Assembly (NCBI GenBank): GCA_020722315.1
Contig: DYLD01000004.1
Span: 1-45,284 of the forward strand
Reading direction: 5' to 3'
From: Syntrophus aciditrophicus
Lineage (GTDB): Bacteria; Desulfobacterota; Syntrophia; Syntrophales; UBA5619
DNA: 45,284 nt
The notes beneath the pieces were generated by a model, which saw nothing but the letters and a program-made list of their open reading frames with translations, had not been told where the DNA came from and searched no databases. The position numbers and the translations under genes were made by a program. Positions 1 to 45,284 of the stretch are shown here, piece after piece (positions within the stretch are counted from its first letter, which is position 1; each line of letters starts with the position of its first letter).

Positions 1-50
1 CCGGCCTGTCACGCCGGAGGCCGTGGGTTCAAGTCCCATCGACCCCGCCA
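1..50 (+). tRNA. tRNA-Asp (GTC), 5' part cut off by the window edge
   Basis: The window opens at the first base of the anticodon stem. Bases 1-5 (CCGGC) pair with 13-17 (GCCGG) around a seven-base loop whose anticodon is GTC at 8-10, so the tRNA reads Asp codons GAC and GAU. A T arm follows (GTGGG, loop TTCAAGT, CCCAT), then the 3' acceptor strand and an encoded CCA at 48-50. The acceptor 5' strand and D arm lie outside the window. The aspartyl-tRNA synthetase that would charge it is at the other end of the window and is not linked in an operon. Confidence 0.93.
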
Positions 51-59
51 AGAAAAGCA

Positions 60-92
60 GGGGATCCGGAGATGAATCCGATCCCCTTTTCT
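60..92 (+). terminator. intrinsic terminator after tRNA-Asp
   Basis: GGGGATC at 60-66 (then a one-base bulge and GG) pairs with CCGATCCCC at 78-86 around an AT-rich loop and is followed at once by TTTTCTTTTC. This is a classic GC stem plus U tract, ten bases after the tRNA CCA end. It separates the tRNA transcript from lnt. Confidence 0.85.
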
Positions 93-169
93 TTTCTTGG
101 GGAGGTTTCTATTCAATTTGTAAAAAGACCTGCAGACGGTTGTTTCTATTGCCGAATTAATGTAATTGC

Positions 170-1714
170 TTGAAAGGCTACCTCTTATTGTACAATAGCA
201 TGCTGACTGCTGCGTTGTCTGGTATTCTGCTGTTTTTCTCTTTTCCCAAATTTGGGAATGGCCTCGTTGCCTGGTTTGCGCTGGTTCCGCTATTTTTTGC
301 CTTAACTGGGGCGTCGCCTTCCAGAGCGTTTCAATTAGGTTTCATCACCGGCATGGTAACCCACACGGCGATCCTTTACTGGATTTCCTTTGTTGTGGTT
401 CAATACGGCCATCTTCCCCTTTATGCGGGCATCATTACGATGTTATTTCTTGCGGCCTACCTGAGTGTATATACAGGATGTTTTGCAGCCGGGCTTGTTT
501 TTTTACAGAAAAAAACGAAAGGATTCTTTCTGGCCGCTCCTTTGTTATGGTCTACGCTTGAATATATACGCTCCCAGATTTTTAGCGGTTTTCCGTGGGA
601 AAATCTTGCCTATTCACAGTATTTACATAAGAATATCATCCAATTAGCCGATATTACGGGAATTTACGGAATATCATTCGTAATTGTTTTGGTTAATTTC
701 GCCATTTTTGAAATCCTTAAAACAGGGATTAAGGATAGGCCGACGGCACGAAGAGGCTTCTATGCACTTGCTGTTGTCCTGCTTACGATTTTTTATGGTT
801 ATTTTAGGAATTCGGAGATCGAAGATACATTGAGTAAGGCGCCTTCCACTGAAGTGGTTCTCATTCAAGGTAATATCGACCAGAGCGTAAAATGGGATCC
901 TCGGTATCAGCAGCAGACAGTGGATATTTATGATTCTCTTTCCAAGGCTTCCGGCGTGAAAAGGGGAGGCCTCATCGTATGGCCGGAAACGGCTGCCCCT
1001 TTCTTTTTCGCGCAACCGGGACCGTTGCAGAAGAGGGTGATTGATGTAGCGATGAAATCAGGGGCATCATTACTTTTTGGATGCCCGCATTACGAAAAAA
1101 ATGGTTCCGAACTGCTCTATAGAAATAGCGCATTTCTGATCAATCCGGACGGAAAGGTTTCCGGTCGTTATGATAAGGTCCACCTTGTTCCTTATGGCGA
1201 GTATGTTCCGTTGAAGAGGTTTTTTCCCTTTATTGAAAAGTTGACGGCTGGAGTCGGAGATTTTCGCCCCGGCAGCGGTTTTATCCCTCTCGCAAACGGA
1301 AATCGGCGTTTGGGCGTGCTGATTTGTTATGAGGCTATTTTCCCGGAAGCGGCACGGGCATATAAGCGAAACAAGGCAGATCTTCTGGTCAATATCACGA
1401 ATGACGCATGGTTCGGAAAATCTTCAGCCCCGCATCAACATTTGTCGATGACGGTTTTCAGGGCAGTGGAGAACCGTCTTTATCTTGTGCGTGCCGCCAA
1501 TACCGGGATCAGTGCCTTTGTAGATCCGCTGGGTTCGATAAAGGCCCAAACCCCTTTATTTACAAAGGGTTTTTTGAAGGGTAAAACAAAATATATTGAC
1601 AAAAATACCTTTTATGCGGCATACGGAGACATATTTGTCTATCTCTGTTTTCTCTTGCTGGTCGCATACCCAATAATGATGAGAAGGAGAACCAAAAATG
1701 ATGGAAGAAATTGA
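170..1714 (+). CDS. lnt: apolipoprotein N-acyltransferase
   Basis: Transfers the third acyl chain from a phospholipid to the N-terminal cysteine of diacylated lipoproteins in the inner membrane, the last step of lipoprotein maturation after Lgt and LspA. The 514-residue product has a hydrophobic N-terminal half with about six membrane segments (roughly 10-210), then a periplasmic nitrilase domain (about 226-480) and a last membrane segment near 485-503. The nitrilase catalytic triad is readable: E273 in WPETA, K336 in YDKVHLVP and C386 in GVLICYEA. The start is uncertain. TTG 170 gives the full frame, but TTG 188 and ATG 200 (MLTAALSG) are equally possible and no strong ribosome site decides. 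Its 3' end overlaps prfB by 17 bases. A lipoprotein client, the mltD-like gene, lies two genes downstream. Confidence 0.95.
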   Translation: MKGYLLLYNSMLTAALSGILLFFSFPKFGNGLVAWFALVPLFFALTGASPSRAFQLGFITGMVTHTAILYWISFVVVQYGHLPLYAGIITMLFLAAYLSVYTGCFAAGLVFLQKKTKGFFLAAPLLWSTLEYIRSQIFSGFPWENLAYSQYLHKNIIQLADITGIYGISFVIVLVNFAIFEILKTGIKDRPTARRGFYALAVVLLTIFYGYFRNSEIEDTLSKAPSTEVVLIQGNIDQSVKWDPRYQQQTVDIYDSLSKASGVKRGGLIVWPETAAPFFFAQPGPLQKRVIDVAMKSGASLLFGCPHYEKNGSELLYRNSAFLINPDGKVSGRYDKVHLVPYGEYVPLKRFFPFIEKLTAGVGDFRPGSGFIPLANGNRRLGVLICYEAIFPEAARAYKRNKADLLVNITNDAWFGKSSAPHQHLSMTVFRAVENRLYLVRAANTGISAFVDPLGSIKAQTPLFTKGFLKGKTKYIDKNTFYAAYGDIFVYLCFLLLVAYPIMMRRRTKNDGRN

Positions 1715-2799
1715 TCAAAGAATAGCAGATTTGTCGCGGAGACTCGAAAAATTTGGAGAGTGTCTTTGACGTAGATGAAAAGGAAATCAGGATAAGAGAA
1801 CTGGACAAGGAAATTGAGAGGAACGGTTTCTGGAACGATCCTGGTAGGGCGACCGAACTGTTAAGGGAAAAAAGCAGACTTGCCGAAATTGTCGACAAAT
1901 GGCGAAGACAGAAAAATGATATCGAAGATTTGAAGGAGTTGGCCGCTATTGCCGGCTCGGAAAAAGACGATCAAACGCTGGCAGAAATAAATAATGAACT
2001 GATAAAGCATGATGCCGAGATTCGTGATGAAGAATTAAAGATCATGCTTGGTTCTGAACAGGACCCGATGAACGCCATTATGTCCATTCATGCCGGTGCA
2101 GGCGGTACCGAGGCACAGGATTGGGCGGAAATGCTGTTGCGCATGTATCTTCGCTGGGCAGAGCGAAAGAAGTTTGAAACAAAAATTATTGATTATCTGC
2201 CGGGGGATGAAGCAGGTCTTAAGAGCGTGTCATGGACCTTGCAAGGAAATTATGCATACGGGTATGCCAAGGCTGAAATCGGCATCCACAGACTTGTGAG
2301 GATTTCACCTTTTGATGCCAGTGCAAGGCGCCACACCTCTTTTGCCTCTGTATTCGTGTATCCCGAAGTCGATGATCGGATTGTTATTGAGATAGACGAA
2401 AAAGACCTCCGCATAGACACATACCGGTCCACCGGGGCCGGCGGTCAGCATGTCAATAAAACCGACTCCGCAGTCAGAATTACCCATATGCCAACCGGTA
2501 TCGTCGTGCAGTGTCAGAATGAACGTTCGCAGCACAAAAACAAGGCAATGGCGATGAAATATTTACGTTCCAGGCTCTATGAAATGAAGGTAAGGGAGCA
2601 GAACGAAAAACTTGCCGAGGTTAACAAGACAAAAAAGGATATCGGTTGGGGGAGCCAGATTCGTTCTTATATTCTGCACCCGTATAAATTGGTTAAAGAC
2701 CATCGTACAGAGCTCGAAACCGGAAATGTCAACCAGGTGCTCGACGGGGATATAGATCGGTTTATAGAGGCTTATTTGCTTCATCATCAAGATTCCTAA
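1698..2799 (+). CDS. prfB: peptide chain release factor 2 (programmed +1 frameshift)
   Basis: RF2 recognises UGA and UAA stop codons and triggers peptidyl-tRNA hydrolysis. The gene is in two frames. ATG 1698, with AAGGAG at 1684-1689, opens a 23-codon reading frame ending in CTT TGA at 1764-1769. Slipping +1 over CTT-T joins it to the main frame from GAC 1768 to the stop at 2799. The product is about 366 residues, matching the usual RF2 length. The stop-recognition SPF motif (RISPFDAS) and the catalytic GGQ motif (TGAGGQHVNKT) are both intact. The start lies inside the end of lnt, so the two are probably co-transcribed. RF2 level is expected to be autoregulated: low RF2 slows termination at the in-frame UGA and favours the shift. 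ATG 1701 is an equally possible start. Confidence 0.96.
1755..1770 (+). promoter_or_regulatory. RF2 programmed +1 frameshift site
   Basis: The sequence GGAGAG TGT CTT TGA C follows the family pattern of a purine-rich Shine-Dalgarno-like stretch, a three-base spacer, CUU, UGA, then C. The internal SD (GGAG at 1755-1758) sits at the short spacing known to push the ribosome forward. The UGA is the RF2-specific stop, followed by C, a poor termination context. Seen directly in the sequence; the mechanism is established for bacterial prfB. Confidence 0.94.
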
Positions 2800-2880
2800 C
2801 CCACAGGATTTCAAGAAGATTGACCCTATTAAAACCGAGTCGTAATGACATGAGATTCTTGTTGAAGGAGGGGTAAAAAA

Positions 2881-4869
2881 ATGGTTAGCGTAAATGGATT
2901 GAAGATGATTTTATCACCCTTTAGCCTCCTTTTTCTGGGTTGCTTTATGCTTTTTTCCTGTACCACCCTGAATATGAAGCCTGTGGATGACCGGCCCGGA
3001 AAGGATGCAAAATCTCAGATGGAAACCGCCCTGCCCCAGACTGCGAAAAGAGATGTTCCTTCGAGCGAAACAATTATAGAGTCAGCCAATAAAAACGGGG
3101 TTGAATCTGAGGATTCGCTGAACGAAAAAGCTCCTGTAACCAATGAAACCAAGCTTTCAGAAAACAAAGATACGCCTAAAGCAGTAGCACCTCCTGCCCC
3201 CAAACCGCTTTTGGAAACAGATCTTTTTCCTAAAGCCGAGCTCAGAAAGTCCTCTCCTTCTGACTCTGACGAAGAGCCTTACACCGAATTTGATTCGAAA
3301 GAAGATGAGAAAGAAGGAGACGTAACGGAAGAGGTGCTTGCTCTTCTTAAGGAATCGCATAACTACTGGATTAAAGGGGACTTAGATCGTGCACTTCAGA
3401 TGCTTGATCAGGCCTATGCGTTGGTACTCGATACCAATGGGAATCCCAAAATAGCGAGACAAAAAGACGACCTTCGCCTGATTATTGCCAAGAAAATTCT
3501 TGCGATTTTTAATTCGGTGCAGTCGCCCACCAAGGGAATGCGCGGGGAAATACCTTTAATAGCAAACGCAGATGTCGAAAAAGAGATCCGTTCGTTTCAA
3601 ACTTTAGAGCGTAATTTCTTTATTTCCGCCTATCAACGCTCCCTGATTTTGCGCCCGGTGATTTTAAGCGAATTAAAGAAAGCCGGTTTGCCTGATGAAC
3701 TTTCCTGGTTGCCCCTTGTCGAAAGCGGCTTTAAAACCAACGCCCTTTCATCGGCCAGGGCGTTGGGGCTCTGGCAGTTCATATCATCGACCAGCTATAA
3801 GTATGGGCTGAATCGTGATTACTGGATAGACGAAAGAATGGATATCGAAAAATCCACCAAGGCGGCTATTGCGTACCTGAAGGATCTGCATGCAATGTTT
3901 GGAGACTGGCTTACGGTTCTTGCCGCCTATAATTGCGGAGAAGGGAGAGTCATGCGGACCATTTCTTCGCAGCATATCAATTATCTCGACCGTTTCTGGG
4001 ATTTATACCACCTTCTACCCAACGAAACGGCAAGGTATGTCCCGCGTTTTCTTGCCACCCTTCTTATTGTTAAGGATTTGCAAAAATATGGGTTCGACAT
4101 GCTTTCGGAAAAACATGATTTAGCACTATCTGATTATGAAACAGTGCAGACAAACAGACCCATGCGCTTACGTGACATAGCGGCCAAACTGGAAACATCA
4201 GAAGAGATTCTTTGTCTTTTAAATGCGGAGCTCAGGTATAAAATAACGCCTGATAGACCTTACTACTTGAAGGTCCCGCGAGGTCTGGCTGAACATTTGG
4301 TTCGAGTGGTTGCCGAAATCCCGGAAGTCGAGCCTCCCCGGGCTTCTTATAAAACCGTGCGAGACGCATTTATAAAACACACGGTGCGGTCAGGCGAGAC
4401 ATTGGGGTCCATAGCAAGAAAATACAATACGTCCGTAAATGTCTTATGCTCAGCCAACAGATTATCCAAGAAAAAGACCATTTATGTCGGGCAAAGGTTG
4501 AAGATACCCTTCAGGCGCGGTAGCCAAACCACGTATACCCTCAAGAGGGCACCTACCCAGAACGTAAGCTTGTATAAGGTGAAGAAGGGTGATACCCTCT
4601 CTGCGATTTCCCGCGAATACGGCGTCTCTGTCGCACAGCTCAAAAAGATCAATAATCTTAAAAAAGATACTCTGGTGGTCGGGCAGATCATAAAAATTGT
4701 CGAAAAAACGAATACGGATAAAGCATCTGCGGTTTATACGGTTCAAAAAGGGGATAATCTCGCCGTGATAGCCAGAAAAAAGGGGGTTTCGCTGCAAAAA
4801 CTGTTATCATTGAACAAAATGTCTCTCAGCGATACAATCAAACCAGGTCAGGAAATTATTATTCAGTAA
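2881..4869 (+). CDS. mltD: lipoprotein membrane-bound lytic murein transglycosylase D-like, three LysM domains
   Basis: Cleaves the MurNAc-GlcNAc bond of peptidoglycan with formation of 1,6-anhydro ends. The N terminus is a lipoprotein signal with lipobox LFSC (Cys27; Cys21 is a weaker alternative). A long acidic, low-complexity linker (about 35-150) probably spans the periplasm, followed by a helical region and the SLT domain (about 260-385). The catalytic glutamate is E281 in LPLVESGF, with the GLWQF and AAYNCGEGRV motifs downstream. Three LysM peptidoglycan-binding repeats fill about 499-543, 563-606 and 617-661, each with the xGDTL/xGETL signature. It has a strong ribosome site (AAGGAGGGG) before ATG 2881. 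It lies in the same direction as lnt and prfB, about 80 bases after prfB. The stop overlaps the convergent ybeY end by 11 bases. Confidence 0.92.
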   Translation: MVSVNGLKMILSPFSLLFLGCFMLFSCTTLNMKPVDDRPGKDAKSQMETALPQTAKRDVPSSETIIESANKNGVESEDSLNEKAPVTNETKLSENKDTPKAVAPPAPKPLLETDLFPKAELRKSSPSDSDEEPYTEFDSKEDEKEGDVTEEVLALLKESHNYWIKGDLDRALQMLDQAYALVLDTNGNPKIARQKDDLRLIIAKKILAIFNSVQSPTKGMRGEIPLIANADVEKEIRSFQTLERNFFISAYQRSLILRPVILSELKKAGLPDELSWLPLVESGFKTNALSSARALGLWQFISSTSYKYGLNRDYWIDERMDIEKSTKAAIAYLKDLHAMFGDWLTVLAAYNCGEGRVMRTISSQHINYLDRFWDLYHLLPNETARYVPRFLATLLIVKDLQKYGFDMLSEKHDLALSDYETVQTNRPMRLRDIAAKLETSEEILCLLNAELRYKITPDRPYYLKVPRGLAEHLVRVVAEIPEVEPPRASYKTVRDAFIKHTVRSGETLGSIARKYNTSVNVLCSANRLSKKKTIYVGQRLKIPFRRGSQTTYTLKRAPTQNVSLYKVKKGDTLSAISREYGVSVAQLKKINNLKKDTLVVGQIIKIVEKTNTDKASAVYTVQKGDNLAVIARKKGVSLQKLLSLNKMSLSDTIKPGQEIIIQ

Positions 4870-5314
4870 GATGATAGTTTCTCAAACGGGAGAAAAGCCG
4901 CTGTTCCATTTCCCTCATACGCTGGATCTCTTCTTCCGTAGTATTTTCATGGTTGTAGCCAATCAGGTGTAAGAGGCCATGGATCAACAGAAAATCCATT
5001 TCTTCATCGAGCTGAAGTCCGGATGCCTCTGCATCACGAGAGGCTGTCTCGACGGATATGACAATATCGCCTAATATTTCAGGATGGATATCACCCGAAG
5101 CTCCTTCCGTCATAGCGAAGGAAAGGACATTGGTTGGTCGATTCCTTTGCAGGTAAGTCTGGTTTATCTCCCGTATTTGTTCGTCATCTACGATAAGTAC
5201 ACTTATTTCGTGATTTTCAAGATGCAACTCCTTGAGCAGCTTGTTCAAATCCCTGCGGACTTTACCTGTATTGATTTTTTCTTTTTTCTGGATGTTACGG
5301 ATCAAGACGGTCAT
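4859..5314 (-). CDS. ybeY: endoribonuclease / 16S rRNA maturation factor YbeY
   Basis: Metal-dependent single-strand endoribonuclease involved in 16S rRNA 3'-end maturation and ribosome quality control. The 151-residue protein has the usual length. The zinc triad H-x3-H-x5-H is intact: H112, H116 and H122 in HGLLHLIGYNH. The residue before the last His is Asn121, where the family signature usually has Asp (GYDH). The ATG start at 5314 has only a weak AAGG upstream. It is downstream of phoH in the same direction with a 112-base gap, the common phoH-ybeY pairing. Its 3' end is interlocked with the convergent mltD-like gene. Confidence 0.94.
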   Translation of the reverse strand: MTVLIRNIQKKEKINTGKVRRDLNKLLKELHLENHEISVLIVDDEQIREINQTYLQRNRPTNVLSFAMTEGASGDIHPEILGDIVISVETASRDAEASGLQLDEEMDFLLIHGLLHLIGYNHENTTEEEIQRMREMEQRLFSRLRNYHLTE

Positions 5315-5426
5315 CAGCTACGCCTTTTTTGTTTTGATTGATCAAAACCATTATTAGCCGCTACCGGAGAGAAAAACCTGGTTTTATGCATGTTTTTTCT
5401 GTCGATTCATCAAACAAAGGAAAATA

Positions 5427-6413
5427 CTATTTTTTGTGGTCTAAATTGTTGTAAGCCCTAATAACCTCCTGCACAAGAGGATGACGGACGACGTCGAGTT
5501 CGGAAAAATGAATAAAACGTATTCCCTTTATCCGGCTCAAGAGCTTCTTTGCTTCAATAAGTCCTGATACCCTGTCCGGCGGGAGGTCTATCTGGGTTAT
5601 ATCCCCTGTAACAACAGCTTTTGATCCATAGCCGAGTCTTGTTAGAAACATTTTCATTTGTTCGGAGGTTGTATTTTGTGCCTCGTCGAGAATCACAAAT
5701 GAATCATTCAGGGTACGTCCTCTCATGAAGGCAAGAGGTGTTACCTCGATAATTCCTTTGTGTATAAGAGAAGAAGCTCTGTCGAAATCCATCATATCAA
5801 AAAGGGCGTCGTAAAGAGGGCGAAGATACGGATTAACCTTTTCGGCAAGGTCGCCAGGCAGAAATCCTAGTTTTTCTCCCGCCTCCACAGCGGGTCTCGC
5901 CAGCGAAATCCGGCTCACCCTTTTTTCCATTAATGCCGAAACAGCCATCGCCATGGCCAGGTACGTTTTACCGGTTCCAGCGGGTCCTATGCCGAAGACC
6001 ATGTCCGATGTCCTGATTGCGTCTATATAACTTTTCTGGGATATGCTTTTTGGGGTGATGATATGTTTTTTTGATGATATCAGTATCGTGTCAAGAAAGA
6101 TGTGTGCCAGATCCGCATTGGGATTTTCTGAGAGTATTTTGTACGCCTGCTCTATATCCACGAGAAGAAGGGGATGGCCCTTTGTCGTTATTTCATATAG
6201 TTGAAAGAGGAGATTTTTGGCCTGCCGGACAAAGTGTTGATTTCCGCGTACAGATACGAGATTGCCGCGTACCGAAATATGCACGGCCGCAAGCTTTTCA
6301 ATTAGACTGATATTCTTGTCATGTTCCCCGCATAGAATTCGAAGCGAATCATTGTCGGTGAAATCTATTTTTTCGATTATTTCCTGTTCTGACGTATTCT
6401 TTTTCAAATTCAA
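5427..6413 (-). CDS. phoH: PhoH family ATPase (PhoH-like)
   Basis: Cytoplasmic P-loop ATPase of the PhoH family, which resembles an RNA-helicase-like core. Family members are linked by genome context to ribosome and RNA metabolism through YbeY; the exact substrate is not settled. The 328-residue product has Walker A GPAGTGKT at 143-150 and Walker [10 protein letters not shown] (DEAQ at 243-246). The N-terminal part (about 30-75) resembles the KH-like RNA-binding segment seen in the family. The start is TTG 6413, chosen because GGGGAG lies just upstream; TTG 6407 is a nearby alternative. It lies between a small membrane protein gene and ybeY, all on the minus strand. Confidence 0.92.
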
Positions 6414-6484
6414 ACGTCTCCCCGGCTTTACGTTTCTGCGGTACCGGATGCGGGCCTTACTGAGCCGGCTGTTGAAATAAAACC

Positions 6485-6829
6485 TTATTTTTCATCTGGG
6501 TATTTCTTACGCAATTTAAAGTAACCGCGAATTTTGAAGAACGTGAAGCAGATTCCGACACTGCTCAGCAAAATAAGAAAGCTTGCAGAGAAGAAAAACA
6601 TTATAAAATCCAGCGGATTTTTTAATGAGTAGGCTCCCAGCAGTGTTTCTATTCCAAAAAAAAGAAAAAAAAGGGACGTTATTCCTATCCCGACGGTTTT
6701 GAACCACCACAACCCTTTGCCGGTGGGGACCGTATTTCGACGTCCTGATGACATTCCAAGGTTTTCCTCAAGCGTGTCGAAATCCGCGGGAGATATCGTT
6801 TTGTGGCTGTTTGGATTTTTGCTGAACAT
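6485..6829 (-). CDS. small two-helix membrane protein of unknown function
   Basis: I do not recognise a named family. The 114-residue product (from ATG 6829; TTG 6838 would add three residues) has a polar N terminus and two hydrophobic segments, around residues 46-62 and 75-97. The charged tail is Lys- and Arg-rich ([16 protein letters not shown]). It is most likely an inner-membrane protein with both ends on the cytoplasmic side by the positive-inside rule. No clear ribosome site precedes either start. It is the first gene behind the promoter at 7024-7052 and precedes phoH by about 70 bases, so it is probably co-transcribed with phoH and ybeY. Confidence 0.7.
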
Positions 6830-7023
6830 TGGTTTCAATAAGGTCTGGAAAAAAGTGACGACGGAAATCCACTTATGCCGTTCTGTCGTTGCGCTGGAAA
6901 GTCAATAACCAGCAAAGTTGGCCCTTACCAATGCCGAAGCACTACAGGGTCCTGTCGCTCTTTTAGTGTTGCAATCCAGCAGTCTGACGGGGTAACGAAC
7001 ACAGCAGATCCGTCGTCACCTCT

Positions 7024-7052
7024 CATATACTAATATTAAAAAGGCGTGTCAA
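7024..7052 (-). promoter_or_regulatory. sigma70-type promoter for the membrane protein-phoH-ybeY operon
   Basis: On the minus strand a perfect TTGACA (7052-7047) is followed after exactly 17 bases by TATATG (7029-7024), close to TATAAT. Transcription would start near 7017, leaving a leader of about 185 bases before the ATG at 6829. The leader region (6830-7017) shows no gene and no structure I can name. The promoter sits immediately after the stop codon of the radical SAM gene, so the operon has its own start. Confidence 0.7.
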
Positions 7053-7062
7053 GCATCTTTAA

Positions 7063-8460
7063 CTATGAATGACTGCGCCGGGTCCTTTGTTTTAATTCTT
7101 GATAAGTTTCTACCGTCAGAGATTTGCTTCGACAGGCAAGCAGCGTATTATTTTGGAACAGAGGCTCCTCCGCAATGGGATAGGGGGAGGATGCCACAGC
7201 TTCAGGCCACAGTGTGGTTTGCGGGATTGGTGAATATTCTGCCAGAATGGGACGCGCCCCAAATGATTGTACATATCGTATGCTTTCAGCGATTTCATCC
7301 GCGGGCTGTCCGGGTAGACCACATAAAAGGTAAATGCCTATATCATCGGAGGCATAGCCGGCCTTTTGGAGATTTTTTACAGCCTCCACAAACTCCTCAT
7401 TATTGACCTTTGCGCCCGTCTGTTTCTGTCTGAGTAGATTTGAGGTTTCAAAACCAAACCGAATCGTCTTAAAGCCCGCCTTATGCATCAGCATAGCTAT
7501 TTCTTCGCTGACTTCTCTTATGTGCAGACCGTTTGGGCAGTGAAAGTGCAAAGGGAGATTCCTTTTAATGATCTCTTTCAACATCGGGACCGCCATTTCT
7601 TGCGAGTCGACAAGCAGCGCGTCATCATAAAAAGAGAAATTCCTTATCCCGTAACGCAGGTACCAGTGTTCTATCTCATCGACGACATGACCGGGATTTC
7701 TTCGCTGAAATTTTGGGTGCAAAAGATATGAGGCGCAGTAACTGCATCTGTACGGACAACCCCAAGATGTCATGATCGGTAAACTTCCAGGTTTCTTGAG
7801 AAGGTCAAAAGAAGGGTAGGGGTATGAATCAAGATCGTCGGGGTCCGGAAGGATCTGGATATCAATCTTCAGGAGTTCTTTCAAAAGGGGGGGAACGGAG
7901 ACCTCACCTGCGCCGGGCAGTAAAAAATCAGCCCCTGATTTTGCTGCATGTTCCAAACATAATGACACGTAATTCCCTCCGATTACGACAGGAACTCCCG
8001 GATACACATGCCTTACGAAAGATATGGTATCAAATAGACCCGGGTACCAGTATGTCATCATCGCACTTATCAAGATTGCGTCCGGCCTTGGAATCTTTTT
8101 GAATCTGTTAAGCAGGATATTGGCGGTGAGGCCGTAACGATAAAAATTTCTGGGAATATCTTTCAAGGCCAGAGGCTTTTTGATCTTTTGTTTTGCGTAG
8201 GAACCATCTCCGTCAGGTTTTCTCTTTCCCATATGAATATTAGGTTCAAAAAGCATCGCGGGATCGTCTTCCAGAAAGTCAATAAATGTAACATTGATCC
8301 CGTTGCGGCGCAGAATTGAGGCAAGATAGAGAAGCCCCAGCGGCTTATACCAAAGGTCGTAGGCGGCGAAATCATGGATCCACGGGTTGATTAACAGGAC
8401 GCTTGGTTTCATGGGTGTTTTTTCTATCACATCCCGATATACGCCGCAATATCCAGTCAT
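7063..8460 (-). CDS. B12-binding-type radical SAM protein, function unknown
   Basis: A radical SAM enzyme binding a [4Fe-4S] cluster. The cluster motif CxxxCxxC is C235, C239 and C242 in WGCPYRCSYC. The N-terminal part (about 17-200) has the layout of a cobalamin-binding Rossmann domain as found in B12-dependent radical SAM proteins: VLLINPW near the start, PLGLLYLASILRRNG, then VVIGGNYVS and GEVSVPPLL. The usual DxHxxG base-off histidine motif is not evident, as in many of this class. The C-terminal part continues a TIM-barrel-like fold (FRFGFETSN, GLPGQPADEI). The reaction cannot be read from sequence; methyltransfer or rearrangement chemistry is typical of the class. The start at 8460 is uncertain: ATG 8412 (MKPSVLLINP) fits the family better, though neither has a good ribosome site. 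It is transcribed alone and away from the MerR-cyclase gene. Confidence 0.85.
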   Translation of the reverse strand: MTGYCGVYRDVIEKTPMKPSVLLINPWIHDFAAYDLWYKPLGLLYLASILRRNGINVTFIDFLEDDPAMLFEPNIHMGKRKPDGDGSYAKQKIKKPLALKDIPRNFYRYGLTANILLNRFKKIPRPDAILISAMMTYWYPGLFDTISFVRHVYPGVPVVIGGNYVSLCLEHAAKSGADFLLPGAGEVSVPPLLKELLKIDIQILPDPDDLDSYPYPSFDLLKKPGSLPIMTSWGCPYRCSYCASYLLHPKFQRRNPGHVVDEIEHWYLRYGIRNFSFYDDALLVDSQEMAVPMLKEIIKRNLPLHFHCPNGLHIREVSEEIAMLMHKAGFKTIRFGFETSNLLRQKQTGAKVNNEEFVEAVKNLQKAGYASDDIGIYLLCGLPGQPADEIAESIRYVQSFGARPILAEYSPIPQTTLWPEAVASSPYPIAEEPLFQNNTLLACRSKSLTVETYQELKQRTRRSHS

Positions 8461-8789
8461 TTATCCATCAATGGAGATAGGCAATAAAAAGTGCGGAATT
8501 CGTTGTAAATACCCTTGGGTGTTGGTCCTTCGGAAAATAAACTATTGGGAGATATTATACAGTCTAACTTGTTGTAATGTATGATTGTCCTCTTTGTCTT
8601 CTTTCTGAGTATTATACAGTTCAATTATATTGACAAAATGTCAACATTATGTAAGGATAATAACCAAAGTTTTTTTAGAACCGGTTTATCCTAATTAATT
8701 TTGCTTGTGATGTTCTCTTGCCGGAGAGGTTTTTGATAGCGTTGACGATCTTTTGTCGATTTCCCCTTTTTTGAAGAGGTGGTTCAACG
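8461..8789. promoter_or_regulatory. divergent intergenic control region with dyad and duplicated -10-like repeat
   Basis: No gene in this 329-base spacer. It contains a perfect inverted repeat TTGACA-AAA-TGTCAA at 8630-8644. A 15-base near-repeat, TATTATACAGTYYAA, lies at 8553-8567 and 8610-8624, 57 bases apart; read on the minus strand each copy contains TATAAT (8559-8554 and 8616-8611), facing the radical SAM gene, without a good -35 at normal spacing. On the plus strand TTGACA 8630-8635 is followed after 20 bases by GATAAT 8656-8661. That long spacer is typical of MerR-controlled promoters, though here the dyad overlaps the -35 rather than lying within the spacer. Assignments are inference. 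Confidence 0.4.
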
Positions 8790-9836
8790 ATGCGTGAAGA
8801 AAACGGTAAAACATGGATTACCAGTGCGGAACTTCAGGCCAAAACAAACATATCCCGTGCAACCATGAATAACTATATAAAAATGGGGATTATACCAAGA
8901 CCCGTGATCAAAAAGCCTGACGAGAAGCAGATCAAGGCTAAAAGGATTGGTTATTTTCACGATTCAGCCTTGGGCGCGATAAATCTAGTAAAACTTTATA
9001 AAAATCAAGGGCTTTCAATGAAAGAGATAAAGGAGCGGTTTCTTGGAGAAATCGACCGGAGCGAGAATCGTCAGGATCAGCTAAGCAGGAATAACAAAAA
9101 CCAAAGCGGGAATGAGTATCCGTCCGATCTCGAAGAAACCGTCAGGTCAGCGGTTCCGTCCTTTGTCAATGTTGCTGTACTGTCTACCTGTTTGGACGAC
9201 TCGGCGAAAATCCGTGCGGAGCTTCCAGGCGACGTTTATTTGAGTATTTTGATACGCTTACGTGGAATTGTTCAAGAGGTATGTCAGAATTACACGCGCC
9301 CAATTAGACAGAACTCGTCTGATAAGCTGTTATGGTATTTTGTTAAGGATCGAGATGATGGTTATCTTGCAAATGCTCTTGCATGCGCTGCAAAAATAAA
9401 GCAGCGGGTCGTTGATATGAACCGTCAGATGAAAAGCGATCAGCTGCTATTAAACGATATTTTTCTGAATATCGGGATATTTGAAGGACAAGAACATCTC
9501 GTTGTAGTTGCTTCCCCCGTTGCCGATGAAATACTGACCGCAGGAATTACCGGATCTTACGCTGAATTACTTTGTGAGGCAGGCAGGCGGGGATCAGTTT
9601 TAGTCTCAAAGGATTTTATCAATAAACTCGATGAAATCCAAAGGCAAAGGCTCAGGTACGGAATCCGTAAGCACATTGACGATTCGACTATTACGATCCA
9701 AAACACCTTTTCACGAATCAAGGATCTTTCGTTTCTGGATAAAGATCGTTACGAAAGGCTGGAGGAAATCCAAAATGTTGCTGTTGCTGAAATCTTGGAT
9801 TTTGGTGAGGAACCAACAAACCGGTCAAAAGGGTAG
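8790..9836 (+). CDS. MerR-type HTH regulator fused to a degenerate class III nucleotide-cyclase domain
   Basis: A 348-residue one-component regulator. Residues about 9-86 form a MerR-like winged helix: SAELQAKTNISRATMNNYIKMGII is the helix-turn-helix, then a wing, then GLSMKEIKERF, typical of the third MerR helix pair. After a polar linker (87-120), residues about 125-280 follow the class III adenylate/guanylate cyclase fold: FVNVAVLSTCLDD, NSSDKLLWYF, LNIGIFEG, AELLCEAGRRGSVLVS. The first metal-binding Asp is replaced (C134), the second appears kept (D178), and the Asn and Arg that stabilise the transition state are missing. The domain therefore probably binds a ligand or dimerises rather than makes cAMP. 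AAGAGGTGG upstream supports the ATG at 8790. It is divergent from the radical SAM gene, a likely target, and could also autoregulate. Confidence 0.78.
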   Translation: MREENGKTWITSAELQAKTNISRATMNNYIKMGIIPRPVIKKPDEKQIKAKRIGYFHDSALGAINLVKLYKNQGLSMKEIKERFLGEIDRSENRQDQLSRNNKNQSGNEYPSDLEETVRSAVPSFVNVAVLSTCLDDSAKIRAELPGDVYLSILIRLRGIVQEVCQNYTRPIRQNSSDKLLWYFVKDRDDGYLANALACAAKIKQRVVDMNRQMKSDQLLLNDIFLNIGIFEGQEHLVVVASPVADEILTAGITGSYAELLCEAGRRGSVLVSKDFINKLDEIQRQRLRYGIRKHIDDSTITIQNTFSRIKDLSFLDKDRYERLEEIQNVAVAEILDFGEEPTNRSKG

Positions 9837-9866
9837 AGGCTATTTTTAGGGAAAAATAAATATAAC

Positions 9867-10058
9867 GAGACCTTTGCGAAACTCCGCCTTGTCGCTCATA
9901 AAGCTTTTTCGACCCCGCGGCCTTTCGCTCAAGGCTTCAAAGGCTAAACGCTCTGGGAACGCTTACGTTCTTAACACCTTTAGAGCCTTGGGCTTCACGC
10001 CGGGGTACCCCGAAAAATCAATAAATTTGCGCTTCTGGCAGCCTTTTTCAAAGGTCTT
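9867..10058. repeat. MITE-like structured repeat element with inverted ends (copy 1)
   Basis: This non-coding block of about 192 bases fills the gap between two convergent genes. Its ends are inverted copies: GAGACCTTTG at 9867-9876 and, read on the minus strand, AAGACCTTTG at 10058-10049, each followed by A-rich sequence ending in GCC. Inside are a perfect palindrome CGGGGTACCCCG (10001-10012), a hairpin GAACG-CTTA-CGTTC (9957-9970) and a GCCTTT/AAAGGC pair (9920-9925 with 9939-9944). The right end recurs at the window edge (45230-45284) with 43 of 47 aligned bases identical, including a 24-base exact run. The run holds a near-consensus IHF site (10016-10028, AATCAA then four bases then TT). 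No transposase and no clear target duplication are visible. It may also end transcription from both sides. Confidence 0.72.
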
Positions 10059-10105
10059 ACTTTGTGTTTCATACGGCCATGAAGGTCTCAAAGAAACATC
10101 GGTTG

Positions 10106-12622
10106 TCAGAGAAAATGTTCCACAACGAGATTTCTTCCGTCCGTTTTCACCGTGACAGCTCCGTCATAATCGGTCCGATATACTTTTACCCCTTGGGAGG
10201 CATATCTTTTGACCGTTTCCCGATGAGGGAACCCGAAGACATTGTCTGATCCGCAACTGACAATGGCGATTTTGGGTTTAACCTTTTTCAGAAACTTGAG
10301 GCTGCTCGAAAAGCGGCTTCCATGGTGCGGGACGATAAGCACGTCGCTGTTCAAGTTCCAGCCGGATTCTATCAATTGGTTTTCGGCGTGCGACGAGATA
10401 TCTGACGTTAACAGCAAGCTTTTTTCTCCAAAAGAAAGCCTTATCACCAGCGATCGGTCGTTTTGTGTCGTGTGACGGATCTCCTTTGTTGCATCATCAC
10501 TGCCTGAGTTTGTGCAGTACGTATGATCTTTGCTTGGCGGGTTTAAAACCTTGAGCCGAACACCCGAGAAATCCCTTTCCGGTTCGTTGTTTGAAATAAT
10601 TTTCAGCTGGATATGCCTTTTTCTGATAATTTCTAGAAATGATGCGTATTGTTCGGTTGGTGCGTAATCACCATTACACCAGACCTCCCCGACCGTGAAA
10701 TTTTCGAGTATAAACAAAAGACCATTCAGATGATCTGCGTCGGGATGTGTCAGGACGACGGTGTCTATCGACGTGATTCTTTTATGCCAGAGGTATGGCG
10801 CCACAACGGTCTTTCCTATATCGAAGCTCTTATCGAAAAAACCTCCTCCGTCAACCAGCATCTTTTTCCCCTTTGGGAATTCCACTAGGATGCTGCTTCC
10901 CTGACCGACGTCTATAACCGTGAGAGAGAGGTTTTCTTGATGAATATCTTTTAGATAGGGGTAAGTCCAGCTTACCGTAAAGAAAAGCATAACAGCCAGT
11001 GGCGGTAACACGAACAGGAACGTGTTTGTTGTTTTCCTTTTGGTTGCGTTTTTGGATAAAAAATTCAGAACCAGGCCTGCCCATACCAACAAAATGTAAA
11101 AGGCTGCCACCTCCGCGATGCTTGGCGTGGGCACAAAAATTGAAGCCCAGGAAAAAGAGGCAAACCAGTCAATAAAATAGAGTGAAATTTTTACAAGCAG
11201 TTCTGCCAGGGAGATAATCAGGCCGGCCAGGAAAGATGAGACCGGCACTGCAACAACAATCGCCAGGGAAACCGGGATCGCAAGGATGCCGAGAATGGGA
11301 ACGCAAATCATGTTTGCCGCAATTCCGATCAATGGGATGCGGTTGAAATATAAGGTTATCAATGGCAGCGTTCCCAATGTCGCCGTCACTGAGGCGAGGA
11401 AAAAAATACCGAAACCCCTTAACGAGTTCTTGGCGATGATGATCAGTTTGCCCTTCATGCCCTGCGATGCCTTGTGTTGTACAATAGGCGGCAGAATTGC
11501 AATGAATTTAGGCATGAAAAATATCAGTGCGGCGACAGCAACGAAAGAAAGTTGGAAGGAGATCGCAAAGAGGGAATAGGGCGTTACAATCAGGATCAGA
11601 AACGCGGCAAAGGCCAAAATGTTGTAAAGATCTCCCTGTCTATCCAAGAGAAGCGCCGACAAGAATGCTGTTAGCATAATAGAGGCGCGTATAACAGAAA
11701 TCCCTGCGCCCGCGACACCTGTGTAAAAAATAACAACCAGGATAGACGAAACAACAGACAACTTGATTACGTTGAATCTCAGCAGGATATATTCGAAATT
11801 CAGCGCCAAACGTGCCAAAAAAAGTGCGAATGCCGCAACGATCCCGATGTTAAATCCCGAGATTGCAATAATATGTGTCAGCCCGGTTTTGTTAAATTTT
11901 TCCATTGTTTCGTTGCCTATCGCCTCTTGATTCCCCAGGATCATCGCCTGAATGATGCTCCCTTGGGTACCGGGCGATTTCACTGCGATTGTTTGGCGGA
12001 TGTTTTCACGGAATTGTGCCATTTTTGCCTTCAACGGATTTCCCTGTCCACGACGCAAAATCACATACGAAATTTCATCATTGAGAAACCCCCTGACCAG
12101 AATCCCTCGAAAGCGAAGGCCCCTTTCGTAATCAAAACCGCCCGGGTTTTTAAAGTTGCGTGGTTTTTTTAGACGTGCATGAAAACGGATAAAATCGCCG
12201 TATCGTAACGGTTGTTGACCATTCATGCTCAACAACACCTTTCCCGACACGTTACGGTAGTGTCCTTTTTCGAGCATCCTTGAGAGGCTGACCACGATGT
12301 ATGTTTTTTCAGGAGACACCTTGGGATTTTCAGAAATGACCCCTTCCGCGGTAATCTTTTTGCCATCAATACAGTGGACAATGTGGTTTGCCGGTATCGG
12401 TGGGTAAAGGTAAAGGTTGATCTCCAAAATCCCGAGAAAAAAAATACAAGCAAGAAACGCTTCGTAAACAAACGCCTCCTTTTTCAATAAGTGAAGGGAA
12501 AAAACCGCTACGAGCGAGGCGTTAAGGAAGGCCAAAACCAAAAAGTTATCAATAAACCAAATAGTTCCGCACCAAATACCTGCGATGAGAACCGCTGTCA
12601 TATCAACAAAAGGTCTTTTCAC
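10106..12622 (-). CDS. comEC: ComEC/Rec2 DNA internalisation channel protein
   Basis: Inner-membrane channel through which one DNA strand enters the cytoplasm in natural transformation. The 838-residue protein has the three-part family layout. An N-terminal DUF4131/OB-like segment (about 30-190) comes after two membrane helices. The multi-helix competence domain (about 220-520) contains HIIAISGFNIG and GAGISVIRASIM. The C-terminal metallo-beta-lactamase-like domain (about 565-838) has VIDVGQGSSILV, the metal motif HPDADH at 626-631 and VPHHGSRFSS near 770. The start is GTG 12622, supported by AAAGGGAAA upstream. It stands alone: comEA and other DNA-uptake genes are not in the window. It is divergent from pilS-pilR, whose target pili commonly take part in DNA uptake. 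Confidence 0.94.
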   Translation of the reverse strand: MKRPFVDMTAVLIAGIWCGTIWFIDNFLVLAFLNASLVAVFSLHLLKKEAFVYEAFLACIFFLGILEINLYLYPPIPANHIVHCIDGKKITAEGVISENPKVSPEKTYIVVSLSRMLEKGHYRNVSGKVLLSMNGQQPLRYGDFIRFHARLKKPRNFKNPGGFDYERGLRFRGILVRGFLNDEISYVILRRGQGNPLKAKMAQFRENIRQTIAVKSPGTQGSIIQAMILGNQEAIGNETMEKFNKTGLTHIIAISGFNIGIVAAFALFLARLALNFEYILLRFNVIKLSVVSSILVVIFYTGVAGAGISVIRASIMLTAFLSALLLDRQGDLYNILAFAAFLILIVTPYSLFAISFQLSFVAVAALIFFMPKFIAILPPIVQHKASQGMKGKLIIIAKNSLRGFGIFFLASVTATLGTLPLITLYFNRIPLIGIAANMICVPILGILAIPVSLAIVVAVPVSSFLAGLIISLAELLVKISLYFIDWFASFSWASIFVPTPSIAEVAAFYILLVWAGLVLNFLSKNATKRKTTNTFLFVLPPLAVMLFFTVSWTYPYLKDIHQENLSLTVIDVGQGSSILVEFPKGKKMLVDGGGFFDKSFDIGKTVVAPYLWHKRITSIDTVVLTHPDADHLNGLLFILENFTVGEVWCNGDYAPTEQYASFLEIIRKRHIQLKIISNNEPERDFSGVRLKVLNPPSKDHTYCTNSGSDDATKEIRHTTQNDRSLVIRLSFGEKSLLLTSDISSHAENQLIESGWNLNSDVLIVPHHGSRFSSSLKFLKKVKPKIAIVSCGSDNVFGFPHRETVKRYASQGVKVYRTDYDGAVTVKTDGRNLVVEHFL

Positions 12623-12685
12623 CGATTTCCCTTTTCATCCTGCAGGGTGAGATTTTTAAATAAAAAATAGTTTCGTCGCTCCTAA

Positions 12686-12703
12686 GGTATCTTTGAAGAT
12701 ACC
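12686..12703. promoter_or_regulatory. inverted repeat between comEC and pilS
   Basis: GGTATCT-TTGA-AGATACC is a perfect 7-bp inverted repeat (8 bp if the loop is counted as two bases). It lies in the 230-base divergent spacer 12623-12852. It could be an operator or a small hairpin in the comEC leader. The rest of the spacer is AT-rich with no gene. TTGACT at 12773-12778 might be a -35 for pilS, but the -10 at 17 bases (TATTGA) is poor. Confidence 0.4.
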
Positions 12704-12852
12704 GAGAGGTCTTTCAAACGTACGAAGTCTGTAAAAACTTTCAACCTGTAAAGATTTCTGATATTTAGCATATTGACTTTTCGACGGGTTATAAGTATTG
12801 AATCTGATCGGTACCAGCGATCTCAAAAAAATGGCAGAGGTGCTCACGAGAA

Positions 12853-14559
12853 TTGGAAGAAAAACCGCGATACGAAAACTTTACGGCAGGAATTCGTTGG
12901 CTCATCTTCTCTCGGATTGTTATCGTTTCGTTTATTCTGATGCTATCGGTTTTTGCCGAGTTCAACGCCGGGGCAAGTCTCTCCACACTCTCACAGTCCA
13001 TGTTTTTTAAAATCGCCCTTTTTATTTACCCTCTTTCAGCAGGTTACTATCTGTTTTTTTGTCGTTTTCCCGATGTTGTCATAAATACCTATCTCCAGAG
13101 CATGATCGATGTGCTTGCGATTACGGCTATCGTTTACTGCACAGGCGGCGTTCAAAGTTTATACTCGGTTTTTTATCCTATTGTTATCATATACTCGGTT
13201 ATTTTTCTTGGACGAAAGGGTGGATTGTTTGTTGCCTCAACAGCGGGGATCTTTTACGGCCTTTTGGCCGTTTTTGAATATTATGGCGTAATATATTATC
13301 AATCAGCGTCGTTTGTCGATTACCAACTGAACGCCGGTTATGTATTGGCAAGGATTGTCACACATATCTTATCTTTTTACTTTACAGCTTTTTTGTCAAT
13401 ATTTGCTGTCGAACAGGAAAAAAAGACAAGAAATCTCCTGGCCGAAAAAGAGGATGCCTTTGCGAAGCTAGATATGTTGCATAAAAGTATCGTTGAATCG
13501 GTAAACCTCGGAATCATAACGGTCAGCAACATGGGAAGAATCAAATCGTTTAATCGTGCGGCAACAGAAATCACCGGCCTTGCATTAAAAGATGTTGAGA
13601 ACCGTAACTTCACCGATATCTTTCCTGATTTTTACGATTTTTTACATGATCAAGAGAAAAATGAGAGCAGCAATTCAGGTCTGACCCGCATCGAAGGGAT
13701 TTTTCATACGCATGAAGGGCGCGAATTGAACCTGGGAGCGTCCTTTTCTCCTCTGCGTGACCATTATGGCAACACAATAGGGCAGATTATCATTTTTCGG
13801 GATATTACCGAAATTCTTGAAATGAGAAATTCACTGGAAAAGAACCGTCGTCTTGCGTTTATCGGGGAGGTCGCCGCCAACCTCGCCCATGAGATACGCA
13901 ATCCGCTCGCCTCGATCGGCGGAGCCGTTCAGCTTCTTGAACAGGACTTTCCCCCGAATGAGATCAACAGCAAGCTTTTTCAAATCATCCTGAGGGGAAA
14001 GGAACAACTTGACAGTTTCCTCAAGGACTTTCTGCTAATGGCAAGGCCGGCGCCGGGGATTTGCGAGAAGATCGATTTGGGTGTAATGATCAAGGATGTT
14101 CTCGATTCCCTCCGTATTGCTACCGGCTGGCCGCAAATGCTGACGGTAAATCTCCATCTTCCCGAAACTCCCGTTTGGATAAATGTGAACAAAACGGAGA
14201 TTCGTCAGGCACTGTGGAATATCATCCTCAACTCGCTTCAGTCGATGCCGAAAGGAGGAGAATTGACGATCGAAGTGTCATTATGTCGCTTAAGGGATAG
14301 CGATGCTGTGCAGATCGCGATACGGGACACTGGCTGCGGCATCGAACGAAAAAATCTGCAACGGGTATTTGAACCTTTCTATACGTCAAGAAATATGGGA
14401 ACCGGTCTCGGATTGACCGTGGTAAGTCGCATCGTAGATAACTGGAAGGGCAAAATCGAGTTGAAAAGCGACGTGGGAAAAGGGACAACCTGTTTGCTGA
14501 CATTACCTGTTGACGTTTCTTTGCATGCGTCTGCTGCAGGACTGAAAATAGGGACGTGA
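12853..14559 (+). CDS. pilS: NtrB/PilS-type membrane sensor histidine kinase
   Basis: Membrane sensor of a two-component system; by architecture and neighbour it is PilS-like, controlling type IV pilus genes through PilR. The 568-residue protein starts with about six membrane segments (roughly 13-185). A PAS domain follows (about 205-320: ESVNLGIITVSNMGRIKSFNRAATEITG), then the HisKA helix with phosphorylated H346 in AANLAHEIRNPLAS, and the HATPase domain (about 455-560) with NILNSLQSM, DTGCGIE and GTGLGL. The start is TTG 12853: upstream the frame is open only back to 12808 and contains no ATG, GTG or better TTG. GAGG near 12837 is rather far from it. It is followed after about 47 bases by pilR. 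AtoS- or ZraS-like kinases have similar domains, so the pilus assignment is inferred. Confidence 0.85.
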   Translation: MEEKPRYENFTAGIRWLIFSRIVIVSFILMLSVFAEFNAGASLSTLSQSMFFKIALFIYPLSAGYYLFFCRFPDVVINTYLQSMIDVLAITAIVYCTGGVQSLYSVFYPIVIIYSVIFLGRKGGLFVASTAGIFYGLLAVFEYYGVIYYQSASFVDYQLNAGYVLARIVTHILSFYFTAFLSIFAVEQEKKTRNLLAEKEDAFAKLDMLHKSIVESVNLGIITVSNMGRIKSFNRAATEITGLALKDVENRNFTDIFPDFYDFLHDQEKNESSNSGLTRIEGIFHTHEGRELNLGASFSPLRDHYGNTIGQIIIFRDITEILEMRNSLEKNRRLAFIGEVAANLAHEIRNPLASIGGAVQLLEQDFPPNEINSKLFQIILRGKEQLDSFLKDFLLMARPAPGICEKIDLGVMIKDVLDSLRIATGWPQMLTVNLHLPETPVWINVNKTEIRQALWNIILNSLQSMPKGGELTIEVSLCRLRDSDAVQIAIRDTGCGIERKNLQRVFEPFYTSRNMGTGLGLTVVSRIVDNWKGKIELKSDVGKGTTCLLTLPVDVSLHASAAGLKIGT

Positions 14560-14606
14560 GGACATTTAGAAAAGATTTTTAAAGGCTATACTTTTGGGGA
14601 ATACCA

Positions 14607-15971
14607 ATGGCTAACATACTGGTTGTCGATGATGAGCAGGGCATCCGAGAACTTCTCGAGATCATGCTTCAGAGAGAGGGATATCAGGTAACAGCGGAAG
14701 CCGACGGTGCAAAGGCTCTCCAGAGATGCCGCAAAGAGATATTTGATCTGATCATAACAGACCTCAAAATGCCTGGAATGGACGGGATCAGTTTTATCAG
14801 GGAAGTAAAAAAGATTTCTCCGACCTCGATGGTCATCCTTATTACTGCTTATGCTTCGGCGGAGACTGCACTTGCGGCTATGAAGGAAGGGGCATATGAT
14901 TATATCGAGAAAGAGTTCAATGTGGAGGATCTAAAGAGAATAATACGCAATGCCCTGGCTTTAAAAGATGAAAAGAAGCAGGACGAACTTTTTATCAAGG
15001 AGATGAGCCAGGCCGTGAGTTTCGGGGGGATGATCGGTAAAAACCCCGAGATGATCAAAATCTACGCAACGATCAGAAAAATCGCCGATACCCCGACAAA
15101 TATCCTCGTACTCGGGGAAAGCGGCACCGGAAAAGAACTTGTGGCAAGAGCTGTGCATGAAAACAGTTCCCGTAAGGGATTCCCGTTTGTGGTTATAAAT
15201 TGCGGAGGTATTCCCGAAAACCTTCTGGAAAGTGAATTGTTCGGCTATTGCAAAGGAGCTTTCACCGGTGCTTCCGCAGACAAGCCAGGCCTATTCGAGG
15301 TAGCGAAAGGCGGGACCATTTTTCTCGACGAAGTGGCTGAACTGCCTCCAGTACTACAGGTTAAACTCCTCAGAGTGGTTCAAGAAAAGACTTTTCGACG
15401 TATTGGAGGATCCGACGACATCAACGTTGATGTGCGCATCATTTCGGCCACCAATAAAAATCTTTCCCGTATGGTCAACTCAGGGGAGTTCAGGGAGGAT
15501 CTCTACTACAGACTCAACGTCATCTCACTTTCTTTGCCGCCGCTGAGGGAGAGAAAAGAAGATATTCCCCTTTTAACTAGGCACTTTATAGAAAAATATT
15601 CGCGTGAACTGGGGAAAGAAATCAAGACGATTTCCTCTTACGCAATGAGTCTGCTCATGGAATATCCCTTTCCGGGAAACGTACGGGAGTTGAAAAATAT
15701 CATCGAGAGGAGCGTCGCGCTGGAAACATCGAACATCATTCTGCCGGACAACCTGATACTTTATAAGGGAAACGGCCCGCAAACGGTCAGCTCTGGATCG
15801 GATGAATACGAAGCAGCGGGCAATTTGAATGAGAAGGTGGCTCTCTTCGAAAAAAATCTGATTCTTAAAGCCCTTCAAAAAACAGCAGGATCTAAAACAA
15901 AGGCCGCTGAATTGCTTGGAATAACTTATGATTCTTTGCATTATCGTTGTGAAAAACTCGGCATATCCTGA
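14607..15971 (+). CDS. pilR: sigma54-dependent response regulator, PilR-like
   Basis: An NtrC-family activator that opens sigma54 promoters after phosphorylation by its partner kinase. The 454-residue product has a receiver domain (1-115, phospho-acceptor D52 in TDLKMPG), an AAA+ domain (about 140-380) and a Fis-type helix-turn-helix (about 410-454). Walker A is GESGTGKE (170-177), the sigma54 loop GAFTGA is 217-222 and Walker B ends in LDE (D241). The receiver has KEF (102-104) where nearly all family members have KPF: the conserved Lys is kept but the following proline is lost. GGGGA at a good distance supports ATG 14607. It lies downstream of pilS in the same direction. No sigma54 promoter for comEC or pilS is evident in this window. 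Confidence 0.88.
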   Translation: MANILVVDDEQGIRELLEIMLQREGYQVTAEADGAKALQRCRKEIFDLIITDLKMPGMDGISFIREVKKISPTSMVILITAYASAETALAAMKEGAYDYIEKEFNVEDLKRIIRNALALKDEKKQDELFIKEMSQAVSFGGMIGKNPEMIKIYATIRKIADTPTNILVLGESGTGKELVARAVHENSSRKGFPFVVINCGGIPENLLESELFGYCKGAFTGASADKPGLFEVAKGGTIFLDEVAELPPVLQVKLLRVVQEKTFRRIGGSDDINVDVRIISATNKNLSRMVNSGEFREDLYYRLNVISLSLPPLRERKEDIPLLTRHFIEKYSRELGKEIKTISSYAMSLLMEYPFPGNVRELKNIIERSVALETSNIILPDNLILYKGNGPQTVSSGSDEYEAAGNLNEKVALFEKNLILKALQKTAGSKTKAAELLGITYDSLHYRCEKLGIS

Positions 15972-15988
15972 CAAAAGATAAAATTTAC

Positions 15989-16017
15989 TTGACAGGAATC
16001 GCCTCATCCACTATAAG
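15989..16017 (+). promoter_or_regulatory. sigma70-type promoter of the liv operon
   Basis: TTGACA (15989-15994), a 17-base spacer and TATAAG (16012-16017) make a near-consensus promoter 18 bases after the pilR stop. Transcription from about 16024 would give a leader of about 220 bases before livK. The leader (16024-16244) contains no convincing gene. A possible weak hairpin is CCGCG...CGCGG near 16168-16190. An open frame beginning inside this promoter is not considered real. Confidence 0.75.
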
Positions 16018-16244
16018 TCGGCAGCGAAAGGGTGTAATTCGTTCTACCTTCTTCAAATTAATGTCGATATCAAAAAAAGCAACAGTTTCAGATTTTGTTT
16101 GCTCTTTGTTAGGTATCTGTAAGGTGATAAGGGTTTGCGCTACGGGCAATCTTGCCGGGTTGTCTGCCGCGTAAAATGGTTGTCCGCGGGGAAGATCATT
16201 CGCTGCGGATAGAACTGAATTGATTTTAAAAGGAGGGCATGATT

Positions 16245-17444
16245 ATGGACGGGATAAAAAAGGGGATTCTGTTTGGTATTCTTGCCGTTTTTCTGCTGTG
16301 GCCTGTCATCGGCTTCTCGGAACCGGTTAAGGTAGGCGCCGCAATCAATCTAACCGGTCCTGCATCAAGCTGGGGGAAATTTCACGCCAAGGGGCATCAG
16401 GATTATTTCCGGTATGTAAACGAGGTCAAGGGAGGCGTCGGCGGTAGAAAGCTGGAGTTGATTTTGGTAGACACCGCGTACAAGGTTCCCGAAGCGGTTG
16501 CGGCGGCAAAGAAGTTCGCAGTCCAGGACAAGGTCGACATGATCGCCACCTGGGGAACCGGCGAAGGGCTGGCGGTAAAACCGGTCATCCAGAGCTACAA
16601 AATTCCGACCATCAATTACTCGGTGGGGTGGGAAATATTGCAACCGCCGATCGCGTATATGTATCTTCCGTTCGGCAGCTACCGTTTGGATTCCTATGGC
16701 GTTCTGGGATACATTAAAGCCATTCACAAGGGCAAAGAGCCGCCCAAGGTGGGGCTTCTTACCTACAACAACGCCTACGGGCGATCGATTCACAAGCCAT
16801 GTAAAGAATATGCCGAGAAGAACAATATCAATATTGTGGCGATCGAAGAATTTCCCCCGCAGACGGTCGATCTGTCTACGGAACTGCTTCGTCTGCAGAA
16901 AAGCGGCGCCGAGTATATCTTCATGCAGATATTGCCGTCGGCTATCATCAACACGTTTAAGAGCGCGGACCGGATCAATTACAATCCTCCGTTTTTCGGA
17001 ACGTGGACTGCTACCGATCCTGATTTCTTCCGTATGGGCAAGGGCCTGATCAGGGACCGTTTGAGGATGATGTTTTCCGGCTGTCTTCCCGCGGACAAGA
17101 GCAAAGGCTGGGCGGTTATGGAAGAACTTATCAAACGATACAAGACGGTGGATAAGTTTGACAACTCCTATTGGGAGGGGATCGCCGTTGCCAGCCTTAT
17201 GGAAAGGGCTATGGTAAGGGCAAATGAAAAGTTCAAAGAGATTAACAGCGAAACCATCAACAAGGCATTGGAAACATTCACAAATGAAGACTTTGGAGGG
17301 TTGATTCCGGCGGTAACCTACTCGCCGACCAATCACGAAGCTTCGTTCGTAACCAGGGTCGTTAAGGTCAATGAAGACGCGACTTACGTTCCTTTGACGA
17401 ATTTCTTCAATCCGTCCAAAGAGAAAGCGCAGATCCTTAAATAG
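16245..17444 (+). CDS. livK: branched-chain amino-acid-type ABC transporter substrate-binding protein
   Basis: Periplasmic ligand receptor of the HAAT-type ABC importer encoded by the following genes. The mature protein is a type I periplasmic binding protein (Peripla_BP_6). It begins EPVKVGAAINLTGPASSWG and contains GVGGRKLELILVD, the region that lines the binding cleft. A Sec signal peptide spans about 1-25 (KKGIL then hydrophobic, ending VIGFS). The start is ATG 16245, because AGGAGG at 16231-16236 is eight bases away; ATG 16239 is too close to it. The ligand cannot be read from sequence. The embedded acyl-CoA ligase suggests a fatty or aromatic acid as an alternative to amino acids. A weak CCTC/GAGG hairpin with T6 in its loop (17447-17463) may reduce read-through into livG, as is common after binding-protein genes. 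Confidence 0.9.
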   Translation: MDGIKKGILFGILAVFLLWPVIGFSEPVKVGAAINLTGPASSWGKFHAKGHQDYFRYVNEVKGGVGGRKLELILVDTAYKVPEAVAAAKKFAVQDKVDMIATWGTGEGLAVKPVIQSYKIPTINYSVGWEILQPPIAYMYLPFGSYRLDSYGVLGYIKAIHKGKEPPKVGLLTYNNAYGRSIHKPCKEYAEKNNINIVAIEEFPPQTVDLSTELLRLQKSGAEYIFMQILPSAIINTFKSADRINYNPPFFGTWTATDPDFFRMGKGLIRDRLRMMFSGCLPADKSKGWAVMEELIKRYKTVDKFDNSYWEGIAVASLMERAMVRANEKFKEINSETINKALETFTNEDFGGLIPAVTYSPTNHEASFVTRVVKVNEDATYVPLTNFFNPSKEKAQILK

Positions 17445-17497
17445 CACCTCCGGTTTTTTGAGGATTTACAAAACGTTGAAACAAGGAGAAACAGCAG

Positions 17498-18325
17498 ATG
17501 AAGGCGTTTCGGGGACAGCCGTCCATTTATAAACAAAGTGATAGCAAAAGAAAACCGGCGGATCTGGAAATCCGGCGGCTGTCCCTTTCCTTTGGCGGCG
17601 TCAAGGCGTTGAGTGATATCGATTTGACGGTGAAAAGCGGCGATTTTTTCGCGATCATCGGTCCCAACGGCGCCGGGAAAACCAGCCTTATGAACTGTAT
17701 AACTGGGTTTTACCACTCTGATTCGGGGAGCATTATTTTCAACGGAAAGGAAATCACCCATTTACATCCCCATGAGCTGGTGCGTACCGGAATAGGCCGA
17801 ACCTTTCAGAACATCGAGCTCTTTCCAGGAATGACCGTTATCTCCAATCTATTTCTTGCGAGACATACCCATTACCACTACGGGTTTCTTCCTGCCTGCT
17901 TTTTTCTGAAGTCTGTCAGACAGGAAGAGATCGCCCACCGTCGTGTTCTGGAAGAGATCATTGATTTTCTCGAAATCCAATCGGTCCGCAATAAACCGGT
18001 GGGTTCCCTGCCTTATGGATTGATGAAACGGATCGAGCTGGGGCGCGCCCTTGCTCTTGAGCCTGCCCTTCTTCTTCTTGATGAACCGTTTGCCGGCATG
18101 AATCTCGAGGAAAAGGAAGATATGGTCCGTTTTCTGCTCGAGCTTAACCGTCAATGGGGGCAGACAATCATCCTTGTCGAGCACGACATGGCGGTTGTTA
18201 TGAGTATTGCCCGCAAGATTGCCGTGCTAAATTTCGGCGTAAAAATCACGGAAGGTTCGCCTTCCGAGGTGGTCAAGAATCCCGAGGTAATCAAGGCATA
18301 CCTTGGCGATGACAGTGTTCTTTAA
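17498..18325 (+). CDS. livG: branched-chain amino-acid ABC transporter ATP-binding protein LivG
   Basis: One of the two ATPase subunits that power the HAAT importer on the cytoplasmic face. The 275-residue protein has Walker A GPNGAGKT (55-62), the Q-loop region GRTFQNIELFPGMTV, a divergent signature LPYGLMKRIELGRAL, Walker B LLLLDEPFAGMN and the switch His in LVEHDM. The signature matches LivG (LSYGxxRRxExARAL) rather than the canonical LSGGQ. It has about 20 extra polar residues at the N terminus relative to LivG proteins that start near LEIRRLSLSFGG. AAGGAG supports ATG 17498. It lies between livK and the ligase gene. Confidence 0.94.
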   Translation: MKAFRGQPSIYKQSDSKRKPADLEIRRLSLSFGGVKALSDIDLTVKSGDFFAIIGPNGAGKTSLMNCITGFYHSDSGSIIFNGKEITHLHPHELVRTGIGRTFQNIELFPGMTVISNLFLARHTHYHYGFLPACFFLKSVRQEEIAHRRVLEEIIDFLEIQSVRNKPVGSLPYGLMKRIELGRALALEPALLLLDEPFAGMNLEEKEDMVRFLLELNRQWGQTIILVEHDMAVVMSIARKIAVLNFGVKITEGSPSEVVKNPEVIKAYLGDDSVL

Positions 18326-18339
18326 AAAGGGGAAAATTC

Positions 18340-20268
18340 TTGGAAGTCAACAACGATAATACCGTCCCGTATTTCACCGGCACCATTCCGCAATTATTGG
18401 CCTTTCAGGCCGCATCTCTCAGTAAAGAACAAACTGCCATAAGGGAAAAGGCTTATGGGGTATGGGAAACCTACACCTGGGACGACTATCTGGATTACGT
18501 TAAGAAAGTCGCCCTCGGCCTGATTTCCCTCGGCTTGAAGCGCGGCGAGATTGTCGGGATCATTATGGACAATCATGCTGAATGGCTTTTTGCCGAGCTG
18601 GGAACACAGGCCATTGGCGCAATAAGCCTGAATCTTTTCACTTCAGCGGTTGCCGAGGAGCTTGCCGGGGCCTTAAATCGAGTCAGGGCGGATATTGTTT
18701 TTGTCGAAAACCAGGAACAGGCGGACAAGGTTCTTGCCTTCCGGGATAAATTGGAACATGTAAAAAAGGTTATCTACGTAGACCCGACCGCGATGCATTC
18801 GTATAGCGACGATCCTTGGCTTATTTCCTTCCGTGATTTGCTCGTCATCGGTGAAAAACTTGACTCCGAAAGGCCGCAGTTTTTTAATGAAGAACTGCGG
18901 AAAGGAAACGCTGAGGATACGGCCTTGATGATCCAGACCTCCGGGACGACCGGGGTTCCGAAGATGGCCATGCTGTCCCACCGGAACCTTATCTCGATCG
19001 GAGAGAAATGGAGGATCGCGGTGGATATCAAGCCGGGTGAGAACTGGCTTTCGATGTCCCCGCCGGCCTGGATCGTTGATCAGATGTGGGGCCTAGGAAC
19101 CGCGCTCTGTTCAGGAATGACGATGAATTTCCCGGAAATGCCCGAGACCGTCGTAGAGGATTTCCGGGAGATAGGCCCCTCTCGAATTATTACCGCGTCT
19201 CGCTTCTGGGAAGACATGGCCTCGAAGATCCGCGTCAAAATGGCCGATTCCGGCTTCATCAAACGGTATTTTTTTAAGCGCGCTGAGCAGATAGGACGTA
19301 AGGTCGAGCATATCCGGGTTCAGAAAAAAGACCCACCGGCAGTTTGGAAGTTTCTCTACTGGCTTGCCTCTATTTGTGTTTATCGCCCTCTGCTTGATCG
19401 TATAGGTTGTGCAAACTTTCGCGGGGCCTATACCGGGGGTCATCCTATCAGTCCGGATGTAATAACGTTCTTTCGGGCTATCGGGATGAATCTCAAGCAG
19501 TGTTATGGTTTGACCGAGGGAGGGGGTATCTTTCAGCTCCAGCCGGATGACGAGGTAAAACCGGAGACGGTCGGCAAGCCATTGCCCGGGGTTGAAATAA
19601 AACTGGATGAAAACCAGGAGGTGCTTGTCAAAAGCGACGCGGTATTCCAGGGCTATTATCAGAACCCGCAGGCGACTGAAGCGGCCTTTGCCGATGGATG
19701 GCTCCGCACCGGTGATGCGGGGTATCTGGATCAGGATGGCCACCTCTTGATTATCGGCCGCAAAGAAGAGGTCATCCGGACGAAAAGCGGCGAGGCCTTT
19801 TCTCCGGATTTCATAGAGACGCGGCTTAAATTCAGTCCTTTTATCAAAGAGGCGGTTGTCTTCGGCGAGGGTCGCGAGTTTTTGACGGCTCTGATCAACA
19901 TCGATTTCGGCAATACGGGAAACTGGGCCGAAAAGAGGATGATTCCGTATACAACCTACACGGATCTCTCCCAGCAGAAACCCGTCGAAGAGTTGATCCT
20001 TTCCGAGGTAAGGACTGTTAATCTCCAGTTGCCTGAGGCAATGAAGATACACAAATTTATCCTTCTTTATAAATTGCTTGACGCCGATGATGAGGAACTC
20101 ACCAGAACGGGCAAGGTACGCCGCCGCTATGTATACGAGCTTTATCTGAGACTTATAGAAGGTATGTACAGTCAGCAACGCGAAATCAACGTAAAGGGGA
20201 AGGTACGCTATCGTGACGGCCAGACCGGCGAAATAGATACAACCGTTCGTGTCATTGACGTCATTTAA
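18340..20268 (+). CDS. AMP-forming acyl-CoA ligase (long-chain type) inside the liv operon
   Basis: Activates a carboxylic acid to acyl-AMP and then acyl-CoA. The 642-residue size fits long-chain fatty acid-CoA ligases (FadD15/FAA1-like). Motifs in order are the phosphate loop QTSGTTGVPKMAMLSH (from 199), YGLTEGGGIF, GWLRTGDAGYLDQDG, IIGRKEEVIRTKSGE and the catalytic lysine region RTGKVRRRYVYELY near the C terminus. The start is TTG 18340 with AAGGGG upstream. It is 14 bases after livG and about 60 before livH, so it is inside the operon. The arrangement suggests that an organic acid brought in by the transporter is trapped as a CoA thioester. Substrate chain length or aromaticity cannot be told from the sequence. 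Confidence 0.9.
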   Translation: MEVNNDNTVPYFTGTIPQLLAFQAASLSKEQTAIREKAYGVWETYTWDDYLDYVKKVALGLISLGLKRGEIVGIIMDNHAEWLFAELGTQAIGAISLNLFTSAVAEELAGALNRVRADIVFVENQEQADKVLAFRDKLEHVKKVIYVDPTAMHSYSDDPWLISFRDLLVIGEKLDSERPQFFNEELRKGNAEDTALMIQTSGTTGVPKMAMLSHRNLISIGEKWRIAVDIKPGENWLSMSPPAWIVDQMWGLGTALCSGMTMNFPEMPETVVEDFREIGPSRIITASRFWEDMASKIRVKMADSGFIKRYFFKRAEQIGRKVEHIRVQKKDPPAVWKFLYWLASICVYRPLLDRIGCANFRGAYTGGHPISPDVITFFRAIGMNLKQCYGLTEGGGIFQLQPDDEVKPETVGKPLPGVEIKLDENQEVLVKSDAVFQGYYQNPQATEAAFADGWLRTGDAGYLDQDGHLLIIGRKEEVIRTKSGEAFSPDFIETRLKFSPFIKEAVVFGEGREFLTALINIDFGNTGNWAEKRMIPYTTYTDLSQQKPVEELILSEVRTVNLQLPEAMKIHKFILLYKLLDADDEELTRTGKVRRRYVYELYLRLIEGMYSQQREINVKGKVRYRDGQTGEIDTTVRVIDVI

Positions 20269-20330
20269 TCCCGTTTTGAACTGCCGTTTCCACACGATTT
20301 TTTGTTTGACAAGGAAAGAGGAGGAACAAA

Positions 20331-21209
20331 TTGGATTTTTTTATGCAGCTTCTGGTTGGGGGGCTTTCGACCGGTTTTGTTTACGGGCTTTCGGCGATGG
20401 GCTTCGTGATGATCTTCAAATCGTCAAGCGTGCTGAACTTTGCCCACGGCGAGCTTATCGCGATAGGGGCCTATTTTTTTCTTATTTTTGTGACATGGGC
20501 GAAACTGCCGCTGGTGCTTGCCTTCTTATTTACGCTGTTTGCCTGTTTTCTGTTGGGGATCTTAATCGAAAGGATTTTCTTAAGGCCGTTGATCGGGGAA
20601 AACTTGATCTTTGTTATTATGCTGACCGTTGGCCTGGCGGCCATGTTCCGGGGGCTGATCCTTCTGTTCTGGGGGGGCAATCTCTATACCTATCCCGACT
20701 TTCTTCCGAAGGCCCTCGGCGTTGATCGGGGCATCGTTCATATACCGCCTGTTTATATGGCAACCCTGATCATCGGGATATTCTTTCTGATTGTATTTGG
20801 GATTTTTTTCAAGTTTTTCTCACAGGGGATCTATATGCGTTCCGTCGCCGACAACCAGCGTGCAGCCCTTTCTTTGGGTGTAAATGTCCGGCGTGTTTTC
20901 GCGCTGTCGTGGGCCATTGCGGCCCTGGTTGCGGGGATGAGCGGTGTTGTTCTCGGGGTCATCAACGGGATAAATGTTCACAATCTTTCGGCTATCGGTT
21001 TGAAGGTCTTTCCGGTCGTCATTCTTGGGGGGCTTGACAGTATCATAGGGGCCATCATCGGAGGCTTGATCATCGGCGTTCTCGAGACATTTACCGGCGG
21101 GTATCTATCCACGTCGCTGCGCGATGTCGTTCCATACATTATCCTGGTCATCATTCTACTGGTCAAGCCTTACGGTTTGTTCGGCTTGACGGAAATCGAA
21201 CGGGTTTAG
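20331..21209 (+). CDS. livH: branched-chain amino-acid ABC transporter permease LivH
   Basis: One of two membrane-spanning subunits of the HAAT importer. The 292-residue, very hydrophobic protein carries the LivH hallmarks: LLVGGLSTGFVYGLSAMGFVMIFKSSSVLNFAHGE at the N terminus, MRSVADNQRAALSLGVNVRRVFALSWAIAAL (the coupling-helix region contacting the ATPases), and a conserved GLDSIIGAIIGGLIIG near the C terminus. The start is TTG 20331 with GAGGAGG six bases away; ATG 20343 lies too far from that site. It is six bases from livM. Confidence 0.94.
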   Translation: MDFFMQLLVGGLSTGFVYGLSAMGFVMIFKSSSVLNFAHGELIAIGAYFFLIFVTWAKLPLVLAFLFTLFACFLLGILIERIFLRPLIGENLIFVIMLTVGLAAMFRGLILLFWGGNLYTYPDFLPKALGVDRGIVHIPPVYMATLIIGIFFLIVFGIFFKFFSQGIYMRSVADNQRAALSLGVNVRRVFALSWAIAALVAGMSGVVLGVINGINVHNLSAIGLKVFPVVILGGLDSIIGAIIGGLIIGVLETFTGGYLSTSLRDVVPYIILVIILLVKPYGLFGLTEIERV

Positions 21210-21215
21210 AGGGAT

Positions 21216-22286
21216 ATGAAGAAATTTCAATTGCACCCATGCGGCAACTTTTACGAAGACTATGAAAAAATGCTTACGGTCTTTTCGACCGATTTCGGCA
21301 GGGTCTGGGCGGCGATCGGCCTCGTCATTCTTTTTTTGGTGCCGCTTATGCCGGTCAGTCCTTACCTGATTTATGTAATGAATATAACAGGAGTTGCGGT
21401 GATTGCCGCGGTCGGACTGAATATCCTGACCGGTTTTGCAGGGCAGCTATCCTTGGGACACGGCGCATTCTTCGGACTTGGCGCCTATGCGGGTGCCATT
21501 TTAGGAACAACGCTGCATGTCCCGATGCTTTTATCGATACTCGGCGCCGGCCTGATTACGGCCGGAATCGGCATGATATTCGGTGCTCCGTCCGGACGTC
21601 TGAAAGGTCTTTATCTGACCATCGCGACGCTGGCGGGTCAGATTATCATTGAATATGTTCTGATCCACTGGGAATCCCTGACGAAAGGAACGATGGGACT
21701 CACGTTGCCCGTTCCTGTTTTTTTTGGTTTTCGTTTTCAAGGTGATATCCCTTTTTATTACCTGATTTTTGCGTTCACCGCGCTGATGATCTGGATCGCC
21801 ATCAATTTGATCCGTACGCGTTTCGGCAGGGCATGGATCGCGATTCGGGATAATGACCGGGCGGCGGAAGGTATGGGAATACCGATTTTCACTTACAAGG
21901 TTTTTGCCTTTGCGATCAGTTCATTCTATGCGGGATTTGCCGGTGCGCTGTGGGCATATTACATGGGGAGCATTACTACGGAGCCGTTCAATATCATGCT
22001 CTCCGTCGAGTATTTGGCAATGGTCATTATCGGAGGATTGGGAAGTATCTCCGGGTCCGTTTTCGGCGCCGTATTCATTACGATGCTTAACGAGTTATTA
22101 CGCCTGATAACCGATTTCCTTATGAACAGCGCGATCGGTTCACATCTGGGATTGACAATAGCGCCTCTCAGGGAGTTTTTCTTCGGGGCTGCCATTGTTT
22201 TGTTTATACTGTTTGAACCCCGTGGGCTGGCGGAGGAATGGCGGATCATCCGTTCGAGTTTTCGCCTCTGGCCTTTCTCTTACTGA
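21216..22286 (+). CDS. livM: branched-chain amino-acid ABC transporter permease LivM
   Basis: The second permease subunit of the importer. Its 356 residues hold about eight to ten membrane helices. Typical segments are ILTGFAGQLSLGHGAFFGLGAYAGA, RFGRAWIAIRDNDRAAEGMGI (coupling helix), SSFYAGFAGALWAYYMG and VIIGGLGSISGSVFGAVF. The N terminus (about 45 polar residues before the first helix) is longer than in minimal LivM proteins. The site AGAGGG is very close to ATG 21216, so a later start (ATG 21270, MLTVFSTDFGR) cannot be excluded. The downstream livF follows after 11 bases. Confidence 0.92.
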   Translation: MKKFQLHPCGNFYEDYEKMLTVFSTDFGRVWAAIGLVILFLVPLMPVSPYLIYVMNITGVAVIAAVGLNILTGFAGQLSLGHGAFFGLGAYAGAILGTTLHVPMLLSILGAGLITAGIGMIFGAPSGRLKGLYLTIATLAGQIIIEYVLIHWESLTKGTMGLTLPVPVFFGFRFQGDIPFYYLIFAFTALMIWIAINLIRTRFGRAWIAIRDNDRAAEGMGIPIFTYKVFAFAISSFYAGFAGALWAYYMGSITTEPFNIMLSVEYLAMVIIGGLGSISGSVFGAVFITMLNELLRLITDFLMNSAIGSHLGLTIAPLREFFFGAAIVLFILFEPRGLAEEWRIIRSSFRLWPFSY

Positions 22287-22297
22287 GGGTTGCTTTC

Positions 22298-23098
22298 ATG
22301 GAAGAAAAACTGTTGCAGTTGAATAACATATCCGTTGTCTATTCCGACGTCATTCAGGTCCTCAAGGGTGTTTCCCTGTCGGTTGAGAAGAAACAGATCG
22401 TTTCGTTGCTGGGAAGCAACGGTGCAGGGAAGACAACCACGTTGAAGGCCATATCAGGGCTCCTTAAACCGGAAAACGGTGCGGTAACGGAGGGGGCAAT
22501 TCTCTATAAAGGAAAGGCGATGCAGAACCGTTCGCCGGAGGAAATCACGCGCAACGGCATTATACAGGTTCTCGAAGGCAGGCAGCCGTTCAAGTATCTG
22601 ACGATAGAGGAGAACCTCCGGGTCGGAACGGCGACAAGGATGGGGAAACCTTATCGTGAAGATCTGGAAAAAGTATATCATTATTTTCCCGCGCTACGGA
22701 GAATGACCAAGAAACTGGCCGGATACTGCAGCGGCGGCGAATTACAGATGCTTGTCATCGGGCGCGGGCTGATGGCCCATCCCGAACTGCTTCTTCTGGA
22801 TGAACCGTCCCTCGGGCTTGCGCCCATTCTTGTACGTGAAATTTTCGGCATCATCAAAAGGATCAATGAGGAAGAAGGCACAACGATTATCCTTGTCGAA
22901 CAAAACGCCCGTATGGCTTTAAAGATTGCCACCTATGCCTATGTCATGGAAAACGGGAAAATCGTTATGGAGGGTTCGGCGGACGCGATGAGAGAAAACC
23001 CCGACGTGAAAGAGTTCTACCTCGGCATGTCTCTCTCCGGGGGCGCCAAATCCTACGAGAACGTCAAATCCTACAAACGCCGGAAAAGATGGCTTTAA
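22298..23098 (+). CDS. livF: branched-chain amino-acid ABC transporter ATP-binding protein LivF
   Basis: The second ATPase subunit of the importer. From ATG 22298 (MEEKLLQLNN) the protein has 266 residues; GAGGG overlapping the livM stop is the ribosome site. A frame start further upstream at 22238 would overlap livM by 49 bases and add residues unlike the family. Walker A is GSNGAGKT (39-46); later come the divergent signature CSGGELQMLVIGRGL, Walker B LLLLDEPSLGLAP and LVEQNARMAL. The C terminus carries a basic tail after the usual end (KSYKRRKRWL), of unknown role. The stop codon is interlocked with that of the convergent recJ (4 shared bases). Confidence 0.93.
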   Translation: MEEKLLQLNNISVVYSDVIQVLKGVSLSVEKKQIVSLLGSNGAGKTTTLKAISGLLKPENGAVTEGAILYKGKAMQNRSPEEITRNGIIQVLEGRQPFKYLTIEENLRVGTATRMGKPYREDLEKVYHYFPALRRMTKKLAGYCSGGELQMLVIGRGLMAHPELLLLDEPSLGLAPILVREIFGIIKRINEEEGTTIILVEQNARMALKIATYAYVMENGKIVMEGSADAMRENPDVKEFYLGMSLSGGAKSYENVKSYKRRKRWL

Positions 23099-24837
23099 TC
23101 AATTGACGGTGCTTTTTTTATCGCCGCATCTTTCAGTTTCAGCTGAATCGCATCGGTTCCATTCCAGGTGTTTATCTGCGGCGTGAAGACTATATCCAGT
23201 ATCGACTGTTTGATTTCCGGGAAGTACTGGCCCTTGCTGAACCATATCGAGTCCCTGTAGATGCCGTTGTGACCGATGCGCATCTTTAAATGGTTGTTTC
23301 CAACGATATAAGGATCCAAGATGCTGACATCTCTTGTACAGAGAACCGGTTCCGGATTGCCGGTTCCAAACGGCGCAAGTGTCCTGATTTCCGTAAGCAG
23401 TTCATGGCTTATATCTGTAAGGAGGCATTGGGCATCAATCGTGGTTGAAATCTCAAAATCGCTTCCTTGAAAATATTCATTAATAATATCGTTAAGTTGT
23501 TTCGAGAAGGGCGGGATATCGTCCTCTTTAATGAGAAGACCGGCGGCATAGCGGTGACCGCCATAGGCGACGAGGTGTGATTCGCAACGTTTGATCCCCT
23601 CGAAAAGATTAAAATCCGCCGCGCTGCGCCCTGATCCCTTGCCCAGACCATCTTTAAGGCTAATAAGGATCGCAGGTTTTCCGAAGCGATCGACCAGTTT
23701 CGAGGCGACGATCCCGATAACTCCGGGATGCCAATCCGGCGAGGAGAAGACCAGTGATTCGTTTTGAACGTTCGTTTTGGTGATCGTCTCAATCAATTCA
23801 CTAAACATGGCCTGTTCCATTAATTGTCTCTTTTTGTTGAATCCTTCCAGTTTCAGCGCAATATCCTTCGCCTCTTTAGGGTTTTCGGAAAGCAAAAGCT
23901 CTACCGCGTAGCGGGCTGAGGCAATCCTGCCTGCTGCGTTTATTCTCGGAATGAGTGCAAATGAAGCCTTGCTTGATTCGATTTCCTTTCCTTCCAGGCC
24001 GCAGACTGTTTTCAGGGCGGCTATTCCTGTTCTGAACCCCTCGGATATCAACTCCAGGCCGAATTTGGCAAATATCCGATTTTCGTCGACAAGGGGGACT
24101 ATATCGCCGATCGTGCCCAGTGCGACCAGGTCGAGATAGTCCTTTAAATTTGGGTATTTGTTCTTGCTCCAGAATCCCTCGCTGCGCAGGGTGCCCCGAA
24201 GCGCAATCAGAAAGTTAAAAACAATGCCTACGGCGGCAAGGTCTTTAAACGGAAAATGACAATCAGGGCGCTTGGGATTTACAATCGCCGTCGCGGGTGG
24301 GAGAGAGGACGACGGTTCATGATGATCGAGTATGATCACATCCATACCCATCCGCCTGGCCAGGGATATCTCCTCGTGATTGGCCATGCCGCAGTCGACA
24401 GTAATGATAAGCCCCGTTCCTTCTGCGTGGAATCGTTCAATCGCCGCGCAATTGAGACCGTAACCCTCGGATATTCTATCCGGTATATAGAAAGTTACCG
24501 CTTCGTGAATTTTTCTAATGAAATGGAAAAGGGCGGCGACGGATGTAACCCCATCGGCGTCGTAATCCCCGTAGATTACAATCCTTTCTTTCCGATGTAA
24601 GGCTGTAGTCATTCTGCCGACAGCCTTTTTCATATCCTGCATCAAAAAGGGATTGTGAAGATCGTAAAGCGATGGGGATAGGTAACGTTTGATGCCTTCA
24701 GCATCGCCTGTTTGACGGTTCAGGATGATCTTTGAAACAATGGGACTGACGCCGAACTCCCGAACCACCGCCTCTTGGGCTTTTTTGTCTTCATCCGGCA
24801 GGAGCCAGCGGGTTTTTGGAAGATCCTGGAGGGACAT
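23095..24837 (-). CDS. recJ: single-stranded-DNA-specific exonuclease RecJ
   Basis: A 5'-3' single-strand DNA exonuclease used in recombination and mismatch or base repair. The product is about 580 residues. The DHH-family metal motifs are visible: DYDADGVTS (about 91-99), ITVDCGMANHEE (about 145-156), and ILDHHEP with the DHH triad near 171-173. The DHHA1 region has GKGSGRSAADFNLFEGI and GGHRYAAG. The C-terminal OB-fold domain follows (about 460-580). The start at ATG 24837 is preferred over TTG 24843, since neither has a strong ribosome site. It reads from the minus strand toward livF and follows rpmB by about 70 bases. Confidence 0.94.
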   Translation of the reverse strand: MSLQDLPKTRWLLPDEDKKAQEAVVREFGVSPIVSKIILNRQTGDAEGIKRYLSPSLYDLHNPFLMQDMKKAVGRMTTALHRKERIVIYGDYDADGVTSVAALFHFIRKIHEAVTFYIPDRISEGYGLNCAAIERFHAEGTGLIITVDCGMANHEEISLARRMGMDVIILDHHEPSSSLPPATAIVNPKRPDCHFPFKDLAAVGIVFNFLIALRGTLRSEGFWSKNKYPNLKDYLDLVALGTIGDIVPLVDENRIFAKFGLELISEGFRTGIAALKTVCGLEGKEIESSKASFALIPRINAAGRIASARYAVELLLSENPKEAKDIALKLEGFNKKRQLMEQAMFSELIETITKTNVQNESLVFSSPDWHPGVIGIVASKLVDRFGKPAILISLKDGLGKGSGRSAADFNLFEGIKRCESHLVAYGGHRYAAGLLIKEDDIPPFSKQLNDIINEYFQGSDFEISTTIDAQCLLTDISHELLTEIRTLAPFGTGNPEPVLCTRDVSILDPYIVGNNHLKMRIGHNGIYRDSIWFSKGQYFPEIKQSILDIVFTPQINTWNGTDAIQLKLKDAAIKKAPSID

Positions 24838-24904
24838 GTGCAAACCAGACTGAAATTCTCGAAAATTTGGGATGTACCCGGCCTCGTCTGGTTTTGAAAG
24901 ATGT

Positions 24905-25102
24905 TCAGGCAGCCTTTTTGACTAAACCTGACTTTAGGCACCGTGTGCAAACCCTCATGCGTTTAACTTCTCCTGTTAGCTTATCCACACACCTAACCTT
25001 ATGAAGGTTTGGCTGCCATATCTTGAGGTTTTTGTTGTTCGCGTGACTTACTTTATGCCCTTTTAACGGTTTTTTGCCGCATATCTCACAAGCTCTTGAC
25101 AT
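24905..25102 (-). CDS. rpmB: 50S ribosomal protein L28
   Basis: Large-subunit ribosomal protein L28, 65 residues, the usual size. It begins [20 protein letters not shown], the family N-terminal signature, with [13 protein letters not shown] in the middle and [10 protein letters not shown] near the end. Two CxxC pairs (C5/C8 and C52/C55) make it the zinc-binding C+ form. GGGGGAG upstream supports the ATG at 25102. It stands between recJ and the phosphofructokinase gene on the same strand; a 68-base gap upstream may hold its own promoter, but no good one is visible. Confidence 0.96.
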
Positions 25103-25170
25103 ATTCTATGGCTCCCCCGATGCAAAGTTGTTGAAGCTTAAATTAAATCAGATAAGATTGCAAGCATTTT

Positions 25171-26484
25171 TTAGTCGTTTTTCAGAGAAGGAGGCTGACC
25201 GGTAGCTTCAAGAACCCTCATCCAGATATTTCCCTGCGGGTCGAGGGTTGTGCCGGATGATATCGCTTTCAGGGGAATGTGGACATATTCGTCCTTGACA
25301 AGCCCGACAAGCATGCCCGTTTTCCCGGCCATTCCTGCATGAACGGCATACTGTCCGAGAGCGGCGCAATATCTGCTATCGGATGCGTTTGCAGGGACAC
25401 TCCGGATCATATAACTCGGATCTATGTATTTCAGGTTGATCTCGATGCCCAAATGGTTGAAGTGATTCTCGATCTTATTCTTAAGAAAGGCGCCGATGTC
25501 AAGCAGGCGGATGTTTCCGGAGGCATCTGTTTGTTTTGTTTGTCCTGTGTGTTTAAGATGCTCCTGTCCGGCACCTTCGGCAACCAGGATGACGCAATGG
25601 GAACTGGCTTTAAGTCTTTTTTCCAGAGCCTTCAGAAGACCCTTTTCACCCTCGAGATCGAACGGGACTTCGGGGATCAAAACGAAATTGACGTCGTTTT
25701 GCGCCAGCGCGGCGCACGCCGCAATGTGTCCGGCTTCCCGTCCCATAATTTTGACCAGACCGATCCCGTTGGGGGCGCCTTTTGCCTCGACATGGGCGCA
25801 TTGAATCGCCTTGACTGATTCGGATACAGCCGTCTCGAAACCAAATGATTTCTGTATAAGGCTGAGGTCATTGTCGATGGTTTTAGGTATTCCTATAACG
25901 CCGATAGCGAGCCCCCGCCGCGTGAGCTCGTCGGTGATACCCTCCGCGGCCCTCATCGTTCCATCTCCACCGATGCAAAAGAGGAGGTCGACGTTCATCC
26001 TTTTCAGGGCATTGACTATTTCGTTGACATCCTGTCGTCCGCGGGACGAAGAGAGTATCGAACCGCCAAGATTGTTTATGTCTTTTACAACATCCGGTGT
26101 GAGCTGGACTACGGGATGGCCGAACTTGGGAATGAATCCCTGGAACCCATAGCGGATCCCGATCACGTTGTGTACACCGTATCTGTAGTGCAGTTCCATC
26201 ACAAGGGAGCGGATAACATCATTGATTCCGGGACACAGTCCTCCGCAGGTCACTATTGCGGCCTTTGTTTTTGAGGGGTCGAAGAATATTTTCTCGCGGG
26301 GTCCGGCAACCTCGTACGACAGAGGCGTTCCGTCAGGAGATTTGACGGAATCATACTCGTCGAGATAGGTATTGAAAAGCAATCTCTTTGTTTCGGGAAT
26401 GAAGTAACTTACGACGAGCGGCGATGGTATCGAGCATTCTCCAAGCGTCGGAATTTCAAGAGTCAAAGGGATGTTTTTTTGCAT
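25171..26484 (-). CDS. 6-phosphofructokinase, plant/trypanosome-like ATP-type
   Basis: Phosphorylates fructose 6-phosphate in glycolysis. The 437-residue protein is longer than E. coli PfkA (about 320), with roughly 70 extra N-terminal residues. Motifs are GGLCPGINDVIR (81-92), IGGDGTMRAAEG (171-182), GIPKTIDNDL (198-207, catalytic D204) and KIMGREAGHIA (245-255). In this superfamily, Gly after GGD (G175) goes with ATP use, whereas PPi enzymes have Asp; Lys in PKTIDND (K201) occurs in PPi enzymes but also in plant and trypanosome ATP enzymes. The Gly/Lys pair therefore points to ATP as donor; this is inference. GAGGT upstream supports ATG 26484. It is 53 bases downstream of purN. Confidence 0.9.
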   Translation of the reverse strand: MQKNIPLTLEIPTLGECSIPSPLVVSYFIPETKRLLFNTYLDEYDSVKSPDGTPLSYEVAGPREKIFFDPSKTKAAIVTCGGLCPGINDVIRSLVMELHYRYGVHNVIGIRYGFQGFIPKFGHPVVQLTPDVVKDINNLGGSILSSSRGRQDVNEIVNALKRMNVDLLFCIGGDGTMRAAEGITDELTRRGLAIGVIGIPKTIDNDLSLIQKSFGFETAVSESVKAIQCAHVEAKGAPNGIGLVKIMGREAGHIAACAALAQNDVNFVLIPEVPFDLEGEKGLLKALEKRLKASSHCVILVAEGAGQEHLKHTGQTKQTDASGNIRLLDIGAFLKNKIENHFNHLGIEINLKYIDPSYMIRSVPANASDSRYCAALGQYAVHAGMAGKTGMLVGLVKDEYVHIPLKAISSGTTLDPQGNIWMRVLEATGQPPSLKND

Positions 26485-26537
26485 CGGATATACCTCAAAT
26501 TCTATCGGCGACTAAACCCGTTTGAGCGACATCCTTT

Positions 26538-27266
26538 CTACCCGGGACCAAGAGCGAATTGATTCATAAGAGGTGGATTGTAGAGGGGTTTTTCGGGGCT
26601 GCGAGGTATGCCTTGGATTCTAACCTTCCGTCCGATGACGTCTATTTTACCCTCGGCATAATACTGGATGGCCTGCGGGTAGATGCGGTGCTCTTCTTTT
26701 AAAATACGTTCAGCAAGGCTTTCTCCGTTATCGTCGTCATAAACAGGGACGACGGCTTGTATGATAATAGGCCCGGTATCCATTCCTTCGTCGGCAAAAT
26801 GGACGGTGCATCCAGAAAATCTGACCCCATAATCCGCCGCCTTCTTTTGTGCGTGGATGCCGGGGAAAGAGGGCAGCAGCGCCGGGTGGATGTTCATGAT
26901 CTTCATCGGGAAAGCCTTGAAGAATACCGGGGTGAGGACCCTCATGAAACCCGCCATCGCGACGAGCTCTACCTTTGAGTCGGCCAGAATTTCTATCATC
27001 CGCCTGTCGAAGGCCTCCCTGGTTTGAAAATCTCTGTGATCCACGACAGCCGTGCGGATATTGTGTTTTCTGCACCTTTCAAGCGCGTAAGCTTCTGGAT
27101 TATTGCTGATGACGATGCGTATCTCTGCGTCAAGCGTCCCGTCTTCTATGCGGTCTATTAGAGATTGCAGATTGGAACCGTTTCCGGAAACGAGTATGCC
27201 GAGAGGGATTTTTCGTTTCTGTGTTTTGGTTCCCCCGGTTTCAAATGTAACAAACGGCTCTTCCAT
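26538..27266 (-). CDS. purN: phosphoribosylglycinamide formyltransferase
   Basis: Transfers the formyl group from 10-formyl-THF to GAR, the third step of purine synthesis. The folate-dependent formyltransferase core begins at about residue 20: ILVSGNGSNLQSLID, then MNIHPALLPSFPG with the catalytic Asn and His, and GCTVHFADEGMDTGPII with the catalytic Asp. At 242 residues it is longer than the usual about 200, with extra polar residues before the core and a tail after it (RSPEKPLYNPPLMNQ). GAGAGGG upstream supports ATG 27266. It overlaps the end of purM by 26 bases, so the two are translated from one message. Confidence 0.95.
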   Translation of the reverse strand: MEEPFVTFETGGTKTQKRKIPLGILVSGNGSNLQSLIDRIEDGTLDAEIRIVISNNPEAYALERCRKHNIRTAVVDHRDFQTREAFDRRMIEILADSKVELVAMAGFMRVLTPVFFKAFPMKIMNIHPALLPSFPGIHAQKKAADYGVRFSGCTVHFADEGMDTGPIIIQAVVPVYDDDNGESLAERILKEEHRIYPQAIQYYAEGKIDVIGRKVRIQGIPRSPEKPLYNPPLMNQFALGPG

Positions 27267-28284
27267 CGCCCTCTCTCTTTTCTATCGTTCCCAGTGAATA
27301 GGCGTTTTCCCCCAGTTTTTCCAGACGATCGATGATTTCGGTTTCGTCGTTTTTTGCGACGATCAGAATCATTCCGATCCCCATGTTGAATACGCGGAAC
27401 ATTTCTGCTTCGTCAACCTTTCCGATTTCTTTGATCAGATGAAAGATCGGTGGAACAGGCCAGCTTTTCTTCTCGATAATGCTGCAGCATTGCGCGGGCA
27501 CGATGCGGGGTATGTTTTCGGTAAATCCTCCTCCGGTAATATGGACGATCCCATGGATGTGAAAGTTCTTTGCGATATTAAGAACCGGTTTCACGTAGAT
27601 TTTTGTCGGCCTGAGCAGTTCAAGTCCAAGAATTTCGTCAAATCCTTCCGGCTTATCCGTAGGCTTTAACTTGCCCTGTTCGAAAAGGATATGCCTGCAC
27701 AGAGAAAAACCGTTGCTGTGCAGACCTGAAGAGGCTATCCCGATGATCCGGTCGCCGACCCGGACTTCGGAGCCGTCGATTAACCTCTCCGCCTCGACGA
27801 CGCCGACACAGAAACCGGCGAGATCATATTCGCCGGGCTTGTAGAATCCGGGCATCTCCGCTGTTTCCCCTCCAATCAGGCAACAGCCGGCATCCGCGCA
27901 GCCCTTGACGATCCCCTCGACTATTTTAACGGATCTATCCACATCCAGTTTGCCGGTCGCCAGGTAATCGAGAAAGAAAAGCGGTTCGGCGCCCTGAACA
28001 ATAATATCGTTTACAGACATCGCAACCAGATCTATTCCGATTGTGTCGTGCTTGTTCATCAGTTGGGCTATCTTAACCTTCGTTCCGACGCCGTCGGTCG
28101 AAGAGACAAGAATCGGGTCTTTGATTCTTTTAATATCAAGATGGAAAAGCCCGCCAAAACCCCCTATGCCGCCGACCATCTCTCTGCGAGCGGTTTTTTT
28201 GATCAGAGGTTTAATTTTTTCTACAAACGAATTGGCCGCGTCAATATCAACTCCCGAATCCGCATATGTTGTTTCCTTTGTCAT
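27241..28284 (-). CDS. purM: phosphoribosylformylglycinamidine cyclo-ligase
   Basis: AIR synthetase, fifth step of purine synthesis: ATP-dependent ring closure of FGAM. From ATG 28284 the 347-residue protein starts MTKETTYADSGVDIDAANSF, aligning well with E. coli PurM ([20 protein letters not shown]); upstream TTG 28305 and ATG 28296 are in frame but less likely. GGAGGG lies 13-14 bases before the chosen start. Further motifs are GGIGGFGGLFHL, DGVGTKVKIA, GGETAEMPGFY and the C-terminal TGGGFTENIPR. It leads the purM-purN-pfk stretch. Confidence 0.96.
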   Translation of the reverse strand: MTKETTYADSGVDIDAANSFVEKIKPLIKKTARREMVGGIGGFGGLFHLDIKRIKDPILVSSTDGVGTKVKIAQLMNKHDTIGIDLVAMSVNDIIVQGAEPLFFLDYLATGKLDVDRSVKIVEGIVKGCADAGCCLIGGETAEMPGFYKPGEYDLAGFCVGVVEAERLIDGSEVRVGDRIIGIASSGLHSNGFSLCRHILFEQGKLKPTDKPEGFDEILGLELLRPTKIYVKPVLNIAKNFHIHGIVHITGGGFTENIPRIVPAQCCSIIEKKSWPVPPIFHLIKEIGKVDEAEMFRVFNMGIGMILIVAKNDETEIIDRLEKLGENAYSLGTIEKREGDGRAVCYI

Positions 28285-28380
28285 TTTCGAATTCATTCCC
28301 TCCAAAGCTTCAACCGCTTTCGCGGATCATGACTCTTTTACCGTTGCGACAGTATTGCAAAAGCCTTATGTGTCTTATAT

Positions 28381-28409
28381 ACTTTAACGTAGTCGTTGCT
28401 GAAAGTCAA
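28381..28409 (-). promoter_or_regulatory. candidate sigma70-type promoter for purM-purN
   Basis: On the minus strand TTGACT (28409-28404) is followed after 17 bases by TAAAGT (28386-28381). That is 5 of 6 and 4 of 6 matches to consensus. The start would be near 28374, with a leader of about 90 bases before purM. I see no recognisable purine riboswitch core in this leader. Confidence 0.5.
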
Positions 28410-28498
28410 ACCTTTCCTTGTCAGGCTGAGAGGTCTCTGTTTGTGGGTTCTCTGTATCGATTGGAAGATATATCCCGGGTATTTTGTTAGGTGCGGGC

Positions 28499-30949
28499 AT
28501 GGATGCGGTTTTGAAAATCATCGAAAAACTCGAGGCGCCGCTTTCTTTCGTCCAGTGGCATTCGTACAGCCGCCTTAAGTTTGTCGTCGATCTTGACTCG
28601 ACAGTCTTGTCGCTCTTGAATGAGCTGATGAGAGAAATAAGGCGGAGGAAATCCGACCGCCCGAATGAAATAGCATCACAAATAGACGGGATTTCACGGC
28701 TTTTCTCGGATTACCGAAACCTGTCCGCTGAAGAAAAGGTGAAACGCCTGAATCAGGTGAGTATCTCTGTGGCAGGATTAAAAAAAAATTTGTTGCAGAA
28801 ACAAGGAGGTTTAGAAGCTAGAGAAGAAACGGCAAAGGCGGAGACACACCTGGAATATTTTCTTGATGCACCCGTCAGCTCTTTGCCCGGTGTCGGTCCG
28901 AGAACAGCCGCTCTTTTTTCGCGCAAAAATCTGCACACCATAGAAGATTTGCTCTATTTTATTCCCCGTTGCTACGAGGACCGCCGCATTATCTCAATGA
29001 TTGCCGGAACCGTGCCGGGAAAGAGGCAGATCATTGTTGGCAGGGTAGCGCGGGCTGATATGCACTTCTACGGGAGAAGACGGATCTTTGAGGCAATTGT
29101 CGAAGACGCTTCGGGAGCCATCAAGGCGAAGTGGTTCAAAGGGCGTGAATCGTATCTTCGAAACGCCTTCAAGCCGGAAGCGCGTGTCATTCTTGCCGGT
29201 GAGATTGTCGGGTTTCCTTTTGAAAGAGAAATCATCCATCCTGATTTTGAAATTCTAAACGATAATGAAGACCATCTTCTCCATTTTAAGAGAATCGTTC
29301 CAGTTTATTCTGAAACGGAGGGCCTTCCCCAGAAAACAATTCGGAGAATTCTCTGGAACACTGTTCGTGATGTTGCACCGTCCATCCAAAGCCCGATTCC
29401 CCGCTGGATATCTAAGAAACGCTCCCTTATGGACCTTGACAGAGCCATCCGCATGGTCCATTTCCCCGATCATGATCAAAATATTGATTTATACCAGCAG
29501 ATACGCTCGGATGCCCACAGGCGGCTGATTTATGAAGAGCTGTTTTTCCTGCAACTCGGAATGGCGTTGAGAAAGAAGGAAAGGGGCCTGGAGCCAGGAA
29601 TTTCTTTTGACGTCAATCACGAAACGGTAGCGCAGTTTTTTAATAACCTGCCGTTCTCGCTCACGAACGCGCAACGAAGGGTGATAGATGAAATAAAAAA
29701 GGATATGGCCTCCAACGTTCCGATGAACAGACTGCTTCAGGGGGATGTCGGTTCAGGGAAAACGGTTGTTGCGATGTTTGCTATGGTTGTGGCGTGTGCA
29801 GGCGGATATCAGGCGGCAATGATGGTTCCTACCGAGATACTTGCCGAACAACATTTCCGGAATATATCGGGCCTGGCTCAAAAGATCGGAATTCGATGTG
29901 AGCTTTTGACGGGCAGTCTTAAGACACCCGAAAAAAATGAGATTATCAAGGCGATACAAAGCGGGCAGGCACAGCTTATCATTGGGACCCATTCGCTCAT
30001 ACAGGAAAAGGTCGCTTTCTTTAATCTGGGCCTGGCGGTCATCGATGAGCAACACCGTTTCGGCGTTCTCCAAAGGGCGACACTCCGGAAAAAAGGACCG
30101 CTTCCCGACGTACTGATTATGACCGCCACGCCCATTCCCCGCACACTGGCGATGACGGCGTATGGCGATCTTGATGTTTCGGTCATTGATGAACTTCCCC
30201 CGGGGAAAATAGCGCCAAAGACGAAGGTTTATCCGGAATCGCAGAGAGCTAGGGTCTATGAAATCATCCATCGACAAGCAGTCAAAGGCAATCAGGTGTT
30301 TATCATATACCCGCTTGTTGAAATCTCACAGAGCCTTGATTTGAAGGATGCGGTGCGCATGGCGGAACATCTTCAGAGAGATGTTTTCCCCGATTTAAAG
30401 ATCGGTCTGGTCCATGGACGGATGAAGGGAAAAGAAAAAGAAGAAATTATGGACGAATTCGCCAAAAAAAGGATAAACATCCTTGTCGCAACGACCGTCA
30501 TCGAGGTCGGGATCGATATTCCTGCCGCTTCGCTGATCGTGATTGAACACGCGGAGAGATTCGGACTGTCCCAGCTTCATCAATTAAGGGGTCGTGTTGG
30601 AAGGGGAGATGCCCAGTCTTATTGCATACTCCTTGTCTGGAAAACGGCCTCTGAAAATGCCCGTAAACGGCTTCGGATCATGGAAGAAACAGCGGATGGG
30701 TTCAGGATCGCGGAGGAGGATCTCTCTATACGCGGGCCGGGCGAGTTTTTAGGGGTCAGGCAATCGGGGCTTCCCGATTTCAGAATAGCCAATCTCGCCC
30801 GCGACGGGCTTATTCTGTCCGAGGCAAGGCAGGACGCTTTGTCAATCATTAACGATGATCCCCGCCTTGAATCCCCGGCAAACATGAACCTCAGAGAGGA
30901 ACTGATACGAAGGTGGAAAGGTAGACTCGAACTCGGAAGGATCGGATAG
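28499..30949 (+). CDS. recG: ATP-dependent DNA helicase RecG
   Basis: Branch-migrating helicase that remodels stalled forks and Holliday junctions. The product is about 816 residues from ATG 28499 (MDAVLKII); TTG 28484 is five codons upstream. The wedge/OB domain starts with VSSLPGVGPRTAALFSRKNL about 126 residues in. It is preceded by a helical N-terminal extension not found in E. coli RecG (693 residues). Helicase motifs are LLQGDVGSGKTVVA (Walker A), DEQHRFG (motif II), TATPIPRTLAM (III), ATTVIEVGIDIP and QLRGRVGRG (V and VI). The C-terminal end is typical (EEDLSIRGPGEFLGVRQSG). It is divergent from purM. Confidence 0.96.
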   Translation: MDAVLKIIEKLEAPLSFVQWHSYSRLKFVVDLDSTVLSLLNELMREIRRRKSDRPNEIASQIDGISRLFSDYRNLSAEEKVKRLNQVSISVAGLKKNLLQKQGGLEAREETAKAETHLEYFLDAPVSSLPGVGPRTAALFSRKNLHTIEDLLYFIPRCYEDRRIISMIAGTVPGKRQIIVGRVARADMHFYGRRRIFEAIVEDASGAIKAKWFKGRESYLRNAFKPEARVILAGEIVGFPFEREIIHPDFEILNDNEDHLLHFKRIVPVYSETEGLPQKTIRRILWNTVRDVAPSIQSPIPRWISKKRSLMDLDRAIRMVHFPDHDQNIDLYQQIRSDAHRRLIYEELFFLQLGMALRKKERGLEPGISFDVNHETVAQFFNNLPFSLTNAQRRVIDEIKKDMASNVPMNRLLQGDVGSGKTVVAMFAMVVACAGGYQAAMMVPTEILAEQHFRNISGLAQKIGIRCELLTGSLKTPEKNEIIKAIQSGQAQLIIGTHSLIQEKVAFFNLGLAVIDEQHRFGVLQRATLRKKGPLPDVLIMTATPIPRTLAMTAYGDLDVSVIDELPPGKIAPKTKVYPESQRARVYEIIHRQAVKGNQVFIIYPLVEISQSLDLKDAVRMAEHLQRDVFPDLKIGLVHGRMKGKEKEEIMDEFAKKRINILVATTVIEVGIDIPAASLIVIEHAERFGLSQLHQLRGRVGRGDAQSYCILLVWKTASENARKRLRIMEETADGFRIAEEDLSIRGPGEFLGVRQSGLPDFRIANLARDGLILSEARQDALSIINDDPRLESPANMNLREELIRRWKGRLELGRIG

Positions 30950-31162
30950 ATTTTGTTCTTCGCACATTTCGTAACGTCTCCAAAAACTGCTAAATTCCTT
31001 TGACAAAATCGTTTCTGTTGATGTAAGTAGCACTGTGGTTGTCTTGTAGCTTGGTTTGGGTTCGTTGCAGACAAAATCCCCCAGACAAACGAAATCTTTT
31101 AACATTTTTTACCGACTGTTCTGGGGACTTATGAATAGAAAAAACGAAACGGGAGAAAAAAA

Positions 31163-32479
31163 ATGAAAAGGGTCATTAACCTGGGATTGATAGGTTTTGG
31201 AACGATCGGCACAGGTGTCGTAAGGCTCCTGCAGGCAAACGGAGAGCTGATTGCCGAGAGGTTGGGTGCAAAGCTGAATCTGAAAAGAATTGCGGATCTT
31301 GACATCGTCAGGTCAAGAGGCGTCAGCGTTCCCGAAGGGGTTTTAACGACCAGGGCTGATGATATTCTTAATGACCCTGAAATTGACATAGTTATTGAAC
31401 TGATGGGTGGATATGAGCCTGCCCGGACTTTCATCTTGAAAGCAATTGACAACAATAAACACGTCTGTACGGCCAACAAGGCCCTTTTGGCCGCCCACGG
31501 GGATGAACTGTTCAAAAGCGCAAATAAAAAAGGGATCAATATCGGCTTTGAGGCAAGTGTGGGAGGGACAATTCCTGTTATCAAGACGATAAAGGAAAGC
31601 CTGATCGCGAACCGTATCGAATCGATTGCGGCAATTGTCAACGGAACCTCAAACTATATCCTGAGTAAAATGACCGATGAAGGTGGTTCTTTTCAGGATG
31701 TCCTCAAAGAGGCTCAATCACTGGGATTTGCCGAGGCGGATCCTACCTTTGACATTGAGGGGATAGACGCCTTACACAAACTGGCAATTCTACTTTCTCT
31801 TTCCTACGGCGGAAAGGTTCATTTGAATGATCTGCACCGTGAAGGGATATCGACAATAACCGAGCAGGATATTGCGTTTGCGAAGGAACTCGGATACAGG
31901 ATTAAACTGCTGGCTTTGGCGATCCGTCGCGGCCGAAAGATTGAAGCAAGACTCCACCCGACGATGATCCCGCTCGATCATATCCTAGCCAATGTAAACA
32001 GCAATTTCAATGCGTTTCATATTATCGGTAATGCGTCGGACTCTGTTTTTCTCTACGGTCAGGGGGCGGGCATGATGCCGACTGCAAGCGCCGTTCTCGG
32101 TGATGTTGTCGATATTTCAAGAGATTTACTGAAGGGAATTGCGGGGCGGGTCCCTCCGAGGGTTCTTGATGAAGAGAAGATCCAGGAAATAGCACTATTG
32201 CCGTTCGCTGATGTCACGACCAACTACTATTTCCGTTTTTCCGCCGTCGATCGTCCCGGTGTCTTGTCGCGGATAGCCGGAATCCTTGGAAAAAACAATA
32301 TCAGCATTGCGGCGGTGATTCAGAAGGGACGGAAGGAAAACGGGGCCGTGCCGATTGTTATGACGACCTACAAGGCCAGGGAAAGGGACGTTCAGAAGGC
32401 CCTCGGTCAAATCGACAGGCTTGATGTGGTGATGGGAAAGACAATGCTGATACGGATAGAGGACAAGAAGCTGTCATGA
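31163..32479 (+). CDS. hom: homoserine dehydrogenase
   Basis: Reduces aspartate semialdehyde to homoserine with NAD(P)H, the branch point to threonine and methionine. The 438-residue protein has an N-terminal Rossmann motif GFGTIGTGVV (11-20), substrate-domain motifs NKALLA, EASVGGTIPVIKTIKESL, IVNGTSNYILSKM and GFAEADPTFDIEGIDALHKL, and a C-terminal ACT domain (about 350-438: FRFSAVDRPGVLSRIAGILG), the likely site of threonine feedback. GGGAG supports ATG 31163. The upstream gap 30950-31162 (213 bases) contains no gene; TTGACA at 31000-31005 has only a weak -10 (TGTAAG) after it. The TGA overlaps the ATG of the next gene by 4 bases. Confidence 0.96.
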   Translation: MKRVINLGLIGFGTIGTGVVRLLQANGELIAERLGAKLNLKRIADLDIVRSRGVSVPEGVLTTRADDILNDPEIDIVIELMGGYEPARTFILKAIDNNKHVCTANKALLAAHGDELFKSANKKGINIGFEASVGGTIPVIKTIKESLIANRIESIAAIVNGTSNYILSKMTDEGGSFQDVLKEAQSLGFAEADPTFDIEGIDALHKLAILLSLSYGGKVHLNDLHREGISTITEQDIAFAKELGYRIKLLALAIRRGRKIEARLHPTMIPLDHILANVNSNFNAFHIIGNASDSVFLYGQGAGMMPTASAVLGDVVDISRDLLKGIAGRVPPRVLDEEKIQEIALLPFADVTTNYYFRFSAVDRPGVLSRIAGILGKNNISIAAVIQKGRKENGAVPIVMTTYKARERDVQKALGQIDRLDVVMGKTMLIRIEDKKLS

Positions 32480-33693
32480 AATATATTATTTTATTGGCCG
32501 ACGGAATGGCCGATTTTCCTGTTGATTCGCTGGACCAAAAAACGCCGCTTGAATACGCAAACACGCCGAATATGGACAGAATCGCCTCACGGGGGATCAT
32601 TAGCCTTATACACACAATTCCGGACGGGCTTCCGCCCGGCAGCGATGTCGCAAACCTCGCCGTTCTGGGTTATGATTCCCGCCTTTTTTATACGGGCAGG
32701 GCGCCATTCGAGGCGGCAAGCATGGGGATCGCGCTTTCTAAAGAAGATGTTGCCTTTAGATGCAACCTGGTTACGTTGGGCAATTCCATTGACCCGGTGA
32801 TGGAAGATTTTACGGCCGGTCATATCTCTTCCCAAGAAGCCAAACAGATCATGGCCGATATGAATGCGGCGGTAAAATCGGACGATTTTCGTTTCTACCC
32901 CGGTGTCGGCTATAGGAATCTTCTTTTGTGGAAGCGGGGAAAAGAAAGGTTAAAAACCACGCCGCCGCATGATATAACCGGCAAAAGGATTGCGCCATAC
33001 CTTCCTGAGGGCGAGGACGCGCCCGCGATCAGAAGTCTGATGACGCTTTCCCATGAGGTGCTTAAAGACCATCCTGTCAACAGGGAAAGAGTATCCAAGG
33101 GTCTAAAACCGGCAAGCTCGATATGGCTCTGGGGGCAGGGTAGGGCGCCTAATGTTCAGAAATTCAGGGACAGATTTCATATAAACGGCGGCATGATATC
33201 CGCAGTAGATCTGTTAAACGGCATTGCGGTAAGCACAGGGCTGGAGTTACTGAAGGTGGAAGGGGCAACCGGTTACACGGATACGAATTATCTCGGAAAG
33301 GCCAAAAAGGCCCTTTGGGCCCTCGAACATCTCGATTTTGTCTTCCTCCACGTTGAGGCGACCGATGAAATGGGCCATGAGGGAAACGTTGAGGGAAAGG
33401 TAAAGGCGATTGAGGATTTCGACCAAAAGGTAGTGGGAACTGTTCTGGACGGATTGCCTTCTTTGGGCGAGTACAGGGTGGCGGTCTTAAGCGATCATCC
33501 CACGCCGATCGTTCTGAAGACACACATCTCGGATCCGAGTCCACTTGCCCTTTTGTCTTCCCGTTCGCAGGAGAACCAAAATAGAGGAATCGCATTCGGG
33601 GAGAAGGCTGCCAGGATGTCAGGCAACCTTGTTTCACCGGGTTTTAGGTTTATGGAACATTTTATCGGCGATCTGAGGACGCTCTTTGGATAA
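32476..33693 (+). CDS. apgM-like alkaline-phosphatase-fold protein, probable homoserine kinase
   Basis: By fold this is a member of the archaeal-type cofactor-independent phosphoglycerate mutase family. The metal-binding LLADGMAD (D9), the nucleophile region PGSDVANLAVLGYD (S56), YTGRAPFEAAS, HVEATDEMGHEG and SDHPTP are all present in 405 residues. Its start codon overlaps the hom stop (ATGA), so it is translationally coupled to the threonine pathway. Relatives next to hom or thrC in organisms without thrB have been proposed as homoserine kinases (the 'proposed homoserine kinase' subfamily). I favour that role from context; plain phosphoglycerate mutase remains possible. No thrB or thrC is in the window. 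Confidence 0.85.
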   Translation: MKYIILLADGMADFPVDSLDQKTPLEYANTPNMDRIASRGIISLIHTIPDGLPPGSDVANLAVLGYDSRLFYTGRAPFEAASMGIALSKEDVAFRCNLVTLGNSIDPVMEDFTAGHISSQEAKQIMADMNAAVKSDDFRFYPGVGYRNLLLWKRGKERLKTTPPHDITGKRIAPYLPEGEDAPAIRSLMTLSHEVLKDHPVNRERVSKGLKPASSIWLWGQGRAPNVQKFRDRFHINGGMISAVDLLNGIAVSTGLELLKVEGATGYTDTNYLGKAKKALWALEHLDFVFLHVEATDEMGHEGNVEGKVKAIEDFDQKVVGTVLDGLPSLGEYRVAVLSDHPTPIVLKTHISDPSPLALLSSRSQENQNRGIAFGEKAARMSGNLVSPGFRFMEHFIGDLRTLFG

Positions 33694-34135
33694 GAACCTT
33701 GTAAAGATCAGGGTGATTTACGCGGATACGGATGCGATGGGCATCGTTTATCACACCAATTACATCAAATGGTTCGAGATCGGAAGAACCGAGCTTTTCC
33801 GCGATAGAGGACTTCTTTACAAAGATGTCGAACACTTGGGATACGCACTGCCGTTGACACAGGTCTTTTGTCATTACTATTGGCCGGCGAGATACGATGA
33901 TATCGTTCTTTTAGAGACGCGGATCGCGTTTGTTAAACGCGCCAGCATGAAATTTGCTTATCGGATATGGGATGAAAAGAACGAAAAATTGCTTGTCGAA
34001 GGGTCGACTGTTCATGCCTGCACGGATAGAACGGGAAAGATCGTCCGTATCCCGTTGCTTATAATGGATAAAATTGAAAAGGTAAATTCAGGATTGAAGG
34101 AGAGAAGGTTACGACATGGCGAAAAAATTGGATAA
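33686..34135 (+). CDS. YbgC/FadM-type acyl-CoA thioesterase (4HBT hotdog fold)
   Basis: Hydrolyses acyl-CoA thioesters. The 149-residue length and the active-site segment YADTDAMGIVYHTNYIKWFE (catalytic Asp16, with H23 in the YHTNY signature) match the 4-hydroxybenzoyl-CoA thioesterase family. The YbgC branch often acts on short-chain or aromatic acyl-CoA. The start is TTG 33686, overlapping the apgM-like stop by 8 bases, with GAGGA upstream. It is not near tol-pal genes here, unlike E. coli ybgC. Followed, with a 20-base overlap, by a TPR membrane protein. Confidence 0.88.
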   Translation: MDKNLVKIRVIYADTDAMGIVYHTNYIKWFEIGRTELFRDRGLLYKDVEHLGYALPLTQVFCHYYWPARYDDIVLLETRIAFVKRASMKFAYRIWDEKNEKLLVEGSTVHACTDRTGKIVRIPLLIMDKIEKVNSGLKERRLRHGEKIG

Positions 34136-34784
34136 GAAAATCCTTGAAGAACCCGATGCGCTTACGTTGTTTTTTGCCCACGCGAGAGTATTTATAGAAA
34201 CCAACCGCAAGAAAATATATTTTGGATCCGCCATATTGCTCGGCATTTTTATTCTGGCGGCAGGGTTTTATATGTATCACACCCACTACGAAACAAAGGC
34301 CATTGAGTTTTATAATAAGACGTTGAACGGCAACATGGCCTCTGCAGAAAAAGGCGAGGAAGCCGTGAAGAACCTCAAGGATCTGATTGCAAAATATCCC
34401 CGCAGCAACGCGGCCACGCTTGGATACTACAGGTTGGGGAGTTTATATGACAGACAGAACAAAACCGATGAGGCTATTTCATGCTATTTGGAATTCGTCA
34501 AACGCTCCTCACCCGAAAGCGATCTGGTTACGCTGGCCTACAGTTCTCTTGGGGCACTGGAGGAACAGAAAAAAAATCTAAAGAAGGCTCTCGAGTATTA
34601 TGAAATGGCAATGAAAACCAAAACGGCCTCGTCGTTTGAAGGGCTGAATTTCCAAAACATGGCCAGAATCTACGAGGCGATGAATGACACAGGGAAAGCG
34701 GGGGAGTTTTACAAAAAGGCGTTGTCGAAGACCTCCGATCCCATTATGACGTTAATGATAAAAAGAAAATTGTCTCATTTGTAA
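34116..34784 (+). CDS. single-pass membrane protein with TPR repeats (YfgM-like)
   Basis: 222 residues: a polar N terminus, one membrane helix at about 34-54 (IYFGSAILLGIFILAAGFYM), then a periplasm-facing domain with tetratricopeptide-like repeats (about 75-215: NLKDLIAKYPRSNAATLGYYRLG, DEAISCYLEFVKRS, KKALEYYEMAM, GKAGEFYKKAL). The layout resembles YfgM/ancillary SecYEG-translocon and tetratricopeptide periplasmic proteins, but the match is structural rather than clear family identity. AGAAGG supports ATG 34116. It overlaps the thioesterase gene and precedes a DnaJ-type gene, so a role in protein folding or envelope quality control is possible. Confidence 0.75.
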   Translation: MAKKLDKKILEEPDALTLFFAHARVFIETNRKKIYFGSAILLGIFILAAGFYMYHTHYETKAIEFYNKTLNGNMASAEKGEEAVKNLKDLIAKYPRSNAATLGYYRLGSLYDRQNKTDEAISCYLEFVKRSSPESDLVTLAYSSLGALEEQKKNLKKALEYYEMAMKTKTASSFEGLNFQNMARIYEAMNDTGKAGEFYKKALSKTSDPIMTLMIKRKLSHL

Positions 34785-34865
34785 CAAAAAACTCAGCGGT
34801 GTATCGTTTGGGCCTGTCTGATGGATGGCTTTGAAGGATGCTGATTGTGATGAGGGACATAGCAG

Positions 34866-35792
34866 ATGGCGGATGATTATTATAAAATACTGGGGATAGA
34901 GAAAAATGCCGATCAGGAAGAGATAAAGAAGGCGTACCGCAAACTGGCATTAAAATATCATCCCGACCGGAATCCGAATAACCGGGAAGCCGAGGAAAAA
35001 TTCAAGAAAATCAGCGAGGCCTATGCGGTCCTCAGTGATGGTGAAAAGCGTAAACAATACGATACGTTCGGATCCGATCAATTCAGTCAGCGTTACAGCC
35101 AGGAGGACATCTTCAGAAATGTCGATCTGAATGAAATACTCAGGGGTTTTGGTTTCGGGAGTTTTCGCGGAGGTTCCAGAAGAGGCGGATTCACGTTTTC
35201 AACTGGCAGCGATCCCTTTGCAGATTTGTTTCGTGGAGGACAAACCTATTACAATGTACCGGAAAAAGGCGAGGATCTGGTATATAACCTCTCTATAACA
35301 CTCGAAGAAGCAGTGTCGGGGGCAGAAAAAAAGATTTCGTTGCGCAGCGGGCGCGATATCAATGAAATCACCGTAAAGATCCCCAAAGGCATCAATACGG
35401 GTAAAAAACTCAGGGTTGCCGGTAAGGGATATCCTGGAAGGAATAACGGACCCAGCGGAGATTTGTATCTGAATATCACAGTTTTGCCTCATCCGATTTT
35501 TGCCAGGGACGGCAACGACATATACATAGAGAAAGCGATTTCGTTTTCCCAGGCGGTTCTCGGATGCAGTATTGAAGTCCCGACAATCGAGGGATCGCTG
35601 AAGAGAATCAAGATTCCGGCCGGAACCCAGTGCGGCACAAAGATACGAATGAAAGGCTACGGTGTACCTGCGCTCAAGGGGTCAGGTTCGGCCAACGGGG
35701 ACCAATTCGTAAAGGTCACCGTGAGCGTTCCTAAAAAGCTGTCCGGTAACCAGTTGAATGTTATCAAAAAACTGGCCGAGGAAGGCCTCTGA
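34866..35792 (+). CDS. DnaJ/CbpA-type co-chaperone lacking the zinc finger
   Basis: Hsp40 co-chaperone that stimulates DnaK ATPase. The J domain spans 5-70 with the HPD motif at 32-34 (KYHPDRNPN). A Gly/Phe-rich linker follows (about 95-125: [18 protein letters not shown]), then the two C-terminal substrate-binding beta-domains (about 135-300: [66 protein letters not shown]). The CxxCxGxG zinc repeats of DnaJ proper are absent, so it is a type II (CbpA-like) protein. GAGGG upstream supports ATG 34866. dnaK and grpE are not in this window. Confidence 0.92.
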
Positions 35793-35863
35793 TTATGCCT
35801 ATAAGATATGTTATGTAAACTTAAAGTCTTTCAAGAAGGCGAACGATCCCAGAGTGAGACCTT

Positions 35864-36604
35864 TTAAATTTCTTTGAGTTCGATGTCCCCGATTGCACCC
35901 AGACGATTTCCGAGAATGATCACGACGCCCCGAACCCCCTTTATGCCGATGCCGTAGTTCAATGCGTCTTTCAGGTCGCTTTTTCTCTGAATTCTATTTC
36001 CTACTGCGGTCGCTGCCGCGTCGGCTATTGCCGCAGATTCGGCTTTTACACAGGCCGCATCGGCACGGCCAAAACTCAGCGAATGGCCGACAGTCCCTGA
36101 AGATGTGCTGATTCCCAGCGGCGTTTCTTCTTTTTTTACGTATATCGCGACCTGCTCGCTCAACGTGGATTTCCCTGCGAACACGCCTACCTGAAGTTCC
36201 GTGTCGGTCTTCATAAAAATATCGCCGCCGTTTTCTACTATTACGTTCTGGGAGTGTTTGAGCAATTCCCTTCCGACATGATCGGCGATCGCCCCGGCAA
36301 CAGAAGCCATCGGTCCGACCCCGGCCAGACTGGAGGCGGCAAGCATTTCGCGAACGACTGGTGGTGCCATGAAATCGAACGTCATCGGCACAAGAGAGGT
36401 TAGAAAACCGGGATGATTGTTAATATATGACTCAATCGATGAGCGGATTTGAAACAGTGTTTCTGTTGCCTCAGTGTGAAGGTCGCAATCGGCGCTTATC
36501 CACAGATCGGATTCCTTGAGGATTACGTTGAAAGATACCAGGTTGTTTTGTACGGTCCTGCCGCGATAATCCCTTATAAGATAGTCTGCCGCTCTTTTCT
36601 TCAT
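35864..36604 (-). CDS. UPF0280 family protein (ApbE-like)
   Basis: Conserved protein of unknown function, 246 residues, of the UPF0280 family that is distantly related to ApbE flavin transferases. Recognisable stretches are ISADCDLHTEAT near the N terminus, GVGPMASVAGAIADHVGRELL and VENGGDIFMKTD in the middle, and LGISTSSGTVGHSLSFGRADAACV, all like the ApbE core. Whether it binds FAD or transfers FMN is not known to me. It follows dnaE by 11 bases on the same strand and lacks a visible ribosome site. It is the last gene of the dtd-guaB-dnaE stretch and converges with the DnaJ-type gene. Confidence 0.85.
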   Translation of the reverse strand: MKKRAADYLIRDYRGRTVQNNLVSFNVILKESDLWISADCDLHTEATETLFQIRSSIESYINNHPGFLTSLVPMTFDFMAPPVVREMLAASSLAGVGPMASVAGAIADHVGRELLKHSQNVIVENGGDIFMKTDTELQVGVFAGKSTLSEQVAIYVKKEETPLGISTSSGTVGHSLSFGRADAACVKAESAAIADAAATAVGNRIQRKSDLKDALNYGIGIKGVRGVVIILGNRLGAIGDIELKEI

Positions 36605-36615
36605 GGAACAGGTAA

Positions 36616-39600
36616 TTATACAAAAGAGATAGATCCGGAACCGAGTATTGTTTCAACCTCTGATTTCATCGTCGGTGAAATATCAATTTTCATGTCATCT
36701 CCGAGGTAAATCAGTGTTTCGCATTGCCGATCGAGCAGTTTTATGAAAACTTCCTGTCTCCCTGCATACTTGGCCAAACATTCTCTAAGTGATTTCACGT
36801 CATCGACGGTTGTTTTTTTCGTGTTTATCGTGAAGTATGCCGCACTGTAGGTTTTCGTTGAAACGTCTGCGAGGGACGAGATTTCCGACGCAATCACCTT
36901 TATATTTTCGTCCCCTGCATCAACAAGACCCTTTATGACAATAGGTTTATCTTCATGTAATAGATTATGGTTGTTTTTATATATATCCGGAAACACAACA
37001 ATATTTATTGAACCTTTCAAATCTTCCAGCACCAGCGATGCCATCTTTTCCTTCCGTTTTGTCTGGATCTCCCGGATGCTGCTTACCGTGCCTGCTATTG
37101 TGACAGATTCGCGATCCCTTCTGTGAACGACGGTTGACGAATCAGCCGTCACGATCATATTCAGACGCGCTGTATAAGGCAATAGAGGATGGCCGCTGAG
37201 GTAAAACCCGATCGTTTCTTTTTCAAAACCGAGCAGTTCGTTATTGTCCCATTCGGGAATATCCGGCAACATGTATCCATTCTGGTTGTTGCTGCCACCG
37301 GCCTGCTCCCCCCCTTCAAGCTGTTCCAGGAGGTTTGCCTGGGTGCTTGCCTTTTCCCGGCGCCGTTTTTGAGTCCATTCGATAATCGCCTCGTAGGACG
37401 TCATCAACTGACGGCGGTTATTGCCTGTTGAATCGAAGGCCCCGCATTTGATCAGGCTTTCGATGACTCTCTTATTGATTTTTCGCAAATCTATGCGATC
37501 GCAGAAATCCACGAAGGACGGAAACGGTCCGCCGGTATTTCTTGCCTGAATGATCGCTTCGATCGCCCCTACCCCGACGTTCTTCACGGCCGCGAGGCCG
37601 AAACGGATGTGATTCCCAACAACGCTAAAATCCTTTCCGGATTCGTTGATATCCGGTGGAAGAACCTTGATACCCATTTCCCGGCAGCTACTTATATGAT
37701 TGATAATCTTGTCGCGGTTGTCCTTTTCGCTGGTCAAAAGCGCCGCCATAAACTCCGCCGGGTAATGGGCTTTCAGGTAAGCGGTTTGATAAGAAACGAT
37801 TGCGTATGCGGTGCTGTGCGATTTATTGAAGCCGTATTTCCCGAACGTTTCCATCTGTTCCCAGATTTTCAATGCCTTCCGTTCGGGGATGTTATTGCTC
37901 TTGGCTCCGGCAATAAATTTCGGCTTTTCCCTCGATTCCATTTCGTCGGTTTTTTTCTTGCTCATCACCTTGCGGAGCGTATCCGCCTCGGACAGCGTAT
38001 AACCACCGATCGCAACGGCGATCTGCATAACCTGCTCCTGGTAAACGATCACACCGTACGTTTCCTTCAGAATCGCTTCAAGTTCCGGAGTTTCATAAAT
38101 AATTTTGGTTTTACCCTGTTTTCTCGAGATAAACTCGGGGATGTTGTCCATGGGTCCCGGCCGGTAGAGTGCAATCAGCGCAATGATATCTTCGATACAG
38201 TCGGGTTTCATTTTTACAAGAACATCCTTCATCCCGGAGCTTTCCAGTTGAAAGATCCCGTCCGTGTCGCCGCGGATTAGCATCTCGTAGGTTTGGCGAT
38301 CATCAAGGGGAAGGTTATCCATATCCAGCGAAATCCCCCTACCCTCTTTGATATAGCGGACGGCGCTGTTGATTACGGTCAGCGTCTTGAGTCCAAGAAA
38401 GTCGAATTTCGTCAGTCCGATGTCGGATATCTCATTCATTGCGAACTGTGTCACAACATCGCCCTTGGGGCTTCTGGCCAGCGGGATCCTTTCGACAAGC
38501 GGGATGTCTGAAATAACAACCCCTGCCGCATGCGTTGACGAGTGCCGGTTCAATCCCTCCAGCTTTTTCGAAAGATCGATGAGTTTTTTTATCTGGGGGT
38601 TATTTTTCTGCTCATCCTTCAGGCGCTGCTCTGTTTTGATTGCGTCTTCGAGTTTGATGTTCAGAACATTTGGGATCAATTTGGCGATTCGGTCAACTTC
38701 GCCGTAAGCCATTCCCATCGCCCTGCCCACATCCCGGATCACAGCCCTGGCCTGCATCTTTCCAAACGTGATGATCTGGGATACCTTGTCGGCTCCGTAT
38801 TTATTCGTCACGTAACTGATGATCTGATCCCTTCCCTCCGGACAGAAGTCGGTATCGATGTCGGGCATGCTGATCCTGTCCGGATTGAGGAACCGTTCGA
38901 AAAACAGGCTGTATCGAATCGGGTCAATCTTTGTAATTCCGATTGCATAGGCGACAAGACTCCCCGCCGCTGATCCCCTTCCGGGCCCCACGGGGATATT
39001 GTTTTGTCTTGCGTGTTCAATAAAGTCCGCCACAATCAAAAAATAGCCGGAAAAGCCCATCGAGCGAATCATCGCCAGTTCCCGTGCCAGCCTCTTTCTG
39101 TAGGTTTCTTCGAGGTCTTTCTTTTCGTCGCGAAGCAGCTTCGGAAGCAACACTTCTAGACCTTCCGTCGCCTTTTTTTCCAGCAGTCTATCAAGGTTTT
39201 CATCTGTGCCGACCTCAAAGGTCGGCAGGTAAAACTTGCCTAATTCCAGCGAAAGATTGCATCTTTCCGCAATCTTTGCCGTGTTTTCTATTGCTTCGGG
39301 GCAGTAGGAAAACAGCTCTTTCATCTCTTCGGGAGAACGGAAGTAGAACTGGTCCGTAGAAAAACGCATCCGATCGGTGTCTTTTAAGGTTTTTCCTGTT
39401 TGAATGCACAAAAGCACCTCATGCGCCTCGGCGTCCTCCCGGTTGAGATAATGGCAGTCGTTTGTTGCAACCAGAGGGATCTGCAGCTTGCGGCCGATTT
39501 CAATGAGAGCCTGATTTACCCTTTTCTGTTCGGGGATCCCGTTTTCCATGATTTCGAGAAAGAAATTCCCTTCGCCGAAGATCTCGCTGTATTGCCGGGC

Positions 39601-40083
39601 CATGCTGATCGCGGCGTCCATGTCTTCTCTCAAAATACAGGCCGGTATTTCTCCATGCAGGCATGCGCTCATGCCGATCAGTCCTTCGTGATATTTTCTT
39701 AGGATTTCCTTGTCTATGCGCGGCTTGTAATAAAATCCTTCTAGAAACGACAGCGTCGATAATTTCATCAGGTTCTTATACCCCTGCATATCGGAGGCGA
39801 GCACAATCAGATGGTATGCGTTTTCCGCGGTTGACGACGCAGATTTATCCGTGCGTGAATGGGGCGCCACATACATCTCGCAGCCGATGATGGGTTTTAT
39901 CCCGTGTTTGATCGCCTGTTTGTAAAAATCAATCGCTCCGTACATATTCCCGTGGTCGGTGATCGCAACGGACTTCATCCCGTACGCCCCGGCCTTTTCA
40001 AAGAGGTCTTCCAGACGGATCATTCCGTCCAGGAGGCTGTACTGCGTGTGAACATGAAGATGAACAAAATCATTAGTTTCCAT
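36616..40083 (-). CDS. dnaE: DNA polymerase III alpha subunit
   Basis: Catalytic subunit of the replicative polymerase. Its 1155 residues match DnaE of gram-negative type. The PHP domain opens with HLHVHTQYSLLDG (8-20). The palm carries the catalytic aspartates in MPDIDTDFCPEGRDQII; the first, with a D-x-D pair, is the classic triad part. Later regions include FDFLGLKTLTVI, IALYRPGPMDNIPEFI, EQVMQIAVAIGGY, GFNKSHSTAYAIVSYQTAYLKAHYPAEFMAALLT, a helix-hairpin-helix part and the OB fold (VTIAGTVSSIREIQTKRKEKMASLVLED). ATG 40083 follows the guaB stop by one base, so translation is coupled. Confidence 0.97.
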   Translation of the reverse strand: METNDFVHLHVHTQYSLLDGMIRLEDLFEKAGAYGMKSVAITDHGNMYGAIDFYKQAIKHGIKPIIGCEMYVAPHSRTDKSASSTAENAYHLIVLASDMQGYKNLMKLSTLSFLEGFYYKPRIDKEILRKYHEGLIGMSACLHGEIPACILREDMDAAISMARQYSEIFGEGNFFLEIMENGIPEQKRVNQALIEIGRKLQIPLVATNDCHYLNREDAEAHEVLLCIQTGKTLKDTDRMRFSTDQFYFRSPEEMKELFSYCPEAIENTAKIAERCNLSLELGKFYLPTFEVGTDENLDRLLEKKATEGLEVLLPKLLRDEKKDLEETYRKRLARELAMIRSMGFSGYFLIVADFIEHARQNNIPVGPGRGSAAGSLVAYAIGITKIDPIRYSLFFERFLNPDRISMPDIDTDFCPEGRDQIISYVTNKYGADKVSQIITFGKMQARAVIRDVGRAMGMAYGEVDRIAKLIPNVLNIKLEDAIKTEQRLKDEQKNNPQIKKLIDLSKKLEGLNRHSSTHAAGVVISDIPLVERIPLARSPKGDVVTQFAMNEISDIGLTKFDFLGLKTLTVINSAVRYIKEGRGISLDMDNLPLDDRQTYEMLIRGDTDGIFQLESSGMKDVLVKMKPDCIEDIIALIALYRPGPMDNIPEFISRKQGKTKIIYETPELEAILKETYGVIVYQEQVMQIAVAIGGYTLSEADTLRKVMSKKKTDEMESREKPKFIAGAKSNNIPERKALKIWEQMETFGKYGFNKSHSTAYAIVSYQTAYLKAHYPAEFMAALLTSEKDNRDKIINHISSCREMGIKVLPPDINESGKDFSVVGNHIRFGLAAVKNVGVGAIEAIIQARNTGGPFPSFVDFCDRIDLRKINKRVIESLIKCGAFDSTGNNRRQLMTSYEAIIEWTQKRRREKASTQANLLEQLEGGEQAGGSNNQNGYMLPDIPEWDNNELLGFEKETIGFYLSGHPLLPYTARLNMIVTADSSTVVHRRDRESVTIAGTVSSIREIQTKRKEKMASLVLEDLKGSINIVVFPDIYKNNHNLLHEDKPIVIKGLVDAGDENIKVIASEISSLADVSTKTYSAAYFTINTKKTTVDDVKSLRECLAKYAGRQEVFIKLLDRQCETLIYLGDDMKIDISPTMKSEVETILGSGSISFV

Positions 40084-40084
40084 C

Positions 40085-41560
<1,476 letters not shown>

Positions 41561-42007
41561 CTAAAATATCTGCCTGCTGTCCAGCAGGATCGTTACAGGC
41601 CCGTCATTGGTGAGCGTCACTCTCATCATCGCCTTAAATTCACCCTTTGCGACCCGGACATGTCTTCCGGCCTGTTTCGCCAGATAATCATACAAAAAAA
41701 GAGCCCGTTCGGGTTTCTCCGCGTGGGTATAAGAGGGCCTTCTCCCGTTTCTGCAATCCGCCAGAAGTGTGAACTGGGATACGAGCAGCATTTCCCCGCT
41801 GATATCGAGCAGGGAAAGATTCATCTTTTTGTTTTCATCATCGAATATTCGAAGATGGATGATCTTTTCACAGAGATAATCCGCATCCGACTCATTGTCC
41901 TCGGCGGCAACGCCGAGAAAAACAAGAATCCCTCTGCCTATTTGCGCTACAATACGGTCACTTACCGCAACTTGCGCCTTTTCGACCCTCTGCAAAACCG
42001 CCCGCAT
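41561..42007 (-). CDS. dtd: D-aminoacyl-tRNA deacylase
   Basis: Removes D-amino acids (and glycine mischarged on tRNA-Ala) from tRNA. From ATG 42007 the protein is 148 residues and begins MRAVLQRVEKAQVAV, the normal family start; an open frame further upstream adds 18 unlike residues. The two family signatures are SQFTLLADCRNGRRPSY (normally SQFTLxADTxKGxRPSF) and NDGPVTILLDS near the end, the Gly-Pro motif that excludes L-substrates. AAGGA upstream supports this start. It is the first gene of the stretch with guaB, dnaE and UPF0280 and is divergent from hisS. Confidence 0.96.
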   Translation of the reverse strand: MRAVLQRVEKAQVAVSDRIVAQIGRGILVFLGVAAEDNESDADYLCEKIIHLRIFDDENKKMNLSLLDISGEMLLVSQFTLLADCRNGRRPSYTHAEKPERALFLYDYLAKQAGRHVRVAKGEFKAMMRVTLTNDGPVTILLDSRQIF

Positions 42008-42117
42008 AGCAAAAAATCCTTCTAATTTTTTTATGCTATCAATAATCAACAACGGCTTCAAGCTATTTCTCTGGTTGATTTATTTCTGTTGAGTTTTATT
42101 GGCATTTATGGTAATCG

Positions 42118-42146
42118 CTCCAGACTTTATTGGAGTGTGTCTGGGG
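42118..42146 (+). promoter_or_regulatory. hairpin overlapping the hisS ribosome site
   Basis: CTCCAGAC at 42118-42125 can pair with GTCTGGGG at 42139-42146 (8 bp with one G-U). GGGG at 42143-42146 is the probable hisS Shine-Dalgarno. A competing hairpin, CTCCA (42118-42122) with TGGAG (42131-42135), would leave that site free. Two exclusive folds sharing one arm suggest translation control, but this is inference from pairing alone. Confidence 0.4.
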
Positions 42147-42157
42147 ATTAAACGGCT

Positions 42158-43411
42158 ATGGAGATCATAAATTCCGTTAAAGGATTCAGGGATATACTTC
42201 CGCCGGAAACGGACAAATGGCGGCGCGTCGAAGAAACGGCTTATGAGGTTTTCCAGGCCTTCGGCTTCAGGGAAATACGGATTCCGTTGCTTGAAAAAAC
42301 CCAACTGTTCAGCCGTGGAATCGGTGAGTCGACCGACATTGTCGAAAAGGAGATGTACACGTTTAATGACAGGGGCGAGGAGTCTCTCACGTTGAGACCG
42401 GAGGCTACCGCTTCGGTCGTCCGCGCCTATATTGAGCACAACATCCATGTTGTCGAGCCGATCAGTAAACTCTTCACGATCGGGCCGATGTTCAGACGGG
42501 AAAGGCCGCAAAAGGGACGTTTCCGGCAGTTCCACCAGATAGACGCAGAGATACTCGGCACGGACGATCCGCATGCCGATGGGGAGTTGCTTGTTTTGCT
42601 GACGCATTTTCTGAAAAAACTCGGGCTTTCCCATATCCGTCTCGAAATCAATTCGTTGGGCTGTCCGAAATGCCGCCCGGCCTTTCAAAAGGCCGTTGTT
42701 TCGTTTCTCCAGGGCCGTGAGGATGAACTCTGCCCCGATTGCCGTCGGCGTATGAAAACCAATCCGTTGAGGGTGTTTGACTGTAAAGTGGAAAGCTGCG
42801 CCGCCGTAATTTCGGAGGCGCCGAAGCTGCCCGATTTTCTCTGCGCGGATTGCCGGCAGCATTTTGAAACTGTTCAGGAATCGCTTCATCTTTTCAATCT
42901 TCCTTTTAAGCTTAACCCGAAGATGGTCAGGGGCCTGGACTACTACACCCGGACGACATTCGAAATTACAGCCGAGCATCTCGGCGCGCAGAACGCCGTT
43001 GTCGGAGGTGGTCGCTACGATCATCTCGTCCGGGATCTCGGCGGCCCTGATATCCCAGGCATCGGTTTTGCGATTGGTTTTGAGAGGCTTGTTTCACTGG
43101 TTCCTGACAAAGACGAAAGTAAGGGTCCGCTGTTATTTATCGCACCGCTCGGGGAGGAGGCATTGAAAAGGGCCTTTTTGCTTTGTAATGAATTGCGGAT
43201 GGAGAACCTTCCTGTCGAGATGGACTATACCGGGCGCAGCCTTAAAAGCCAGATGAAGACGGCCGACAGACTGAAGAGCGCCTATACGCTGATTTTAGGC
43301 GACAACGAGCTGAAAGCGAACAAGGCGCTGCTTAGAGACATGAAGTCAGGTTTACAGAGTGATGTCAATTTAGCGTCATCCAAAGAAATCATCATGAAAC
43401 TAAAGAGGTAG
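42158..43411 (+). CDS. hisS: histidyl-tRNA synthetase
   Basis: Charges tRNA-His; class II synthetase of 417 residues. Motif 2 is FRRERPQKGRFRQFHQIDAEILG, the histidine pocket is GLDYYTRTTFEI, and motif 3 is GIGFAIGFERL. The insertion domain is cysteine-rich with several CxxC pairs (LGCPKCR, LCPDCR, LCADCR), as in many bacterial HisRS. The C-terminal anticodon-binding domain runs from about residue 325. GGGGA about ten bases before ATG 42158 is the likely ribosome site and lies in a hairpin. aspS follows after only three bases, so the two are co-transcribed. Confidence 0.97.
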   Translation: MEIINSVKGFRDILPPETDKWRRVEETAYEVFQAFGFREIRIPLLEKTQLFSRGIGESTDIVEKEMYTFNDRGEESLTLRPEATASVVRAYIEHNIHVVEPISKLFTIGPMFRRERPQKGRFRQFHQIDAEILGTDDPHADGELLVLLTHFLKKLGLSHIRLEINSLGCPKCRPAFQKAVVSFLQGREDELCPDCRRRMKTNPLRVFDCKVESCAAVISEAPKLPDFLCADCRQHFETVQESLHLFNLPFKLNPKMVRGLDYYTRTTFEITAEHLGAQNAVVGGGRYDHLVRDLGGPDIPGIGFAIGFERLVSLVPDKDESKGPLLFIAPLGEEALKRAFLLCNELRMENLPVEMDYTGRSLKSQMKTADRLKSAYTLILGDNELKANKALLRDMKSGLQSDVNLASSKEIIMKLKR

Positions 43412-43414
43412 AAT

Positions 43415-45193
43415 TTGTCTGATTTTTTAAAACGATACATCCGAACCCATTATTGCGGGGATTTGAACGAGTCGGATATCGGAAAAACCGTTGTTCTGAT
43501 GGGCTGGGTTCATCGCCGGCGCGATCACGGCGGGGTTGTATTTGTTGACCTCAGGGATCGCGAGGGTATCGTCCAGGTTGTATTCAACCCCGATTACAGT
43601 GCAAAGACGCATCAGGAGGCAGGCAGAATCAGAAGCGAGTTTGTGATCGGCATCCATGGCGTTGTCCGCAGGCGGCCGGAGGGGATGGAAAATCCCGAAC
43701 TGAAAACGGGGGTGACCGAGGTTTTCGCCGATGAGCTTGAGATTTTCAGCGAGGCGAGGACGCCCCCCTTTGTCCTCGAGAAGTCGATCGATTTATCCGA
43801 GAACATACGCCTCAAATACCGCTACCTTGATCTACGCCGCCCTGAGATGCAGAAGAAGCTGATACTGCGGAGCCGTGTCGCGATGGCGACGCGTCAATAT
43901 TTCCACAGAAACGGCTTTATTGAAATTGAGACGCCGTTTCTTACAAAAAGCACCCCGGAGGGTGCCAGGGATTATCTTGTTCCGAGCAGAATCAATCAGG
44001 GGATGTTCTACGCGCTGCCACAGTCACCGCAGCTTTTCAAGCAGTTGTTGATGGTTTCCGGATTCGACAGGTATTACCAGATTGTCAAATGCTTCCGCGA
44101 TGAGGACCTCCGCGCCGACCGTCAACCGGAGTTCACCCAGATAGATGTCGAGATGTCGTTCGTTACTGAGGAGCAAATCATAAGCTTGATAGAAGGCCTG
44201 ATTTCCGAACTTTTTTCCAACTGTCTGGGACGCAGCCTGACCCTCCCCTTTCCCCGCCTTTCCTGGCAGGATGCGATCGATAAGTACGGCAAGGATAATC
44301 CCGATCTCCGTTTTGGCATGGAAATCCGCGACCTCACTGATATACTGAAAAATTCCGGATTCAAGTTGTTTTCCGAGATTACAGCCAAGGGTGGAGTCGT
44401 CAAGGCGATAAAGGTTGACGACGCAAAAAAACTCTCGCGAAAAGATCTTGATGACCTAAAAGGATTCGTATCCGCATACGGTGCCGGGGGGCTGGCCTGG
44501 GCAAGGATCGGCCCCGAAGGCTGGACTTCTCCTATCTTCAAGTATCTCCGCCCTGAAGAGGTAAGGGCAGTGAACGAGAGAATGGGTGCAGGCGAGGGAT
44601 CCGTTATCCTCTTTGTTGCCGACTCTCCGCAAATTGTCCGGGATTCCCTTGGGAATCTGCGTGTTCATCTGGCGAAAAAGTTGGGTCTTATTGATCCCGG
44701 TGCACTGGCCTTTGTCTGGGTTACGGGGTTTCCTCTTTTCGAGTACAGCGAAGCGGAAAAGAGGTTTGTCTCAACGCATCACCCGTTTACTGCGCCTGTA
44801 TCCGAGGAGATAGATTACATTGAAACCGAACCGGCCAGGGTGCATGCACGGGCCTACGATCTGGTATTGAACGGCTCCGAGATCGGCGGCGGAAGTATAC
44901 GGATCCACCAGAAAGAGTTGCAGGCCAGAATCTTCCACGCGCTGGGATTGACCGTCGAAGAGGTGAGGAACAAATTTGGGTTTTTTCTCGATGCGCTCGA
45001 GTACGGCGCTCCCCCGCACGGAGGAATCGCATTCGGACTTGACCGTTTGGTGATGCTTATGGCCGGGGCGGAATCGATACGAGACGTCATCGCATTCCCG
45101 AAAACGCAAAAGGCGACATGCCTATTGACAGATGCGCCGTCAAGTGTAAGCATACAGCAGCTTATGGAGCTCTCGCTCAAGATTGTTTCGTAG
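43415..45193 (+). CDS. aspS: aspartyl-tRNA synthetase, bacterial type
   Basis: Charges tRNA-Asp; 592 residues, the length of bacterial AspRS with a GAD insertion. The N-terminal OB fold opens with [26 protein letters not shown]. Class II motif 2 is [24 protein letters not shown], followed by the GAD insertion (about 285-420) and motif 3 [16 protein letters not shown]. The start is TTG 43415, with GAGGT six bases upstream. Whether it is discriminating or also charges tRNA-Asn cannot be told without a search for gatCAB and asnS elsewhere. It is three bases after hisS, and the downstream repeat starts 36 bases after its stop. Confidence 0.97.
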
Positions 45194-45229
45194 GTTTTCG
45201 CTTACGGGCAAAAAGGCTGCCGACCGAGA

Positions 45230-45284
45230 GAGACCTTTGAAAAATGGTGCCTGAAGCGCAAATTTATTGATTTTTCTTAGGTAC
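45230..45284. repeat. second copy of the repeat element, right end only, cut by the window edge
   Basis: GAGACCTTTG at 45230-45239 begins a stretch that matches the right end of copy 1 read on the minus strand (10058 downward): 43 of 47 aligned bases, including the 24-base exact run with the IHF-like core. It lies just after aspS, again outside coding sequence, in the opposite orientation to copy 1. The rest of the unit is beyond the window. Confidence 0.75.

Follow-up and report, generated by a model that had tools for sequence, protein, structure and literature searches.

The window, a stretch of 45,284 nucleotides, carries on its plus strand a regulator gene (8790-9836) whose intact reading frame encodes a protein of 348 amino acids with a MerR-like HTH and a degenerate class III cyclase domain. 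Divergent to it on the minus strand lies a B12-binding/radical-SAM gene (7063-8460; Pfam Radical_SAM 6.4e-17, B12-binding 5e-11), the proposed target of the regulator, and the two form a conserved pair in Syntrophales. This divergent pair was found at 11 of the 21 Syntrophales loci examined, full-length HTH-LBD-cyclase members included. The usual Syntrophales order continues after the regulator with genes named by sequence reading as D-Tyr-tRNA deacylase, GuaB, DnaE, ApbE-like, and DnaJ. In the window the pair is kept and the remaining block lies approximately 25-32 kb away on the same contig, consistent with a rearrangement. Because the window gene sits within the divergent pair, full-length HTH-LBD-cyclase genes such as L008, L004, and L009 are its positional orthologs. 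A search of 155 Syntrophales genomes found the HTH gene in 24 of them and not in the other 131.

Directly 3' of the regulator gene is a dispersed, MITE-like repeat of approximately 190 bp (9867-10057) that is absent from Rfam, is bounded by terminal inverted repeats (GAGACCTTTG...CAAAGGTCTT), and has a strong predicted fold (z -4.6). The genome holds at least 41 matches to it, mostly 81-90% identical, a count based on scoring 40 of the 295 initial candidates. Part of a second copy sits at the far end of the contig (45231-45276), and assembly breaks may therefore fall in this repeat. An Rfam search of 8450-10200 found no RNA element.

The MerR-like winged HTH spans residues ~9-85 (ISRATMNNYIKMG...IGYF; 8814-9044, plus strand) and was delimited with an HTH profile, the AF2 model, and Pfam matches in relatives. 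It carries the conserved SRATxNNYI motif, a feature of family membership, and residues 1-90 scored 112.8 bits against an HTH profile built from catalytically intact relatives only. The Pfam MerR_1 score of the window protein is sub-threshold (15.8, cut-off 21.6), while relatives P0003, P0007, P0008, P0010, and L168 pass the cut-off. In the AF2 model the HTH comprises helices at residues 12-19, 23-32, 59-72, and 77-99 and strands at 39-41 and 53-57. Alignment and pLDDT identify a low-confidence linker at residues 86-120 (9045-9149, plus strand; pLDDT below 50 at residues 90-110), in the place where relatives carry an MmyB/PAS-like LBD of ~165 amino acids. An LBD profile search of the window protein returned no match, leaving this 35-residue linker instead, and Pfam likewise found no MLTR_LBD.

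The degenerate class III cyclase domain covers residues ~121-340 (9150-9809, plus strand) and could be recognized only through relatives. Searches with the window protein alone (Pfam, NCBIfam, PDB sequences) found no cyclase, including no direct Pfam match to Guanylate_cyc, and gave weak HTH matches. A cyclase profile built from intact relatives only scored the C-terminus at 161.7 bits, compared with at most 5.9 for 500 shuffles. The AF2 model (pLDDT 87) matched solved class III cyclases in Foldseek (E 1.8e-11, 11-16% identity), with target TM values of 0.71-0.82 for cyclase-only chains and CyaC, Cya2, and CyaB as top matches. The initial annotation of this protein as a MerR-like HTH joined to a class III cyclase fold is thus borne out, the cyclase half being matched by both profile and structure.

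The relatives themselves define a family with the order MerR-like HTH, MmyB/PAS-like LBD, and intact class III cyclase. This family is apparently undescribed, and searches of the open-licence literature turned up neither a MerR-HTH/LBD/class III cyclase family nor its operator. A search of relative genomes gave a match in 17 of 61, with full-length proteins of ~520-550 amino acids containing the HTH, the extra middle domain, and the cyclase. Pfam recognized Guanylate_cyc in all 44 full-length members and MerR_1 in 29 of them, with a weak match to MLTR_LBD in two of the 44 (6.4e-5), and the family profile matched CyaB at 1.4e-16. A scan of named genomes with a consensus member retrieved 272 relatives, the best 80 of which come from Desulfobacterota-type lineages and Beta-, Alpha-, and Gammaproteobacteria. 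The family is therefore spread over Thermodesulfobacteriota and the Alpha-, Beta-, and Gammaproteobacteria. The architecture had been called unusual on first inspection, a description that does not hold for the lineage: the window protein is a cut-down representative of a widespread HTH-LBD-cyclase family, most members of which retain the full set of catalytic residues.

The gene directly after several intact members (L069, L098, L101, L107, L109, L055, and L067) is of the cNMP_binding-EAL, PAS-GGDEF-EAL, or PAS-HD type, and these neighbors link the cyclase family to c-di-GMP turnover. That the next gene in several encodes a second-messenger enzyme (cNMP_binding-EAL, GGDEF-EAL, or HD-GYP type) is in keeping with a signaling role for the intact relatives.

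Residue alignment agrees with the initial calls that C134 (9189-9191) replaces the first metal-binding Asp, that the second, D178 (9321-9323), is kept, and that the transition-state Asn and Arg are missing; S256 and L260 stand in their place (9555-9569; all plus strand). The specificity Lys and its Thr/Asp partner are also replaced, by Q174 and L249, respectively. The six canonical positions, D-K-D-T-N-R in most relatives, thus read C-Q-D-L-S-L in the window protein (active-site string CQDLISL vs. DKDTDNR when intact), and D178 is the sole canonical catalytic residue left. The two halves of the protein have diverged to different degrees. Measured against seven intact relatives, the HTH has a mean identity of 0.47, compared with a range of 0.48-0.54 among the intact proteins, and the cyclase one of 0.30, compared with 0.68-0.74. 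In intact members the cyclase is more conserved than the HTH, an order that is inverted in the window protein and in other degraded members. The window cyclase is under relaxed constraint and the HTH is not.

Similar erosion is seen elsewhere in the family. With "catalytic" defined by four strict residues (two Asp, Asn, and Arg), the 96 two-domain members comprise 82 with an LBD and an intact site, 5 with an LBD and a damaged site, and 9 that lack the LBD. The catalytic residues are therefore intact in 82 of 87 LBD-bearing members and in none of the nine LBD-less ones, each of which has lost at least one. The association over all members is strong (Fisher p 1.5e-9). The named-genome set is biased toward full-length members, and among Syntrophales genomes only the association holds at 11 LBD-bearing intact, 2 LBD-bearing damaged, and 9 LBD-less damaged members (Fisher p 2e-4). 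A phylogenetic pairs test provided three firmly supported pairs, of which two to three were concordant (p about 0.25). Because these supported events are too few, we describe the loss of the LBD and of catalytic residues as a strong co-occurrence in which dependence is not proven. Parsimony requires at least six changes of LBD state, few of them firmly supported in a tree with long branches; the window protein has a branch length of 4.36 changes per site, and support for its exact position is lacking.

Damage to the active site spans a single residue (L002, D to E) to all of them (L013). The relatives L016, L168, and L169 keep the HTH without any cyclase, and DNA binding therefore appears to be the core retained function. 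L168 (genome G473) and L169 (G333) are HTH-LBD proteins of ~280 amino acids that have wholly lost the cyclase domain and kept the sensor. One genome (G286) encodes a paralogous full-length pair, L171 and L173, in which the LBD is present and the catalytic residues are damaged in both.

Upstream of family genes a palindrome recurs in the form TTATACAGTATAA or TTAGACAGTCTAA, with the consensus TTRKACWGTMYAA. With up to one mismatch allowed, this consensus occurs in 87 of 96 upstream regions, those of Beta- and Alphaproteobacteria included, at 187 sites where 0.78 would be expected. After duplicate loci were removed, 179 such sites remained in 43.9 kb around regulator starts, compared with 19 in 972 kb of flanks, and enrichment of the consensus upstream of family genes is about 200-fold. 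The family positions are regular: site A lies ~20 bp upstream of the start of the TTGACA, site B lies 12-13 bp downstream over the -10, and the two are 33 bp apart. These positions led us to reject, as a rule for the family, the classical MerR mode of activation, in which the operator lies within a long spacer. The link between operator and HTH is one of co-occurrence only, and the HTH presumably binds the operator.

The window promoter keeps part of this arrangement. A predicted distal operator, TTATACAGTCTAA (8555-8567), is the sole exact match to the consensus in the 3.02-Mb genome, and a predicted operator A, TTATACAGTTCAA (8612-8624), has one mismatch and lies at the family position, 18 bp upstream of the -35 start; both are unstranded. 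The putative -35 of the regulator gene, assigned by its consensus-level TTGACA (8630-8635), is followed after a 20-nt spacer by a -10-like GATAAT (8656-8661), both on the plus strand. Site B, which normally covers the -10, is absent at the window promoter, where the upstream sites alone are kept, and regulation may therefore have changed or weakened. The -35 also lies inside a second palindrome, TTGACAAAATGTCAA (8630-8644), that was not seen in relatives and could be a site for another regulator.

Exact operator sites number 38 in the 24 Syntrophales genomes with the gene, and no fewer than 33 of these lie at its locus; the 131 genomes without the gene contain roughly 50, scattered. In the window genome, one-mismatch sites number eight in all, with six loci outside the regulator locus, which is at or below control (26). 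We rejected a multi-gene regulon because the exact site occurs at the regulator locus alone and one-mismatch sites do not exceed the control. Elsewhere, a cluster of three exact operator sites (G098:C220:2997-3064) was found in a 68% complete genome in which the regulator gene was not detected, the gene probably being cut off or missing from the assembly.

We favor, with moderate confidence, a reading in which the window protein is a single-locus, self-regulating DNA-binding protein that uses its dead cyclase as a dimer scaffold. The ancestor would have been a one-component sensor-cyclase-regulator in which a MerR-like HTH was followed by an MmyB/PAS-like LBD and then by a class III cyclase, predicted to be active, and the HTH would have bound several TTRKACWGTMYAA palindromes surrounding the protein's own promoter. 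In intact relatives the LBD would sense a ligand, the cyclase would make cAMP, and the protein would control its own transcription. The window lineage would then have deleted the LBD and lost from its cyclase the residues for metal binding, base recognition, and the transition state, with the HTH and the operators remaining. The window protein would most likely work as a dimer joined through the catalytically dead fold, and its control would be limited to the intergenic region (8461-8789), acting on the regulator itself and on the divergent B12/radical-SAM gene. Since the HTH and operator remain constant at every stage of erosion, the retained function is taken to be DNA binding at the protein's own locus. 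The initial annotation had offered a sensor or a dimerization domain as the role of the cyclase fold. The pattern of divergence agrees better with a dimerizing scaffold, since the cyclase fell to ~30% identity while the HTH stayed constrained. The analysis gave no evidence of nucleotide sensing by the dead fold, and the probable sensor of the family is the separate LBD, which the window protein has lost. The LBD-bearing intact family, the operator, and the divergent partner gene go beyond what that annotation described.

The same remnants could be read as a receptor, in which the dead domain binds a nucleotide or cyclic nucleotide and so controls DNA binding in a one-component, nucleotide-responsive manner. 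The fold and the second metal Asp, D178, are kept, and a cyclic nucleotide ligand is plausible because the window genome encodes another apparently intact, CHASE2-like cyclase (FSDIRGFT, KYIGDAI, GDNVNLASRLE) and two cNMP-binding-domain proteins. The mycobacterial Mclx2 and Mclx3, also without the canonical residues, have been proposed to bind or respond to a ligand (PMC4452763). We nevertheless consider a receptor unlikely: the first metal Asp, the base-recognition Lys and Thr, the Asn, and the Arg are all lost, and degenerate members share no replacement pattern (CQDLISL, RTGCSER, RYTLETG, AKHNGSY, and others), a variety expected of loss and not of one conserved new ligand site. That the domain is instead an active cyclase, using unusual residues to make a cyclic nucleotide by itself or in a heterodimer with another cyclase, strikes us as very improbable. 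Base-recognition residues do vary among class III cyclases and one metal Asp is kept; however, with the Asn, the Arg, and the other metal Asp gone, neither half-site of a homodimer would work. Beyond this protein the genome encodes a single cyclase, a 749-amino-acid, homodimer-type protein that is complete in itself, and we therefore judged a heterodimer with it unlikely.

Loss on this scale could also mark a pseudogene in progress, its pathway no longer needed, its sensor and catalysis lost, and its HTH not yet decayed. The drop in cyclase identity to 0.30, the loss of promoter site B, the further truncation in a related genome (L016, 163 amino acids, without a cyclase), and the absence of the gene from 131 of 155 Syntrophales genomes would all agree with decay. 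Yet the 348-codon frame is intact, the 161.7-bit match to the intact profile and the confident fold need selection on core residues, the HTH is as constrained as in intact relatives, the operators are retained, and LBD-less forms are stable in nine genomes. Decay is accordingly a poor prospect in our view, and the self-regulating, scaffolded DNA-binding protein remains our preferred reading.

On a broader scale we offer a more speculative proposal, which we hold only tentatively: that the family is an undescribed, widespread group of transcription factors producing a second messenger of their own, sensing through the LBD, making cAMP, and controlling their own promoter by a conserved operator. 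In Syntrophales they would have been turned repeatedly into sensor-less, cyclase-dead regulators of the divergent B12/radical-SAM gene, some of which might use the dead site to read a nucleotide. In such proteins a cyclase is joined directly to a promoter, and in the intact relatives a single polypeptide would tie the synthesis of a second messenger to transcription of its own gene. The reduced members line up as a natural series, from intact through one lost residue and the loss of all residues to deletion of the cyclase, and so reveal which part the protein cannot do without; the operator makes the system testable with a 13-bp site and one purified protein. The series is also a warning against annotating such genes as adenylate cyclases.

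Among published proteins the closest analogues are Mclx2 and Mclx3, cyclase-LuxR proteins of mycobacteria that are without the canonical catalytic residues and are regarded as regulators (PMC4452763). Like the Mclx proteins (Rv0386, Rv1358, and Rv2488c), members of the window family carry both a DNA-binding HTH and a class III cyclase homology domain on a single polypeptide. Mclx proteins have a C-terminal LuxR-type HTH with an AAA/NB-ARC domain between, neither of which Pfam found in the window protein, whereas the window family has an N-terminal MerR-like HTH with, ancestrally, the MmyB/PAS-like LBD between. Mclx proteins are also nearly confined to Mycobacterium, while the window family occurs in Proteobacteria and Thermodesulfobacteriota with a visible operator. 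As in the MerR family, a winged HTH is followed by a helix, and several relatives exceed the MerR_1 cut-off, but the window family lacks the MerR effector domain and has the cyclase fold in its place. A MerR operator is one long dyad within the 19-20 bp spacer that separates the -35 and -10, whereas the operator of the window family is 13 bp and brackets the -35. The fold is shared with the class III adenylyl cyclases CyaB, CyaC, and Cya2 (3r5g, 1wc1, and 2w01), and the intact relatives keep all catalytic residues; unlike these enzymes, the window protein is without catalytic residues and is fused to an HTH. The MmyB-like MltR (3pxp), which held a fatty acid (PMC3406030), resembles the family in combining an HTH and a PAS-like LBD, but its HTH is of the XRE type and it has no cyclase, while the window protein has lost the LBD. 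Like the Mclx group, the window protein is best described as a one-component regulator built on a cyclase or pseudo-cyclase.

Follow-up and report, generated by a model that had tools for sequence, protein, structure and literature searches.

A probable MITE with IS5-family ends in Syntrophus aciditrophicus, and the hairpin family that appears to fill its interior

A 192-bp block in the genome of Syntrophus aciditrophicus is very probably one copy of a non-autonomous transposon (MITE) of about 190 bp, which has IS5-family ends (of the GAGACCTTTGCAAAA type), makes a 5-bp target duplication, is or was moved in trans and has as its interior a member of an old, phylum-level hairpin family. The copies share their ends, are flanked by target duplications, are numerous and are non-coding, and complete IS5-family elements with like ends and the same duplication length occur in relatives. 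A MITE with IS5 ends is the known part of this description; what is out of the ordinary is that the core is conserved while its ends can be exchanged. The customary picture of a MITE has constant ends around an arbitrary interior; in this case it is the interior that is conserved, across a phylum, and the ends that vary.

The window, that is, the whole stretch of DNA that was analysed, comprises 45,284 nucleotides of contig DYLD01000004.1 (forward strand), and its features are collected in Table 1. Read from the sequence, the element has sharp limits at 9867 and 10058, starting with GAGACCTTTG and closing with CAAAGGTCTT; the repeat's two ends are GAGACCTTTG...CAAAGGTCTC, and alignments of copies from the same genome give GAGACCTTTG(C/A)(A)AAA as the family consensus of the left end. 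An earlier note, made from the letters alone, had described inverted ends, several hairpins and no coding capacity, and all of this was borne out: terminal inverted repeats lie at both limits, the fold of the 192-bp element beats 200 of 200 shuffles on each strand (z -4.35 and -4.21) and the element is without coding content. It sits between convergent genes, an ORF ending at 9836 (plus strand) and a ComEC-type gene at 10106-12622 (minus strand). The 348-aa protein encoded beside it, at 8790-9836, has no Pfam match. Direct reading also confirmed that the right end recurs after aspS: 43 of the 47 bases at 45230-45276 agree with its reverse complement, 24 of them in one unbroken stretch, and the position just after genes holds for both window copies. 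The flanks of the complete copy, ATAAC and ACTTT, form no exact target duplication. Within the window the 9-base end has 13 matches at up to one mismatch against 10.5 expected, which is chance level, so the repeat is proved only genome-wide.

Table 1. Features of the element and its second copy in the window
Feature	Position	Strand	Basis or remark
Complete hairpin MITE copy, 192 bp	9867..10058	+	Boundaries common to other copies in the same genome
Left terminal inverted repeat, GAGACCTTTGCGAAA	9867..9881	+	Sequence and alignment of copies from the same genome
Inner hairpin, arms 9915-9943 / 9977-10005, 72% complementary	9915..10005	+	Fold
IHF-like sequence, 12/13 positions	10016..10028	+	Lineage-specific, not conserved in relatives
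Right terminal inverted repeat, minus strand reads AAGACCTTTGAAAAA	10044..10058	-	Sequence and alignment of copies from the same genome
Second copy, first 55 bases, opposite orientation	45230..45284	-	Cut by contig end, 36 bases after aspS

How common is the repeat in its own genome? The assembly is a draft of 3.02 Mb in 422 contigs. The earlier note had proposed a search of the whole genome with 9867-10058, taking few copies as a sign against a mobile repeat, and the search found many copies with common boundaries. By BLAST, all 40 scored candidates (out of 299 first-look candidates) match, the query copy included; the other matches are 80-90% identical and nearly all about 190 bp long with common boundaries. 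The matching pieces number 44 in all, including four that are weak or short. Allowing one mismatch at most, the end pattern AGACCTTTGMNAAA was found at 186 + 206 = 392 sites on the two strands, whereas the reversed pattern, used as a control, gave 11 + 6 = 17. At two ends per copy, this gives an estimated total of somewhat fewer than 200 copies, or roughly one every 16 kb. Among the sites listed, at least 22 (counted by eye) lie less than 200 bases from a contig start, which indicates that the draft assembly breaks in this repeat. A 3-kb stretch (G000:C23:57251-60292) was considered as an autonomous element and rejected, since it consists of the ends of separate MITEs with ordinary-looking reading frames between them.

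Aligning the copies, as had also been proposed, gave sharp ends and target duplications of one length. The alignment holds 30 copies, and the duplication test was run on the 28 that have a recognisable right end. The 5-bp flanks are identical in 15 of these 28, where 2000 shuffles of the pairing averaged 0.6 and never exceeded 5, and no copy has an exact flank match at 4 or 6 bp. In a wider set from the same genome the 5-bp duplication is exact in 19 of 38 copies and within one mismatch in 25; 35 of the 38 are 188-225 bp long and three are shorter (78, 87 and 130 bp). Pairwise identity has a median of 0.84 and a maximum of 0.95, and by this measure the copies are not a fresh burst.

The ends point to a partner. 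GAGACCTTTGCGAAA differs by one base from the end of ISNme1, and the ends of ISPg1 are similar; PMC4596501 gives these as GAGACCTTTGCAAAA (ISNme1, in its Table 2) and GAGACCATTGCA/TTCAAAGGTCTC (ISPg1), both of the IS5 family, and a consensus end GAGACCTTTG[CA]A is given in PMC7323717. Set against what defines an IS5-family MITE, the terminal repeats GAGACCTTTG(C/A)AAAA match those of ISNme1 and ISPg1 as well as those of complete elements in relatives, the duplication is 5 bp both in the MITE and in those elements, and the repeat is short, multi-copy and devoid of transposase coding. The complete elements, three in number, have such ends and exact 5-bp duplications, identified by eye (L164, GCGGG; L165, GATGG; L175, ATCAG), and their proteins all score above the NCBIfam IS5 cut-off (NF033581). 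DUF772 transposases are present in 11 of the 21 genomes of the family. The earlier note had proposed looking for a transposase with the same ends, and related genomes have one with near-identical ends in the form of these IS5-family elements; in the organism's own draft, profile searches found no intact IS5-type transposase with these ends. That draft has one DDE_Tnp_1 protein, whose ends are by eye of another type, no match to DDE_Tnp_1_2 (PF13586), and, among DUF772 matches, a single 110-aa fragment. Multi-copy insertion sequences are easily lost from a draft of 422 contigs, so the absence of a partner there is weak counter-evidence. We infer that transposases of the IS5-type group moved the MITE in this genome and that the partner may be missing from the draft; the MITE would be, or would have been, mobilised in trans by an IS5-family transposase recognising ends of the GAGACCTTTGCAAAA type.

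The window copy matched relatives' sequences by BLAST in part only: the inside was the same and the ends were different. A search with one relative's core found matches in 18 of the 21 genomes of the family, S. aciditrophicus included. In 60 more stretches that were read, some of them from sites already covered, the copies form one long, imperfect hairpin, with an outer part that is conserved, TTTTTCGACCCTGC...GGCAGGGTnCCCCGAAAAA, then a variable inner stem, then a conserved asymmetric loop, AACTCGC..GCTCAnACA. A regular expression collected 74 distinct cores (copies missed by the expression are absent), of which five or six are of the S. aciditrophicus type and two, being without usable flank, have an arm score of 0. 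Six of the 74 were excluded for reasons of length, flank or N, leaving an alignment of 68 copies; the structure was predicted from 62 of these rows, with five S. aciditrophicus-type rows and L102 left out. Across the 68 copies, 90.3% of cells pair and both sides have changed in 23 of 44 pairs. Covariation scores 0.203, compared with 0.099 for the shuffles and no more than 0.082 for slid controls, and none of 500 shuffles reaches any of the measures, though the structure came from the same alignment on which it was scored, which favours it. With a covariance model, core matches were obtained in 81 of 155 genomes from the order and in 33 of 395 genomes sampled from the phylum (E <= 1e-6). Because long hairpins can inflate covariance scores, the loop motif was checked separately: ACTC..TCAnACA is present in 58 of 63 aligned copies and in 2 of 63 reversed ones. 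In one set of 63 matches, 61 were read; L190, which coincides with L239, and L214, an incomplete match, were omitted. The inside thus reads as an old structured hairpin element common to many related bacteria, far beyond this one genome, and the window hairpin (Table 1) appears to be a divergent, own-lineage version of the core, as S. aciditrophicus-type rows can be aligned with the relatives' cores.

Rfam 15 has no family with a match over the window's element, and in 11 further loci that contain core copies no family scored up to its gathering threshold, which rules out a known Rfam RNA in these loci. The plasmid and phage records gave no match, and no paper on this core was found among open-licence PMC papers. 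Several observations were made along the way. A very regular long hairpin at 1043-1097 of locus L069 matches animal microRNA models (E about 4e-5, below gathering scores) and is probably another palindromic repeat. In a well-assembled genome (G023, L220-L239) most copies have a further conserved flank, gttcgcgggggcgcgaccgggggtt, past the core, and the element is longer there. L119 and L090 have short extra palindromes, such as GGGGACACCTTGCCGCAAGGTGTCCCC, inserted within the right-hand portion of the core element.

The earlier note had also placed an IHF-like core at 10016-10028. The match is there, and within one mismatch, its best level, it is found in 24 of 34 full-length copies of the genome; it is found within one mismatch in 0 of 68 relatives' copies, so the site is not a conserved part of the element. 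An IHF-based element is therefore ruled out, the site being lineage-specific.

What changes between lineages is the outermost sequence. In a genome from another family of the order (G031) the copies end in GAGAGCTTTG, with exact 5-bp duplications at L242 (TCAGG) and L240 (TCTGC) and none at L241 and L245, all by eye. In G016 the same core lies inside the ends GGTGGTGACTCA...TGAGTCACTACC. Six of its copies have recognisable ends, and it is on these six that an 8-bp duplication class rests: over the lengths 4 to 10 bp, flanks agree within one mismatch in three copies at 8 bp and in one at 5 bp, and at no other length. The arms vary too: in many copies they are unlike those of other copies yet pair within the copy. 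Arm pairing exceeds the 99th percentile of cross-copy pairs in 23 of the 74 copies; in the remaining 51 it does not.

Copy-specific pairing is seen best where copies have settled. Among 31 loci tested, 10 genomes from four families have the core in the guaA-carB interval, oriented like the genes, with carB not seen directly after the core in two of the ten (G068, where the locus has no carB motif, and G105, where it follows 690 bases on); G009 and G013 are further genomes with the core at this place. Among 12 guaA-carB copies the arm score averages 30.5 within a copy and 13.6 between copies, and the own partner arm scores best in 9 of the 12 rows: the arms co-vary across families. In many genomes guaA and carB are nearly adjacent and the core is missing, as in that of S. 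aciditrophicus and in G011 and G004, which have 18 bases between the two genes. The pattern may reflect common descent with losses or repeated insertion; both are possible. The guaA-carB gap also holds shortened or rearranged forms of the element (L297, L299 and L301, in G006, G018 and G019), which is how copies decay, and in L320 (G006:C128) a second near-perfect palindrome, GGGGTCAGGTCTTTAAAATTAGCG..., adjoins remains of the core element, as though one palindromic repeat had been inserted into another. Five genomes of the family have a core copy at a further common site, ahead of a putative rfaD-like epimerase gene.

How could a non-coding hairpin last so long? The long imperfect hairpin would be the persistent unit, brought time and again under the control of any transposase able to recognise the inverted repeat at its outer limits. 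Either selection on the fold or correction templated by the hairpin as the DNA replicates would maintain the complementarity of the arms, and the conserved unpaired bases may keep the hairpin from turning into a perfect palindrome. A bolder form of this, which we offer tentatively and hold to be rather doubtful, makes the hairpin core the selfish unit in its own right. As an ancient structured DNA it would survive its vehicles, exchange ends between lineages (IS5-type with 5 bp, another type with 8 bp) and use templated correction to rebuild the arms on its flanks, leaving every settled copy with private arms that pair closely.

The strongest competitor bears on the selection half of this scheme only. 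Arm complementarity might be kept by a mutational process, template switching within a quasi-palindrome, and not by selection, an explanation that is quite possible although we would not expect it to prevail. Long arms that differ between copies and pair within each are what such a process would give, and it also agrees with the near-equal numbers of G-U and C-A cells (27 and 29) in the guaA-carB copies. Against it, correction by itself would do away with unpaired bases, and yet the core has kept conserved ones across the phylum.

Alternatively, the core may be a functional cis-acting RNA between co-transcribed genes, concerned with mRNA processing or stability as ERIC is in Yersinia, with mobility secondary. 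Copies of relatives that lie in co-directional gene pairs run along the gene direction in 47 cases and against it in 20, a count drawn from 131 distinct copies from other genomes (28 unplaced, 36 between convergent or divergent genes) that includes orthologous and hence non-independent copies, with genes called by a simple codon score; L236 is omitted from the gene-context, strand and stability counts as well. Persistence of the core between guaA and carB in four families, with co-varying arms, and beside the rfaD-like gene in five genomes would also fit. However, the G-U and C-A counts just given, and a G-U share of 6.1% and 6.0% on the two strands, mean that wobble pairing points to neither strand as the RNA; stability is higher for the minus strand in 105 of 128 copies, contrary to the orientation bias; the copies of S. 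aciditrophicus are without such a bias (7 against 10); and the guaA-carB site is empty in many genomes, this one included. An RNA function as the main role is accordingly unlikely, and the parity of G-U and C-A, the equal strand shares and the more stable minus strand together favour an element that acts at the DNA level.

Of the three readings that the earlier note had put forward (a MITE, a REP/BIME-type mosaic or a transcription-end element) only the MITE stood, on common boundaries, IS5-like ends, 5-bp duplications, copy number and non-coding content. An intrinsic terminator or other transcription-end element is very improbable: both window copies lie directly downstream of a gene, but elsewhere the flanking genes may be co-directional, convergent or divergent, and some copies precede start codons, which gives it no specific support, and mobile boundaries with target duplications are unexpected for terminators. 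REPINs are short hairpins tied to a Y1 (RAYT) transposase, without target duplication. A REP/BIME (REPIN) element moved by such an enzyme can be virtually dismissed here, since, palindromic, intergenic and multi-copy as the repeat is, and with one Y1_Tnp gene in its genome, it is a unit of about 190 bp with exact 5-bp target duplications and IS5-type ends, and its core has 4, 20, 16, 8 and 11 matches in G001, G006, G008, G017 and G020, where Y1_Tnp was not found.

With a conserved hairpin core inside a MITE, two questions become accessible to tests: how a hairpin that encodes nothing can persist longer than the transposases moving it, and whether selection or replication-linked correction keeps long palindromes paired; filled and empty guaA-carB sites are a natural experiment for this.

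Several known systems invite comparison. ERIC (IRU/RU-1) of enterobacteria is likewise an imperfect long palindrome, intergenic, present in many copies and regarded as a MITE. It is described in PMC2229807 as 127 bp long, with 5'-TA-3' termini and an orientation-dependent effect on mRNA stability. The present element, from another lineage, differs from that description in its length of about 190 bp and its GA...TC termini, as well as in its IS5-type ends and 5-bp duplications, and it is not an ERIC. BrickBuilt/MITEPgRS of Porphyromonas gingivalis, together with ISPg1 and ISNme1, has the same kind of terminal inverted repeats. The likeness rests on the ends: set side by side by description, the interiors are a structured core here and a minisatellite in BrickBuilt, whose duplications are reported as variable (PMC4596501). 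Correia/NEMIS elements of Neisseria are also MITEs with a long hairpin; according to PMC2229807 they act in regulation through RNase III cleavage, contain an IHF site and have a 24-bp TIR with TA termini. That TIR and those termini set NEMIS apart by description, and the IHF-like site found here is not conserved in the family. YPAL/RU-2 of Yersinia, a 168-bp intergenic palindromic element with target duplications, inserts at or next to dyad symmetry (PMC2229807), a habit that recalls the copy-specific arms of the present element. By description, its duplications range from 3 to 26 bp and it has no terminal inverted repeat, in contrast to the fixed 5 bp and IS5-type ends seen here. Geobacter uraniireducens, which may lie in the same phylum as S. 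aciditrophicus, has an element named Chunjie that resembles ours, by description only, in size and in being an intergenic MITE. Chunjie is given as 178-235 bp in PMC10969869, and it could be a relative, which would make the family partly known. Taken as a conserved core with exchangeable ends, the element would, by analogy, be closest in behaviour to ERIC, YPAL and NEMIS.
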